Below are positions 1 through 52,345 of a stretch of 52,345 nt of DNA, piece by piece. Numbering within the stretch: the first letter of the stretch is position 1; every line of letters begins with the position of its first letter. This DNA comes from Chloroflexota bacterium (GTDB lineage Bacteria > Chloroflexota > Dehalococcoidia > Lucifugimonadales > UBA826), in contig PBKS01000018.1 of the NCBI GenBank assembly GCA_002722155.1, forward strand, positions 1 through 52,345. The letters are read 5' to 3'. The notes beneath the pieces are model-generated. The model did no database searches. It was not told the origin of the DNA and was given only the letters and a program-made list of their open reading frames with translations. The position numbers were made by a program, and so were the translations under genes.

Positions 1-596
1 ACTGGCGGATTTTGAGATTCCATTGTCCTTATTTGCATGGGTGATGTATGGGTTCGTAATAATAATGGACGAGAACCATCGGGTAGCACCCTATCTATCC
101 ACAAACTATTCCACATATCTCTAGCTGGATGCTCTTCAGGAATATTGAGTTTTTGAAAATTGTATGTATCTAATTCGACCTCTGGGCCTTCTATAATCTG
201 AAAGCCCATTGACTCAAACACCTGGCATATTTCCCTAACTGCAGTTGTAGTCGGATGCAGAGTACCAAATTCTATATTTCTGCCAGGCAGAGTGACGTCG
301 AGGGAGTTTGCTCCGCTCTCTGAACCTATACTGTTATTTCCTTCGAGATAAGATTTATGATCTTGATACTTTTCAGTAAGCGAGTTTTTCAATGAATTTG
401 CCTTGCCTCCCGCTTCTCTTCTGGAGTCGATCGGCAGTTCTGAAATTCCCCGTAAAAGGCCAGTGACCTTTCCGTTACGGCCTAACAGTTCGACCCTCCA
501 TGATTCAAGGTCATCGAGAGAATCAATTTCAGTCAGGGCCGACACAGCCTCTTTTTCAATATCATATTGAAGTTTTAGATACGAATCTTGGTCCAT
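1..596 (-). CDS. pheS: Phenylalanyl-tRNA synthetase alpha subunit, N-terminal part (cut by window edge)
   Basis: The reverse strand reads open from an ATG at 596 to the window edge and gives about 198 residues (MDQDSYLKLQYDIEKEAV...). PheS charges tRNA-Phe as an alpha2-beta2 tetramer with PheT. The visible part contains the N-terminal helical arm (about residues 1-90). After it come the start of the class II catalytic core (LPGRNIEFGTLHPTT), the EGPEVE stretch, the FQKLNIPEEHPARD segment and motif 2 (LLRTHTSPMQIR near the edge), all characteristic of bacterial PheS. The family is about 340 residues, so the C-terminal 40 percent and any pheT lie outside. No convincing Shine-Dalgarno precedes the ATG; the leader next to it is A-rich. 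Confidence 0.95.
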   Translation of the reverse strand, partial: MDQDSYLKLQYDIEKEAVSALTEIDSLDDLESWRVELLGRNGKVTGLLRGISELPIDSRREAGGKANSLKNSLTEKYQDHKSYLEGNNSIGSESGANSLDVTLPGRNIEFGTLHPTTTAVREICQVFESMGFQIIEGPEVELDTYNFQKLNIPEEHPARDMWNSLWIDRVLPDGSRPLLLRTHTSPMQIRTMESQNPP

Positions 597-646
597 TATA
601 TTTTTTTTGTGTACCATCTAATGCGATTGATCAAATATAGGCAGAA

Positions 647-652
647 ATTATA
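647..652 (-). promoter_or_regulatory. Possible -10 box for pheS
   Basis: A perfect TATAAT lies on the minus strand about 50 nt upstream of the pheS ATG. No good -35 hexamer is visible at 16-18 nt, so this rests on the -10 match and its position only. The 223-bp divergent gap around it otherwise shows only poly-T/poly-A runs. Confidence 0.35.
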
Positions 653-775
653 CCCCACAACATGAACCTCATTGGACACCCATCAAAATTGCCTACCAAG
701 ACGAGTAGTCCTTTACCGCCAAAAAAATTCAAAGAATTTGGGTAAAACTAAGCTACATGTTTTTGGTTGTGTCTT

Positions 776-781
776 TATAAT
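776..781 (+). promoter_or_regulatory. Possible -10 box for the MscS-family gene
   Basis: A perfect TATAAT sits 39 nt upstream of the GTG start at 820. The -35 region at 17-nt spacing is poor. The placement in a divergent intergenic gap facing the channel gene supports it. Confidence 0.45.
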
Positions 782-819
782 GGACACTGTAACTAGAATT
801 TGAAGAGGGTCAAATAAAC

Positions 820-1947
820 GTGGATATAAGCCAACTAACAGATTCTTCCTTAGTTGGAGCGCTCACGGCGGGGCTGCTTCTAGCTATCTTCGTAGTTCTG
901 TCAATATCCCTTCGATTAATCCTGGCTATAATATCAAGACGCATTAATAAGGAGAACAGCGACCGTCTGATCCTGGTATTTATCGATTCCATTAAAGGGC
1001 CCGTCGTATTGCTAGTCCTGTCTTTAGGATTGCTATTTGCCTACCTAACACTGGCTAAATTAGAAGAGGGAATCTTCATTTCTCTAAACGATACCGGGGA
1101 TTATGCTTTCCAAATTTGGAAGGTATCTGCCATAGCTATCGCGACTTTTACCGTTTCCCATCTGACTGATCGCACAATTAGATGGTATTTAAGAAATATA
1201 GCATTCAAAACCTCCACTACATTAGATGATACTTTGCTGCCCATATTTAGGAGAGTATTACCAATAACGGTATATGCAATTGGGGCTCTTATAGCGATCG
1301 ATAGTATAGGAATTTCCATCAGTCCAATCCTGGCAGGGTTGGGAATTGGAGGCTTAGCTGTTGCATTAGCTGTCCAACCTACACTAAGTAATTTCTTCGC
1401 GGGAACCTATGTTGTCACGGAAGGCGAATTGAAACCGGGCGATTTTATAGAATTGGATGGAGGGCCTTCCGGTTATGTTGAAAGTGTAGGTTGGAGAAGT
1501 ACAAAAATTAGAAGCAGGTTTAATAACCTTGTAATAATCCCAAATTCCAAAATGGCTGAAAGTATAGTTACAAATTATTTCAGCCCGACTCCGGCTATGA
1601 ATGTGATCGTTACTTGCGGGGTGAGTTACGAATCAGATATGGAGGCAGTAGAGAAAATAGCTCTGGAGGAAGCTAGCGAGTTAATAGAAAATTCACCTCA
1701 TTCGATAAAAAATGTTGACCCGTTTTTTGGATTCTCAAATTTCGGAGATTCAAATATAGATTTCTTCATTTTTATACAAGCCGTGGACCGAAATGGTACA
1801 TTCGTGTTGAAAAGTGAATTAATGAAACGAATACATGCCAGATTCACCTCTGAAGGTATAGAAATTAATTATCCTGTGCGTAAACTGCTTTTGCCTGAAG
1901 AACTAGACGCAGGAAGTGTATTTACCTCACAGCCCGAGGAAAATTAA
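820..1947 (+). CDS. MscS-family small-conductance mechanosensitive channel
   Basis: This 375-residue protein is predicted to be an inner-membrane channel that opens on membrane tension and releases osmolytes. Hydrophobic helices lie at about residues 10-35, 50-72, 90-110 and 143-165. They are followed by the pore-lining Gly/Ala-rich helix (GLGIGGLAVALAVQPTLSNF, about 170-190), the hallmark of MscS TM3. The beta domain follows (GDFIELDGGPSGYVESVGW, then TKIRSRFNNLVIIPNSKM), then an alpha/beta C-terminal cytoplasmic domain. The GTG start is chosen because GAAGAGGG lies about 10 nt upstream. The gene stands alone and converges on the glycosylase gene with a 18-nt gap. The ion or solute preference cannot be read from the sequence. 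Confidence 0.93.
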   Translation: MDISQLTDSSLVGALTAGLLLAIFVVLSISLRLILAIISRRINKENSDRLILVFIDSIKGPVVLLVLSLGLLFAYLTLAKLEEGIFISLNDTGDYAFQIWKVSAIAIATFTVSHLTDRTIRWYLRNIAFKTSTTLDDTLLPIFRRVLPITVYAIGALIAIDSIGISISPILAGLGIGGLAVALAVQPTLSNFFAGTYVVTEGELKPGDFIELDGGPSGYVESVGWRSTKIRSRFNNLVIIPNSKMAESIVTNYFSPTPAMNVIVTCGVSYESDMEAVEKIALEEASELIENSPHSIKNVDPFFGFSNFGDSNIDFFIFIQAVDRNGTFVLKSELMKRIHARFTSEGIEINYPVRKLLLPEELDAGSVFTSQPEEN

Positions 1948-1965
1948 TTTATTAAAAAGAAGTAT

Positions 1966-2808
1966 TTAAGTTAATCTTTTTTGATGAAAAAGATATTGAT
2001 TCGCGTAACCTGCGAATTGCCCAAAATGTTCTTGGGCCCAGACTCGAAGACCATTATCGGGGATTTTCTTACCACCCTTCAAATAATTCTCACGAAGCAC
2101 CCGTTTGATCCAAACATCTACTGGAAATGCCTGAAGCTTATCCATTGAAAATAAAAGAACACAGTTAGCGACTTTATCTCCTACTCCTGGAAATCTTATT
2201 AGATTCTCCAAAGCTTCCTCGTAACTTAAGCCTCGATAATATTTAAGATCTGTCTCTTCATCAAGGACCATGTTTGCAGCCCTAGCCACATATTTAGCCC
2301 TAAATCCCAAACCGATAGCTCTCAATCCGTCCTCTCCAAACTCAAATATCTCATTTGGGGTTGGAAAGGCGTAAAAGTTACCAAACCGATCAATCAATTT
2401 CTGACCACAATGTTCAGCCATAGAATTTACCAAAGATTTAATCCTCGGAATGTTATTGTTAGCGGAGCAAATGAATGTAATTAAACATTCCCAAGGATCT
2501 TGTCTCAATATGTGAAGCCCGTTGTAAAGTTTTTGAGCCTGGTTAAAGTAGTCATCTGATGACATTTGGGAATATATTAGTGACAAGTCATCGTCAAGAC
2601 GAAGATATTTTTTCATAGAATCTTCATTGAAACCTGTATCAGCTCCAAACTCACAGTGAATACCTTCTTCATCCTGTATGATTCTGATTCTAGTCCTTTC
2701 AACAATTCCCTCGTTCACATCAGAGTTGGCCAATTTGTTCCATCGGAAGGCTTGCCCGCTGTACAAGGTTTCGATAATGTCATAAGGGTGTTTTGATATT
2801 AGGACCAA
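1966..2808 (-). CDS. ogg: 8-oxoguanine DNA glycosylase/AP lyase, OGG1 type
   Basis: This 280-residue HhH-GPD glycosylase probably removes 8-oxoguanine opposite C and cleaves the abasic site by beta-elimination. The helix-hairpin-helix (FPGVGDKVANCVLLFS) carries the Schiff-base lysine at about K212. PVDVW gives the catalytic Asp at about D231. The spacing and the following IKRVL match eukaryotic-type OGG1 rather than MutY or Nth, and no Fe-S cysteine cluster is present. The N-terminal YSGQAFRW is the OGG N-domain signature. An in-frame stop lies just upstream, so the TTG at 2808 is the first usable start. It lies 1 nt after the stop of the helicase gene, which suggests translational coupling in a two-gene repair operon. 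Confidence 0.9.
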   Translation of the reverse strand: MVLISKHPYDIIETLYSGQAFRWNKLANSDVNEGIVERTRIRIIQDEEGIHCEFGADTGFNEDSMKKYLRLDDDLSLIYSQMSSDDYFNQAQKLYNGLHILRQDPWECLITFICSANNNIPRIKSLVNSMAEHCGQKLIDRFGNFYAFPTPNEIFEFGEDGLRAIGLGFRAKYVARAANMVLDEETDLKYYRGLSYEEALENLIRFPGVGDKVANCVLLFSMDKLQAFPVDVWIKRVLRENYLKGGKKIPDNGLRVWAQEHFGQFAGYANQYLFHQKRLT

Positions 2809-2809
2809 C

Positions 2810-5617
2810 TTAGATACCTAGCCAACTGGAAACTACATTTTCTACCTCTTCAGATTCTGGACGTTTAATTTCCATTTGAGGAAGGGCTTTTATAAACTTG
2901 TGCCCATATCTACTATTAACCACTCTACTATCTAAAATGAAAACTGTCCCTTTATCTTGGTTTGAACGAACCAACCTGCCGAATCCTTGCCGAAACCGAA
3001 TAATAGCATTAGGCAGGGCATACTCCATGAAAGGGTTGGCATATCGTTCCGATCTGGCAGAGTAAACTGGGTCGGTCGGTACTTCAAAAGGAAGGCGGGT
3101 TATTATCAACACTTGTAATGAGTTACCCCGTAGGTCAATACCTTCCCAGAAAGATGATGTACCCAACAGCACTGTTTCTGGTTTTCTTTTTATCCTTTCA
3201 ATCAATTGCCGAGGTGTCCCAGACATACCTTGGGCGAGTATGTCTAGATAATCGTCAGAGTACTGCTCTTTGAGCAACCTGAAGACTGACCTTAGAGAAG
3301 AATATGACGTGAATAAAGCCATGGTTCGACCACCAGCTGCCATTGCAGCGTTGTAAATATTCTCTGCCACCTTTTCCTCATAATAAGGATCCCTAGGATC
3401 CGGTATATCGTTGGGTATAACCACAGCCGCTAAATCTTCATATGGGAATGGTGAGCCCAATAGCAACTCATGTTCAGGATTAATACCCAATCGTTGTTTT
3501 ATATGGTCAAACCCTCCATCCGTACTCAAAGTAGCGCTAGTGATAACCACTGAAAAATCTTGCTCAAAGAGTTCACTGTTCAATCTTTCGGAAACCTCTA
3601 TAGGCGCGCCAGACAAAGTCGCATATTCAGTATTATTGTCTGCAGCAACCCAATACACATAGTCATCCGTTCTTTCAACCAAAAAATGCTTTATCAGCTC
3701 ATTGATTTCTGTCATGGAATTTTGAGTGTGTTGGATATCTCCTAGTATTTCTGAGACATTTCTATTGTTTTCGTACTTCTCTAATGTCCGGGAGGTCCTA
3801 GTTAGTGAAGTAGCTATTGAAGAAATTTGAAACCGAATATCGTCACCGATTAGGATCATGTCATCTAGTGCCGATAACTGATCTTCCTCTTGCAATCTAT
3901 ATTTTTCCGATGGGTTCAGTGGTTTGCCCGTGGAATTCGGATTTTTCATAAGTTCTGTCGCATAAGAAAACAATGAATTAAATCCATTTTGCAAGTCTCT
4001 GACGGAAGAACCGACTTCCTCCCTAAGATTAAGAAGATTTCTGCTGTCTTCAGAATTGACTTTTAACGGCTCAATTAACCTCTCCACCTGAGAAAACAAA
4101 GAATCCCTTCCTCGCAAGTGAGCCAAGGATTCTCCTGCTAGTGAGTGTGACAGATGGAAACCAAATGCTTGTGTGGCTTGATCTTCGAGATGGTGAGCCT
4201 CATCGATTATCAAGGCCCCAAAATCTGGTAAGACAGAACCGGAAGAATTTAGATCGGCCATAAGTAGAGAGTGATTTATGACTACCACATCAGAATTGCC
4301 TGCCGTTTCTCTAGCTTGTTTTAGAAAACATTTCCCATTGTCTCCACCACACATCATAGCTCCTTCCGCATTCAATCTAGACCATAAGAATCTGTGCTGG
4401 GAGCGTGATAAATTTAATTCGGCTTGGTCCCCTGTTTGAGTGATATCCAACCAAACAATTATTTTGGCTATTAAGACAGTCTCTGTTTTGTCTAGGTGAT
4501 CCCTAGACGCGAAATTACGAAATTTTCTTAGGCAAAGATAATTTCTCCTACCTTTTAGAACTGAATAAGACACCGCGCTATCAGAAAAAGTTTCCATTCC
4601 GCCAACTATTTTTGCCGCTATTGGCAAATCTTCTTCCATTAGTTGATCTTGTAGACTAATTGTATTTGTGGATACCAATACTCTTTGGTTTTCGGTTTTT
4701 GCATGTTGCATAGCAGGAATTAAATAAGCCATTGATTTACCAACACCTGTCCCAGCTTCAATGAGGGCAGTTGATTCTCCTTCGAAGGCTTTTTTTACAA
4801 TCATGGCCATATCTAACTGCTCTTTGCGTCGCTCAAAGCCCGGTAGTAAATCAGCAAGAGTCCCATGATCTGAAAACACTTCATCCAGGTCAGATGATGC
4901 TCGGTACCCTGTAGGATTCGATGTTGATATCAGTTTCGATATCTTATCGCTCGATATAGCCGAAGGAGTTTCATTGGCGTTGGCTTTCTCGGAGGCCAAT
5001 TTTTCTGCAAGGATCATTTGTAATATAGGTAAGGCCTCCCAAGCACCTTTTGCCGCCAAATTATTTATTTGTACTAATGTCTGTAATTTGGCCTTGCGTA
5101 ATTGTGAAAGTAAATTCATGAACAAACTCATGGTATTTTCACAATCTGCCATCGCTCTGTGGGCGTTGGAAGTATCCAGATCCAAAAATAAGCTGAGCCC
5201 TGTTAAGCTGTAGTCGATCTGAGTAGGGTGCATAACATACGACATATCAAGTGTGTCAAAAGAAGCACCTTCCCACTTGAAACCGGATTCATTAAGAAAG
5301 CCAACATCAAAACCAATGTTGTGACCAATCAAGACAGAATCACCAATGAATTCTTCTAATTGAGGATTAAGGTCAGCAATTTTAGGTGCGGAACGGACGT
5401 CTTGTTGAGAAATACCCGTTAAGTCCTCAATAAATCTGGGTATTTTTCGACCAGGATTTACAAACGATTGAAATGTTTGGTCAACTCCATCTTTGTCAAA
5501 CCTGATCGCAGCGACCTCAATTATCGCATCAGACTTACTATCGAGCCCGGTGGTTTCGAGATCAATAACACAGTAAGTATTTTTCAATTGAACAGTATTT
5601 TGAGCGAGCTGAGTCAT
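2810..5617 (-). CDS. dinG: DinG-family helicase with N-terminal DEDDh 3'-5' exonuclease domain
   Basis: This 935-residue fusion has a DnaQ-like exonuclease at residues 1-180 (VIDLETTGLDS with the DE pair, HNIGFDVGF, HRAMADCENT) and an XPD/DinG superfamily 2 helicase after it. Walker A is EAGTGVGKS at about 285-293, the DEAH box IIDEAHHLEDQ at about 470, and the C-terminal motifs are SFWEGIDLRG and QGFGRLVRSNQDKG (motif VI). Related proteins bind a 4Fe-4S cluster through four cysteines. Here I see only three: NYLC near 362, MMC near 422 and GKC near 430. The likely role is replication-fork or R-loop processing. It is translated from ATG and is the first gene of the operon with the OGG gene. 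Confidence 0.93.
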   Translation of the reverse strand: MTQLAQNTVQLKNTYCVIDLETTGLDSKSDAIIEVAAIRFDKDGVDQTFQSFVNPGRKIPRFIEDLTGISQQDVRSAPKIADLNPQLEEFIGDSVLIGHNIGFDVGFLNESGFKWEGASFDTLDMSYVMHPTQIDYSLTGLSLFLDLDTSNAHRAMADCENTMSLFMNLLSQLRKAKLQTLVQINNLAAKGAWEALPILQMILAEKLASEKANANETPSAISSDKISKLISTSNPTGYRASSDLDEVFSDHGTLADLLPGFERRKEQLDMAMIVKKAFEGESTALIEAGTGVGKSMAYLIPAMQHAKTENQRVLVSTNTISLQDQLMEEDLPIAAKIVGGMETFSDSAVSYSVLKGRRNYLCLRKFRNFASRDHLDKTETVLIAKIIVWLDITQTGDQAELNLSRSQHRFLWSRLNAEGAMMCGGDNGKCFLKQARETAGNSDVVVINHSLLMADLNSSGSVLPDFGALIIDEAHHLEDQATQAFGFHLSHSLAGESLAHLRGRDSLFSQVERLIEPLKVNSEDSRNLLNLREEVGSSVRDLQNGFNSLFSYATELMKNPNSTGKPLNPSEKYRLQEEDQLSALDDMILIGDDIRFQISSIATSLTRTSRTLEKYENNRNVSEILGDIQHTQNSMTEINELIKHFLVERTDDYVYWVAADNNTEYATLSGAPIEVSERLNSELFEQDFSVVITSATLSTDGGFDHIKQRLGINPEHELLLGSPFPYEDLAAVVIPNDIPDPRDPYYEEKVAENIYNAAMAAGGRTMALFTSYSSLRSVFRLLKEQYSDDYLDILAQGMSGTPRQLIERIKRKPETVLLGTSSFWEGIDLRGNSLQVLIITRLPFEVPTDPVYSARSERYANPFMEYALPNAIIRFRQGFGRLVRSNQDKGTVFILDSRVVNSRYGHKFIKALPQMEIKRPESEEVENVVSSWLGI

Positions 5618-5717
5618 ATTAATTTTACTAAGCTACTATAACCGCATAGCATTTATCTAAAAAGTCCCAGTCGTATATCATATATGTGCAATAACGAATC
5701 ACCTTGGTGACCAATCA

Positions 5718-7103
5718 ATGAGTAGCTACAAAAAAGAATCTCCAATAATAAAGCAACTATCTGACACAGTGGGGGGGTTTACTGTCTCTATCCACTATGA
5801 TCGTCGTTTGTACAAGCAGGACATAAGAGGCTCGATTGTTCATGCTGCAATGCTATGTAAACAAAAAATCATAACTTTAGCTGATAGAGATGCTATCCAA
5901 AATGGGTTAACAGAAATTGAAGTTGAAATAGAAACTGACTCTTTCATTTGGAAACCCGAATTGGAAGACATACATATGAACATCGAAAGCCGGTTACACG
6001 AAAAAATTGGTCCAATTGCAGGCAAGCTACATACGGCCCGTTCTAGAAACGATCAGGTATCTTTGGACATGCGAATGTTTGTAAAAGAATCTATTGATAC
6101 AGTCACAAGCCAGCTGACAGAATTACAGCGGATTCTATTGAACCTTTCTTCTCAAAACCAGGACGTGATTGTACCTGGATATACCCATCTACAAAAAGCG
6201 CAACCAGTCCTTTTTGCTCATCATCTCCTCGCATATTTTCAGATGTTTGATAGGGATAAAACTAGATTTAAAGAAGCCTTCCAAAGAACCGATGTTTTAC
6301 CTTTGGGCAGTGGTGCTCTGGCCGGCCTCCCATACGACTTGGACAGAAATTACGTAGCTAAGGAACTCGGGTTCTCGAATATCTCCGCAAACAGCATGGA
6401 TGCGGTATCTGATAGAGATTTTGTCATTGACTATTTGTCAGCCGCATCCATTTGTATGATGCATATTTCCAGGTTCTCTGAGGAATTAATTCTTTGGACT
6501 ACGGAGGAATTTTCCCTAATTAAATTACCTCCAGAATACACCACAGGCAGCAGTATTATGCCTCAAAAGAGGAACCCTGATTTTGCCGAAATTTCGAGAG
6601 GCAAGACAGGCAGAGTATACGGTAATTTAGTCTCAATGCTAACAATATTGAAAGGTTTACCGATGACCTACAATCGAGATCTACAAGAAGATAAAGAAGG
6701 GTTTTTCGATAGTCATGACACATTAACCGCTGTCTTGGAGGTGTTTACCGGTATGCTTCCAGGCATCTCTGTAAACTCTGATAATGCAAGGAAATCTGCA
6801 GAAGGAGGGATGGTTTTAGCTACAGACTTAGCAGATTATTTGGTTGGCAAGGGAATCCCTTTTAGGGAGGCTCATGGGATCATAAGTAATCTATCAGATT
6901 ATGCATCTAATCTCGGTAAAATGTTTGGTGAGATATCCCTAGAGGAATATCGCAAATTTTCTCCTATATTTGACGAGGATGTATATGAGGTCACGGTAGA
7001 GTCATCTATTGATGCCAGAAACACTGTCGGAGGCACTTCTTTCAATATGGTACGGCAAGCTATTGAGAGAGGTTATGAACAATTAAAAGAGTACGATGGC
7101 TAG
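5718..7103 (+). CDS. argH: Argininosuccinate lyase
   Basis: This 461-residue protein catalyses the last step of arginine synthesis, argininosuccinate to arginine plus fumarate, in the cytoplasm as a homotetramer. The fumarase/aspartase superfamily signature GSSIMPQKRNPD lies at about residues 277-288, with the catalytic serine in this loop. HTARSRNDQVS and GYTHLQKAQP, the other two conserved blocks, lie at about 105-160. The length is normal for the family. It is the first gene of a compact operon and overlaps rpe by 8 nt. argC, 8 kb away, belongs to the same pathway but is not in this operon. Confidence 0.97.
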   Translation: MSSYKKESPIIKQLSDTVGGFTVSIHYDRRLYKQDIRGSIVHAAMLCKQKIITLADRDAIQNGLTEIEVEIETDSFIWKPELEDIHMNIESRLHEKIGPIAGKLHTARSRNDQVSLDMRMFVKESIDTVTSQLTELQRILLNLSSQNQDVIVPGYTHLQKAQPVLFAHHLLAYFQMFDRDKTRFKEAFQRTDVLPLGSGALAGLPYDLDRNYVAKELGFSNISANSMDAVSDRDFVIDYLSAASICMMHISRFSEELILWTTEEFSLIKLPPEYTTGSSIMPQKRNPDFAEISRGKTGRVYGNLVSMLTILKGLPMTYNRDLQEDKEGFFDSHDTLTAVLEVFTGMLPGISVNSDNARKSAEGGMVLATDLADYLVGKGIPFREAHGIISNLSDYASNLGKMFGEISLEEYRKFSPIFDEDVYEVTVESSIDARNTVGGTSFNMVRQAIERGYEQLKEYDG

Positions 7104-7755
7104 ATTTAAATTATATCCATCTATATTGTCAGCTGACTTCGCTCATCTAGACAAACAAATAAGAGAGTCGGAAAAATGCGGCGCTGATGGCATACATATT
7201 GATGTAATGGACGGTCAATTTGTTCCAGCAATCACATTTGGATCTCCCATAGTCGAGGCAGTGCGAAGATCAACCGATTTGCCCATAGATATACATATGA
7301 TGACAATTGCCCCAGAAAACCATTTTAAAGAACTAATTGAGGCTGGGGCCGATTCGATTACAATACATTATGAAGCTTGTCACGATGTGAAAGCCACTTT
7401 AGAAGAACTGGGGAAACACAGCGTTCAGAAATCTGTAGCAATAAACCCAGCCACCCCTGTTGAATCAATCTCCAATGTGATGGGTATGATAGACCAAATA
7501 TTAGTAATGTCGGTAGTACCAGGGGCGGGAGGACAGTCATTCATACCAGAAAGTCTTACCAAGATTGCAATCTTGTCCGATCAGATCAAGGCTCAGGGCC
7601 TTTCGGTATCGATCCAAGTTGATGGCGGGATAAATTCAACTACAATAGCTGATACTGTAAATAGTGGTGCAGATATTTTGGTGGCAGGTAGCGCTGTCTT
7701 TAACGATTCTTTTTCAATATGTGATGGGCTATCAAAATTAAGGGATATCGATTAG
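7096..7755 (+). CDS. rpe: Ribulose-phosphate 3-epimerase
   Basis: This 219-residue TIM-barrel enzyme interconverts ribulose-5-phosphate and xylulose-5-phosphate in the pentose phosphate pathway. Family blocks are YPSILSADFAHL at the N-terminus, HIDVMDGQFVPAITFG (metal-binding His and catalytic Asp, about residues 34-50), DIHMM, MSVVPGAGGQSF and VDGGI near 175 (second catalytic Asp). The ATG lies inside the 3' end of argH with an 8-nt overlap, and the stop codon overlaps the tsaD start by one base. This points to coupled translation. Confidence 0.96.
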   Translation: MARFKLYPSILSADFAHLDKQIRESEKCGADGIHIDVMDGQFVPAITFGSPIVEAVRRSTDLPIDIHMMTIAPENHFKELIEAGADSITIHYEACHDVKATLEELGKHSVQKSVAINPATPVESISNVMGMIDQILVMSVVPGAGGQSFIPESLTKIAILSDQIKAQGLSVSIQVDGGINSTTIADTVNSGADILVAGSAVFNDSFSICDGLSKLRDID

Positions 7756-8786
7756 TGAATGTATTAGGTATTGAAACCTCGTGCGATGACACCGCCGCTG
7801 CAGTCATCACTGACGGCACAATAATTAAATCCAATATAGTGGCGTCCCAGTCCGATATGCATAAAAAATATGGCGGCATTATTCCAGAAATCGCTTCCAG
7901 AGAACACTTTACATCCCTTATACCTGTAGTCAATGAAGCTCTTGAACAGGCCTCACTCACGTACAAAAACATTGATGCAATAGCAGTCACTAATGGTCCA
8001 GGACTGGCTGGTTCACTTCTTATAGGAGTAAATTCCGCTAAAGGGTTGTCAATGTCCTGGGATAAACCTTTGATAGGTATCAACCATTTAGAAGGGCATA
8101 TATATTCTGCATGGCTCGAAGACCTAGAACCAGATCACCAAGCCGGGTTCCCATTGGTTTGTTTGATAGCTTCAGGAGGGCATACTGACCTGGTTGTAAT
8201 GAAAGATCATTTGGATTACAAATTAATTGGAAAGACGAGAGATGATGCCGCGGGAGAAGCTTTTGACAAAGCTGCAAGGGTTCTAGGTTTAGGATTCCCA
8301 GGTGGCCCTGAAATCCAAAAAATGTCGGAGGAAGCCTTAGAGACTGTCGCCGCCCTACCTAGACCTGCAATAAAAGATTCTCTGGATTTTAGCTTCAGTG
8401 GACTTAAAACTGCATTGGTAAGAAAGGCCGAAGCAGAAGGTTTTTACCCAGTCATAGATAATAATGGCCCAAGCCGGCAGCAAACTACAGAATACTCATT
8501 TGCTTTCCAAGAGGCCATAGTGGATTGTCTTGTCAGAAATACTGTAAAAGCTGTTTCTGAAAACAATGCCAAGGGTGTCATTTTGGGGGGTGGAGTTGCA
8601 GCAAACAGCAGGTTAAGGCAAAAAATGAATGATGCTATGGACGTCCCAGTTTTTGTTCCTCGACCAGGATTATGCACCGACAACGGAGCTATGATAGGAG
8701 CGGCCGCATTCTTCAATTTACAAAACGGATTACCATTTGAATTAGACATGGACGCCATCCCTAATTTAAGAATGGGAATTACCTAG
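7755..8786 (+). CDS. tsaD: tRNA N6-threonylcarbamoyladenosine synthase, TsaD subunit
   Basis: This 343-residue ASKHA-fold enzyme transfers the threonylcarbamoyl group to A37 of ANN-decoding tRNAs and works with TsaB and TsaE. It opens with VLGIETSCDDTAAAV. The metal-binding HxxxH is NHLEGH, at His111 and His115 by my count, as in the E. coli enzyme. LIASGGHTDLV, DDAAGEAFDKAARVLGL, FSFSGLKTA and GGGVAANSRLR follow in the expected order. The GTG start shares its G with the rpe stop (TAGTG). No tsaB or tsaE is in the window. The last 8 nt overlap the convergent membrane-protein gene. Confidence 0.97.
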   Translation: MNVLGIETSCDDTAAAVITDGTIIKSNIVASQSDMHKKYGGIIPEIASREHFTSLIPVVNEALEQASLTYKNIDAIAVTNGPGLAGSLLIGVNSAKGLSMSWDKPLIGINHLEGHIYSAWLEDLEPDHQAGFPLVCLIASGGHTDLVVMKDHLDYKLIGKTRDDAAGEAFDKAARVLGLGFPGGPEIQKMSEEALETVAALPRPAIKDSLDFSFSGLKTALVRKAEAEGFYPVIDNNGPSRQQTTEYSFAFQEAIVDCLVRNTVKAVSENNAKGVILGGGVAANSRLRQKMNDAMDVPVFVPRPGLCTDNGAMIGAAAFFNLQNGLPFELDMDAIPNLRMGIT

Positions 8787-9252
8787 GAATAAATATCCGT
8801 TTTTCCCTGTCCTCAGAATAAAGGTTAGTATCCACATGTACGAGCAAATCATCTCTTAATTGCCACAACTGATGTTCCGAAAGGCTTTTACCTAGTGGGA
8901 TTTTTGTGGACATGGCATTAGATTGAATTACAATACATGATTGATTGATTTGCGAATAATGGTCGAACAATAAAAATGAGCCCATCAATGTGAATACGCA
9001 AAGTGCAATTGTTTTCATAAGGAAATTATCCAGGCTGACCATGGAAACAAAAATCAAAACGATGAGCATTGCAAGCCATATAAATGGAAACTTAGACTGC
9101 CTTTTTATTGACTCAATGTAAATAGACTCCACGAATTCATACTTGATAAAGCCTTCTCTTTTCCCATCCTTACCTGTAATTAAATAGGAGATGCCATTTC
9201 TCGATGGAAAAATCCGCTGAGTTTCCCATGCTTTTTGGCTGATGTCTTCCAT
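8779..9252 (-). CDS. Hypothetical two-helix membrane protein
   Basis: I cannot name this 157-residue protein. It has two adjacent membrane helices (about residues 56-75 and 82-98) flanked by soluble beta-rich halves. The first half, ISYLITGKDGKREGFIKYEF, is followed by a conserved-looking segment VESIYIES. The second half is CIVIQSNAMSTKIPLGKSLS with a predicted C-terminal helix. A split beta-domain around a helical hairpin resembles bacterial PH-like membrane proteins (YcxB/bPH type), but that is only an impression. It is monocistronic, converges on tsaD with an 8-nt overlap, and lies back to back with the aldolase-like operon. Confidence 0.7.
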   Translation of the reverse strand: MEDISQKAWETQRIFPSRNGISYLITGKDGKREGFIKYEFVESIYIESIKRQSKFPFIWLAMLIVLIFVSMVSLDNFLMKTIALCVFTLMGSFLLFDHYSQINQSCIVIQSNAMSTKIPLGKSLSEHQLWQLRDDLLVHVDTNLYSEDREKRIFIPR

Positions 9253-9310
9253 ATCTTAAGAAGATCCTCCATCTGTTATATTAATAAATATGTTTGTAAA
9301 GGTATCATAA

Positions 9311-10366
9311 ATGGAAAGACCAATCTCAAAGCCTATTGGGCAGCATTTTTTGGAACTAGATACTCCTACTTTGATTATTGACAAAAATCTTTTGCAAGCG
9401 AATATTGAGGCTATTCAGGCCGATCTAGAAAAGGCCAGTATTGATTTGATCCCAAATGCCGCTGCCCACGGGACATCTGCAATTGCCCGCATGCAAACCG
9501 GTAACAATACAAAATCTCCAATCTTTGTCGATACGTTCCAACAAGCAGAGTGTTTTTTTCAGGCCGGATTTGAAAACATAATTATTCAAGCGCCACCACT
9601 TAGTTTTACTAAAAAAGGTCTATTAAGACACCTGCAAGATTCACAAACCCTGACTTTGTCCATTTCAAACATTTCTCACTTGGACGCCATAAGAGGAAAT
9701 CATGGAAGTCCTATTTCTGTTTTACTAAAAATAACCAATAAATCAGACTCAGTAGGATTTAAAACACGCGAAGAATTAATAAAACCCATTGAATATCTGG
9801 CAACCTTTGAACATTTGCGTTTTGAGGGTTTGATCACAAATGCGAACGAAATGGAGTCTATGGAACAAGCATGTGAAGTACTAATATCTGCTGACGAATA
9901 TCTTGATAGAAATTCAATTTCTTCTGATCAACTACTGCTTAACGCTTCCAACCTGATATTTGAAAAAGAATTTAATAATATTCCAAAAGGAATAACTGGC
10001 TTGATATCCGGTACCTATCCCTTTCACACAAAAACGCAAGACACAGTTTGCTCAGTAATCAGCACCGTGATCAGCACTCCAGAACCAGGAAAAGCCTATG
10101 TTGATTGTGGTCAAAAAGCCATAAGCGTGGATCGCGGAGTTCCTTCAGTCATAAATTATCCAGACGCCGAGATTGAGAAAATGAGCGCCGAACATGGCTA
10201 TGTCATATTTGATAGTAATAAATTGCATTTGAAGATAGGTGACAAAATTTTATTGTCCCCAGCAAGCTATTCAGATACTTTCAACCTGTATGACTTCGTT
10301 AATATCATTGAGGAAGACAAGCTAATATCGATAATACCAACCGACTCACGTGGTGCCTTTAAATAA
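9311..10366 (+). CDS. D-threonine-aldolase/alanine-racemase-fold protein lacking the PLP lysine (probable pseudoenzyme)
   Basis: This 351-residue protein resembles the fold-type III alanine racemase N-terminal domain with a D-serine dehydratase-like C-terminal domain. It opens LELDTPTLIIDKNLL, the usual first strand. The next block, which in active relatives and in the neighbour holds H-A-K, reads IPNAAAHG, so the lysine is replaced by alanine. The Gly-rich phosphate loop is also absent (LLLNASNLIF). The C-terminal block VDCGQKAISVDRG is kept. The usual zinc pair in PNHxCPTxNLYD becomes SPASYSDTFNLYD, with His and Cys replaced by Ser. It is the first gene of a five-gene string and its partner starts 15 nt later. 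A structural or regulatory subunit is possible; its function is unknown. Confidence 0.75.
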   Translation: MERPISKPIGQHFLELDTPTLIIDKNLLQANIEAIQADLEKASIDLIPNAAAHGTSAIARMQTGNNTKSPIFVDTFQQAECFFQAGFENIIIQAPPLSFTKKGLLRHLQDSQTLTLSISNISHLDAIRGNHGSPISVLLKITNKSDSVGFKTREELIKPIEYLATFEHLRFEGLITNANEMESMEQACEVLISADEYLDRNSISSDQLLLNASNLIFEKEFNNIPKGITGLISGTYPFHTKTQDTVCSVISTVISTPEPGKAYVDCGQKAISVDRGVPSVINYPDAEIEKMSAEHGYVIFDSNKLHLKIGDKILLSPASYSDTFNLYDFVNIIEEDKLISIIPTDSRGAFK

Positions 10367-10381
10367 CTTCAGGAAAACTAA

Positions 10382-11479
10382 ATGAAATTTAACCAACCTA
10401 ACATAGGGAGCTCCATAGCTGACCTTGAAACTCCAAGTCTTATAATCGACCTTGAGGCTATGGAATCTAATTTCTCTGTAATTTCTGAAACCTATGCAAA
10501 CAGCACCTGTAAAATGCGCCAACACGCAAAAAATATTAAATGCCCAGATATTCTGTGGCGCCAAATTGAAATAGGTGGGACTCTGAACGGTGTGTGTGCG
10601 GCAAAAGTTTCTGAGGCAGAAGTTATGGTGGAAGGTGGAATTAGAGATGTTTTGATAACAAGTGAAGTCGTTGGTGAGGACAAGCAGAAAAGACTGGCAT
10701 ATTTGGCAAAGAGAGCCAATATAAAAGTTTGTATAGACAACAAAGAAAATTTGACAGGTCTATCGTCAATTGCCACTTCAATCGGATCTGTAATCGGAGT
10801 CTTGGTAGAGGTTGATACTTCTATGGGACGCGCCGGTGTCAGAACACCTCAGCAAGGATTAGAGTTGGCGCAATTGGCAGATTCGTTAGAATCTGTAGAA
10901 TTTTTAGGCGTGATGAGCCACCAGACGGTGGAAGGCTTTGCTGATAAAGAAACCAGGTTCCTAGAAGGCAAAAAATACATAGATATGTGTTTAGAGGTGG
11001 GAAAAACCATTCATGATTCTGGTATTGAAATAAAGGTAGTTTCCTCAGGGGAGACATTCTCCTATGATGTCGCCCCTATGATAGATGGAGTAACTGAGGT
11101 AGAAGGTGGCACATATGCGCTCATGAGCGGTCCCACCGCATACATGGAGGAATTTTCTCTGGCGGGGAAAGTACTGACCACTGTGATAGATGTAGATGAT
11201 GATCAAATCGTAATAGATGCCGGTATAAAGTGCCTAGGTGGTCCACTTGGTGTTAAACCAGGCATTGAGGGAAATAGACATATAACCTTCGATCAGATGT
11301 ACGATTCCTATAGTACCTTAAGCCGAAAAGGAAAGGACAACTACAAAATTGGAGATACTCTTTTAATCGAAACTTCGCAGCAAGATATATTGGTGAATAG
11401 ATGGGATCATTTTATTGGGGTGAGGGATGGGGTCGTGGAAGTAATTTATGAGATAAGTGCCCGGGGATGCCATCATTAA
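10382..11479 (+). CDS. PLP-dependent D-threonine aldolase/D-serine dehydratase-like protein
   Basis: This 365-residue protein belongs to the fold-type III family that includes D-threonine aldolase and D-threo-3-hydroxyaspartate dehydratase. LETPSLIIDLEAMESNF is followed by MRQHAKNIKCPD, which carries the PLP lysine. VEVDTSMGRAGV, the loop VVSSGETFSYD, VEGGTYALMSGP and VIDAGIKCLGG follow in family order. The C-terminal metal motif PNHxCP is not recognisable: the region reads IETSQQDILVNRWDHFIGV. The substrate therefore cannot be inferred from the metal-dependent relatives. AGGAAAA about 5 nt before the ATG serves as ribosome binding site. It follows a degenerate paralog by 15 nt and a methyltransferase follows by 12 nt. 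Confidence 0.85.
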   Translation: MKFNQPNIGSSIADLETPSLIIDLEAMESNFSVISETYANSTCKMRQHAKNIKCPDILWRQIEIGGTLNGVCAAKVSEAEVMVEGGIRDVLITSEVVGEDKQKRLAYLAKRANIKVCIDNKENLTGLSSIATSIGSVIGVLVEVDTSMGRAGVRTPQQGLELAQLADSLESVEFLGVMSHQTVEGFADKETRFLEGKKYIDMCLEVGKTIHDSGIEIKVVSSGETFSYDVAPMIDGVTEVEGGTYALMSGPTAYMEEFSLAGKVLTTVIDVDDDQIVIDAGIKCLGGPLGVKPGIEGNRHITFDQMYDSYSTLSRKGKDNYKIGDTLLIETSQQDILVNRWDHFIGVRDGVVEVIYEISARGCHH

Positions 11480-11491
11480 AACGGTTTAGCG

Positions 11492-12106
11492 ATGTCAATT
11501 TCAAAATGGTTCTTTGCCGAATGGTACGATTTACTAAATTCCATCGTGGAATCTAAGGTCATACCATACCGACAGCTGACCGCAGGTAAAAGTCAGGGTG
11601 ACACCTTAGAAATAGGGAGCGGCACCGGCGCAAATTTACCTTACTTTCTAGATTGTAAGTCATTGACAATGCTCGAGCCCGACATACACATGACCAAAAA
11701 ACTTATAACTCGTGTTAACTCCTGTGGAAAAGATGTACAAATAGTTAAATCCTTTGGTGAAAATTTACCCTTCAAAGACAATTCTTTTGACTCTGTAGTG
11801 ACTACTCTGGTTTTGTGCATGGTCGAAGATGTAAAAAAAGTGGTTGCTGAAATTTATAGAGTCTTGAAACCGGGAGGTAAGTTTTTCTTTTACGAACATG
11901 TAGTTGCTGAAAGTATACCTGGTCGGATACTACAACATTTGTTGGATCCAATGTGGAAATTAGCGACAACAGGATGCCATTTAAAAAGAGATATATTGGG
12001 TGTTATCGAAAGTACCCCTTATACGGAGGTAGAGCATCAAACTTTTAACTTAAATGTGGGAATCCCAATTACTATACCCAACATTGTGGGCTCAGCTTCA
12101 AAATGA
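11492..12106 (+). CDS. Class I SAM-dependent methyltransferase
   Basis: This 204-residue protein has a Rossmann methyltransferase fold of the Methyltransf_11 type. Motif I is LEIGSGTGANLPYF at about residues 40-53. The acidic end of strand 2 is MLEPDIHM, motif post-II is FGENLPFKDNSFDSVVTTLVL (about 88-108), and IYRVLKPGGKFFFYEHV follows. The YDLLNSIVESK start and the FYEHV block recall METTL7-like or phospholipid N-methyltransferase-like proteins. The substrate is unknown. It sits third in the five-gene string. Its stop overlaps the start of the Nudix gene (ATGA), so the two are probably co-translated. Confidence 0.85.
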   Translation: MSISKWFFAEWYDLLNSIVESKVIPYRQLTAGKSQGDTLEIGSGTGANLPYFLDCKSLTMLEPDIHMTKKLITRVNSCGKDVQIVKSFGENLPFKDNSFDSVVTTLVLCMVEDVKKVVAEIYRVLKPGGKFFFYEHVVAESIPGRILQHLLDPMWKLATTGCHLKRDILGVIESTPYTEVEHQTFNLNVGIPITIPNIVGSASK

Positions 12107-12624
12107 ACATTAATCCCTACAATATCAATTCATATCTTGACTGTAGAGGTATTCCTTTGACAAAGGTACCTGACGAAATTGGAGTTTCTGCTTCGGCAGT
12201 AATCTTTGATCGATATGGGCATGTACTGCTGCAAAAAAGATCGGATATAGCGTGGTGGGGACTCCCCGGTGGCAAGTTAGAAATAGGTGAGAATTTTCAA
12301 AATTGCGTCGTGAGGGAAGTAAAAGAGGAAACTAACCTACTGGTAGACCCCAAAAAGTTAATCACCGTTTATTCCGACCTTTCAGACTATACGGCAATCG
12401 AATATCCTGACGGCAAATTAGTTCAATACATAACCGCTCTTTTTCTCTGTGAAAAAATATCAGGTTATTTAAATCTTTCCAATGAAAGTACCGACATCGG
12501 GTATTATGACCCAAACATGTTCCCTGACAAGACATTATTTTCGGCGAAATTAAGGGTGAAGCACACCCAAGAATTTTGTAAGCGCAACAAAGGAGAGTTT
12601 GATGTCGTTAAATTGGAAGAATGA
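12103..12624 (+). CDS. Nudix hydrolase
   Basis: This 173-residue protein probably hydrolyses a nucleoside diphosphate linked to another moiety. The Nudix box GGKLEIGENFQNCVVREVKE continues into ETNLL and fits GX5EX7REUXEEXGU, except that Asn stands where the box has Gly. The preceding strand is VLLQKRSDIAWWGLPGG. The following VQYITALFLCEKIS is typical of the MutT/ADP-ribose group. The start overlaps the methyltransferase stop by 4 nt, and the end overlaps the TPR gene by 23 nt. The substrate cannot be told from the sequence. Confidence 0.88.
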   Translation: MNINPYNINSYLDCRGIPLTKVPDEIGVSASAVIFDRYGHVLLQKRSDIAWWGLPGGKLEIGENFQNCVVREVKEETNLLVDPKKLITVYSDLSDYTAIEYPDGKLVQYITALFLCEKISGYLNLSNESTDIGYYDPNMFPDKTLFSAKLRVKHTQEFCKRNKGEFDVVKLEE

Positions 12625-13120
12625 TCCTGATCTTAGTTCTAAAAGCGATATGGATTATTTACAGGATCTAATAGAATCGCTGACCTCAATGCTACATTCC
12701 AATCCAAAAGACACAACACTTTTATTCAAAAGAGGAAACGCATATCTAGACAAAGGTGTTTATCAAGAGGCTATATCTGATTATTCTTCCATCCTGGCAA
12801 TTAATCCTGAAGACCCAATTTCTTTAAATAACAGAGGAATTTGCTACAGATGCATTGCTGATCCTGAAAATGCCATTCGAGATTTTAATGATGCCATTTC
12901 TATCGATCCCTTTTATCGGGATGCATATAACAACCGCGGGATGGCTTTATCAGACAAGGAAGAATACTCGAATGCCGTAGATGATTTCACAAAAGCAATA
13001 ACAATTGACAGCCAATATTGGTACGCTTACAACAATCGCGGCATGGCATTATGGGCTCTAGGGAACAAGGATGGCGCGGTAGCTGATTACAACATCGTAA
13101 GATCCTTGATGGGATCCTAG
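12602..13120 (+). CDS. Tetratricopeptide-repeat protein
   Basis: The protein has about 172 residues and is built largely of TPRs. There are three to four consecutive 34-residue units, each with the pattern N-N-R-G near its start and A-x-x-D-F/Y near its middle (for example LFKRGNAYLDKGVYQEAISDY, NNRGICYRCIADPENAIRDF, NNRGMALSDKEEYSNAVDDF). No signal peptide or membrane helix is visible, so a cytoplasmic scaffold is likely. I place the start at the ATG at 12602, not the adjacent TTG, because AGGAG lies 6 nt upstream. The gene begins inside the Nudix gene and ends 4 nt into the convergent kinase gene. Its partners are unknown. Confidence 0.88.
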   Translation: MSLNWKNDPDLSSKSDMDYLQDLIESLTSMLHSNPKDTTLLFKRGNAYLDKGVYQEAISDYSSILAINPEDPISLNNRGICYRCIADPENAIRDFNDAISIDPFYRDAYNNRGMALSDKEEYSNAVDDFTKAITIDSQYWYAYNNRGMALWALGNKDGAVADYNIVRSLMGS

Positions 13121-14124
13121 TCCAGTGATTTATACAGAATTCCCTTCTTGCTCACAATATGAAGGGTTTTATGTGGGTCTATTACAGGTGGCCCATCTGC
13201 GCTCAGCACAACAGTAACAGAATCTCCTTCCCGAAGGGGAATAGATCGCTCCCCATCCAATGCTATTGTGCAAGGAGAACTATTGACTACATATGCTCTA
13301 CCAGGTTCCATTTGGGAAACGCTTTTTATTCCAACCTTTGAGACATTACCAGCTGTCACTGGTGCCAAAACAAATTTATTCGTTGATTGCGGGTCGATCT
13401 TTACATGAAGGCCATTCAAATCACCTTCTGGTATAGGTGATGCCATTCCCCCAATTGATGAGAGTCCGATACTATCCGGTCTAGCCAATGCCAAGAAAAT
13501 TTGGGAAACGGTATCAATTTCCCATATGGCCCTTGCTCCAACATGACTTTTTGCGGAAACGGCAATGTCAACCAGAGCAACATCGAGCAAATCCATTGCC
13601 ATTTCTCTACTTTTATAGACGCTAAGCTTTTTGCATTTAGGAGCACATTCTTCTTCATCTACCAAACCTAATGCCACGGTGGCCGCAGCCATACCAGCCA
13701 AGGTACCCTCTATAAAAAATGGGAAAACATTATTTGTTCCTGTGGATAATGGAAGTATTGGAATTTCGCAGGTCCCCAATGCAACCGCGCGATTGGTTCC
13801 ATCTCCGCCCAAGGTAACGATGGCACTAACTCCCTCTTCCTTCATTTTTTTTGCTGCCGTAATGGTATCTAGCTCCGAATTTAAGACTGGCATTTCAAGA
13901 AATCTTACAGAAATCTCGTCTCCAGCCGTAGAGGCAGCTTCTTGGGAAATACGACCATAATCAGGCATTAGGACAACTTCTTCTATTCCTACACCAGAAA
14001 GGCCTTCAATTACCCTCCGGACAATATTCACTTTCTCTTGATTGGAGACAAACCTACTTTGTGAAATCAGACGTCGTATGTCTTTACCTGCCGAAGGGTT
14101 AGCAATTATTCCTACCCTAGCCAT
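13117..14124 (-). CDS. NAD-kinase-fold protein (ATP-NAD/AcoX kinase family)
   Basis: This 335-residue protein shows the NAD kinase/diacylglycerol kinase N-terminal fold. It begins VGIIANPSAGKDIRRL and has the TLGGDGTNRAVA loop at about residues 102-112, with the catalytic GGDGT. ILPLSTGTNNVFPFF follows. The C-terminal half (about 200-335) diverges from ordinary NAD kinase and matches the AcoX-like group often labelled ATP-NAD kinase family protein. A role in NADP supply or phosphorylation of another small molecule is possible. The ORF is monocistronic, with its ATG at 14124 and a divergent nth gene beyond it. Confidence 0.82.
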   Translation of the reverse strand: MARVGIIANPSAGKDIRRLISQSRFVSNQEKVNIVRRVIEGLSGVGIEEVVLMPDYGRISQEAASTAGDEISVRFLEMPVLNSELDTITAAKKMKEEGVSAIVTLGGDGTNRAVALGTCEIPILPLSTGTNNVFPFFIEGTLAGMAAATVALGLVDEEECAPKCKKLSVYKSREMAMDLLDVALVDIAVSAKSHVGARAIWEIDTVSQIFLALARPDSIGLSSIGGMASPIPEGDLNGLHVKIDPQSTNKFVLAPVTAGNVSKVGIKSVSQMEPGRAYVVNSSPCTIALDGERSIPLREGDSVTVVLSADGPPVIDPHKTLHIVSKKGILYKSLD

Positions 14125-14197
14125 CAGAATTCCTACACACCTTTCCTTTTCATTGAAATTAATTGATTATAGTGTTTTATAAGGATAGATTGTTTAT

Positions 14198-14884
14198 ATG
14201 AGCCGAATCAAAAGTGGATCCAAAGCCAAACAAGCAAAGGTAAAAGAAGTATCTTCTCTGCTTTCCCAAATTTATGGACCCATCCCATGGGAACCTAGAT
14301 ACAACGCTGCGGAAGAACTCGTATACACCATTTTGTCACAACACACCTCCGACATAAATTCGGAAAGGGCCTTTCTCAACCTAATGAAAGTGTTTGGTGA
14401 TTTAGACACTATTACCGATGCAGCGGTGGAGAAAATAGAATTGGCAATCAGAAGGGGAGGGTTGTCAAAAACAAAAGCTCCAAGGATTAAGTCCATACTC
14501 AACGAAGTACGAGACGTAGTAGGTTCATTTGATTTGAGTTTTCTTTCTGAAATGCCTTTGGAAGATGCGAAATCTTGGCTGATTAATCTAAAGGGCGTTG
14601 GGCCTAAAACAGCTGCCATAATACTATGTTTTTCCTTTGGTATGCCTGCAATGCCAGTGGACACGCACATATACAGAGTTTCACAAAGGCTAGCTTTGGT
14701 TGGGAAAAAAGTTTCAGCTGAAAAGGCTCACGACCTCCTGGAGTCTATAGTGGAACCTGAAGAAGTATTCCAGTTTCATATGTACTTAATCAAACATGGT
14801 AGAGATACATGCAAAGCTCAACGACCAAGGTGTAGTGACTGCACTCTCACAGACCTGTGTCCGGCTTTTAAAAAATATAAGTGA
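14198..14884 (+). CDS. nth: Endonuclease III (DNA glycosylase/AP lyase)
   Basis: This 228-residue protein excises oxidised pyrimidines and cleaves the abasic site. The helix-hairpin-helix LKGVGPKTAA carries the catalytic lysine at K137. PVDTHIYRVSQRL carries the Asp at D155, the same 18-residue spacing as in E. coli Nth. The C-terminal 4Fe-4S loop is complete: C-x6-C-x2-C-x5-C in CKAQRPRCSDCTLTDLCP. The first 20 residues are Lys/Ser-rich and probably flexible. It is the second HhH-GPD repair enzyme in the window after the OGG gene. Confidence 0.95.
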   Translation: MSRIKSGSKAKQAKVKEVSSLLSQIYGPIPWEPRYNAAEELVYTILSQHTSDINSERAFLNLMKVFGDLDTITDAAVEKIELAIRRGGLSKTKAPRIKSILNEVRDVVGSFDLSFLSEMPLEDAKSWLINLKGVGPKTAAIILCFSFGMPAMPVDTHIYRVSQRLALVGKKVSAEKAHDLLESIVEPEEVFQFHMYLIKHGRDTCKAQRPRCSDCTLTDLCPAFKKYK

Positions 14885-14953
14885 AGTTTTATTCATTCCA
14901 ATGTACTAGAATATACGTCCTTGAATTTTATATTTAAAAGATGAAGGTTTGCC

Positions 14954-15985
14954 ATGAAAGTAGGAATAATTAATGTTACAGGTTATGCAGGTGCGGAGGT
15001 TGCTCGGATACTGAGTAGACATAAGGAAGTTGAAATAACATGTGTAACTGGTAGAAGTGGCGCTGGGAAGAATCTGGGAGATATATTTCCTCATCTTTCA
15101 AATCTGGACATGGAAATATCACCTGATTTAGACAAAAGTGTGGACTTTGTATTTTCAGCATTACCACATGCTGCTAGCGCAGAGGCGCTTAGAGAGGCCG
15201 TATCATCAGGGATCAAAGGTGTGGATATCAGCGCCGATTTCAGGATCAGGGATTTAAACACTTATTCTGAATGGTATGACGTTGAACATCCCTGCCCTGA
15301 ACTCATGGAATCTAGTGTGTACGGATTACCCGAACTCCATCGCTCCGAAATCAAACATTGCCAAATAGCTGCCAATCCAGGCTGCTATCCCACAGCCTCC
15401 ATTTTAGGACTGGCACCAGCCTTAGAAGCTGGAATTATCGAACCAGAAGTAATTGTGGATGCAAAGTCAGGAGTCTCTGGAGCAGGCAGAAGCTTGTCAT
15501 TAAAGATTCATTATTCAGAAGTAAATGAAAACATCAGTGCGTATGGTCTGGATGGGCATCGACATATGCCTGAGATATCTCAAGAATTAGACCTACTCTC
15601 TGAGCAACATGTTAATCTAACGTTCCTACCGCATTTAATTCCTATGACAAGAGGGATTCTCGCCTCTTGCTATGCTCCGTTGAAAGATAGCTACATAGCA
15701 AATACCTCGGACTTGAAGTCGGCAATAAAAACTTTATACAAGGATTTCTACGAAGATGAAAAGTTTACTCATGTTGTAGATACACCACCTATGACCAAGC
15801 ATACCCTGGGAAGCAATGATTGCATAATATATCCGACTGTCGACATAAGAGCAGGAAGGCTAATGGTCGTAAGTTGTATCGATATCCTCGTCAAAGGGGC
15901 GGCAGGGCAGGCCATCCAAAACATGAATATCATGTGCGGTATGCCTGAAGATTCCGGTCTAAATCAATTAGCTATATATCCGTAG
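14954..15985 (+). CDS. argC: N-acetyl-gamma-glutamyl-phosphate reductase
   Basis: This 343-residue NADPH-dependent enzyme makes N-acetylglutamate semialdehyde in arginine synthesis. The Rossmann start is VGIINVTGYAGAEVARIL. The catalytic cysteine lies in AANPGCYPTASIL (C144 by my count). SGVSGAGRSLS, HRHMPEI and FLPHLIPMTRGI complete the pattern. The length is normal for the type 1 enzyme. It stands alone here: argJ, argB and argD are not in the window, and argH is 8 kb upstream. AAGG lies about 8 nt before the ATG. Confidence 0.96.
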   Translation: MKVGIINVTGYAGAEVARILSRHKEVEITCVTGRSGAGKNLGDIFPHLSNLDMEISPDLDKSVDFVFSALPHAASAEALREAVSSGIKGVDISADFRIRDLNTYSEWYDVEHPCPELMESSVYGLPELHRSEIKHCQIAANPGCYPTASILGLAPALEAGIIEPEVIVDAKSGVSGAGRSLSLKIHYSEVNENISAYGLDGHRHMPEISQELDLLSEQHVNLTFLPHLIPMTRGILASCYAPLKDSYIANTSDLKSAIKTLYKDFYEDEKFTHVVDTPPMTKHTLGSNDCIIYPTVDIRAGRLMVVSCIDILVKGAAGQAIQNMNIMCGMPEDSGLNQLAIYP

Positions 15986-16080
15986 GATTTTTTCGACTAA
16001 ATAATCGTTGCTCTATCAAAGCTTAGGACATAGACTATTTAATGTTGCTTAATTGAAGGGCAATATTTAATGCTTGATTA

Positions 16081-16157
16081 GGCCCCATCGTCTAGCGGTC
16101 AAGGACACCGCCCTTTCAAGGCGGAGATCGCGGGTTCGAATCCCGCTGGGGTCACCA
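16081..16157 (+). tRNA. tRNA-Glu (anticodon TTC), CCA encoded
   Basis: A full cloverleaf can be drawn. The acceptor GGCCCCA pairs with TGGGGTC. The anticodon arm is CCGCC-CTTTCAA-GGCGG with anticodon TTC, and the T arm is GCGGG-TTCGAAT-CCCGC. The discriminator A is at 16154 and an encoded CCA is at 16155-16157. The D-arm sequence GTCTAGCGGTCAAGGAC is typical of bacterial tRNA-Glu. The DEAD-box helicase gene begins only 25 nt downstream. Confidence 0.97.
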
Positions 16158-16182
16158 ATAAAATGCCGAAAAAGGACTTAAT

Positions 16183-17448
16183 TTGCAATTTAATTCATTG
16201 GGATTAGACGACAGGCTAATGCAGGGTATCAGGTCAGTAGGATATGAAACTCTCACCCCAATACAAGACAAGACAATTCCAATTTCCATAGAGGGTCGCG
16301 ACGTTCTAGGACTGGCCCAAACTGGCACGGGTAAAACAGCTGCTTTTGCAATACCGATGCTGGAAAAATTATCAGTTGGATACAACGGAAAAATAAGAGC
16401 TTTAGTAGTTGCTCCTACAAGGGAATTAGCCGACCAGATTCACCAGAACATATCTCAACTTGGTTCCTCAATGAAAACCAAATCAATAACCTTATATGGC
16501 GGGGTCTCAAAAAACCCTCAAGATGACAGATTGGCGAAAGGGGTAGATATAGCAGTGGCCTGCCCTGGGCGTCTCTTAGACCATATTCGCGAAAAAACAA
16601 TAGATTTATCTGGCGTGGATATTCTTGTACTCGATGAAGCGGACACTATGTGTGACATGGGTTTTCTTCCTGATATTAGAGAGATAATTAAGCATCTCCC
16701 TAAGAATCGTCAAACTTTATTTTTTGCAGCTACGATGCCTAAAGACATTCGTAATTTAGCAAAAGATATCCTGAATGACCCAACGGAGGTTCAAATAGGA
16801 ATAATCGCCCCTGCAAAGACAGTTTCACACTCTCTTTATCCAGTTACAGAAAAATTAAAAAGTGAATTGTTTTTTAAATTAATTGAGTCCACTGCTACAG
16901 GTCAAGTAATAGTATTTACTAGGACCAAACATAGGACAAAAAAACTATTTGCTGATCTGGAGAAAAGGAAATATCGAGCTGCTGCGCTACAGGGAAATAT
17001 GTCTCAAAACAGAAGAACTCAATCTATTGAAGGTTTTAGGAAAGGTAAATTTGACTTCCTTGTAGCTACTGACATCGCTTCCCGTGGCATCGACATACCA
17101 GATATTTCCCATGTGATCAATTATGATATGCCAAACACGGTCGATGCCTATATTCACAGAATAGGTCGGACGGGGAGAGCGGAAACTCTTGGACAAGCGA
17201 TTACTATTACTACTCCTGACGACGAATCAATGATAAGAAAGATAGAACAGGTTTTGAAATCTCCTATAGATAGGCAGAAGGTCGATGATTTCGATTATGG
17301 TAACCAGTCGGAGTCAGCAGATCGTAAAAGGTGGTCAAATAATAAAAACCGAAATAATCCGTTCAGATATCGTAGGAAATCGTCCGACCAGAAAAGAAAA
17401 CAATACCCTTCCGAACAAAGAAAAGACAATAAAATTCAGGCCCGATGA
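16183..17448 (+). CDS. DEAD-box ATP-dependent RNA helicase
   Basis: This 421-residue RNA helicase has an almost complete motif set: the Q motif (GYETLTPIQDKTIP), Walker A AQTGTGKTAAF at about 44-54, PTRELADQI, Walker B DEAD at 151-154, AAT in place of the usual SAT of motif III, ATDIASRGIDIPD and HRIGRTGRA near 325. The C-terminal 70 residues are a basic, Asn/Arg/Lys-rich tail typical of RNA chaperone-type helicases (CsdA/RhlE-like). The start is a TTG at 16183, chosen because AAGGA lies 6 nt upstream and the fold begins at once. There is little room for a promoter between tRNA-Glu and this gene. Confidence 0.94.
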   Translation: MQFNSLGLDDRLMQGIRSVGYETLTPIQDKTIPISIEGRDVLGLAQTGTGKTAAFAIPMLEKLSVGYNGKIRALVVAPTRELADQIHQNISQLGSSMKTKSITLYGGVSKNPQDDRLAKGVDIAVACPGRLLDHIREKTIDLSGVDILVLDEADTMCDMGFLPDIREIIKHLPKNRQTLFFAATMPKDIRNLAKDILNDPTEVQIGIIAPAKTVSHSLYPVTEKLKSELFFKLIESTATGQVIVFTRTKHRTKKLFADLEKRKYRAAALQGNMSQNRRTQSIEGFRKGKFDFLVATDIASRGIDIPDISHVINYDMPNTVDAYIHRIGRTGRAETLGQAITITTPDDESMIRKIEQVLKSPIDRQKVDDFDYGNQSESADRKRWSNNKNRNNPFRYRRKSSDQKRKQYPSEQRKDNKIQAR

Positions 17449-17455
17449 TGCATAT

Positions 17456-18661
17456 TCAGTCAGACATCGCTGAATACACCAGTGAACGCAACTCTCTTCG
17501 CACATTGAACTGACTAGAAGGTAAGAGTTGGGTCATAAATACCACCGCCATATCTTCCAACGGATCGATCCAAAAAGCTGTGCTTGCAGCTCCACCCCAT
17601 GCCAATTCTCCTACGCTACCCGATACCTGTGAAGCTGCAGGATCTAATAAAACCGAAAATCCTAATCCGAAACCGACTCCAGTATATGAAGTTTCACTCC
17701 AACGTCCATACGCGCAACTTCTCAAATCCTTGCCATTCTCTAGATGGTTTGAACGCATCAAATCTAAAGTCTTGCGACTTATTATCCTATGATCTTTTGA
17801 TTCACCACCATTTAGAATCATTTTACAAAAAGACATATAATCATCCAAAGTAGAAACAAGCCCTCCTCCTCCAGAAAGAACCTTTGGTAGGGTCAAATAT
17901 GTGCCTGTAATAGCGTCATCCACTAGTTTGGGTTGTTTCAGTTCGCGGTGCTGGTAACACGATGCCAGACGGGATTTTTTACCAGATGGAACATAAAACC
18001 CTGTATCAACCATATTTAATGGTTCAAATATTTCCGTTTTAAGAAATTCATCCAGAGTTTTACCAGTTATTACCTCTATAAGATAACCACACACATCTGT
18101 CGACACTGAATAATTCCAAGCCTTCCCAGGGGAAAATTCTAGAGGAATGCTGGCCAGCGACTCTACAAATTCCTCTAGGCTCTCTTGTGACTCTTTTTCA
18201 ATACCAAGCTGACGATAGGCTTCATCTACACTAGTACGTTCCATAAACCCGTACGTTAAGCCTGACTGATGAGTCAGCAAATCACGCATTGTCATTTCCC
18301 TTTCAGGACTACTTGTCATGAAATTCCCTATTGCACCCTCTTGGTAAACTTGAAAATCACGAAAGGATGGTATGTAATCAGAAACAGGATCATCTAATTG
18401 AAAAAAACCCCTTTCGTAGAGTGTCATCAGGGCTACTGAGGTTATCGGCTTAGTCATCGAATATACACGGAATATGGTATCCCGCTTGATGGGTCTTTTT
18501 CCTTCTCGATCCATCAACCCCAACCCAGATACATATCCTAGCTCACCTCCTCTATATATACCCATGAGTGTTCCAATATATCGGTTGGTGTCTATGTACT
18601 TACGCTGTAAATGCTCCTCGATGAAAGCAAGCCTTTCTGGGGCAAATCCAAAGTCATTCAT
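17456..18661 (-). CDS. Serine hydrolase of the beta-lactamase (class C)/EstB family
   Basis: This 401-residue serine hydrolase carries S-x-x-K as SMTK (S68, K71 by my count) within FRVYSMTKPITSVALM. The second-motif tyrosine lies in WNYSVSTDVCGYLIE, giving Y-S-V rather than Y-x-N. A C-terminal WGGAASTAFWIDP takes the place of the KTG/HTG box. This pattern is more typical of esterases and D-aminopeptidase-like members than of true beta-lactamases. No signal peptide is visible, so it is probably cytoplasmic. The ATG is at 18661. It converges on the DEAD-box gene with a 7-nt gap. The physiological substrate is unknown. Confidence 0.88.
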   Translation of the reverse strand: MNDFGFAPERLAFIEEHLQRKYIDTNRYIGTLMGIYRGGELGYVSGLGLMDREGKRPIKRDTIFRVYSMTKPITSVALMTLYERGFFQLDDPVSDYIPSFRDFQVYQEGAIGNFMTSSPEREMTMRDLLTHQSGLTYGFMERTSVDEAYRQLGIEKESQESLEEFVESLASIPLEFSPGKAWNYSVSTDVCGYLIEVITGKTLDEFLKTEIFEPLNMVDTGFYVPSGKKSRLASCYQHRELKQPKLVDDAITGTYLTLPKVLSGGGGLVSTLDDYMSFCKMILNGGESKDHRIISRKTLDLMRSNHLENGKDLRSCAYGRWSETSYTGVGFGLGFSVLLDPAASQVSGSVGELAWGGAASTAFWIDPLEDMAVVFMTQLLPSSQFNVRRELRSLVYSAMSD

Positions 18662-18863
18662 ATTAAATTAACCTTTTTCTCATTAAAAATATTCCTTCTG
18701 AAACGATTTTCCTCTATCTTACTAATCGTTTTCTGTCACACTCTTTTCAGATTAATAGCTGCCTTGGTGAGGATAGGTAGACTTTTTTACTCTTAAACAG
18801 CGACAATGATATTTAGGGTCTTTATTGCCTTTATCTATAAAAGATTGATGATAAGAAGTCAAT

Positions 18864-19964
18864 TTGTTCAAAAAAGTTTTCTACATATTACCCATCTTAT
18901 TCATCTATTTTTCTTTGATATTCTGTCAGAATGATTCTTTTGATACTGGACGGAATATTGTCGGTAGTCAAACCACACCTATTACGAATACCTACGACAG
19001 TCCAGATAAGATCGTCAAAGCAACAGTACAAGCGCGACTAGACATATTTGAAATTAGCCAGGCTGTAAATGACCAACTATCGATAGCATTAACAGCGACA
19101 TCTGTTGCTTTGCATGGCACCCCTACAGTTACAAAAACACCTTTGCCAACAGCTACAGTTACCCCATTACCGACCTCTACAAACACTCCAACTCCTCTTC
19201 CTACTTATACCCCGTTCCCGACTTACACCCCTGTACCGACGCATACAACAACTCCTCCGACCTACACTCCTGAACCAACACATACACCTTCCCCACAACC
19301 TACTCGAACCGCTACAAATACTCCAACGCCTACCGCCATTCCAACCATTACACCAACACCAACTGCTACGGCAATGAATATTTTGGAGAGCGCAAGTAAA
19401 AAAGTGGTTAAAATCATATCCGGCACAAGTGGCGGCAGCGGGGTATTAGTATCAAGCGGAAATGACCAAACTACCCTGGTTGTAACAAACGAACACGTTA
19501 TTGAAAATGCTTCAGACATGCTCATAGAATTGCACGATGAAAGTAAATATGAAGGCCTTATCCTATTTGAAGACCTAGAAATAGATATCGCCATAATTGA
19601 GATAAATGCCGCCAACCTCGAATGTTTCCCAATAATTCTTGGAGGCTCGCCTAATATTGGAATGGATGTATATGCTTTGGGTTACCCGCTTAACGCAAAT
19701 TACTCGGTTACTTCAGGTATAGTGTCGGCCAATCTATACGAAGAGAAAAGTGGTATACAGATGGTTCAAACTGATGCAGCCCTAAATCCAGGTAACAGTG
19801 GAGGGGCCTTGATTACTAGTGAAGGTAACCTAATAGGAATTAATACGAGTAGAAAGGAGGAAACCTCATCCGGGCGGATCATCAACAACATTGGGTACGC
19901 TACGCTGATTGATGAGGTATACAACCGAACACCTCATCTCTTCACAATTGACACAAGCAATTAA
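18864..19964 (+). CDS. Secreted or lipid-anchored S1C serine protease with Thr/Pro-rich stalk
   Basis: This 366-residue exported protease has an N-terminal hydrophobic segment (residues 5-20) followed by Cys21 in LIFC. That is a poor lipobox because Phe stands at -1, so it may be a lipoprotein or a membrane anchor. A stalk at about 85-170 is made of repeated TP, PT and YTP units. The C-terminal 195 residues form a trypsin-like domain: SGGSGVLVSS, His211 in TNEHV, Asp241 in EIDIAII and Ser312 in NPGNSGGAL, a complete triad. No PDZ domain follows, unlike DegP. The start is TTG, weakly supported. It converges on the transketolase-like gene with a 15-nt gap. Confidence 0.88.
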   Translation: MFKKVFYILPILFIYFSLIFCQNDSFDTGRNIVGSQTTPITNTYDSPDKIVKATVQARLDIFEISQAVNDQLSIALTATSVALHGTPTVTKTPLPTATVTPLPTSTNTPTPLPTYTPFPTYTPVPTHTTTPPTYTPEPTHTPSPQPTRTATNTPTPTAIPTITPTPTATAMNILESASKKVVKIISGTSGGSGVLVSSGNDQTTLVVTNEHVIENASDMLIELHDESKYEGLILFEDLEIDIAIIEINAANLECFPIILGGSPNIGMDVYALGYPLNANYSVTSGIVSANLYEEKSGIQMVQTDAALNPGNSGGALITSEGNLIGINTSRKEETSSGRIINNIGYATLIDEVYNRTPHLFTIDTSN

Positions 19965-19979
19965 TATTTTCCAAGCCCT

Positions 19980-22511
19980 CTAACCTAATAACAACTCCGA
20001 CTGTCTTTTCATTCTTTCAGAATGCTCATTGGCAAATTTGGCTACCGCATCAAAAATAGAACTTGGATCCAGTCGGGCTTCTTTCAAGACTTCCCCCTCA
20101 GATCCCCCACTCAACCAAACATCGTCATGGTCAGACACAAGTGAGTATTCTTCCGTAAGTGGTCCAACTCCGGTGACAGGCCACATCCTCTTTGTTCCAG
20201 TACTAACTATCATCATATTGTACTTAGCCGATTCAGGAAGTACCTCATCTCTGTATTGCTTCGATTGCCTATTAAATAATTCCTCGGAAACAGCCGCTAT
20301 GATTCGCACATTATGACCCGCATTCTGTATATCATCCATTTGAGCCACTAAATTACTGGTACAAGATGAGCCTTGAACTACTATATACCCTTCCTTGGGT
20401 TTGTTAGGATCAAAATCCTTTAATATGTAGAATCCCTTCGCAGCAGCTTTTATATCCGTATCAGCCAATCTGGCTCTATCCACCACTGGAAAATCAGGAC
20501 GGGCAACTTCAAGAACTATCACTCCCACTTTAGGGTCTCTTGCTGCTATTTCAGCAGCAGCCAGATATCCGGGAGCCACGTCATTGTAATCCCAAAAATT
20601 CAAATTTATTACTTGATCCCTAGGAAAAAGCTTCCAAACTTGCGGAGAGAAAATCCCGAAATGGGTCCGCGCGTCTGCAGCAGTTTCAGGTCCGGAGTGC
20701 CCGGCCAGAATATTCAAGACTCCCAACCTAAAGGGACTGTCTTGGTTTTGCTGGCTCCACACCCTAACAGGTAAATACATAAGAGGAGTAAAGGCTCCAT
20801 AGGTTCCACTCAAGGCCCAGACACCCGAATGTTTTTCCGGATCTAATGAGGCCGATTGACTAACTAGGCCTACCGCTGTGGATACATTACCGGCTTCCTG
20901 TATCGCCGAACGAAGCCGAATGCCTGCTGGATTCGTAACGGGATCGAACTCTCCCCATATGGAACCTTTTTCCACATTTATTGAATCAGCCAAATCGGCT
21001 GCAGCCAAAACAAGCCTATTGTCAGTTACATAATTGACCCATTTTACAATCTCAGAAATCGCTCTCCTGCTACCTTTCTCTACCCCAGGTTCTTCGAACA
21101 TCTTTATTTCTAATTCTTTCTGTTCCCCAGATATAGGATTGGTGGCTGTCACGGTTTTCGGCTCAATGGACAGATTTCTGTAATCTAACCTGTCATCCAA
21201 AAATGGATCTTTAGTGACATCCATTCTAGTCATCAGATTATCTTTAACCTGTTCTCCAATTTCGACCAAGCGATCAGCGACCCAATCTCCCAGTCCATTT
21301 TGATCTAATACAGACATCACAACATCTATATTCTCTTTATATTGGATTAGTCGTTCTTTTTCATCGATTATAGCGCCATCTCCGATACCTTTGAATTTAA
21401 CACCATATCTATTCTCGAAGGTGGAAGCCAGTGCGGCAAAATAGTCGGAATTCATAGCAAAAGTGTATGGGTGACTTTTATAACTGGTTATTTGATTTCC
21501 ATAACCAGGTATTTGCCCATTTTCTGCTCCAGGCCACCATCCTTTTGTCGTTTTGCCTACCAATATCATAGGTCTGCGATCGGAGGGGTCTGTATCTTCC
21601 ATGGCCTTAAAAGCAGCTACTACCTGTTCCATGTCATTCGCATCGTCTACAGTAAAAACATTCCAACCGTAGGAAGTCCATTGATCCACTATTCTATACG
21701 AATCGTACTGAGGTTGTATCACGCCTCCAACCAGTTCATCATCAATCCCCGCGTTGTTATAGGACATCAACACACGTAATCGTTTTCCGACCTGCTGTGC
21801 AACGGCCTGGGTTTTCATCTCTTGTGAATGACCCGAGGTCATGGCAAATTCACCCTCCACCGCCATTATCTTTGGAGAGTCTGAAGCTCCGATAATGTCC
21901 CAAAAGGTAGCTTTGCCTGCAGCAGTTGCTATACCTATACCGGAAGGTCCGCCATTAACATCATTTGTGACATCTGTACTTTCGGAGTGGCCAGATAAAG
22001 CCCGAATTCCTCTAATCTTAGCTTGCTGCATAGCAGGATGATCTGAAAGCCCGTTTTCCGACAAAATGCTTTCCATACCCCGTTTTGATCTTCTAAATCC
22101 TATACAATCTATCGGCAATAAGGTTTGGTCGTAATCAGCCAGATACTTTTTATTGCCTGTATTTTCGTATTTTCTGTACAGTGCCTCACCCAACACCATC
22201 CATAGTGCGTATGTAACGGGGGCGTTGTGCCCTCCCGCCAACATAAATTTGTCAGAATATGGATGCTTTGGTCGCCGGTAATCATATTTCAATCCGCCCA
22301 AATCTGGACCAATTAGGTGAGATGCGACGGTGTATGGCGTATATGCCAACGGTCCACCAAAATGGCCTGTCTGGCAATAGTTTCCCATCAAAACCAATGT
22401 CATCGCTGTGACAAAGGAAACGTCATCTAAATATTGTTTATCAAAATTGGGTAGAGTCACTTCACGTGCATCAAGAACTGATGACAATGTGACCGTGCTT
22501 ACTTTGGGCAT
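19980..22511 (-). CDS. Transketolase-family thiamine-diphosphate-dependent enzyme
   Basis: This 843-residue protein contains a transketolase N-terminal ThDP-binding domain, a pyrimidine-binding domain (from about 500) and a C-terminal domain. Supporting blocks are GHFGGPLAYTPYTVA, the SGHSESTDVTNDVNGGPSG stretch, and the ThDP/Mg region MAVEGEF with YNNAG 30-odd residues on. The canonical GDGE reads VEGE here. It is longer than classical transketolase (about 660) and closer in size to E1-type alpha-ketoacid dehydrogenases. The true reaction could be a ketol transfer or an alpha-ketoacid decarboxylation. It is monocistronic, with an upstream gap of 178 bp. Confidence 0.78.
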   Translation of the reverse strand: MPKVSTVTLSSVLDAREVTLPNFDKQYLDDVSFVTAMTLVLMGNYCQTGHFGGPLAYTPYTVASHLIGPDLGGLKYDYRRPKHPYSDKFMLAGGHNAPVTYALWMVLGEALYRKYENTGNKKYLADYDQTLLPIDCIGFRRSKRGMESILSENGLSDHPAMQQAKIRGIRALSGHSESTDVTNDVNGGPSGIGIATAAGKATFWDIIGASDSPKIMAVEGEFAMTSGHSQEMKTQAVAQQVGKRLRVLMSYNNAGIDDELVGGVIQPQYDSYRIVDQWTSYGWNVFTVDDANDMEQVVAAFKAMEDTDPSDRRPMILVGKTTKGWWPGAENGQIPGYGNQITSYKSHPYTFAMNSDYFAALASTFENRYGVKFKGIGDGAIIDEKERLIQYKENIDVVMSVLDQNGLGDWVADRLVEIGEQVKDNLMTRMDVTKDPFLDDRLDYRNLSIEPKTVTATNPISGEQKELEIKMFEEPGVEKGSRRAISEIVKWVNYVTDNRLVLAAADLADSINVEKGSIWGEFDPVTNPAGIRLRSAIQEAGNVSTAVGLVSQSASLDPEKHSGVWALSGTYGAFTPLMYLPVRVWSQQNQDSPFRLGVLNILAGHSGPETAADARTHFGIFSPQVWKLFPRDQVINLNFWDYNDVAPGYLAAAEIAARDPKVGVIVLEVARPDFPVVDRARLADTDIKAAAKGFYILKDFDPNKPKEGYIVVQGSSCTSNLVAQMDDIQNAGHNVRIIAAVSEELFNRQSKQYRDEVLPESAKYNMMIVSTGTKRMWPVTGVGPLTEEYSLVSDHDDVWLSGGSEGEVLKEARLDPSSIFDAVAKFANEHSERMKRQSELLLG

Positions 22512-22592
22512 CTGCTAATTACGTCCTGTTTATTATTTACCGTCATTTCATTTTCTATACCTAGAATCTATATATCAACTCAGATTTACCTT

Positions 22593-22608
22593 AAAAGGCG
22601 TCCCTTTT
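22593..22608. terminator. Weak hairpin between the amidase and ThDP-enzyme genes
   Basis: AAAAGG and CCTTTT can pair over a 4-nt loop, with a four-T run on the amidase-transcript side. The stem is only 6 bp, so this is a weak candidate terminator for the amidase message. The surrounding 178-bp gap shows nothing else I can support. Confidence 0.25.
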
Positions 22609-22688
22609 GATGCTCATAGGTAGAAACCGGCCATTGAATCTTATTGGAGGTCAGTCTTCCAGTCAACCAAATTACGCGATGAGATAAG

Positions 22689-24122
22689 TCACTCAAATGG
22701 ATGGAAATCTATCAAATTTATGGACTTCTCATAAGTTCTGGCTATGCGACAAAGAAGCTCTTCTGACAAAGGATGTCCTGAGATCTGAATACTAAGTGGC
22801 AAGGCATCATCGTTTAAGCCCGCCGGGACTGACACCGTCGGATACCCGTTGTAATCAAATGGCACGGTGAACCTCTGAAAGGAAGTTCCCCTTCGATCAT
22901 CCATAGGACCATAGCTAATAGAATCATCGACGTCGTGGGGTGGTTTTATCACTGTTGGAGACAACATAGCGGTTATTCCATTAAATGCTTCTCGAATTCT
23001 GCCATTACACAATTCCCTTTCGCGAGAAGCGTCTATGTAATCTTGAGCTGAAACAGAAGTACCGTGCTGTAGCCAACCTCTAAACCAGAGACCATATTCT
23101 TCAGATCTCTCAGGGAAAAATTCAGAATGGGCGTTGAATGCTTCAGCAGTACATATTGTCTTCCAAGCGGGTAAAAATGCATCAATGCCTTCCAAATCGA
23201 TATTTTTAATTGTTGCCCCGTGGTACCTTAAAATATCAGCAGCATCGTGAACAGCCTTCACAACCTCCTTGTCGACACCTTCTTCTGAGTAAACTTCCGA
23301 ATATCCTATTATGACACCATTTAAATCTGTCTTTTCAATATCCTCAAAATGAGGCGGCACGACGGGAAGAGTCGTAAGATCATTAACGTCGAATCCGGAC
23401 AAAGCCTGCAGAATAAGAGCAGCATCTCTGACGTCCCGAGTCATCGGACCTACATGGTCTAAAGTCTGTCCTAAATCCAAAACACCGTATCTACTCACTC
23501 TGCCATATGTTGGTTTAATCCCTACTAGGCCACATGCTGCTGATGGAAATCTAATGGATCCTCCTGTATCACTACCAAGGGATCCTGTACAAAGTCCGGC
23601 AGCTGTTGAAACTCCCGAACCGCTGGATGAAGAGCCGGTCCATTTTTTAATATCCCATGGATTTTTAGGCACAGCTCTTCGCGGGTTGTATCCGCCCATC
23701 GCTCCTTCCGTAAGATTTAATTTACCGAGAATCACTGCTCCGAATGACCGTAATTTAGAAACGACTGTCGCATCATGATTTGGAATATTCTCCTCCAATA
23801 CGGCAGTGCCTCCCATGGTCCTAATTCCTTTGGTATAACACAAATCCTTAACTGCGATGGGAATCCCATGAAGAGGTCCACGAATATGATTTCTGGACCA
23901 TTCTTCCGACAAAATTTCTGCCTGTTTTAACGCCTCATTTCCCATAACAGTTGCATAGCTTAGATAAGTTGGATCGAGAACTTCGATCCGTTTCAAAAAA
24001 TGTTCCGTTATGGTACTTGCGGTTTGTTCCCCAGAAGAGTAAGAAGCTGTAATCTCTTGAATGTTTTGGTAATGAATTTGATCTTTACTCAAATTTCTAT
24101 CCACAATGCCTACATCTTTCAT
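22689..24122 (-). CDS. Amidase (amidase-signature family)
   Basis: A protein of about 477 residues from the amidase-signature family, which hydrolyses amides with a Ser-cisSer-Lys triad. The lysine is in IAVKDLCYTKG (about K92 from this start). The Gly/Ser-rich signature is TGSSSSGSGVSTAAGLCTGS, followed by SDTGGSIRFPSAACG with the nucleophile, and GLVGIKPTYGRVSR. It could be an indole-acetamide or aryl-acylamidase type, or a GatA homolog without GatB/GatC neighbours. The start is uncertain: an ATG at 24173 would overlap the small upstream gene by 77 nt. The ATG at 24122, GTG at 24105 or TTG at 24093 fit better. The preceding small gene suggests translational coupling. Confidence 0.9.
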   Translation of the reverse strand: MKDVGIVDRNLSKDQIHYQNIQEITASYSSGEQTASTITEHFLKRIEVLDPTYLSYATVMGNEALKQAEILSEEWSRNHIRGPLHGIPIAVKDLCYTKGIRTMGGTAVLEENIPNHDATVVSKLRSFGAVILGKLNLTEGAMGGYNPRRAVPKNPWDIKKWTGSSSSGSGVSTAAGLCTGSLGSDTGGSIRFPSAACGLVGIKPTYGRVSRYGVLDLGQTLDHVGPMTRDVRDAALILQALSGFDVNDLTTLPVVPPHFEDIEKTDLNGVIIGYSEVYSEEGVDKEVVKAVHDAADILRYHGATIKNIDLEGIDAFLPAWKTICTAEAFNAHSEFFPERSEEYGLWFRGWLQHGTSVSAQDYIDASRERELCNGRIREAFNGITAMLSPTVIKPPHDVDDSISYGPMDDRRGTSFQRFTVPFDYNGYPTVSVPAGLNDDALPLSIQISGHPLSEELLCRIARTYEKSINLIDFHPFE

Positions 24123-24291
24123 TTTCACCGGAAAATATTGTTTTGGCATCCATTTCTTGAATTGCGAAGTCAACTAGAATTCTAAAAGCCTTCGAATCAT
24201 CAGGTAACCCAAATTCTACCGCCTGCTGAGCCAACCATTCTGCTTGATCCTTCTCCACTATAAGCGTTATATCCGTCTTTTCATGGGCCAT
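24097..24291 (-). CDS. Small CxxC protein, ribbon-helix-helix-like, upstream of the amidase
   Basis: This 64-residue protein is probably real, because GGAGAGG lies at the right distance before its ATG and it precedes the amidase in the same direction. It begins with a beta-strand-like TDITLIVEKDQAEW, then two helices (AEWLAQQAVEFG and SKAFRILVDFAIQEM). This is an order reminiscent of ribbon-helix-helix repressors, and a C-terminal tail CRHCG follows. Two cysteines are too few for a zinc site alone, so a dimer or a His contribution would be needed. Its end overlaps the amidase start region by 26 nt. I do not know its function; a regulator of the amidase or a partner protein is possible. Confidence 0.65.
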   Translation of the reverse strand: MAHEKTDITLIVEKDQAEWLAQQAVEFGLPDDSKAFRILVDFAIQEMDAKTIFSGENERCRHCG

Positions 24292-24318
24292 AATTTCCTC
24301 TCCATTTCAAATTGCCCT

Positions 24319-24324
24319 ATTATA
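24319..24324 (-). promoter_or_regulatory. Possible -10 box for the small protein-amidase operon
   Basis: TATAAT on the minus strand lies 28 nt upstream of the small-protein ATG. No clear -35 is visible at standard spacing. Confidence 0.35.
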
Positions 24325-24413
24325 ACCATGAAAATTCAAACCATATGTGTTTATTTATAGAGCAAGCCTTAACACCTATAAATATGCTGACTAAAGTTAT
24401 ACGGAGGATTCAG

Positions 24414-25448
24414 ATGTCGAATGAAGATCATAATTGGGAATTTGGAGTCAGAGATGATGGACATTCAGTTATTAGTGAGGAAGACACCAAGCCGGTTATA
24501 TTGGGTGAAGGAAAATTCCAATATGAAGTATCTGGCCTAAATTGGGGAAACCTGCCAGAAGGGTGGGTATATAAAGAAGCAACCGCTGTGGATGTTGACT
24601 CTAAAGACCGAGTATATGTGTTCAATCGGGGAACAAACCCAGTGATTGTATTCGATTCAAATGGAAATGTTGTTGATTCCTGGGGAAATGGCATTTTCTC
24701 AAATCCTCACGGTATTACCGTTGGACCTGACGATGAGATTTATTGCGTAGATAACGGAGATCATACCGTTAGAAAATTTACAGCGGACGGGAAATTATTG
24801 TTAACTATAGGGAACCCCGGACAATCCGCGCCAGCAATGAGTGGCATACCCTTCGCCAGGCCAACCCACGTCGCGGTAGAACCCAATACTGGAAATTTTT
24901 ATGTTGCTGACGGCTACGCCAATGCCAGCGTACATAAATTTTCTCCTGATGGTACCTTGTTGTTTTCATGGGGAGAATCCGGAACAAATCCAGGTCAATT
25001 TAATATCGTTCATGGAGTAAATGTGGACTCAAACGGATGGGTGTACATTTCCGATAGGGAAAATCACCGAATCCAAATATTCGACAGCAAAGGCAATTTT
25101 GAAACTCAATGGGTAAACCTATCACGGGCTGCGATAACCACAATTGATTCTGGAACTGGAGAAGAGTTGATGTATGTCGGCGAATACTTTGCAGGCATCG
25201 GATCCAACGACATGGGAACAGATCTCGGACCTAGGGTTTCAATTTTGAACCTGAAAGGTGAAGTAATAGCTCGACTTGGTAGACAAAGTTACGGGGAACA
25301 AAGTGGTAGATTCTTCTCTCCTCATGGCATAGCGGTCGATTCGAAGGGTGACATATATGTTGCTGAGGTTTCATGGAGCGACTACGGAAGTCGAATGGAT
25401 CCTCCAAGAGAATTACGATCTATGCAAAAGCTAGTCAAAGTTCAATAG
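24414..25448 (+). CDS. NHL-repeat beta-propeller protein
   Basis: This protein of about 344 residues is built from NHL repeats. At least five units of the form GI/VAVD-x-D/N-G-x-(I/V)-Y-V-x-D are visible (for example AVDVDSKDRVYVFNR, VGPDDEIYCVDNGDHTVRKF, VEPNTGNFYVADGYANASVH, VDSNGWVYISDRENHRIQIF, VDSKGDIYVAEVS). The overall look resembles peptidyl-alpha-hydroxyglycine alpha-amidating lyase-like proteins. No signal peptide is seen, and the N-terminus is a short acidic segment. I place the start at ATG 24414 because GGAGG lies 6 nt upstream. The 102 nt before it can be read in frame but look non-coding. The function is unknown; binding of protein, metal or ligand is possible. Confidence 0.85.
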   Translation: MSNEDHNWEFGVRDDGHSVISEEDTKPVILGEGKFQYEVSGLNWGNLPEGWVYKEATAVDVDSKDRVYVFNRGTNPVIVFDSNGNVVDSWGNGIFSNPHGITVGPDDEIYCVDNGDHTVRKFTADGKLLLTIGNPGQSAPAMSGIPFARPTHVAVEPNTGNFYVADGYANASVHKFSPDGTLLFSWGESGTNPGQFNIVHGVNVDSNGWVYISDRENHRIQIFDSKGNFETQWVNLSRAAITTIDSGTGEELMYVGEYFAGIGSNDMGTDLGPRVSILNLKGEVIARLGRQSYGEQSGRFFSPHGIAVDSKGDIYVAEVSWSDYGSRMDPPRELRSMQKLVKVQ

Positions 25449-25487
25449 ACCGATTAGGGTCCCAGTCTCCCTGGGACCCTAATCGGT
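25449..25487. terminator. Perfect 17-bp hairpin between convergent genes
   Basis: Arms at 25449-25465 and 25471-25487 are exact inverse complements with a 5-nt loop. The hairpin sits directly after the NHL-gene stop and 5 nt before the end of the dehydratase gene, so it would act for both transcripts. No T-run follows on either strand, so it is not a textbook intrinsic terminator. It may act as an RNA-stabilising stem or a rho-assisted stop. Confidence 0.6.
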
Positions 25488-25492
25488 TCAAC

Positions 25493-27490
25493 CTAAGATT
25501 TACCCAATGCCTGTAGTCCTGCTTCCAATGTTTCCACGATCTCATCCACGTCAAAAACACATCCACCCCAAGTCCCTCCGGAAGCCGATTGGAGTGCAGC
25601 CCAAAGCCGGGTATCTTCAGGAAGTTTAGGATGAGGAACAAGACCTTCTGGCATGGGCCTTTCTACAAGCTCTTTATCCCCCCAGTCTGAGCCCATCACA
25701 GTTCCAGCTGATCCGACCAGATTAATAGTTCCTGACAAATTGACCCTGTCGACAATTATTTCTATTTGATCTCCATCTTTCAATTTTGCTATTGGGCCAC
25801 CTGCTAAGGCTTCTGGGCCAACATGTCCAATACAAGCCCCTGTTGAAACGCCCGAAAATCTTGCATCAGTTATTAAAGCCACATTTTTCCCGTAGGAAAG
25901 ATGTTTTAGGGCAGCCGTAATCTGATAAAGCTCCTCCATACCTGTTCCTTGCGGTCCTCCGCACTTAACAACCATGATGTCACCGGCCTTAATTTTCGCA
26001 GAATCATCATTACTTTTTATCGCACGTATTGCTTCATTCTCGGATGAAAACACCCTGGCAGGACCAGTGTTTCTGTAAACCCCATCGTCATCTACAACGG
26101 AAGGGTCAATGGCAGTACTTTTAATAACAGAACCCTGTGGAGCAATATTTCCCCTAGGGAAAGTGACTGTACTTGTTAGACCTCTTTTCTTGGCATTTTC
26201 GGGGTTCATAATCACATGATCTGGATCGACAGAATTAACCTCGCTGAGTCTTTTCCTTACGTCATGTCTTCTTTCTGAACCTTCCCACCAATCTAAATTG
26301 TCTCCCAATGACTGGCCCGTTACGGTCTGAACCTTGGTATCTAATAAGCCCATGGACCTCAGATGGAGCATCACTTCAGGTACCCCTCCAGCCGTGTAAA
26401 GCTCAGAAGTAGGGAAGCCGACAGGCCCATTAGGTAGCACATCAACTATTCTAGGAGTATTGTTATTTACATCATTCCAATCATCCACTGTCATTCTATC
26501 TCGGCCTGCCGCATGAGCTATCGCAGGTAGGTGCAAAAGCAAATTGGTCGAGCCTCCGCAGGCAGCATGCACAACCATTGCATTTCTTAGTGCGGCATTC
26601 GAAATAATATCTGAGGATAATGTGTTTCTTGATTCCATAAGCAGCAGGGCTCTTGCGCTACGTTGCGCAACATTTTTCCAAGCTGTTGTCCCAGACGGGC
26701 ACAAAGCACTATGTGTTATAGCCAAGCCTAATGATTCTGCAATGACTTGAGAGGTCCCAGCTGTCCCCAAAAAGTGGCATCCTCCACCAGGCGAGGCACA
26801 TGCCTTGCATCCGACATCTTGAGCATATTCCAAGGTCACTTCCCCTTGGGCAAACCTAGCTCCAATAGATTGAATCATCCCTGTGTCTTCGCCTTCACGT
26901 ATTGCCAAGGTAGACCCACCAGGCACTACAACAACCGGTAATTCTCTAAGTCCAGCTAGTGCCATCATCATTGCGGGAAGACCCTTATCACAGGACGCTA
27001 TCCCCAATATGCCTTTAGCGGTCGGTAAAGATCTAGCCTGTCTTCGAAAAACCTGAGCTGCATCGTTTCTGTATGGAAGAGAATCCATCATGCCTGTAGT
27101 TCCTTGAGTCCTCCCGTCGCAGGGATCTGAACACATCAAAGAAAATGGGATAGTCTTCGCATCTTTAAATTCACGGGCAGCAGCCTCGACTTGGAGTGCT
27201 AATTCAAAGTGGCCCGTGTGTAGTCCTAAAGCGATGGGAGACCCATCATTATCTCTAAGGCCACCGGAGGTCGACAATATAAGAAAATGCTTTCTCAGAA
27301 GCTCAGCTGGATTCCATCCCATTCCAGCATTTTGACTCATCCCAAAATGAAATCCACTCGATTCGTTCACCAGAATTTCTTCCGTAAATGGCAGCACACC
27401 AGAGGGTCCGTCAGAATGCGTGTCAAATTTCCATGTGGAATCTTTTGGATCTATAACGTCACCAACACTAAAAGATATTTGATCTACCAT
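25493..27490 (-). CDS. D-xylonate-type sugar acid dehydratase (IlvD/Edd superfamily, YjhG/YagF group)
   Basis: This 665-residue protein matches the long YjhG/YagF group (about 655 residues) rather than standard IlvD. Its start gives an N-terminal [17 protein letters not shown] with [13 protein letters not shown]. The Fe-S and Mg region has [28 protein letters not shown] and [18 protein letters not shown]. The C-terminal block is [20 protein letters not shown]. The cysteines at these three places are the expected cluster ligands. It probably removes water from a sugar acid such as D-xylonate to a 2-keto-3-deoxy acid; substrate breadth is common in this family. It is monocistronic, on the opposite strand to its neighbours. 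Confidence 0.9.
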
Positions 27491-27574
27491 TTAAAGGCCT
27501 CCTTTGGATCGCTTTTGGAGCAATAGTGTACCAACTGAACTATTATTGGTTAAATATCCATAAGGAGATAGTAT

Positions 27575-28351
27575 TTGAAAATTCATAAACACCTTTCTGG
27601 AATCAAAGAAGGCTGGGATTTAATGTCCTCAAATTACCAAGCCACCAGCGACATATCTTTAAAAGATATCCATTATTCTCCCTTATCCTATGGCGAGAAA
27701 TCAGCCAAGCTGATCGGTGAAGTAGCCGGAAAGAAATATCTTGAACTAGGATGCGGTGGTGCTCAAAATTCAATAGCTCTAGCTAAATTGGGGGCTTATG
27801 TTACGGCAGTAGATATATCTTCGAATCAATTGTCTCATGCGGCTTGCACATGTGAAAGACTTGATATATCAGTTAATTTACTCCAGGCAAATATACAGAA
27901 TTTAAATTACTTTGCCGACGATGAGTTCGATGGGATTATTTCTATTTTTGCCCTTGAGTTTATTGAGGATATTGACATATTTTTCTCAGAATCAAACCGA
28001 ATCTTAAAAAAAGGGGGCGCTTTGATAATCAGTACCACACATCCCCTTGGAGCCTTCGAATGGGATAATGAGAGTAAAAATTTATTGGTAACCGATTACT
28101 TCAACCCACCTATGGAGATATGGAGAGAGCAAGGGCAAATGAATCATGGAGTCACTTATTTCAGAACAATTGAAGAGCTCTTTTCTAGAATCACCAATAA
28201 CGGATTTGTAGTAACAAAACTCACCGAACCAAAACCGCTGGACCCACAGAACGAAAATTTGAGTCCATACAAAGGTAATTATTGGACTGAATTCAGAGAC
28301 AGATTAAATATGGTTCCGTTCGCAGTAGTCATTAAAGCAATAAAAAACTGA
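27575..28351 (+). CDS. Class I SAM-dependent methyltransferase
   Basis: This 258-residue methyltransferase has motif I LELGCGGAQNSIALA (about residues 54-68), the acidic strand-2 end AVDISSNQL, motif post-II DDEFDGIISIFALEFIED and NRILKKGGALIIST. A C-terminal substrate-side domain contains NPPMEIWREQG, HGVTYFRTIEEL and YWTEFRDRL. The substrate is unknown. The TTG at 27575 is chosen because AAGGAG lies 7 nt upstream. It sits alone, convergent with the thiS end by 12 nt. A second methyltransferase at 11492 is not its close copy. Confidence 0.85.
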   Translation: MKIHKHLSGIKEGWDLMSSNYQATSDISLKDIHYSPLSYGEKSAKLIGEVAGKKYLELGCGGAQNSIALAKLGAYVTAVDISSNQLSHAACTCERLDISVNLLQANIQNLNYFADDEFDGIISIFALEFIEDIDIFFSESNRILKKGGALIISTTHPLGAFEWDNESKNLLVTDYFNPPMEIWREQGQMNHGVTYFRTIEELFSRITNNGFVVTKLTEPKPLDPQNENLSPYKGNYWTEFRDRLNMVPFAVVIKAIKN

Positions 28352-28363
28352 GCTAGGCCCTTT

Positions 28364-28570
28364 CTAAGAGCCTCCACCTATCGCTTTCACAATTTCCAAC
28401 GAATCCCCCTCACTTAAAATTATTCTTGCATAATCTCCCTTCTTCAAAACCTCACCATTCAATGCAATAGCAATTGCCTTTCTTTCAGACAGGCCAAGGT
28501 CGGCAATAAGGTTTATTAGGGATAATCCAGCTTTAATTTCATGTGCTTTACCATTCAAATTTACAAACAT
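28364..28570 (-). CDS. thiS: Sulfur carrier protein ThiS
   Basis: A ubiquitin-like sulfur carrier of about 68 residues for thiazole synthesis. It contains FVNLNGKAHEI, a hydrophobic helix LINLIADLGL, IAIALNGEVL and the conserved GDSLEIVKAIGGG. ThiS is normally adenylated by ThiF on a terminal Gly-Gly. Here one extra serine follows, so the chain ends GGGS. Two starts are possible: GTG at 28576 overlapping the thiE stop, or the ATG at 28570. I chose ATG. It is the last gene of the thi operon. No thiF or processing protease gene is in the window. Confidence 0.9.
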   Translation of the reverse strand: MFVNLNGKAHEIKAGLSLINLIADLGLSERKAIAIALNGEVLKKGDYARIILSEGDSLEIVKAIGGGS

Positions 28571-28572
28571 TG

Positions 28573-29208
28573 TCACACTTTACTTGACTCTAGTGCTTCT
28601 AAAATATCATGTGCGGCCCTTTTCGGACTGTCAGCCTCTGATATAGCTCCGATAACTGCGATCCCTGCAGCTCCTGCTTTCATGACCTGTAGGCAATTTG
28701 CTTCTGTTATCCCTCCGATTCCTATAATGGGTATCGGTATATTCCTATGGCTTTCTTCTATAATCCCAGTCCCAGAAACTGGTCCGTTTGGATGTGACGC
28801 CGACGGGAATATTGTTCCTATCATCAAATAGTTCATACCTTCTGAGGTGGCTTTAGCTGCTGATTCGAAACTATGTACTGACTTCCCAATCAGGAAGTTT
28901 TCTTTCAGATTATCAATTGGGCCATCAAAGATTTGTCTTTCCGGAAAATGAATGCCGTCAGCCCCTATTTCTTTCGCCAGATCCACGTCCCCATTCACGA
29001 TGAAAGCAGCCCTATCCTTGGCTAATTCTCTTAAATTCCTGGCCATTTTTAATTTTTCTGGTTCTGTAGCATCCTTATCTCGAAATTGGATCATATTCAC
29101 GCCACCTGAAATGGCTTCATTTACGATGAATCCTAAATCTCTTCCAGAGGTTCTTTTACCATTGGTCACCAAACACAATATCGGATTGTTCATCATTTCA
29201 ATATTCAA
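28573..29208 (-). CDS. thiE: Thiamine-phosphate synthase
   Basis: This 211-residue TIM-barrel enzyme joins HMP-pyrophosphate to the thiazole phosphate. The blocks MIQFRDKDATE, AAFIVNGDVDLAKEIGADGIHFPE, IGKSVHSFESA, YLMIGTIFPSASHPN and IGIGGI (the phosphate-binding end) are all in place. The N-terminus, MNIEMMNNPILCLVT, is short for the family and of ordinary form. It is translated 3 nt after thiG and abuts thiS, so the three genes are co-transcribed. It is expected to be under the TPP riboswitch upstream of thiG. Confidence 0.96.
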   Translation of the reverse strand: MNIEMMNNPILCLVTNGKRTSGRDLGFIVNEAISGGVNMIQFRDKDATEPEKLKMARNLRELAKDRAAFIVNGDVDLAKEIGADGIHFPERQIFDGPIDNLKENFLIGKSVHSFESAAKATSEGMNYLMIGTIFPSASHPNGPVSGTGIIEESHRNIPIPIIGIGGITEANCLQVMKAGAAGIAVIGAISEADSPKRAAHDILEALESSKV

Positions 29209-29211
29209 ATT

Positions 29212-29988
29212 CTAACCAGAATTAATTCCAGCGCCAGGGCTACTTGATATCGCTGACCCTCTTCTCTCAATGCGACCCCCTAGGTAAGCCTTACGGCCAG
29301 CGGAAACACCTAGTTTAAAAGCTTCTCCCATAGCAACAGGATCTGCAGCCTGAGCAATAGCTGTATTTACTAAGACTGCGTCTGCCCCAGCTTCTAGCGC
29401 TTTTGATGCATCTGAAGGAACTGCCAAACCAGCATCTACTACTACCGGAACCTCAACATCGTTTATGATGATTTCAATTTCTTCCATGGTCAATATACCC
29501 TGCCCTGAACCTATAGTGGAACCAAGAGGCATAACAGTCGCACAGCCTAAAGCAGCCAACCTATGGGCTAGAACAGGATCAGCATGGATATAAGGTAGTA
29601 CATCAAATCCGTCTTCCACTAATTCTTTAGCGGCTTCAAAGGTACCTATCGGGTCTGGTAACAGGTGTGCTATGTCTGGAATCACCTCCAGTTTAACCCA
29701 AGAGGAACCTGTTACTTCCCTAGCTAATCTGGCAGTCAATACTGCTTCATCCGAGGTTTTACTACCAGCTGTATTGGGGAGAATCGTGTAATCATCCCAG
29801 TTGAAATGATCCAAGATTGTTTTTTCGTTAACATCCTGCAAATTCAATCTACCAATCGCGACCGTAATTATCTGGCTACCAGAGGCCTTTATGGAATCCA
29901 CCATCTCTTCCATAGTCCGGTGCCGTCCGGTTCCTACCATCAATCTCGAAGAAAATTCCTTACCAGCTATAACTAGAGGATCATTCAT
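29212..29988 (-). CDS. thiG: Thiazole synthase
   Basis: This 258-residue enzyme builds the thiazole ring from deoxyxylulose-5-phosphate, the ThiS thiocarboxylate and dehydroglycine. It opens PLVIAGKEFSSRLMVGTGRH. The Schiff-base lysine is in SSWVKLEVIPD, and LPDPIGTFEAAKELV, MPLGSTIGSGQGI and VVDAGLAVPSDASKALEAGADAV complete the pattern. GGGAG lies upstream of the ATG. It is the first gene after the TPP riboswitch. The glycine oxidase or ThiH that supplies dehydroglycine is not in the window. Confidence 0.97.
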   Translation of the reverse strand: MNDPLVIAGKEFSSRLMVGTGRHRTMEEMVDSIKASGSQIITVAIGRLNLQDVNEKTILDHFNWDDYTILPNTAGSKTSDEAVLTARLAREVTGSSWVKLEVIPDIAHLLPDPIGTFEAAKELVEDGFDVLPYIHADPVLAHRLAALGCATVMPLGSTIGSGQGILTMEEIEIIINDVEVPVVVDAGLAVPSDASKALEAGADAVLVNTAIAQAADPVAMGEAFKLGVSAGRKAYLGGRIERRGSAISSSPGAGINSG

Positions 29989-30022
29989 ATTGCATCTCCC
30001 TCACCCTACAAATTTTTTAGAC

Positions 30023-30047
30023 AAAAAAAATCACCCTTGGAGGGTGA
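30023..30047 (-). terminator. Intrinsic terminator of the TPP riboswitch
   Basis: On the minus strand a 7-bp stem (TCACCCT paired with AGGGTGA, 3-nt loop CCA) is followed directly by eight Ts. It lies between the aptamer and thiG and can act as the ligand-controlled expression platform. Confidence 0.88.
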
Positions 30048-30064
30048 CTGGAGAATGCTTCCAT

Positions 30065-30146
30065 AACTCCCTCCGCTGGCATTATCCAGTTCAGGTCTCG
30101 GGTCGGCTTTTCAAAAACCCTCTCAGCCGTTTAAGGCTCCCCGTCT
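30065..30146 (-). promoter_or_regulatory. TPP riboswitch (thi-box) upstream of thiG
   Basis: The minus-strand transcript contains the conserved aptamer elements in order: GACGGGGAGCC, GGCTGAGAGGG, the variable P3 arm, GACCCGAGACCTGAACTGG, ATAATGCCAGCGGAGGGA. The CTGAGA and GGATAATGCCAGCG blocks are the diagnostic pyrimidine and pyrophosphate sensor sequences. Thiamine pyrophosphate binding should favour the downstream terminator and lower thiGES expression. Confidence 0.95.
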
Positions 30147-30263
30147 ACGCAACTTTATTACGCAAGAATATATTCAACATACGTGGTAAAGTCAATATTA
30201 TTCGATTTTATGAAATTCAATTTGGCTGGATTTACTTCACTGATATATTAAGGTAAGAGAGCT

Positions 30264-30752
30264 GTGGTAATACGTCACTTCACTGCTACCGGGTACCTCA
30301 TATGGGACAGAGGGGTATTTCTCCACCGACATCCAAAAATTGGACTATGGCTACCCCCCGGAGGACATGTAGAGATTAATGAAGACCCTGTAGAAGCTGT
30401 GCTGCGAGAAATAAAGGAGGAAACCGGGTTAGTGGCATCCATTTGTGAGGAGCCACCTTTCAAAAATATGAATTTTGATTACCCAAAATCAATCACCCCA
30501 CCAAGACATATCTTGGAGGAGCATATAGATGACCCCATAGTCGGATTCCACCATCACATAGACATGATTTATTATTGTAAACCTATTGATACGATAGAGG
30601 CATTGCACCAGGGCTGGAAACTATTCTCGGATGCAGAATTAAAAAAAACTCTTGAACTTTATTACCAGCAGAAAGATACCTTTGATAGCTCTCTTTACCC
30701 CCCTTTAGACGTATTAACCCTAGGGATAAAGGCAATAGAAGCAACTTCTTAG
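30264..30752 (+). CDS. Nudix hydrolase
   Basis: This 162-residue protein carries a complete Nudix box, GGHVEINEDPVEAVLREIKE followed by ETGL, at about residues 32-55. It is preceded by FLHRHPKIGLWLPP. The start is GTG with AGAGAG some 6 nt before it. It continues with VGFHHHIDMIYYCKP. This resembles Nudix proteins acting on dinucleotides or ADP-sugar types, but the substrate is not decidable. It is divergent from the thi operon. A small hairpin after it may end the message. Confidence 0.88.
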   Translation: MVIRHFTATGYLIWDRGVFLHRHPKIGLWLPPGGHVEINEDPVEAVLREIKEETGLVASICEEPPFKNMNFDYPKSITPPRHILEEHIDDPIVGFHHHIDMIYYCKPIDTIEALHQGWKLFSDAELKKTLELYYQQKDTFDSSLYPPLDVLTLGIKAIEATS

Positions 30753-30772
30753 AACCTGTTTGATGTGAAAAG

Positions 30773-30786
30773 ACCCGCATTCGGGT
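30773..30786 (+). terminator. Weak hairpin after the Nudix gene
   Basis: ACCCG and CGGGT pair over a 4-nt loop, followed by the T-rich ATTATTT. The stem is only 5 bp. It is a plausible but weak terminator between the Nudix gene and the dehydrogenase. Confidence 0.3.
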
Positions 30787-30834
30787 ATTATTTGACGGCC
30801 CCAAATTCAATAGGTATGAGGTGTTACTAATACT

Positions 30835-31902
30835 ATGGTTCAAAACAATATCGCTGTTATTAGAGGGGACGGAATAGGGATCGAGGTTGTCGAAGAAGGT
30901 ATAAAAGTTTTAGAGGCTGTATCTGAAAACTACAGTTTTAATCTTTCCTTCAAGGAATTCCCATGGAGTTCCCGATACTACATGGATAATGGTGTAATGA
31001 TGCCATCCGATGGTTTGAATACGCTCTCAAGCTTTGAAGCAATTTTTTTAGGAGCGGTGGGCCATCCTGACATACAGGATCACATAACGCTCAACGGACT
31101 GTTGCTACCAATACGACGAAGTTTTGACCAGTATGTCTGTGAGAGGCCCAGCGTTCTATACCAAGGCATAGAATCACCACTTGCGGGTAAAAAACCCTTT
31201 GACATCGATATGGTGGTAATCCGCGAAAATACAGAGGGAGAATATGCCAACGTGGGCGGTTTTCAATACATGGATTTCCCTGAGGAGATCGGCATTCAAA
31301 CCGGTGTGTTTACGCGTAAAGGATGTGAACGGGTAATCAGATATTCATTTGAATTAGCCCGTAAACGAAACAAGAAAAAGCATCTTACATCAATCACTAA
31401 ATCCAATGCTCAGGGTTATGGGATGTTAGTGTGGGATAGAGCATTTGAAAGAGTTTCAGCTGAATACCCTGATATATCAACTTCCTCCTTGCTTGTGGAT
31501 GCAGCAGCAATGGATTTCATTAGGAAACCTGAAGATTTTGACGTCGTTGTAGGCAGTAATCTTTTTGGAGATATTTTGACTGATATAGCAGCGATTATTA
31601 CTGGGAGTATGGGTTTAGCCTCTAGCGCAAACCTCGATCCGGAAGGCAGGTACCCTTCAATGTTCGAACCAGTGCACGGTAGTGCGCCAGATATTATGGG
31701 TAAAGGCATCGCCAATCCGATGGCCCAAATTTTGACAGGAGCGATGTTACTAAAACACTTGGGTCATACGGATGCTGCTACTGATATTGAAAAGGCGGTA
31801 TTGTCGATACTATCTCAAGGTGAAATCGTGACACCTGATTTAGGAGGTTCATCCTCCACATCTTCAGTTGGAGATGCCATAGTAGCGGAATTAGGTAAGT
31901 AA
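30835..31902 (+). CDS. Beta-decarboxylating dehydrogenase, DmlA/tartrate dehydrogenase-like
   Basis: This 355-residue member of the isocitrate/isopropylmalate dehydrogenase family begins IAVIRGDGIGIEVVEEG. Its substrate loop LLPIRRSFDQYVCERPS and the block MVVIRENTEGEYANVGG (about 128-145) resemble D-malate/tartrate dehydrogenase (DmlA) rather than LeuB. The metal-binding Asp cluster is in VGSNLFGDILTDIAA, and EPVHGSAPDI is the NAD-site block. It probably oxidises and decarboxylates a 2-hydroxy acid with NAD. It lies 26 nt before leuS. The true LeuB is downstream of leuS, so this is a second, paralogous enzyme. Confidence 0.88.
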   Translation: MVQNNIAVIRGDGIGIEVVEEGIKVLEAVSENYSFNLSFKEFPWSSRYYMDNGVMMPSDGLNTLSSFEAIFLGAVGHPDIQDHITLNGLLLPIRRSFDQYVCERPSVLYQGIESPLAGKKPFDIDMVVIRENTEGEYANVGGFQYMDFPEEIGIQTGVFTRKGCERVIRYSFELARKRNKKKHLTSITKSNAQGYGMLVWDRAFERVSAEYPDISTSSLLVDAAAMDFIRKPEDFDVVVGSNLFGDILTDIAAIITGSMGLASSANLDPEGRYPSMFEPVHGSAPDIMGKGIANPMAQILTGAMLLKHLGHTDAATDIEKAVLSILSQGEIVTPDLGGSSSTSSVGDAIVAELGK

Positions 31903-31928
31903 TTAAATATTGGTTTAGAGACAGATAT

Positions 31929-34391
31929 ATGACACCCAAAACCATAGAAACTAGATTTCCACACGCCAATATAGAAAGTAAGTGGCAGAAAAAGTGGCAA
32001 GAATCCAACCTATATAAGGTTGATGACAACGATCCCCGGCCAAAATGGTATGAGTTGACAATGTACCCATATCCGTCAGGTGATTTACATGTAGGTCATT
32101 GGTATGCAATGACTGGTGCTGATATACATGCAAGATTCAAAACTATGCAAGGATACAATGTTCTCCACCCTATGGGGTTTGATGCATTTGGATTGAATGC
32201 TGAAAATGCTGCTATTGAACGAGGTATTCATCCGCATTCCTGGACAATGGACAACATCAAGAGAATGCGAGATCAGTTGGCCTCGATGGGTCCAATGTAT
32301 GACTGGGATCGGGAAGTTGTTACATGCGTACCTGAATACTACAAATGGAATCAATGGTTTTTCTTACAGTTCTATAAAAAAGGGTTGGCTTATCGGGATT
32401 ACGCTCCTGTAAATTGGTGCCCATCTTGTGCGACAGTGTTAGCAAATGAACAAGTAATTGATGGTACCTGTGAAAGATGCGATACAACAGTTACTCATAG
32501 GGACATGAACCAATGGTTTTTCCGTATTACAGAATATGCTGAAGAATTATTGGACCAGTCAAAAATGGATTGGCCCGAGCGAATCAACACTATGCAGACC
32601 AACTGGATAGGTAAAAGCGATGGTGTCGAATTCAAATTTGATATCTCAGAACATAATTTAGACACTGACGAACTTATAACATTCACCACTCGCATTGACA
32701 CCGTATACGGAGTTACGTTTGTTGTACTAGCACCTGAACATCCTCTGGTAAGCCTTCTAACCACTCCAGACCAAAAAGCTGCTGTAGGAGACTACATAAA
32801 TAATGCCCGTAAGGCTTCTGAAGTAGAAAGATTAGCAATAGATAGAGAAAAGACAGGAGTTTTCTTAGGGAGTTACTGTGTTAATCCTTTAACTGGAGAC
32901 CGAATCCCAATCCTCATCGGTGATTATGTACTAAATACATATGGAACTGGAATAGTGATGGGTGTTCCTGCCCATGACGAAAGGGATTTTATATTTGCAA
33001 AAAAATATGACCTACCCATAAAGGTCGTAGTAGCTCCAAAAGACTGGAATGGCGAAGAATTAGATGCGGCTTACATAGATGTCGGAACACAGGTAAATTC
33101 CTCTCAATTCGACGGCTTCAGCAGTACTGAAGGTAAGAAGCTAATTGCTGATCACATTGAAACTAATAAACTAGGGACTAAGACCATAAATTACAGGATG
33201 CGTGATTGGCTAATTTCAAGGCAGAGATATTGGGGCACACCGATTCCCATGGTGTATTGCGATGATTGTGGGATCGTACCTGTGAAAGAGGAGGATCTAC
33301 CTGTTTTGCTTCCAGAAGATGCAGAGTTCCTCCCGACAGGAGAATCACCCTTAGCAGTACACGACAAATTTGTGAATACCACCTGCCCTGATTGCGCTAA
33401 ACCTAGTAAAAGAGAAACAGACACGATGGACACATTCGTGGATTCATCTTGGTATTTTCTAAGATATGCCAGTCCAAAATACTCCGAGTCTGCGTTTGAA
33501 GAAAAATCTGCCGAACTCTGGAACCCGGTGGACCAATATACGGGAGGGGTTGAGCATGCAGTGATGCATTTACTTTATTCCAGATTTTTCGTCAAAGCCA
33601 CCCGTGACCTCGGGCTGATAAAATACGATGAGCCCTTTAAAAGACTTTTTAATCAGGGCACCATAATATACAAAGGTGCAAAGATGAGTAAGTCTAGGGG
33701 AAATGTTATTGCACCGGACGATTATGTAGATATAGTAGGGGCAGATACTGTCCGAACATACCTGATGTTCATCGGACCTTGGGAACAGGGCGGTGAATGG
33801 AATGACTCCGGAATAAATGGTGCTGCTAGGTGGCTAAACAAAGTCTGGGATATTTCCAATTTAGATCTCAATACTTTCGCATTGGCTTCGAATCCTGACA
33901 CAGAAAGAGATTTGAACAGACTTTTGCATAAGACCATTATGCGAGTAGGTGAAGACATAGAAAAATTCAAATATAACACCGCTATATCCACCTTGATGCA
34001 GTTCACCAATGCCCTCTCGGAAGACAAAATTTTTGAGAAAATTGATATTGATCAGTGGTTGCATTTGACACGCAGTCTATATGTGATGATGGCTCCAATA
34101 ACGCCGCACCTGTCTGAGGAGCTGTGGGAAAAATCAGGTATGAAATCCAGTGTGCACACTCAAAAATGGCCTAAGTACGATGAAAACATGGCTAAAGACG
34201 ATAAAATCACTCTCGTAGTCCAAGTTAATGGGAAAGTAAGAGCCAAAATCTCTGCCTCCGCTAACCTAACAGAATCTGATGCGAATGAAATTGCAATGGA
34301 AGATTCCGGTGTTCAAAAACACACTGAAGGCTTAGAAATCCGAAAAATTATCTATGTTCCAGGAAAATTATTGAATATCGTCGCAAATTGA
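31929..34391 (+). CDS. leuS: Leucyl-tRNA synthetase
   Basis: This 820-residue class I synthetase has the HIGH motif in PYPSGDLHVGHW (about 47-58) and KMSKS in GAKMSKSRGN near 585. The bacterial-type insert includes the editing CP1 domain (TFTTRIDTVYGVTFVVLAPEHP, with the threonine-rich editing pocket) and zinc-type cysteine pairs. PVNWCPSCATVLANEQV and RDWLISRQRYWGTPIP follow in the usual order. The C-terminal segment (VVQVNGKVRAKISAS) is the tRNA-binding domain. The length is normal. It sits between two decarboxylating dehydrogenase genes, with leuB 30 nt downstream. Confidence 0.98.
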   Translation: MTPKTIETRFPHANIESKWQKKWQESNLYKVDDNDPRPKWYELTMYPYPSGDLHVGHWYAMTGADIHARFKTMQGYNVLHPMGFDAFGLNAENAAIERGIHPHSWTMDNIKRMRDQLASMGPMYDWDREVVTCVPEYYKWNQWFFLQFYKKGLAYRDYAPVNWCPSCATVLANEQVIDGTCERCDTTVTHRDMNQWFFRITEYAEELLDQSKMDWPERINTMQTNWIGKSDGVEFKFDISEHNLDTDELITFTTRIDTVYGVTFVVLAPEHPLVSLLTTPDQKAAVGDYINNARKASEVERLAIDREKTGVFLGSYCVNPLTGDRIPILIGDYVLNTYGTGIVMGVPAHDERDFIFAKKYDLPIKVVVAPKDWNGEELDAAYIDVGTQVNSSQFDGFSSTEGKKLIADHIETNKLGTKTINYRMRDWLISRQRYWGTPIPMVYCDDCGIVPVKEEDLPVLLPEDAEFLPTGESPLAVHDKFVNTTCPDCAKPSKRETDTMDTFVDSSWYFLRYASPKYSESAFEEKSAELWNPVDQYTGGVEHAVMHLLYSRFFVKATRDLGLIKYDEPFKRLFNQGTIIYKGAKMSKSRGNVIAPDDYVDIVGADTVRTYLMFIGPWEQGGEWNDSGINGAARWLNKVWDISNLDLNTFALASNPDTERDLNRLLHKTIMRVGEDIEKFKYNTAISTLMQFTNALSEDKIFEKIDIDQWLHLTRSLYVMMAPITPHLSEELWEKSGMKSSVHTQKWPKYDENMAKDDKITLVVQVNGKVRAKISASANLTESDANEIAMEDSGVQKHTEGLEIRKIIYVPGKLLNIVAN

Positions 34392-34421
34392 CGAAGAAAC
34401 TCTAAATAAACGGAGAAGTTC

Positions 34422-35516
34422 ATGAAAGCATCCATAGCAGTACTACCCGGAGATGGAATCGGACCGGAAGTAATAAATGAATCTATAAAGATCCTTGAAG
34501 CCGTAGGTAATCGATTTGGTCACGATTTTCAAATTGAATCTGGGAGGGTAGGGGGTAATGCTATTGATGACTTTGGAACCCCTTTACCTCAGGAAACCAT
34601 CGATACCTGCAATGCTTCAGATGCCATTTTATTTGGTGCTGTTGGAGGTCCTAAATGGGATGATCCGAACGCTGACGTTCGTCCGGAGGATGGTATTCTA
34701 GCAATCCGTAAATCATTGGGTTTATTTGCCAATTTAAGGCCAGTAAAAGTTTACCCTACGCTAATAAATTCAAGTCCTCTAAAACCTGAAGTCTTGAAAG
34801 GGGTTGACATGTTGGTACTACGTGAATTGACCGGCGGGCTCTATTTTGGAAAACCTAAAAAGAGATGGAATACCTCAAGGGGTCGTAGAGGGGTAGACAC
34901 TCTCAAATATACGGAGTCTGAAATAGTCCGCATTTTGCAGGTTGGATTTGAGCTCGCCATGGAAAGAAGAAAAAAGCTGACATCAGTCGATAAACAAAAT
35001 GTTTTGGAATCTTCCAGGCTATGGCGAGAGATAGCTATCGAACTAGGTCAAGATTATCCAGAAGTGGAATTGGAACACATTTTAGTAGATAACGCCGCAA
35101 TGCAGTTGATCAGAAACCCTTCTGATTTCGATGTAATTGTTTCGGAAAATACATTCGGGGACATTCTCACAGACGAAGCCTCCGTCCTATCAGGATCGAT
35201 GGGAATGCTGCCGTCGGCCAGTTTGTCCAGTTTGCCGGGTAAATCTGGAAGGCGAACTAAAGTGAGCATGTATGAGCCGATACACGGCAGTGCTCCTGAT
35301 ATAGCCGGCAAAGGAATAGCCAATCCGATTGGGTGCATATTAAGCACGGCCATGATGCTCAGGCTTTCTTTTGGTATGAGTGACGAAGCAAACGCAATCG
35401 AGAACTCTGTTGACGCAGCCTTAGCAGAAGGATATAGAACCGCAGACATTGCTAGTGATGGTGGAAATGAAGTAGACACTAGCACGATGGGTAACGTTAT
35501 ATCGGGTTCTATCTAA
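34422..35516 (+). CDS. leuB: 3-isopropylmalate dehydrogenase
   Basis: This 364-residue enzyme oxidises and decarboxylates 3-isopropylmalate in leucine synthesis. It opens IAVLPGDGIGPEVINES. ILAIRKSLGLFANLRPVKV is the LeuB-type substrate loop. LRELTGGLYFG, DKQNVLESSRLWR, the metal-site segment FGDILTDEASVLSGSMGM and YEPIHGSAPDIAGKGIANP follow. CGGAGAAG lies before the ATG. It is preceded by leuS in the same direction and is probably co-transcribed with it, an odd pairing of leucine synthesis and charging. Confidence 0.96.
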   Translation: MKASIAVLPGDGIGPEVINESIKILEAVGNRFGHDFQIESGRVGGNAIDDFGTPLPQETIDTCNASDAILFGAVGGPKWDDPNADVRPEDGILAIRKSLGLFANLRPVKVYPTLINSSPLKPEVLKGVDMLVLRELTGGLYFGKPKKRWNTSRGRRGVDTLKYTESEIVRILQVGFELAMERRKKLTSVDKQNVLESSRLWREIAIELGQDYPEVELEHILVDNAAMQLIRNPSDFDVIVSENTFGDILTDEASVLSGSMGMLPSASLSSLPGKSGRRTKVSMYEPIHGSAPDIAGKGIANPIGCILSTAMMLRLSFGMSDEANAIENSVDAALAEGYRTADIASDGGNEVDTSTMGNVISGSI

Positions 35517-35606
35517 TAAATTTTCCATTAATCCCCTGAAAACGTTTAACTGATCATTAAATCTTGCTAGTGCTTCAAGTGTTAAATTACAAAAATAAGT
35601 TTAGTT

Positions 35607-36656
35607 TTAAAAAGGCAAATCAGCTGCTATGTTGTAGCCCTCAGCCAATGATATAAGTTCACTCCAAGTGGATTCTTCTACAAATATCCCTTCTTTACGT
35701 TGGCGGGCCTCATTTCGGTATTCGATCTCCCCAGGGTACAAAACTTCGTCAAAACCAGGAGCCGTCTCTGAACTTTTTAAATAGGATGCGAATTCAGTGA
35801 CCTCATCTTTGAAATCCTGTATGTCCCTAAAAGCTGAAACATTAAAAACTGAAATAAAACAACCATCATTGTGTCTTCCAGAGGGATCATGCCCAAATCC
35901 TAGTCCAGTTAAAATTCCTGAAAATATTTCCACTATAGATGACAACCCGTAGCCTTTATGGCCTTGGTCTCCTCCTAAAGGTAGAATGGCCCCTCCATTC
36001 TTCAAATCATTTGGATCTGTGGTAGGTTCGCCATCTTCCTTAACCACCCACCCACTTGGAATAGATGTGCCTCTAGCCTGCGCCAAATTTATCTTGCCTG
36101 CAGCTACCGCGCTAGTCGCCATATCAAGGAAAAATGCCCCATCCAGGTTGCTAGGCATGGCAATAGAAATCGGATTTGTCCCCAACCTCTTCTCCCGACC
36201 ACCAAATGGAACGACAGCTTTAGCCGATCTGCCCGAGTCCGCTGTAATCATTCCTATCATGTCAGATTCAGCAGCCATTAGAGGATAAGCTGCCAACCGA
36301 CCGATATGGCTTTGCCGATATACGGTGGCAGCTGCGATATTCTGAGTCCTAGCTTTCTCTATGGTTTCTCTCATGAGCCGCTCAGTGACAGAATAACCAA
36401 ATCCCCAGTGTCCATCTACTACAGTAGTCGTGGGGGTATCTTTAACAATCTCGTATTCAGCGCCTGGAACTATATGGCCTCGGTTTACCCTATCAATATA
36501 TGTGGGAATCTGAATTATCCCATGCGAGTCATGGCCAGCTAAATTGGCAGCAATAGACAGCCGAGATATTACTTTCGATTCCTCCTCTGAAGCACCGGCC
36601 CCAATAAGCAGTGCTGTAGCAATTTTTTCCAATTCATCCGGCATAATTGAAGGCAT
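35607..36656 (-). CDS. Ldh2-family malate/L-lactate dehydrogenase
   Basis: This 349-residue NAD(P)-dependent 2-hydroxyacid dehydrogenase belongs to the Ldh2/MDH2 family, which has a fold unlike ordinary lactate dehydrogenase. Visible are NLAGHDSHGIIQIPTYIDRV (the catalytic His lies in this segment), VVDGHWGFGYSVTERLM, FGGREKRLGTNPISIAMP, LDMATSAVAAGKI and GHKGYGLSSIVEIFSGIL near the C-terminus. The substrate could be malate, lactate, ureidoglycolate or a sugar-derived acid. It lies 10 nt downstream of glpK on the same strand and is probably co-transcribed with it. Confidence 0.9.
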   Translation of the reverse strand: MPSIMPDELEKIATALLIGAGASEEESKVISRLSIAANLAGHDSHGIIQIPTYIDRVNRGHIVPGAEYEIVKDTPTTTVVDGHWGFGYSVTERLMRETIEKARTQNIAAATVYRQSHIGRLAAYPLMAAESDMIGMITADSGRSAKAVVPFGGREKRLGTNPISIAMPSNLDGAFFLDMATSAVAAGKINLAQARGTSIPSGWVVKEDGEPTTDPNDLKNGGAILPLGGDQGHKGYGLSSIVEIFSGILTGLGFGHDPSGRHNDGCFISVFNVSAFRDIQDFKDEVTEFASYLKSSETAPGFDEVLYPGEIEYRNEARQRKEGIFVEESTWSELISLAEGYNIAADLPF

Positions 36657-36666
36657 ATATTATCTC

Positions 36667-38169
36667 CTATAACTGTGAAGCCCATGTTTTTGATGTCACC
36701 ACCGCTTTTGACCATTCGTTCAGTTTCCGATTTCTTTCTATCTCTTTCATGAACGGAGTATATACCGTTTGAGATTGCCACATTGCCGCAATATCGGACA
36801 CAGAATCCCAGATCCCTGAACCAATACCTGCGATGAAAGCTGCACCCAATACTGTGGTTTCCTGAATAACTGCGCTGTTAACTTTACAATTACTGATGTC
36901 TGCTTGCATTTGCATCAACAGACTGTTACTTGTAGCTCCACCATCCACCTTTAATTCCAATATATCGTTACCGGAATCTTGTCTCATTATCCGCAAAACT
37001 TCCTCGCATTGATAGGCAATAGCTTCAAGGGACGCTCTTGCTATGTGAGCTTTGCCAGCTCCTCGAGTTAATCCAACGATAGTTCCTCTGGCATCCATAT
37101 CCCAATGAGGTGCCCCGAGCCCAGTAAAAGCTGGCACGAAATACACTCCTTCAGTGTCGTTTACTGAACGAGCAAGCTGTTCAACCGAATCAGCAGAATC
37201 AATGATATTTAATTCATCTCGCAGCCACTGTACGATCGCTCCAGCTGAGAAGACGCTTCCCTCCAAAGCATATTCAATTACACCTTTCACTTTCCATGAC
37301 ACAGTCGACAGAAGACCCTTAGCCGATTTTTTAATTTCGCTGCCAGTATTCATTAGCAAAAAGGCACCAGTGCCATAAGTACATTTTGCTTCCCCGACAT
37401 TGAAACAGGCTTGACCAAATAATGAGGCATGCTGATCACCAGCAACCCCAGTAATAGGAATTTTCAGGTTATCCAATACATCGATTTCACAAATTCCAAA
37501 GTCAGCATCTGAATCGCAAACCTGAGGTAATAATTCCATTGGTATGTCCAATACACCTAGAATTGCGCGAGACCATTCTTGAGTTTCCAGATCAAGGAGC
37601 ATGGTCCTTGAGGCATTGGTTACATCAGTCACATGATTCTTCCCACCAGTCATATTCCAAATTAACCAACTGTCCAAAGTCCCGAAGGCCAATTTGCCCT
37701 GCTTGGACTTTCGATAAGCCTCTGGGACTTTCTGCAAAAGCCATTTGATTTTAGTAGCAGAGAAATAAGGATCAATGGATAGGCCTGTGATATTAGTAAT
37801 CGTTTCTGAATCAGATGTGTTCAACAATTCTTGGCATATTGGACTTGTTCTTCTGCATTGCCAAACAATAGCATTATGGATCACTTTGCCCGTTTCCCGA
37901 TCCCAAATAACTGTTGTTTCCCTTTGGTTTGTAATCCCAATAGTGAATATATCTCTTGGCGCCACCTTTGAGACCTTTAGTAGTTCCTTAATACAAGCAT
38001 AAACACTTTCCAAAATTTCATAAGGATCATGTTCTACCCAGCCTGGTTTTGGATAGAATTGCGTAATCTCCTTGTAACTTGAGGCAAATATCTCACCTCG
38101 TATAGTCACCAGAGCAACATTGGTTCCAGTAGTGCCTTGATCAATTGCAAGAATGTATTTTTCTGACAT
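36667..38169 (-). CDS. glpK: Glycerol kinase
   Basis: This 500-residue FGGY kinase phosphorylates glycerol. The start ILAIDQGTTGTNVALV is the phosphate-1 loop. WVEHDPYEILESV, NQRETTVIWDRETGK, GTLDSWLIWNMTGG, GDQHASLFGQACF and TYGTGAFLLMNTG match the GlpK pattern. The C-terminal EAIAYQCEEVLRIM and DGGATSNSLLMQMQAD are typical. Residue 12 onwards reads TGTN where the best-known enzymes have TSSR, so other polyols cannot be fully excluded. No glpF or glpD is in the window. An Ldh2-type dehydrogenase follows by 10 nt. Confidence 0.93.
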   Translation of the reverse strand: MSEKYILAIDQGTTGTNVALVTIRGEIFASSYKEITQFYPKPGWVEHDPYEILESVYACIKELLKVSKVAPRDIFTIGITNQRETTVIWDRETGKVIHNAIVWQCRRTSPICQELLNTSDSETITNITGLSIDPYFSATKIKWLLQKVPEAYRKSKQGKLAFGTLDSWLIWNMTGGKNHVTDVTNASRTMLLDLETQEWSRAILGVLDIPMELLPQVCDSDADFGICEIDVLDNLKIPITGVAGDQHASLFGQACFNVGEAKCTYGTGAFLLMNTGSEIKKSAKGLLSTVSWKVKGVIEYALEGSVFSAGAIVQWLRDELNIIDSADSVEQLARSVNDTEGVYFVPAFTGLGAPHWDMDARGTIVGLTRGAGKAHIARASLEAIAYQCEEVLRIMRQDSGNDILELKVDGGATSNSLLMQMQADISNCKVNSAVIQETTVLGAAFIAGIGSGIWDSVSDIAAMWQSQTVYTPFMKEIERNRKLNEWSKAVVTSKTWASQL

Positions 38170-38271
38170 ATCTATCTTCTAATACCAAATCTAAATTTAA
38201 GATGGAGTCATATGGTATGGTGAGCCGACAGTATGTCAACTTTTTATCAGTAATCAAGGATAGGAAATCTC

Positions 38272-38652
38272 ATGAATGAACGGTCGATAACCATTAGCGC
38301 TGGCAGTCTTGAAATAGGGGCCATTATTAACGATTCAAATACGGCCAATGACATATGGGATTCTTTACCCATTTCAGGTTCAGCTAATGTTTGGGGTGAT
38401 GAAATATATTTCGCAATTTCTGTCGATGCTGCCGAGGAGCCAGACGCATCCGATCTAGTTTCATCTGGAGATATAGCTTTTTGGCCTCCAGGTAACGCGT
38501 TCTGCATTTTCTTCGGTAGAACTCCAGCTAGCACTGACGAGCAACCCAGAGCAGCCAGCCCTGTTAACGTGTTCGGAAATATTGACGGTGATGAAAAACT
38601 TTTCAGAGCTGTGGCACCGGGAACAACTATCACAATAGCCGCTAAGCAATAA
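38272..38652 (+). CDS. Cyclophilin-like fold small protein
   Basis: This 126-residue protein looks like the small cyclophilin-like family known from TM1367, which forms a beta barrel but is not a classical peptidyl-prolyl isomerase. Recognisable stretches are TANDIWDSLPISGSANVWGD, EIYFAISV, GDIAFWPPGNAFCIFFGRTP and PVNVFGNID. These give the usual GDI-x-WPPG-x-A-x-x-FFG pattern. AGGAAA precedes the ATG. It lies 12 nt before tenA and is divergent from glpK. The biochemical role is unknown. Confidence 0.85.
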   Translation: MNERSITISAGSLEIGAIINDSNTANDIWDSLPISGSANVWGDEIYFAISVDAAEEPDASDLVSSGDIAFWPPGNAFCIFFGRTPASTDEQPRAASPVNVFGNIDGDEKLFRAVAPGTTITIAAKQ

Positions 38653-38664
38653 AAGGGATTTAAT

Positions 38665-39327
38665 ATGAGCTACACCGCGCTACTCCGAAAGAAAGCCGAT
38701 AGCCTTTGGGAAAAAGAATATTTGCATCCCTTCGTGCAAGGGATCGGTTCCGGGACTCTGGAACTGGAAAAATTCCAACATTACATGAAACAGGATTATT
38801 TATTCCTGATCGAGTTTTCTAAAGTCATATCGCTGGCTATTGCTAAATGTAAAAACCTAGAGGACATGGGATGGTTTTCTGCCTTATTGAACGAGACTTT
38901 AAACACAGAAATGAGCCTCCATGTAAGCTTTTGTAAGGATTTTGACATTGGTGAGAAAGAGCTTCTAGACACTAAAATGTCTCCGGCCACACATTCTTAT
39001 ACACGTCATCTTTTGGAAATAGGATATTCTGGATCAACTCCTGAAATCGCTACAGCTATATTGCCCTGTTCATGGGGTTATTCTGAGATTGGGAAGCGGT
39101 TATTTGCTCGAGGACTACCTTCAAATAGCCCTCTGTATTCAAGGTGGATCGAAATGTACAACTCAGATGAGTTTGAAGACCTCGCTATTTGGATTCGCCA
39201 GTTTATAGATCGGGAGGTTCAAAATATGACCCCTAGCAGCCAAGAGGATCTGGAAAACATCTTCTTTACCAGCAGCAAATACGAATACAGATTCTGGGAC
39301 TCTGCATACAACCTGGAAACCTGGTAG
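38665..39327 (+). CDS. tenA: TenA-family thiaminase II/aminopyrimidine hydrolase
   Basis: This 220-residue helical-bundle protein salvages thiamine breakdown products by hydrolysing aminopyrimidines. It opens LLRKKADSLWEKEYLHPFVQ. GTLELEKFQHYMKQDYLFL and the catalytic Cys in ILPCSWGYSEIG are the defining elements. The central cysteine is retained, which favours the true TenA hydrolase over the TenA_E or PqqC types. The position, 12 nt after a cyclophilin-like gene and without a TPP riboswitch, shows it is not regulated with the thi operon 9 kb upstream. Confidence 0.93.
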   Translation: MSYTALLRKKADSLWEKEYLHPFVQGIGSGTLELEKFQHYMKQDYLFLIEFSKVISLAIAKCKNLEDMGWFSALLNETLNTEMSLHVSFCKDFDIGEKELLDTKMSPATHSYTRHLLEIGYSGSTPEIATAILPCSWGYSEIGKRLFARGLPSNSPLYSRWIEMYNSDEFEDLAIWIRQFIDREVQNMTPSSQEDLENIFFTSSKYEYRFWDSAYNLETW

Positions 39328-39370
39328 TCAAAGAAGAGAATTTTCCTTAATATTATAAACTAGAATAATA

Positions 39371-39400
39371 TTTACAATATTCATTACAATATGATATATT
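39371..39400 (+). promoter_or_regulatory. Possible sigma-70 promoter for the zinc-ribbon gene
   Basis: TTTACA at 39371-39376 and TATATT at 39395-39400 have an 18-nt spacer in a very AT-rich gap, 46 nt upstream of the GTG start. Both hexamers are near-consensus. Confidence 0.4.
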
Positions 39401-39445
39401 CATCTTATTGGAATATAACCTGATGTAATCGCAAAAGGCGGTAAA

Positions 39446-39712
39446 GTGGCAAATACGAAGTCCATAGATACTATTCAACCAGTAAATGGGGACACTTGTG
39501 CTCACCACTGGATCATCGGGGATCCAGATGGCCCGACCAGTTCAGGTCAATGCAAGCGTTGCGGCACCCAGAGAGATTTTATGAATTATTTTGAAGGTTC
39601 ATCCTGGGGCTCAGATATTTCTTTAGACCAGTTGGGGAAATCAACCGGTGCAACAAGAGAAGCTTCCTATGGGCCAGCCCTATCAACAGTCAAAGAGGAT
39701 GATGAAAATTAG
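39446..39712 (+). CDS. Small zinc-ribbon-like protein
   Basis: This 88-residue hypothetical protein carries CAHHW near residue 18 and CKRCGTQRDF near 36, a probable Cys/His zinc site of the form C-x-H-H-x(n)-C-x-x-C. The rest, FEGSSWGSDISLDQL, is short and polar, and no helix-turn-helix is seen. Its start is GTG with AAAGGCGG some 8 nt upstream. It is monocistronic and ends at the last base before the cofE stop on the other strand. The zinc site suggests nucleic acid or protein binding; no function is known to me. Confidence 0.75.
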   Translation: MANTKSIDTIQPVNGDTCAHHWIIGDPDGPTSSGQCKRCGTQRDFMNYFEGSSWGSDISLDQLGKSTGATREASYGPALSTVKEDDEN

Positions 39713-40474
39713 TTACCGAAAAAGATCATTTTCTTTTGCCCTTAAAAGAGATTCATAATAGGAATTTTCGGGGTTAAATTCGCTCCCTCTTATTATAACA
39801 ACTGGAATATTCAAAGATTTACCGGTAGCTAGTTCTGATGCTGCCGCTAATTCATCGGCAATGCATATGGTGGTGACTTTCAACACTTGGCCTACCGCAT
39901 CGATTGTGTCTTTATAATCTATGAAAGGGCTCATACCCGCGCATCCAATGGCGAAATTTACGTGACCGTCCCTCCAAGGCCGTCCAAAAGTATCAGAAAT
40001 AATAACCCCTAGGGATTCCACATTTGCGAGGCACTTTAAATCGTTTAGTATTTCTCTAGCAGAAGCGTCTGAATCCTTTGGAAGTAAAGCAACCTTAGTC
40101 TCTCCTTCTACATTCGAGGAGTCTATTCCTGCATTCGCACAAATGAAGCCGTGAATAGTTTCTGTTATCAAAACCCCGCGCTCAAAGTCGGTCCGCACGA
40201 TTTCTGTAGATTGCTCCAATATTAACTGAACCAACCTGGGGTCTTTACTGAGCTTAAGAGCCAGTTCTTCTGCCTCAGAACTAGGGTAAATATCCGATAA
40301 ATCCCGGATCATACCTTCAACTTTGGAGACAATTTTTTGGGTCACTACTATTACATCTCCGGATTGTATTCCTTCAGCTGAGGATAATGCCGCATCAAAA
40401 ATCATTTCAGAAAGATTATCTGAGGTATCAAATTCAGGTAGCCCATTTAGTCCGATGATTTCTATTTTATCCAT
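39713..40474 (-). CDS. cofE: Coenzyme F420-0:L-glutamate ligase
   Basis: This 253-residue protein matches CofE, which adds glutamates to F420-0 with GTP. Blocks seen are IIGLNGLPEF at the start, GDVIVVTQKIVSKVEG (about 38-53), HGFICANAGIDSSNV, LGVIISDTFGRPWRDG (catalytic or metal-binding region), NFAIGCAGM and ADELAAASELATGKS. No cofC or cofD is in the window, so it is unlinked from the pathway here. The presence of F420 biosynthesis narrows the organism to F420-using groups such as Chloroflexota, actinobacteria or archaea; the rest of the window is bacterial. Confidence 0.93.
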   Translation of the reverse strand: MDKIEIIGLNGLPEFDTSDNLSEMIFDAALSSAEGIQSGDVIVVTQKIVSKVEGMIRDLSDIYPSSEAEELALKLSKDPRLVQLILEQSTEIVRTDFERGVLITETIHGFICANAGIDSSNVEGETKVALLPKDSDASAREILNDLKCLANVESLGVIISDTFGRPWRDGHVNFAIGCAGMSPFIDYKDTIDAVGQVLKVTTICIADELAAASELATGKSLNIPVVIIRGSEFNPENSYYESLLRAKENDLFR

Positions 40475-40566
40475 ACATGATTATCCTATTAGTTCTTAAT
40501 GTTATACTCGCCGAACCATAATTTTGTTAGCTCTCTAACATTTTCCTATTCAGGAGGTATTTTCCT

Positions 40567-41442
40567 TTGACTTACATAAGAAGTTTACTATTCGTGCCTG
40601 GTAATCAGCCAAATATGCTGGCCAAAGCCGCCACATTCACACCGGACGCTTTCGTACCAGACATGGAGGATTCTGTAGCATGGGACGATAAATCACAAGC
40701 CAGACAAGTGGTTGCGGACCATTTGGAAATGCTTGGAAATACGGGGATAAAGGTAATACCTAGGATAAACTCCCTTGATACAGGTCTTTGTGAAAAGGAT
40801 TTGTCGGCCATCATTGGACCACAAATATATGGTGTCTCTGTAGGAAAAATTAATTCGGCCCAAGATGTAAGCTTGATTTCGAAATGTATTGCACATTTGG
40901 AATCTGAAAGAAAAATCACCAAAGGTTCTATTAAACTTGTTTTATGGATAGAAACCGCTGCTGGTCTATTAAATGCTTACGACATATTATCCTCAGATGA
41001 TCGAATCATCGCCGCCGCCTTTGGCGCTGAAGATTTCACAAACGATATGGAAATCAAACGAAACGAAGATGATCGCGAAATACTTTTCGCGAGAAGCCAA
41101 GTAGCAATAGCTGCAAGAGCTGCGGGAGTACTGGCATTAGACACCCCATTTTTTGGTTTTAAGGATCCTGATCGTTTAAAAATAAACTCGGAACTATCCA
41201 AATCTATCGGCTTCAAAGGCAAATTTGCAATACATCCTTTACAAGTTGAAATCATTAACAAATGTTTTTCTCCTACTAAAAAAGAAATTGATCACGCATT
41301 AGAAGTAATCAGAGTTTTTGAAGAAGCTGCCGCTAAAGGCAGAGGTTCTACATCTTTGGAAGGTCAAGTAGTAGATGTACCCGTAGTGAAAAGGGCTGAG
41401 GCACTGATCGATCAGGCCAAACAAATGGATATTATCTCTTGA
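40567..41442 (+). CDS. CitE-like lyase (HpcH/HpaI aldolase, citrate lyase beta-like)
   Basis: This 291-residue protein is of the CitE/malyl-CoA lyase type. It has the N-terminal RSLLFVPGNQPNMLAKA, FVPDMEDSVAWDDK (metal-binding Glu/Asp), VIPRINSLDT, KLVLWIETAAGLLNAYDIL and AAFGAEDFTNDM, the order expected for the TIM barrel with its Mg2+ site. It could cleave or condense a CoA ester such as citramalyl-CoA or malyl-CoA; the substrate is not known. The TTG start follows AGGAGG by 9 nt. Its stop overlaps the ATG of folB by one base (TGATG). Confidence 0.88.
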   Translation: MTYIRSLLFVPGNQPNMLAKAATFTPDAFVPDMEDSVAWDDKSQARQVVADHLEMLGNTGIKVIPRINSLDTGLCEKDLSAIIGPQIYGVSVGKINSAQDVSLISKCIAHLESERKITKGSIKLVLWIETAAGLLNAYDILSSDDRIIAAAFGAEDFTNDMEIKRNEDDREILFARSQVAIAARAAGVLALDTPFFGFKDPDRLKINSELSKSIGFKGKFAIHPLQVEIINKCFSPTKKEIDHALEVIRVFEEAAAKGRGSTSLEGQVVDVPVVKRAEALIDQAKQMDIIS

Positions 41443-41816
41443 TGGAGAACAGGGACCAAATTATTCTTAAAGGAATGAGATTTTATGGTTACCATGGTGT
41501 TAATCCAGAAGAGCGTTCCAAAGGCCAGAAATTTGTCGTTGACTTAATAGTGGAATGCTCCTTAATAAAACCTTCTGAATCAGACAAGGTAGAAGACACA
41601 GTGAACTACTCTGAGCTATTCAGAATCGTTAAAGCCATTATAGAAGGGAAACCGCACAACTTACTGGAGAGCCTGGCAAAAAATATTTCAGATAGAATAC
41701 TTCTGGATTATGATATCTACTCAGTTTCTGTGACAATCAAAAAGCCTGAGGTTCGTATAAATGAATCGAACTTGGATTATCCTGCTGTTACATTGACTCG
41801 ATATAAAAATAAATAA
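41442..41816 (+). CDS. folB: Dihydroneopterin aldolase
   Basis: A protein of about 124 residues that catalyses the aldol cleavage of dihydroneopterin in folate synthesis. It opens with DQIILKGMRFYGYHGVNPEE, which carries the substrate-binding Tyr/His region. VDLIVECSL, DTVNYSELF, PHNLLESLAKNI and VSVTIKKPEVRI follow; the KP pair near the end holds the catalytic lysine. The start is an ATG at 41442 sharing an A with the CitE stop, rather than the TTG just upstream. No other folate gene is next to it. Confidence 0.93.
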   Translation: MENRDQIILKGMRFYGYHGVNPEERSKGQKFVVDLIVECSLIKPSESDKVEDTVNYSELFRIVKAIIEGKPHNLLESLAKNISDRILLDYDIYSVSVTIKKPEVRINESNLDYPAVTLTRYKNK

Positions 41817-41836
41817 ATCTTTTAAAAGGTTACAGA

Positions 41837-43237
41837 GTGCCAGAAAATCTACCAGAAACACTAGGTGAATTGATTCAATCCGGTTATACAACCCGCACAG
41901 TTAAAGAGGAAATTCGCACCAATTTAGTGCGAAGAATAGAAGCAGGCTCCGAAGTCTTCCCAGGCATAGTAGGTTTTGACGATTCAGTCATACCGCAAAT
42001 ACAAAATGCCATCCTAGCGGGCCAAGACATCATCCTGCTTGGAGAACGAGGTCAAGCCAAGTCCAGAATAATCCGGCTTTTAGTTGATCTACTTGATGAG
42101 TATATTCCTTTCTTAAAAGGATCCGAGATAAATGACGATCCGCTTGACCCAATAAGCCAATATGGAAAAGAAACCCTTGCTTCCGACAAGAAAAATACAA
42201 AGATCGACTGGCTGCCTAAAGCCGATAGATATGCTGAGAAACTTGCTACCCCAGATGTTTCAGTAGCGGATCTGATAGGAGAAATCGACCCAATAAAAGT
42301 AGCCGAAGGAAGATACCTATCAGACACAATGGCCATTCACTATGGAATGATACCCCGAACAAATAGGGGGCTGTTTTGTATAAACGAACTCCCTGACCTC
42401 ACTGAAAGAATCCAAGTTAGTTTGTTTAATTTAATGCAGGAACGAGATATTCAGATCAAGGGCCACCAAGTAAGACTACCTTTAGATATGATCATTGTGG
42501 CGACAGCTAACCCTGAGGATTACACAAACAGAGGCAGGATAATAACACCTCTGAAAGACCGATATGGAGCACAGATCCGCACTCACTACCCAAGCGATGT
42601 TTCGCAAGAAATGGACATAGTGACTCAAGAATATAAAAAGTTTTCTGATTCTGATGAATTGGTAAAAACACCGGAATTCATGAAGGAAATTATTGGTGAA
42701 ATTACTCATTTAGCAAGACGTAGCCCTGAAATAAACCAAAGATCTGGGGTTAGCTTACGAGTATCTATATCCAATTTTGAAACTATGATCGGACAGGCCT
42801 TCAGAAGAGGTCTCATCAATAATCGCATTTCTTCCCCTAGAATCAGTGACCTTCCCTACTTAATAGCTTCCACGATAGGAAAGGTTGAACTTGAAACCGT
42901 AGAAGAAGGGCTCGAAGCTAAAATCGTTGGTGACATTGTTGACAGAGCCGTTTTAAACATTTTTACGAATCATACTGAACCAGATGAATTTGATTTCCTA
43001 TTAGAGGAGTTCCAAGAAGGAATCATTATCCAAGCCGGGAGTGCAATAGATAATGACAAATATATGTCCTTAATTAACAAATTCGAAAATTTAACAGATA
43101 AGTTATCAGCTCTTTGTGAACCAATTAAGGACGATAGTGCAATAATTTCTGCATTTGAATTTGTTTTAGAAGGTCTTTATCTCAGCAAGAAGATAAGTAA
43201 AAAATCGGAAGATAAAACTGCAGAATACGCAATATAG
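41837..43237 (+). CDS. MoxR/ChlI-like AAA+ ATPase
   Basis: This 466-residue AAA+ protein is related to magnesium chelatase subunit I and to the Rv0958-like group. The N-terminus has TLGELIQSGYTTRTVKEEIR. The Walker A-like loop is LLGERGQAKSR (about 65-75), where the glycine before the lysine is replaced by alanine. The Walker B-like stretch is FCINELPDLTERIQVSLFNL, then sensor 1 IVATANPEDYTNRGRIITPL. TPDVSVADLIGEIDPIKVAEG is typical of the ChlI group. These ATPases often pair with a VWA-domain protein, but none is in the window. The start is GTG. It is expected to be cytoplasmic. Confidence 0.88.
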   Translation: MPENLPETLGELIQSGYTTRTVKEEIRTNLVRRIEAGSEVFPGIVGFDDSVIPQIQNAILAGQDIILLGERGQAKSRIIRLLVDLLDEYIPFLKGSEINDDPLDPISQYGKETLASDKKNTKIDWLPKADRYAEKLATPDVSVADLIGEIDPIKVAEGRYLSDTMAIHYGMIPRTNRGLFCINELPDLTERIQVSLFNLMQERDIQIKGHQVRLPLDMIIVATANPEDYTNRGRIITPLKDRYGAQIRTHYPSDVSQEMDIVTQEYKKFSDSDELVKTPEFMKEIIGEITHLARRSPEINQRSGVSLRVSISNFETMIGQAFRRGLINNRISSPRISDLPYLIASTIGKVELETVEEGLEAKIVGDIVDRAVLNIFTNHTEPDEFDFLLEEFQEGIIIQAGSAIDNDKYMSLINKFENLTDKLSALCEPIKDDSAIISAFEFVLEGLYLSKKISKKSEDKTAEYAI

Positions 43238-43303
43238 GTGACTCAAACCACCTGTCCAACCAATTAACTTTTCGTCATTAACAATTTATTGTTCGGAGAA
43301 CAC

Positions 43304-45976
43304 ATGGACCAAAATAACAATTCCTCAAATATGTCCCGTGCATATAATCCGAGCGATACCGAGGGCAGAATTTACAAATCCTGGGAAGATTCTGGTTACT
43401 TTCAACCAAATACCAGCTCTGATAAACCTCCTTTTGTCATGATAATGCCGCCCCCAAATGTCACCGGGGAACTACACATGGGGCATGCTTTGACGGTTGC
43501 TGTGGAAGATATGATCGTACGCTGGCACCGTATGAAGGGAGAGCCAACACTGTATTTACCTGGTACAGATCACGCCGGAATAGCAACACAGGTCGTCGTA
43601 GAACGATTATTAGCAACAGAAGGGTTAAACAGATACCAACTAGGCAGAGAAAAATTCGAAGCACGTGTATGGGAATGGGTTGAAACTTATGGTGATCGTA
43701 TATACGAACAACTTAGAAGGCTTGGAACTTCATGTGACTGGTCAAGAAGTACCTTTACTTTGGATGAAACACCTAGAGCAGCAGTACGTAAAACTTTCGT
43801 GGATCTTTACGAAAAAGGATTGATATACAGAGGTGAACGAATAGCCAATTGGTGCCCGCGATGCTCAACAGCCTTATCTGAGTTGGAAGTGAAATACAAG
43901 GAAATTGACGGGAACTTATACCACATAAAATATCCATTTGCAGATGGATCTGGCTTTTTGGTGGTAGCAACTACCAGGCCAGAAACAATGCTAGGGGATA
44001 CAGGTGTTGCAGTAAATCCTGGAGACGACAGATTTAAAGGGAAAATCGGTAAAAAGATCAGTTTACCGCTTACAAATCGTGTTATTCCGGTAATTGCTGA
44101 TGACGCAGTCGAAGTAGAATTTGGGACAGGAGCACTGAAAGTTACCCCAGCACATGACCCCATAGACTTCGAGATAGGCTCACGGAATGAACTCCCCTTC
44201 ATAACCGTTATAAACAATGACGGCAAAATGAATACTGAGGCCGGCAAATTCCAAAATACAGACAGATTTGAATGTAGGAAACTCATCCAAAAGGAACTTG
44301 AGGCCAAAGAATTATTGGTTGAGACTGAATCATTCCGACATTCTGTCGGGCACTGCGACAGGTGCGACGAAATCATCGAACCACTTATTTCTAAACAGTG
44401 GTATGTTTCTATGAAATCGTTGGCAGAACCTGCCATAAAGGCCGTGAAGGACGAGGAAATCCAGATTATTCCTGAAAGATTTACTAGTGTTTATTTTGAT
44501 TGGATGGAGAACATTAGGGATTGGCCAGTCAGCAGGCAATTGTGGTGGGGTCACCAAATACCCGTATGGTATTGCAAAGACTGTTCTGCAGAAACAGTAC
44601 CTTTAGAAGATCCTACCAACTGTCAATCTTGCGGATCAAAAGAGATATATCAGGACCAAGATGTTTTAGATACTTGGTTCAGTTCTGGATTGTGGACTCA
44701 TTCCACTTTAGGATGGCCAGATGACACAGAAGACCTGAGGTCTTTTTATCCTGGTTCAGTAATGGAAACAGGATACGATATTATATTTTTCTGGGTAGCA
44801 AGAATGATTATGTTAGGAATGGCCAACATGGGTGAGATACCATTCCACACAATTTATCTACACGGTCTTGTTTTGGACCCAGAAGGGGTAAAAATGAGCA
44901 AAACTAAGGGTAATGTCCTAAATCCACTTGACCTTATAGACGAATACGGCGCTGATGCTCTACGATTTGCCCTCACAACAGGCACAACTGCTGGCAATAA
45001 CTTGCGTATGAATGAGCAGAAATTGGAATCCAGTCGCAATTTTGCCAATAAACTTTGGAACGCCTCTAGATTCGTGATATCTAATCTGAATTCAGGAAAA
45101 AAAGCTCCTGATTTTTGTCGACCCCAAAACGTAATTCATCGACACGATCAATGGATACTGTCGAGACTCAACCAAGTAACTGCTGATGTCAACAGATTGA
45201 TGGGTGATTTTCAATTTGGAGAAGCTCAAACACAAATTCATGATTTTCTCTGGAATGAATATTGTGATTGGTATATTGAATTAACAAAAGATCGCCTAAG
45301 GACAGAAGGGGCTGAATCCCCCATACCTACATTAGCCTATGTGTTGGAACAGACACTGCGGTTACTACACCCTTTTCTACCTTTTGTCACAGAAGAGATA
45401 TGGGGGAACTTGTGCAAAGTAGGTGAAACTGGAGACGAGTGGCCAGATTCACTCATTATGGCAGAATATCCAGAAATCCGAACATCCGTGATGAATGATA
45501 ATTCTGTAACAGAAATGACAAAACTAATTGAATTCATACGTGCGATTAGGAATATGAAATCAGAATTCAACATTCAGCAGAGACAAAAAATAACTTGCAG
45601 GGTAGCAGCTGGGACAGAATCTAGTTTGATGGAAACGGAATCTAGCACCATAGAGAATTTTGCGGGTGTTTCCATATCTGAAATCAGTGACTCAGCTTTG
45701 CTTGAAATGCAGACAGGAGAAATATCAATAGTAGCGAATGTGGCAACCGCCTACTTAGAACTGGGAGATAATGTAGATTTAAGTGCAGAACTAGCACGTC
45801 TTCAATCAGAACGCGACGAAATTTCTAAATATATTTCCTCTTTAAACAAACGTTTATCGAATCAATCCTTTGTAGAAAAAGCGCCAGCGGAAGTTGTGGA
45901 AAAAGAAAAAGAGCGATTACAAAGGTCTCAAGACAGAGAAACTAGAATAAACGAGATCTTAGCGACATTAAAATAA
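43304..45976 (+). CDS. valS: Valyl-tRNA synthetase
   Basis: This synthetase of about 890 residues shows HIGH in PPPNVTGELHMGHAL (about 49-63) and the KMSKS loop as KMSKT (KMSKTKGN, about 529). The editing CP1 domain (TTRPETMLGDTGVAV), RDWPVSRQLWWGHQIPVWY and QDVLDTWFSSGLWTHS are typical of ValS. The C-terminal 70 residues form a coiled coil of alternating Glu/Lys/Leu. The ATG at 43304 is preferred over the TTG at 43289 because GGAGA lies a few bases before it. The gene follows the AAA+ ATPase by 66 nt and converges on secA. Confidence 0.97.
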   Translation: MDQNNNSSNMSRAYNPSDTEGRIYKSWEDSGYFQPNTSSDKPPFVMIMPPPNVTGELHMGHALTVAVEDMIVRWHRMKGEPTLYLPGTDHAGIATQVVVERLLATEGLNRYQLGREKFEARVWEWVETYGDRIYEQLRRLGTSCDWSRSTFTLDETPRAAVRKTFVDLYEKGLIYRGERIANWCPRCSTALSELEVKYKEIDGNLYHIKYPFADGSGFLVVATTRPETMLGDTGVAVNPGDDRFKGKIGKKISLPLTNRVIPVIADDAVEVEFGTGALKVTPAHDPIDFEIGSRNELPFITVINNDGKMNTEAGKFQNTDRFECRKLIQKELEAKELLVETESFRHSVGHCDRCDEIIEPLISKQWYVSMKSLAEPAIKAVKDEEIQIIPERFTSVYFDWMENIRDWPVSRQLWWGHQIPVWYCKDCSAETVPLEDPTNCQSCGSKEIYQDQDVLDTWFSSGLWTHSTLGWPDDTEDLRSFYPGSVMETGYDIIFFWVARMIMLGMANMGEIPFHTIYLHGLVLDPEGVKMSKTKGNVLNPLDLIDEYGADALRFALTTGTTAGNNLRMNEQKLESSRNFANKLWNASRFVISNLNSGKKAPDFCRPQNVIHRHDQWILSRLNQVTADVNRLMGDFQFGEAQTQIHDFLWNEYCDWYIELTKDRLRTEGAESPIPTLAYVLEQTLRLLHPFLPFVTEEIWGNLCKVGETGDEWPDSLIMAEYPEIRTSVMNDNSVTEMTKLIEFIRAIRNMKSEFNIQQRQKITCRVAAGTESSLMETESSTIENFAGVSISEISDSALLEMQTGEISIVANVATAYLELGDNVDLSAELARLQSERDEISKYISSLNKRLSNQSFVEKAPAEVVEKEKERLQRSQDRETRINEILATLK

Positions 45977-45990
45977 ATTATTTATCTTAA

Positions 45991-48642
45991 TTAGGCAGCT
46001 AACCCGCAGCACCTTTTGTACTTTTTCCCACTCCCACAAGGGCATTGTTCATTTCTACCAACCTTGGGCCCGGCAGGTTTTTTCGCCATTCTTGAAGAGT
46101 TATTGGTCTTAAAAACTGGCTTGGGCTGATCCGCCACCATTGGCTTATGTACGGCTTGAGTGCCAAGCTCGGGATCAATGGGGGTTCCTGTCTTGAAAAT
46201 AGTATGCACAACATCGTCAATAATTTTAGACTGCAAGTTTTGAAATAATTCATGGCCTTCTTTCTTATACATCACCAAGGGGTCTCTTTGACCGACAGCT
46301 TGTAGACTGATTCCTTGACGAAGATTCTCCATCGCCGTGAGGTGCTGCACCCAATTGGCGTCAATAGTTCTCAGCATTATGTATCTTTCTATCGATCTAG
46401 CGTTTTCATCTCCGACGACTGCCTCAAAATTTTCGTAAATTTTTTCTATGTGAGCGATCACTTCGTTTGGGTAATTATTTTGTCCGGCGTCGAATACGTA
46501 TTGAGGGTTCATTAGATCACTGGTTAGAGGGATTATACGTTGAAGATCTGTTATGACCCCTTCGATGTCCCAATTTTCATTCGCTGCACTTGACATGCCT
46601 TCAGCTATAATAGCCTCGCATTCCCCTTCTATCATTCTCTGGATCTTCGGTCTCAATTCAACACCGTCTAATACAGAATTTCTCTGCTCGTATATAACAT
46701 CTCTGTGTGAATTCACTACATCGTCATACTCGACCAAATTTTTTCGCATATCAAAGTGAAAAGACTCGACTTTTACCTGGGCACCCTCGATGGACCTCGA
46801 AATCATCTTATTTTCAATCGGAGTTTCGTCATCCATACCAGCCCAATCCATAATAGTTTGAATTCGATCACCACCGAACCTTTTAACTAAATCATCATCC
46901 AGGGAACAGAAAAATCGGGTTTCTCCAGGATCTCCTTGACGGCCGGATCTACCTCTAAGTTGATTATCTATTCTTCTAGCCTCATGCCTCTCGGTGCCAA
47001 TTATAAAAAGACCTCCAACATTCAAGACATGCTCATGATCTTTCTCCCATTGAGCCGTATCTCCTTCAGCCAAATCTAGAGAGCCGCCGAGCACAATATC
47101 AGTCCCTCTCCCTGCCATGTTAGTGGCTACAGTCACTGCTCCAGGTTTACCTGCTTGTGCAACAATAGCTGCTTCCCGATCATGTTGTTTTGCATTCAGT
47201 ACTTCGTGTTTGATACCTTGATTTTTTAAGAGCCCACTTAATATTTCTGACCGATCTATGTCTGTGGTACCGACCAGGACGGGCTGTCCTGCCTCAACTC
47301 TAGATTTAATTTCTCGTACAACGGCATTGTATTTCGCAGCTTGGTCTCGATATATCAGGTCTCCATGGTCAGATCTCATCACAGGGTTATTTGTAGGTAC
47401 GCTAAGAACCTCAAGTTTATAAATTTTCCAAAATTCCTCAGCTTCTGTAGCCGCAGTACCCGTCATGCCGGACAATTTAGAATAAAGTCTGAAATAATTT
47501 TGAAGGGTAATAGTCGCATAAGTCACTGACTCTCTTTGTACAGTGATATTTTCCTTAGCTTCAATAGCTTGATGTAGTCCATCCGAATACCGTCGACCAT
47601 CCATCAATCGACCAGTAAATTCGTCGACAATCACCACCTTGCCATCCTTCACGACATACTCTCTATCTTTTTTGTATATCACTTCCGCTCTAACAGCGTT
47701 CTCGACAAAGTGCACTTGTCCAAAATTCTCAGCGTCGTATAAATTATCAACTTTGAGATATTTTTCTATTTTACCTATCCCATTTTGTGTAAGTGAAACA
47801 GAGCGGTGTTTTTCTTCGATAATATAGTCTTCCTCTATTATCAAACTTGGAACAATCTTCGCGTATTTTGAATATTCACTGGGGTTCTGCTGAGATGGTC
47901 CGCTTATGATCAATGGCGTCCTTGCTTCATCAACCAAAATATTATCGACTTCATCCACTATTGCGAATGATCTACCTCTTTGAACTCTCCTCTCAACGAT
48001 GTCAACCATGTTATCCCTGAGATAATCAAATCCAAAATCATTATTCGTGCCATAAGTTATATCGGATTCATAAGCCTCTTTTCTGTCGACTTGTTTTCCT
48101 AACACCTTCTCACCATCAAAGTTGTCAGGGTGGAAGAGATAAGCATAATCATGCTGCAAGGCGGAAACCGATACCCCTAGAGAATTATATATGGCTCCCA
48201 TCCACTCAGCGTCCCTTTTTGCCAGATAATCATTCACTGTGACCACGTGAACTCCTTCTCCTGAAATGGAGTTAAGAAATGCCGGCAACGTTGCAACTAA
48301 TGTTTTCCCCTCTCCTGTTCGCATTTCAGCGATTTTTCCCTGATGCAAAACAATCCCGCCCAGTAGCTGGACATCAAAATGCCTCTGGCCAAGCGTCCTT
48401 TTAGCAGCCTCCCTTACCGCCGCGAATGCATCTGGAAGGAGGTCATCTAGAGATTTCCCGCTTTCATATTCAGTTTTAAGTACTGCCGAAACGGATTTCA
48501 ACTCCTCATCTGATTTAGATGTATAACGGCTTTCCAAGGTATTTATTTGTTCTACCAAGGGATCGAGTTTTGAGAGAGCTTTTTCGTCTGAGTTACCCAG
48601 AAGATTTGTTATCGCTTTTAAAAATGCCATACTTTTTGTCAT
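45991..48642 (-). CDS. secA: Protein translocase motor SecA
   Basis: This ATPase of about 883 residues drives Sec-dependent export at the SecYEG channel. Walker A is MRTGEGKTLVATLPA near 105. IVDEVDNILVDEARTPLIIS is the DEAD-type Walker B, and GTDIVLGGSLDLAEGD and QLRGRSGRQGDPGE are motifs V and VI. The C-terminal zinc-binding tail CPCGSGKKYKRCCG is intact, preceded by a Pro/Lys-rich linker. Starts at 48642 (ATG) or 48630 (MAFLKAI) are both possible; AAGGA precedes the former closely. It is transcribed alone here, converging on valS. Confidence 0.98.
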   Translation of the reverse strand: MTKSMAFLKAITNLLGNSDEKALSKLDPLVEQINTLESRYTSKSDEELKSVSAVLKTEYESGKSLDDLLPDAFAAVREAAKRTLGQRHFDVQLLGGIVLHQGKIAEMRTGEGKTLVATLPAFLNSISGEGVHVVTVNDYLAKRDAEWMGAIYNSLGVSVSALQHDYAYLFHPDNFDGEKVLGKQVDRKEAYESDITYGTNNDFGFDYLRDNMVDIVERRVQRGRSFAIVDEVDNILVDEARTPLIISGPSQQNPSEYSKYAKIVPSLIIEEDYIIEEKHRSVSLTQNGIGKIEKYLKVDNLYDAENFGQVHFVENAVRAEVIYKKDREYVVKDGKVVIVDEFTGRLMDGRRYSDGLHQAIEAKENITVQRESVTYATITLQNYFRLYSKLSGMTGTAATEAEEFWKIYKLEVLSVPTNNPVMRSDHGDLIYRDQAAKYNAVVREIKSRVEAGQPVLVGTTDIDRSEILSGLLKNQGIKHEVLNAKQHDREAAIVAQAGKPGAVTVATNMAGRGTDIVLGGSLDLAEGDTAQWEKDHEHVLNVGGLFIIGTERHEARRIDNQLRGRSGRQGDPGETRFFCSLDDDLVKRFGGDRIQTIMDWAGMDDETPIENKMISRSIEGAQVKVESFHFDMRKNLVEYDDVVNSHRDVIYEQRNSVLDGVELRPKIQRMIEGECEAIIAEGMSSAANENWDIEGVITDLQRIIPLTSDLMNPQYVFDAGQNNYPNEVIAHIEKIYENFEAVVGDENARSIERYIMLRTIDANWVQHLTAMENLRQGISLQAVGQRDPLVMYKKEGHELFQNLQSKIIDDVVHTIFKTGTPIDPELGTQAVHKPMVADQPKPVFKTNNSSRMAKKPAGPKVGRNEQCPCGSGKKYKRCCGLAA

Positions 48643-48718
48643 CAATCCTTACTTCACAACAAATTATACGGGCACATCATTTATGAGCACCAGCAATTCA
48701 CAACCAAGTTAACTTAGC

Positions 48719-49669
48719 CTATGATTGGAACATTGCTCCTACGGAGAGACCGCTGTGAATCCTATGTATTGCCTCTCCCAGCATTGGGGCGATTGATAGA
48801 ACGGTTAATTTTGAACCGTGTTTCTCATCAGGCACAGGCAAAGTATCCGTAACAACCGTTTCTATCACTTCACTTTGGGCCAATATAGTACTTGCTTCAC
48901 CTGACAATACGGGATGAGTGACAGCACAATAAATATCTTTTGCCCCGTGTTTTTTGAGAGCCTCAGCAGTTGCTATCACTGTTCCCCCTGTTCCTAATTC
49001 ATCGTCCACAATAAGAGCAGTTTTGTCCTTCACATCTCCTATCAAGCTTACAGCCTCAACTCGGTCTTCATTACCTATTCTGTGTTTTTCAACCAAAGAC
49101 ATTCCAACATTTAAAAACCTTGCAGTGTCCCTCGTTCTTTTTACGTCTCCTGCGTCGGTTGCAGACGCCACCTGTATCCCTATGCTATTGGCCTTAAAGT
49201 GTCCTGCCAGCATTTGCACCGCTGATAATTCGTCAACCGGAATATTGAAAAAGCCCTGTATTTGACCAGCATGTAAATCAACGGTTAAGACTCTATCCGC
49301 TCCTGCAACAGTAAGTAAGTTGGCCACTAATCTAGCTGTTATGGGAACTCTAGGTTGATCTTTTTTATCGCTACGACCATATGAATAATGTGGTATTACT
49401 GCAGTTATACGACCAGCAGAAGCTCTTTTTGCAGCATCTATCATCACAAGTAGTTCCATTATGTGATCATTAACAGGTTTGCAAAAAGTCTGCAGTAGGA
49501 AAACATCCCTTTCTCTGATGTTTTCTTTAAAACTTACAAATGTGTTGTCATTACTGAATTTAAATACATCGCACTGGCCTACTGGTATTCTTAAGTAATC
49601 ACAAATGTCTGATGCGAGTTTAGGGTGGGAATTACCGGAAAAAATTCTTAAATCATCCAAAGACGGCAT
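48719..49669 (-). CDS. prs: Ribose-phosphate pyrophosphokinase
   Basis: This 316-residue PRPP synthase transfers pyrophosphate from ATP to ribose-5-phosphate. It opens LRIFSGNSHPKLASDI with NDNTFVSFKENIRERDVFLL. VIPHYSYGRSDKKDQPR (catalytic flexible loop), VDLHAGQIQGFFNIPVDEL and LIVDDELGTGGTVIA, the PRPP-binding motif, are all present. The length is typical of class I. It is transcribed alone from a probable extended -10 promoter about 75 nt upstream. secA follows on the same strand after a 73-nt gap. Confidence 0.97.
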   Translation of the reverse strand: MPSLDDLRIFSGNSHPKLASDICDYLRIPVGQCDVFKFSNDNTFVSFKENIRERDVFLLQTFCKPVNDHIMELLVMIDAAKRASAGRITAVIPHYSYGRSDKKDQPRVPITARLVANLLTVAGADRVLTVDLHAGQIQGFFNIPVDELSAVQMLAGHFKANSIGIQVASATDAGDVKRTRDTARFLNVGMSLVEKHRIGNEDRVEAVSLIGDVKDKTALIVDDELGTGGTVIATAEALKKHGAKDIYCAVTHPVLSGEASTILAQSEVIETVVTDTLPVPDEKHGSKLTVLSIAPMLGEAIHRIHSGLSVGAMFQS

Positions 49670-49743
49670 ATTTAGTTCATCTCGAAGTATTTGATATAGA
49701 AACAGTCTATCTCACCTGTTTACAGGAAGGCAAAGCGAGCCGA

Positions 49744-49752
49744 ATTATAGCA
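49744..49752 (-). promoter_or_regulatory. Extended -10 promoter for prs
   Basis: On the minus strand TGCTATAAT combines a perfect TATAAT with the TGN extension, so a good -35 is not required. It lies about 75 nt upstream of the prs ATG in the 190-bp gap divergent from the MEMO-family gene. Confidence 0.5.
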
Positions 49753-49859
49753 CAGCAAAAGATGACAAATGTTTAGTGTTTTATTGCCAGTATTGATTAT
49801 TGCTGTGATGTGACTGATACTTTTCTTTCCCATCATTTCGATGTTAATCAGGATAAAAA

Positions 49860-51098
49860 ATGTCAAAACGATTACCAACTAAACCACAGCTACGGGATTT
49901 ATCACCTCGATGGGTTCAAAGAGAAGATGGAGTTTTTCTTCACCTTGAGGATGACCTGGGAATGGCACAAACTGCTGTACAGATACCACAAAACCTAACA
50001 CCCATACTTATTTTATGTGACGGCACAAGGACAATACAATCCATAAACGGAGGACTGCTTCTACAAGGGATTTCCATAGGAGAGCAGCGAATATATAACC
50101 TAATTGAACAATTGGACGATGCTTTACTTTTAGAAAATGGCAAATATTCTGCGGCAAAACAAAAGGCAATCCAAAAATACAGGAGCAGTAGAAGTCGACC
50201 AATGTCTTTTGCCGGCACTATATATCCAGCCTCCATTTCTGATTTAAATTTGTTCATCACTGAGGGCAAATCTCAATTTGAGCGTTCTGGAAAAGCGGAT
50301 AAGCATCAAGGAAATATCCAAGGGTTGCTTTCCCCACACATTGATTTCGCGAGAGGATTTGCAACATATGCACAATTATGGAAAGAATGTGAAGGCCACC
50401 TAGATGATATAGAGCAAGTAGTCATACTAGGAACAGATCACACTGGAGGACTAGGCTCGATAACTCCAACTGTGCAAAATTACCAGACTCCTTACTCAGA
50501 TATCGAAACTGATATAGCGGGCATTAAATTGTTGGAGTCAGCAATTATTGAAGGAGATCCTTACAAAGAGGAATTGCATCACATAAAGGAACATTCCATA
50601 GAATTATCTTTGATCTGGCTGCACAACGCCTTGAAAGGACAATCTTTCAAACTTTTGCCAATATTGTGTGGCTCCCTTCAGAAATTTGTCATAGATAAAC
50701 AGTTACCCAGCGAGGATGAAGCTATTAACAATGTGATTGAAGCTCTTATTGAATATCGAAAGCAATCTAGAACTTTGGTTATTGCAGCTGGGGATTTGGC
50801 TCACATGGGACCGGAATTTGGAGATACTGCTTCCATGGACGAGCTATCACGAGCAGACCTCGCTTCTAAAGACCATATTTCCTTGGCCACTATCGAAAAA
50901 GGAAGTCCTGACGAATTTTTTGACATCAGTGCAGAAGAATCGGATGCAAGAAAAATATGTGGACTAACACCAATATATTTAATGGGTAAAATATTAGACG
51001 GCTGTAACGGATACAGCGTCGGATATGATCAGTGCCCTGCAGACCAGCAAAACAATTCTGTGGTTTCAATAGCTGGGACTGTGCTTTTTGGAGACTGA
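49860..51098 (+). CDS. MEMO-family protein (AmmeMemoRadiSam system protein B) with N-terminal extension
   Basis: The C-terminal 270 residues of this 412-residue protein carry the MEMO fold related to LigB dioxygenases: FAGTIYPAS, GLLSPHIDFARGFATYAQLW, VVILGTDHTGGLG, TPYSDIETDI, EHSIELSLIWL and VIAAGDLAHMGPEFGD, with the expected metal-type His residues. The first 120 residues form a PqqD-like winged-helix region (RDLSPRWVQREDGVFLHLED, ILCDGTRTIQSI), common in chloroflexal members. No radical-SAM or AMMECR1 partner gene is in the window. Its enzymatic role is not established. It is the first gene of a run toward the right edge, 13 nt before the mutarotase. Confidence 0.9.
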   Translation: MSKRLPTKPQLRDLSPRWVQREDGVFLHLEDDLGMAQTAVQIPQNLTPILILCDGTRTIQSINGGLLLQGISIGEQRIYNLIEQLDDALLLENGKYSAAKQKAIQKYRSSRSRPMSFAGTIYPASISDLNLFITEGKSQFERSGKADKHQGNIQGLLSPHIDFARGFATYAQLWKECEGHLDDIEQVVILGTDHTGGLGSITPTVQNYQTPYSDIETDIAGIKLLESAIIEGDPYKEELHHIKEHSIELSLIWLHNALKGQSFKLLPILCGSLQKFVIDKQLPSEDEAINNVIEALIEYRKQSRTLVIAAGDLAHMGPEFGDTASMDELSRADLASKDHISLATIEKGSPDEFFDISAEESDARKICGLTPIYLMGKILDGCNGYSVGYDQCPADQQNNSVVSIAGTVLFGD

Positions 51099-51110
51099 AA
51101 GAGGGTAAAT

Positions 51111-51434
51111 ATGACCAGAGTAGCATTTTTATTGAAGGTAAAAGAGAAATATATAGATGAATATAAAATCCATCACAAAAATGTATGGTCGGAAATGAAA
51201 AATGCCCTGTCCAGAAATGGATGGAAAAATTACTCCCTTTTCATGAGGCCAGATGGTCTACTATTCGGATATTTTGAAGCTGACAAATCTTTAGCGGATT
51301 CTATTAAGGGTATGGGGTCAGAGCAAGTAAATACTGACTGGCAAGAATTGATGTCACCATATTTTGAAATCCCTGAAGGCTCAGCGCCAGACCAAGCCAT
51401 GATCGAACTTCAAGAAGTTTTCCATCTGGATTAA
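51111..51434 (+). CDS. rhaM: L-rhamnose mutarotase
   Basis: This 107-residue protein interconverts the alpha and beta anomers of L-rhamnose. It starts VAFLLKVKEKYIDEYKIHHKNVW, giving the RhaM-type start with the catalytic His/Trp region. It continues WKNYSLFMRPDGLLFGYFEAD and ends NTDWQELMSPYFEIPEG. These are the conserved blocks of the family. AGAGGG lies about 7 nt before the ATG. It is followed by an SDR dehydrogenase and an amidohydrolase, which fits sugar oxidation to a lactone and then hydrolysis. Confidence 0.93.
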   Translation: MTRVAFLLKVKEKYIDEYKIHHKNVWSEMKNALSRNGWKNYSLFMRPDGLLFGYFEADKSLADSIKGMGSEQVNTDWQELMSPYFEIPEGSAPDQAMIELQEVFHLD

Positions 51435-51464
51435 ACAGGCTAGAATGAACGGGAGTGAACAATT

Positions 51465-52226
51465 ATGAGACTAGCATCCAAAAAAGTAATTGTGACCGGA
51501 GGAGCCTCGGGTATAGGCAGATCTATATGCAATATATTTGCTTCCGAAGGTGCCTCAATAGTTATCGCTGATATCGACGAATCTGGATCGCATGAAACCT
51601 CGGCTCAAATAAAGTCAGCCGGAGGCAAATCCCTCGCAGTAACAACAGATGTTTCTTCGGACGAAAGCGTCTCAGATATGATCAAAAAAGCCTCACATTT
51701 CCTAGGTGGGATTGATATTCTTGTAAATGATGCCGCGGCATTCATATTCGGCAAGGTAGAAGATGTCACACAAAAGGATTGGGAAACAGTGTTCGGAGTC
51801 AATGTGATAGGAGCCTCAAACACCGTTAAATATTCTCTACCGTACTTGAAACAATCTACTTCTCCAAACATAGTAAACATCGCATCCGTAAGCGGATTTA
51901 TAGCGCAACCTTCCTTTGTGCCATACAACGCTTCAAAAGGAGCTTTGCTACAACTGACAAGATGTTTGGCCATGGACCTTTCCGAATTTAACATAAGAGT
52001 AAATGCAGTTTGCCCAGGGGCTATTTATACCCCGGCAACAGAAAGGCATATAGCTTTTGAAAAAGCAGATAGAGATGAATTTCTTGAAAAAGCAGGACAA
52101 GCCAGCTTTCTCAAAAGAGTCGGCACACCTGAAGAAATCGCGTATGCGGCTCTTTTCCTAGCCTCAGATGAGGCCTCCTTCATCACTGGCAGCCATCTAG
52201 TGGTGGACGGAGGGGCCACCGTATGA
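51465..52226 (+). CDS. Short-chain dehydrogenase/reductase
   Basis: This 253-residue classical SDR has the cofactor loop TGGASGIG (about 11-18), an acidic end of strand 2 (VIADIDES, favouring NAD), LVNDAAAFIFG in place of NNAG, an active-site Ser in IASVSGF, Y154 and K158 in YNASKGALL, and CPGAIYTP. The C-terminus ends TGSHLVVDGGATV. With the mutarotase next to it, the likely substrate is a sugar such as L-rhamnose or L-fucose, though this is inference. The start has GGGAG upstream. The stop overlaps the ATG of the next gene by 4 nt. Confidence 0.93.
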   Translation: MRLASKKVIVTGGASGIGRSICNIFASEGASIVIADIDESGSHETSAQIKSAGGKSLAVTTDVSSDESVSDMIKKASHFLGGIDILVNDAAAFIFGKVEDVTQKDWETVFGVNVIGASNTVKYSLPYLKQSTSPNIVNIASVSGFIAQPSFVPYNASKGALLQLTRCLAMDLSEFNIRVNAVCPGAIYTPATERHIAFEKADRDEFLEKAGQASFLKRVGTPEEIAYAALFLASDEASFITGSHLVVDGGATV

Positions 52227-52345
52227 ACTCTAATGAAGATTTTAAATTCGTAGATGCGCACGTTCATTTCTATGACATGCAACATCCAACACTTTATTAC
52301 GGACACTGGCAGCCAAACGAAGACCATCCCTTTCTTGGAGCACAA
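52223..52345 (+). CDS. Amidohydrolase-superfamily protein, N-terminal part (cut by window edge)
   Basis: The ATG at 52223 overlaps the SDR stop (ATGA), and the frame is open to the window edge. It gives 41 residues beginning MNSNEDFKFVDAHVHFYD. The HxH of AHVHFYD is the first metal-binding motif of amidohydrolase family 2, which includes sugar lactonases and dicarboxylic-acid hydrolases. The position after a mutarotase and an SDR fits a lactone hydrolase such as L-fucono- or L-rhamnono-lactonase. The body and C-terminus are outside the window. Confidence 0.8.
   Translation, partial: MNSNEDFKFVDAHVHFYDMQHPTLYYGHWQPNEDHPFLGAQ

Follow-up and report, generated by a model that had tools for sequence, protein, structure and literature searches.

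Among enzymes with solved structures, D-threonine aldolases and the beta-hydroxyaspartate aldolase BhcC are the nearest in sequence to the two genes analyzed in this work, referred to as A and B. AxDTA (4v15; 7dib) and BhcC (6qkb) share the fold and the two-domain build with this pair. AxDTA forms a head-to-tail dimer, in which each active site is composed of the barrel of one protomer and residues 295-298 and 319-323 of the beta-domain of the other, and its modelled substrate carboxylate touches Arg157 and the amide of Asp321 (PMC4401734). As a homodimer, AxDTA has two identical sites, and it carries a His/Asp metal site; here, by contrast, the functions are shared out over two genes, and A as well as most B proteins have lost the metal histidine. 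Moreover, features united in AxDTA and BhcC are split between the two genes: the PLP lysine and Arg157 reside in B, while the trans-loop residues K297 and E322-H323 reside in A. Chicken-type D-serine dehydratase and D-threo-3-hydroxyaspartate dehydratase have the fold and the PF14031 domain in common with A and B, but their His/Cys zinc site is absent from the pair. Alanine racemase is a homodimer as well. It shares with the pair the head-to-tail arrangement proposed for A and B, with B a histidine in the PLP-stacking position, and with both proteins similarity in structure (Foldseek TM of about 0.65-0.71 to the models of both proteins), but not in sequence, where similarity is low.

Pairs composed of a dead and a live paralogue are known from other enzymes. 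In serine palmitoyltransferase (LCB1/LCB2), a paralogue without the PLP lysine accompanies one that has it, and a heterodimer with a single active site is the working hypothesis for that enzyme (PMC3794620). It is eukaryotic, belongs to fold type I, and is unrelated to A and B in fold and reaction. In trypanosomes, the active paralogues of AdoMetDC (with its prozyme) and deoxyhypusine synthase need a dead one (PMC5201418, PMC3663545). These enzymes are also unrelated to A and B, and the prozyme relieves autoinhibition rather than completing a site. Our literature searches returned neither a heterodimeric D-threonine aldolase nor such a pair in SAR202, which does not prove their absence.

The pair is located in a 52,345 nt stretch of DNA (the window) from a Chloroflexota bacterium (GCA_002722155.1, contig PBKS01000018.1, positions 1 to 52,345), and its features are collected in Table 1. 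Gene A matches PF14031 (E 3e-12) and PF01168 (9e-7), its single-chain AlphaFold2 model (pLDDT 89.3) superimposes on 4v15 with TM values of 0.89/0.84, and these D-ser_dehydrat and Ala_racemase_N domains, together with the fold, place it in the DTA/DSD fold-type-III family. Aligned with AxDTA (E 5e-19), A presents p-n-a-a-a-h opposite P-H-A-K-A-H, and thus Ala51 stands at the position of K59. Further losses, in AxDTA numbering, are R157 (S147), Y187 (N177), T233 (I216), Q249 (I232), H347 (S319), and D349 (S321), while K297 (K269), E322 (E294), and H323 (H295) are kept. The initial annotation had described a D-threonine-aldolase-like fold, a lost PLP lysine, and serines at both C-terminal metal positions, and the analysis bears out each of these points; A therefore has neither the PLP lysine nor the His-x-Asp metal site of a D-threonine aldolase. 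Across A proteins, D265, G267, K269, G276, and P278 of loop 1 and S292, E294, and H295 of loop 2 are invariant. A conserved N-terminus, M-E-R-P-x-x-K-P (window 9311-9340, A residues 1-10), occurs only in A, being absent from B and from canonical enzymes, and is perhaps a heterodimer contact.

Table 1. Coordinates of genes A and B and of their active-site features in the window.
Feature	Position	Strand	Remarks
Gene A, lysine-less DTA/DSD-fold paralogue	9311-10366	+	351 aa, ATG start, frame open
A Ala51 codon, PLP-lysine position (K59 of AxDTA)	9461-9463	+	
A loop 1, D265-C-G-Q-K269-A-I-S-V-D274-R-G276-V-P278	10103-10144	+	homologous AxDTA loop 295-298 enters the site of the partner protomer (PMC4401734)
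A loop 2, S292-A293-E294-H295 (AxDTA 320-323, trans loop 319-323)	10184-10195	+	PMC4401734
A lost metal site, S319-Y-S321 for H347-x-D349	10265-10273	+	
Gene B, keeps PLP lysine	10382-11479	+	365 aa; starts 15 bp downstream of A
B Lys50 codon, PLP lysine	10529-10531	+	invariant in B
B His180 codon, PLP-stacking position	10919-10921	+	invariant in B; Tyr187 of AxDTA, His166 of alanine racemase (PMC4401734)
B degenerate counterpart of trans loop 1	11228-11245	+	Asp302 replaced by Pro288; lysine kept here, not in most B
B trans loop 2 without E-H, S309-Y310 instead	11306-11311	+	
B altered metal site, Q333-Q-D335	11378-11386	+	Asp kept, His lost

Gene B carries the same two domains as A, and its single-chain AlphaFold2 model (pLDDT 90.5) matches 4v15 with TM values of 0.91/0.89. 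It has the PLP lysine and the counterpart of Arg157 (K50, R150) expected of a D-threonine aldolase, but in place of His347 the window has Q333, and across B proteins this position is Gln in 58%, Tyr in 29%, and His in 13%. Beyond what the initial annotation had noted, the neighbour thus also lacks the His/Cys metal pair (Q333-x-D335). The trans-loop residues Asp302 (Glu in AxDTA), E322, and H323 are replaced in the window by P288, S309, and Y310, and the phosphate loop reads S-x-G-E-[ST] in place of G-G-G-T. Neither protein reaches the curated cut-off of 690 for the BhcC model NF045642 (A 96.7 bits, B 201.3 bits). Second copies of B were observed on short contigs or at contig ends (L128, G046:C117:324-1415; G051:C19:24-995), the latter with an internal TAA. 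The genome of the window also contains a third family member (L002, G000:C9:144848-145912) that resembles D-serine dehydratase, with a His-x-Cys metal motif in addition to the PLP lysine. Separately, two canonical paralogues in tandem, both bearing the lysine, were seen in family f29 (L093, G155:C31:65688-67985).

The losses in the two proteins are complementary. Residues were mapped in 40 A, 43 B, and 39 canonical sequences, with the pair from genome G026 set apart and percentages weighted. In A, K59, Q249, H347, and D349 are retained in 0% and R157 in 13% of sequences, while D293, G295, K297, E322, and H323 are each retained in 100% and Asp302 in 97%. In B, retention reaches 100% for K59 and D349 and 98% for R157, and falls to 21% for K297, 0% for Asp302, 33% for E322, and 56% for H323. 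At the 48 positions of the barrel and C-terminal part that canonical enzymes conserve, A retains 0.53 in the barrel and 0.88 in the beta-domain, against 0.72 and 0.57 in B; the interaction of gene and domain gives a permutation p of 1e-4 (positions treated as independent), and the Mann-Whitney p is 3e-5. Evolutionary rates cross likewise: the median barrel/beta distance ratio is 1.22 for A, 0.77 for B, and 0.95 for canonical enzymes, and within the genus, dN between G000 and G004 is 0.54 (barrel) and 0.21 (beta) for A, compared with 0.11 and 0.27 for B. Such crossing of residues and rates is what one would expect a heterodimer to leave behind if one of its sites is live (B barrel and A loops) and the other dead (A barrel and B loops). 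Distances of A and B also covary beyond those of TsaD (partial r 0.52, 14 genomes), which is modest support, because several of the 14 genomes are close relatives.

We therefore propose, with a probability of roughly 0.8, that A and B are the subunits of an obligate heterodimer whose single PLP site is composite, an arrangement like that of serine palmitoyltransferase in an alanine-racemase fold. The barrel of B would hold PLP on Lys50 and supply Arg150 and His180, while the beta-domain of A would cross the head-to-tail dimer and insert both invariant loops into the active site of B, contributing G-Q-K-A (Lys269) and S-A-E-H (the backbone amide of Ala293, Glu294, and His295). The mirror-image site, composed of the A barrel and the B beta-domain, would be dead and drifting. 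The sequences themselves show the retained residues, the co-occurrence, a single early loss of the lysine, purifying selection, and the crossed rates; the complex and its single working site we infer, and the trans role of the loops is carried over from a homologue whose identity is about 20-33%. B homodimers may still have some activity, since many B proteins hold one or two of the loop residues (H323 in about half).

By profile searches, 33 of 61 genomes carry both genes and the remaining 28 carry neither; the Fisher p of 5e-18 assumes independent genomes, while these are related MAGs whose counts are not independent events. These carriers belong to a single order of SAR202/Dehalococcoidia and represent about 20 of its families. 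In a search of 60 relatives, B adjoins A in most carriers, and in 26 of 27 adjacent pairs the two genes lie -4 to 76 bp apart. In three genomes both genes occur but were not found adjacent, lying far apart on one contig (G025, G048) or on different contigs (G059). Among 294 genomes drawn from the class, the carriers of A are also those of B, and A without B was found neither there nor in the 61-genome set; a single carrier in this class sample, G064, lies outside the order, and its A is truncated at the end of the contig. Scanning 84,980 species for the A N-terminal motif gave matches in Chloroflexota only, mostly in SAR202 or Dehalococcoidia. In a sample of the phylum, the strongest matches elsewhere retain the lysine. 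No natural A-B fusion was seen; an 889-aa frame in G046 consists of A plus an upstream open frame.

A tree built from 109 proteins by quick search, with SH-aLRT as the only support measure, unites all A in one clade (99) and all B in another (100), both apart from canonical enzymes. The lysine is absent from 41 of 42 A proteins, where readable sites hold Ser, Glu, Gly, Asp, Ala, Thr, and others. The sole keeper belongs to the G026 pair (L030 / L137, G026:C5:38900-41500), the deepest branch in both clades, which has the lysine in both genes and appears as a living intermediate of reciprocal loss; its B retains most trans-loop residues. As this deepest pair has the lysine and all other readable A proteins lack it, the lysine of A was, most simply, lost once and early, although the inner branching of A is unsure owing to several long branches.

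The alternatives differ in what they ask of A. That it is a decaying pseudogene or was recently inactivated might be suggested by its dN, which is 2-3 times that of B between more distant species of the window's genus. However, omega is 0.12-0.22 for A (0.06-0.16 for B) in pairs with estimable dS, the 351-codon frame is open in all eight genus members, and the loss is common to about 20 families, with the lysine kept only in the deepest pair. Decay and recent inactivation are refuted by omega, tree, and breadth, and A is clearly constrained by purifying selection, as the initial annotation had held from its open frame. A misaligned lysine, with another residue binding PLP in A, is very unlikely: Lys269 is indeed invariant in A, but it corresponds to K297, lies in the trans loop, and is present besides K59 in all canonical enzymes. 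Lysine exceeds 50% in A at only one N-terminal column before the barrel and at AxDTA columns 53, 108, 297, 340, and 365, and the A alignment offers no obvious replacement in the barrel, where no other lysine is invariant.

The initial annotation had also listed three roles for A: a non-catalytic subunit of its neighbour, a binding protein, or an enzyme with a new chemistry of its own. The last two would have A act independently, as a ligand-binding protein or a PLP-free enzyme, while B works alone. The A-specific N-terminus could be read this way, and so could the lost metal histidine, which is Asp in 62% of A, i.e., in most other families, and through which the A barrel could still bind something. 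Yet the barrel is the least conserved part of A, its outward loops are invariant, and A was not found without B, which leaves an independent A a slim chance. The idea of a subunit is favoured by co-occurrence and complementary residues, but "non-catalytic" appears too weak, since exactly the two partner-inserted loops of the AxDTA type are kept and A probably supplies part of the catalytic site. An allosteric, prozyme-like A, which binds and activates B but gives it no active-site residues, has precedents in the trypanosome enzymes cited above and fits co-occurrence and linkage equally well. It leaves unexplained why the exceptionless residues of A are two partner-pointing loops that B has lost, and we regard it as improbable. 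A dead and a live paralogue that always occur together and have complementary active-site residues, as A and B do, are what a heterodimer of the serine-palmitoyltransferase kind calls for.

With regard to chemistry, the reaction of the proposed heterodimer is probably not D-threonine cleavage, because the metal histidine is missing from A and most B proteins, even though B keeps Asp349. Along with this loss, the invariant His at the stacking position of B and the altered phosphate loop suggest a changed reaction rather than metal-assisted D-threonine cleavage. Our guess is that the pair converts a D-amino acid or beta-hydroxy amino acid without a metal, more likely by racemase-like or retro-aldol chemistry than by metal-assisted dehydration. 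We give about even odds to the fuller proposal of a bacterial fold-type-III obligate heterodimer in which duplication followed by reciprocal loss left a single composite site, and in which this live site also lost the metal histidine and was re-tooled (Tyr187 to His, Gly232 to Glu) to catalyse a reaction that the D-threonine aldolase family is not known to perform. Gene neighbourhood was considered as a substrate clue and dropped: tsaD is a close neighbour in the window and in 18 of 26 named loci, and argH, rpe, a methyltransferase, and a Nudix gene also recur, but no pathway gene pointing to a substrate recurs around the pair in these loci or the window. In most relatives tsaD is upstream, often with an opposite-strand gene between (window 7755-8786 and 8779-9252), whose 157-aa product in the window has no Pfam match. 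Elsewhere in the window, an ORF at 18864-19964 resembles, by eye, a trypsin-like serine protease whose N-terminal part is a long stretch rich in Thr and Pro.

Split sites formed by reciprocal loss are expected for duplicated homodimers with interface sites, and a clean example in which an intermediate survives is valuable. Because both genes of the G026 pair carry the lysine and the end state is represented by dozens of genomes, one can reconstruct and test the order in which residues were lost. Automatic annotation is likely to name A a D-threonine aldolase or an alanine racemase, which would be wrong for A alone. D-amino-acid use and racemase expansions in SAR202 have been discussed (PMC6946804), those expansions being of the enolase superfamily and not of the A and B genes. 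The A-B pair is widespread in SAR202, bacteria of interest for how they use D-amino acids and resistant organic matter.
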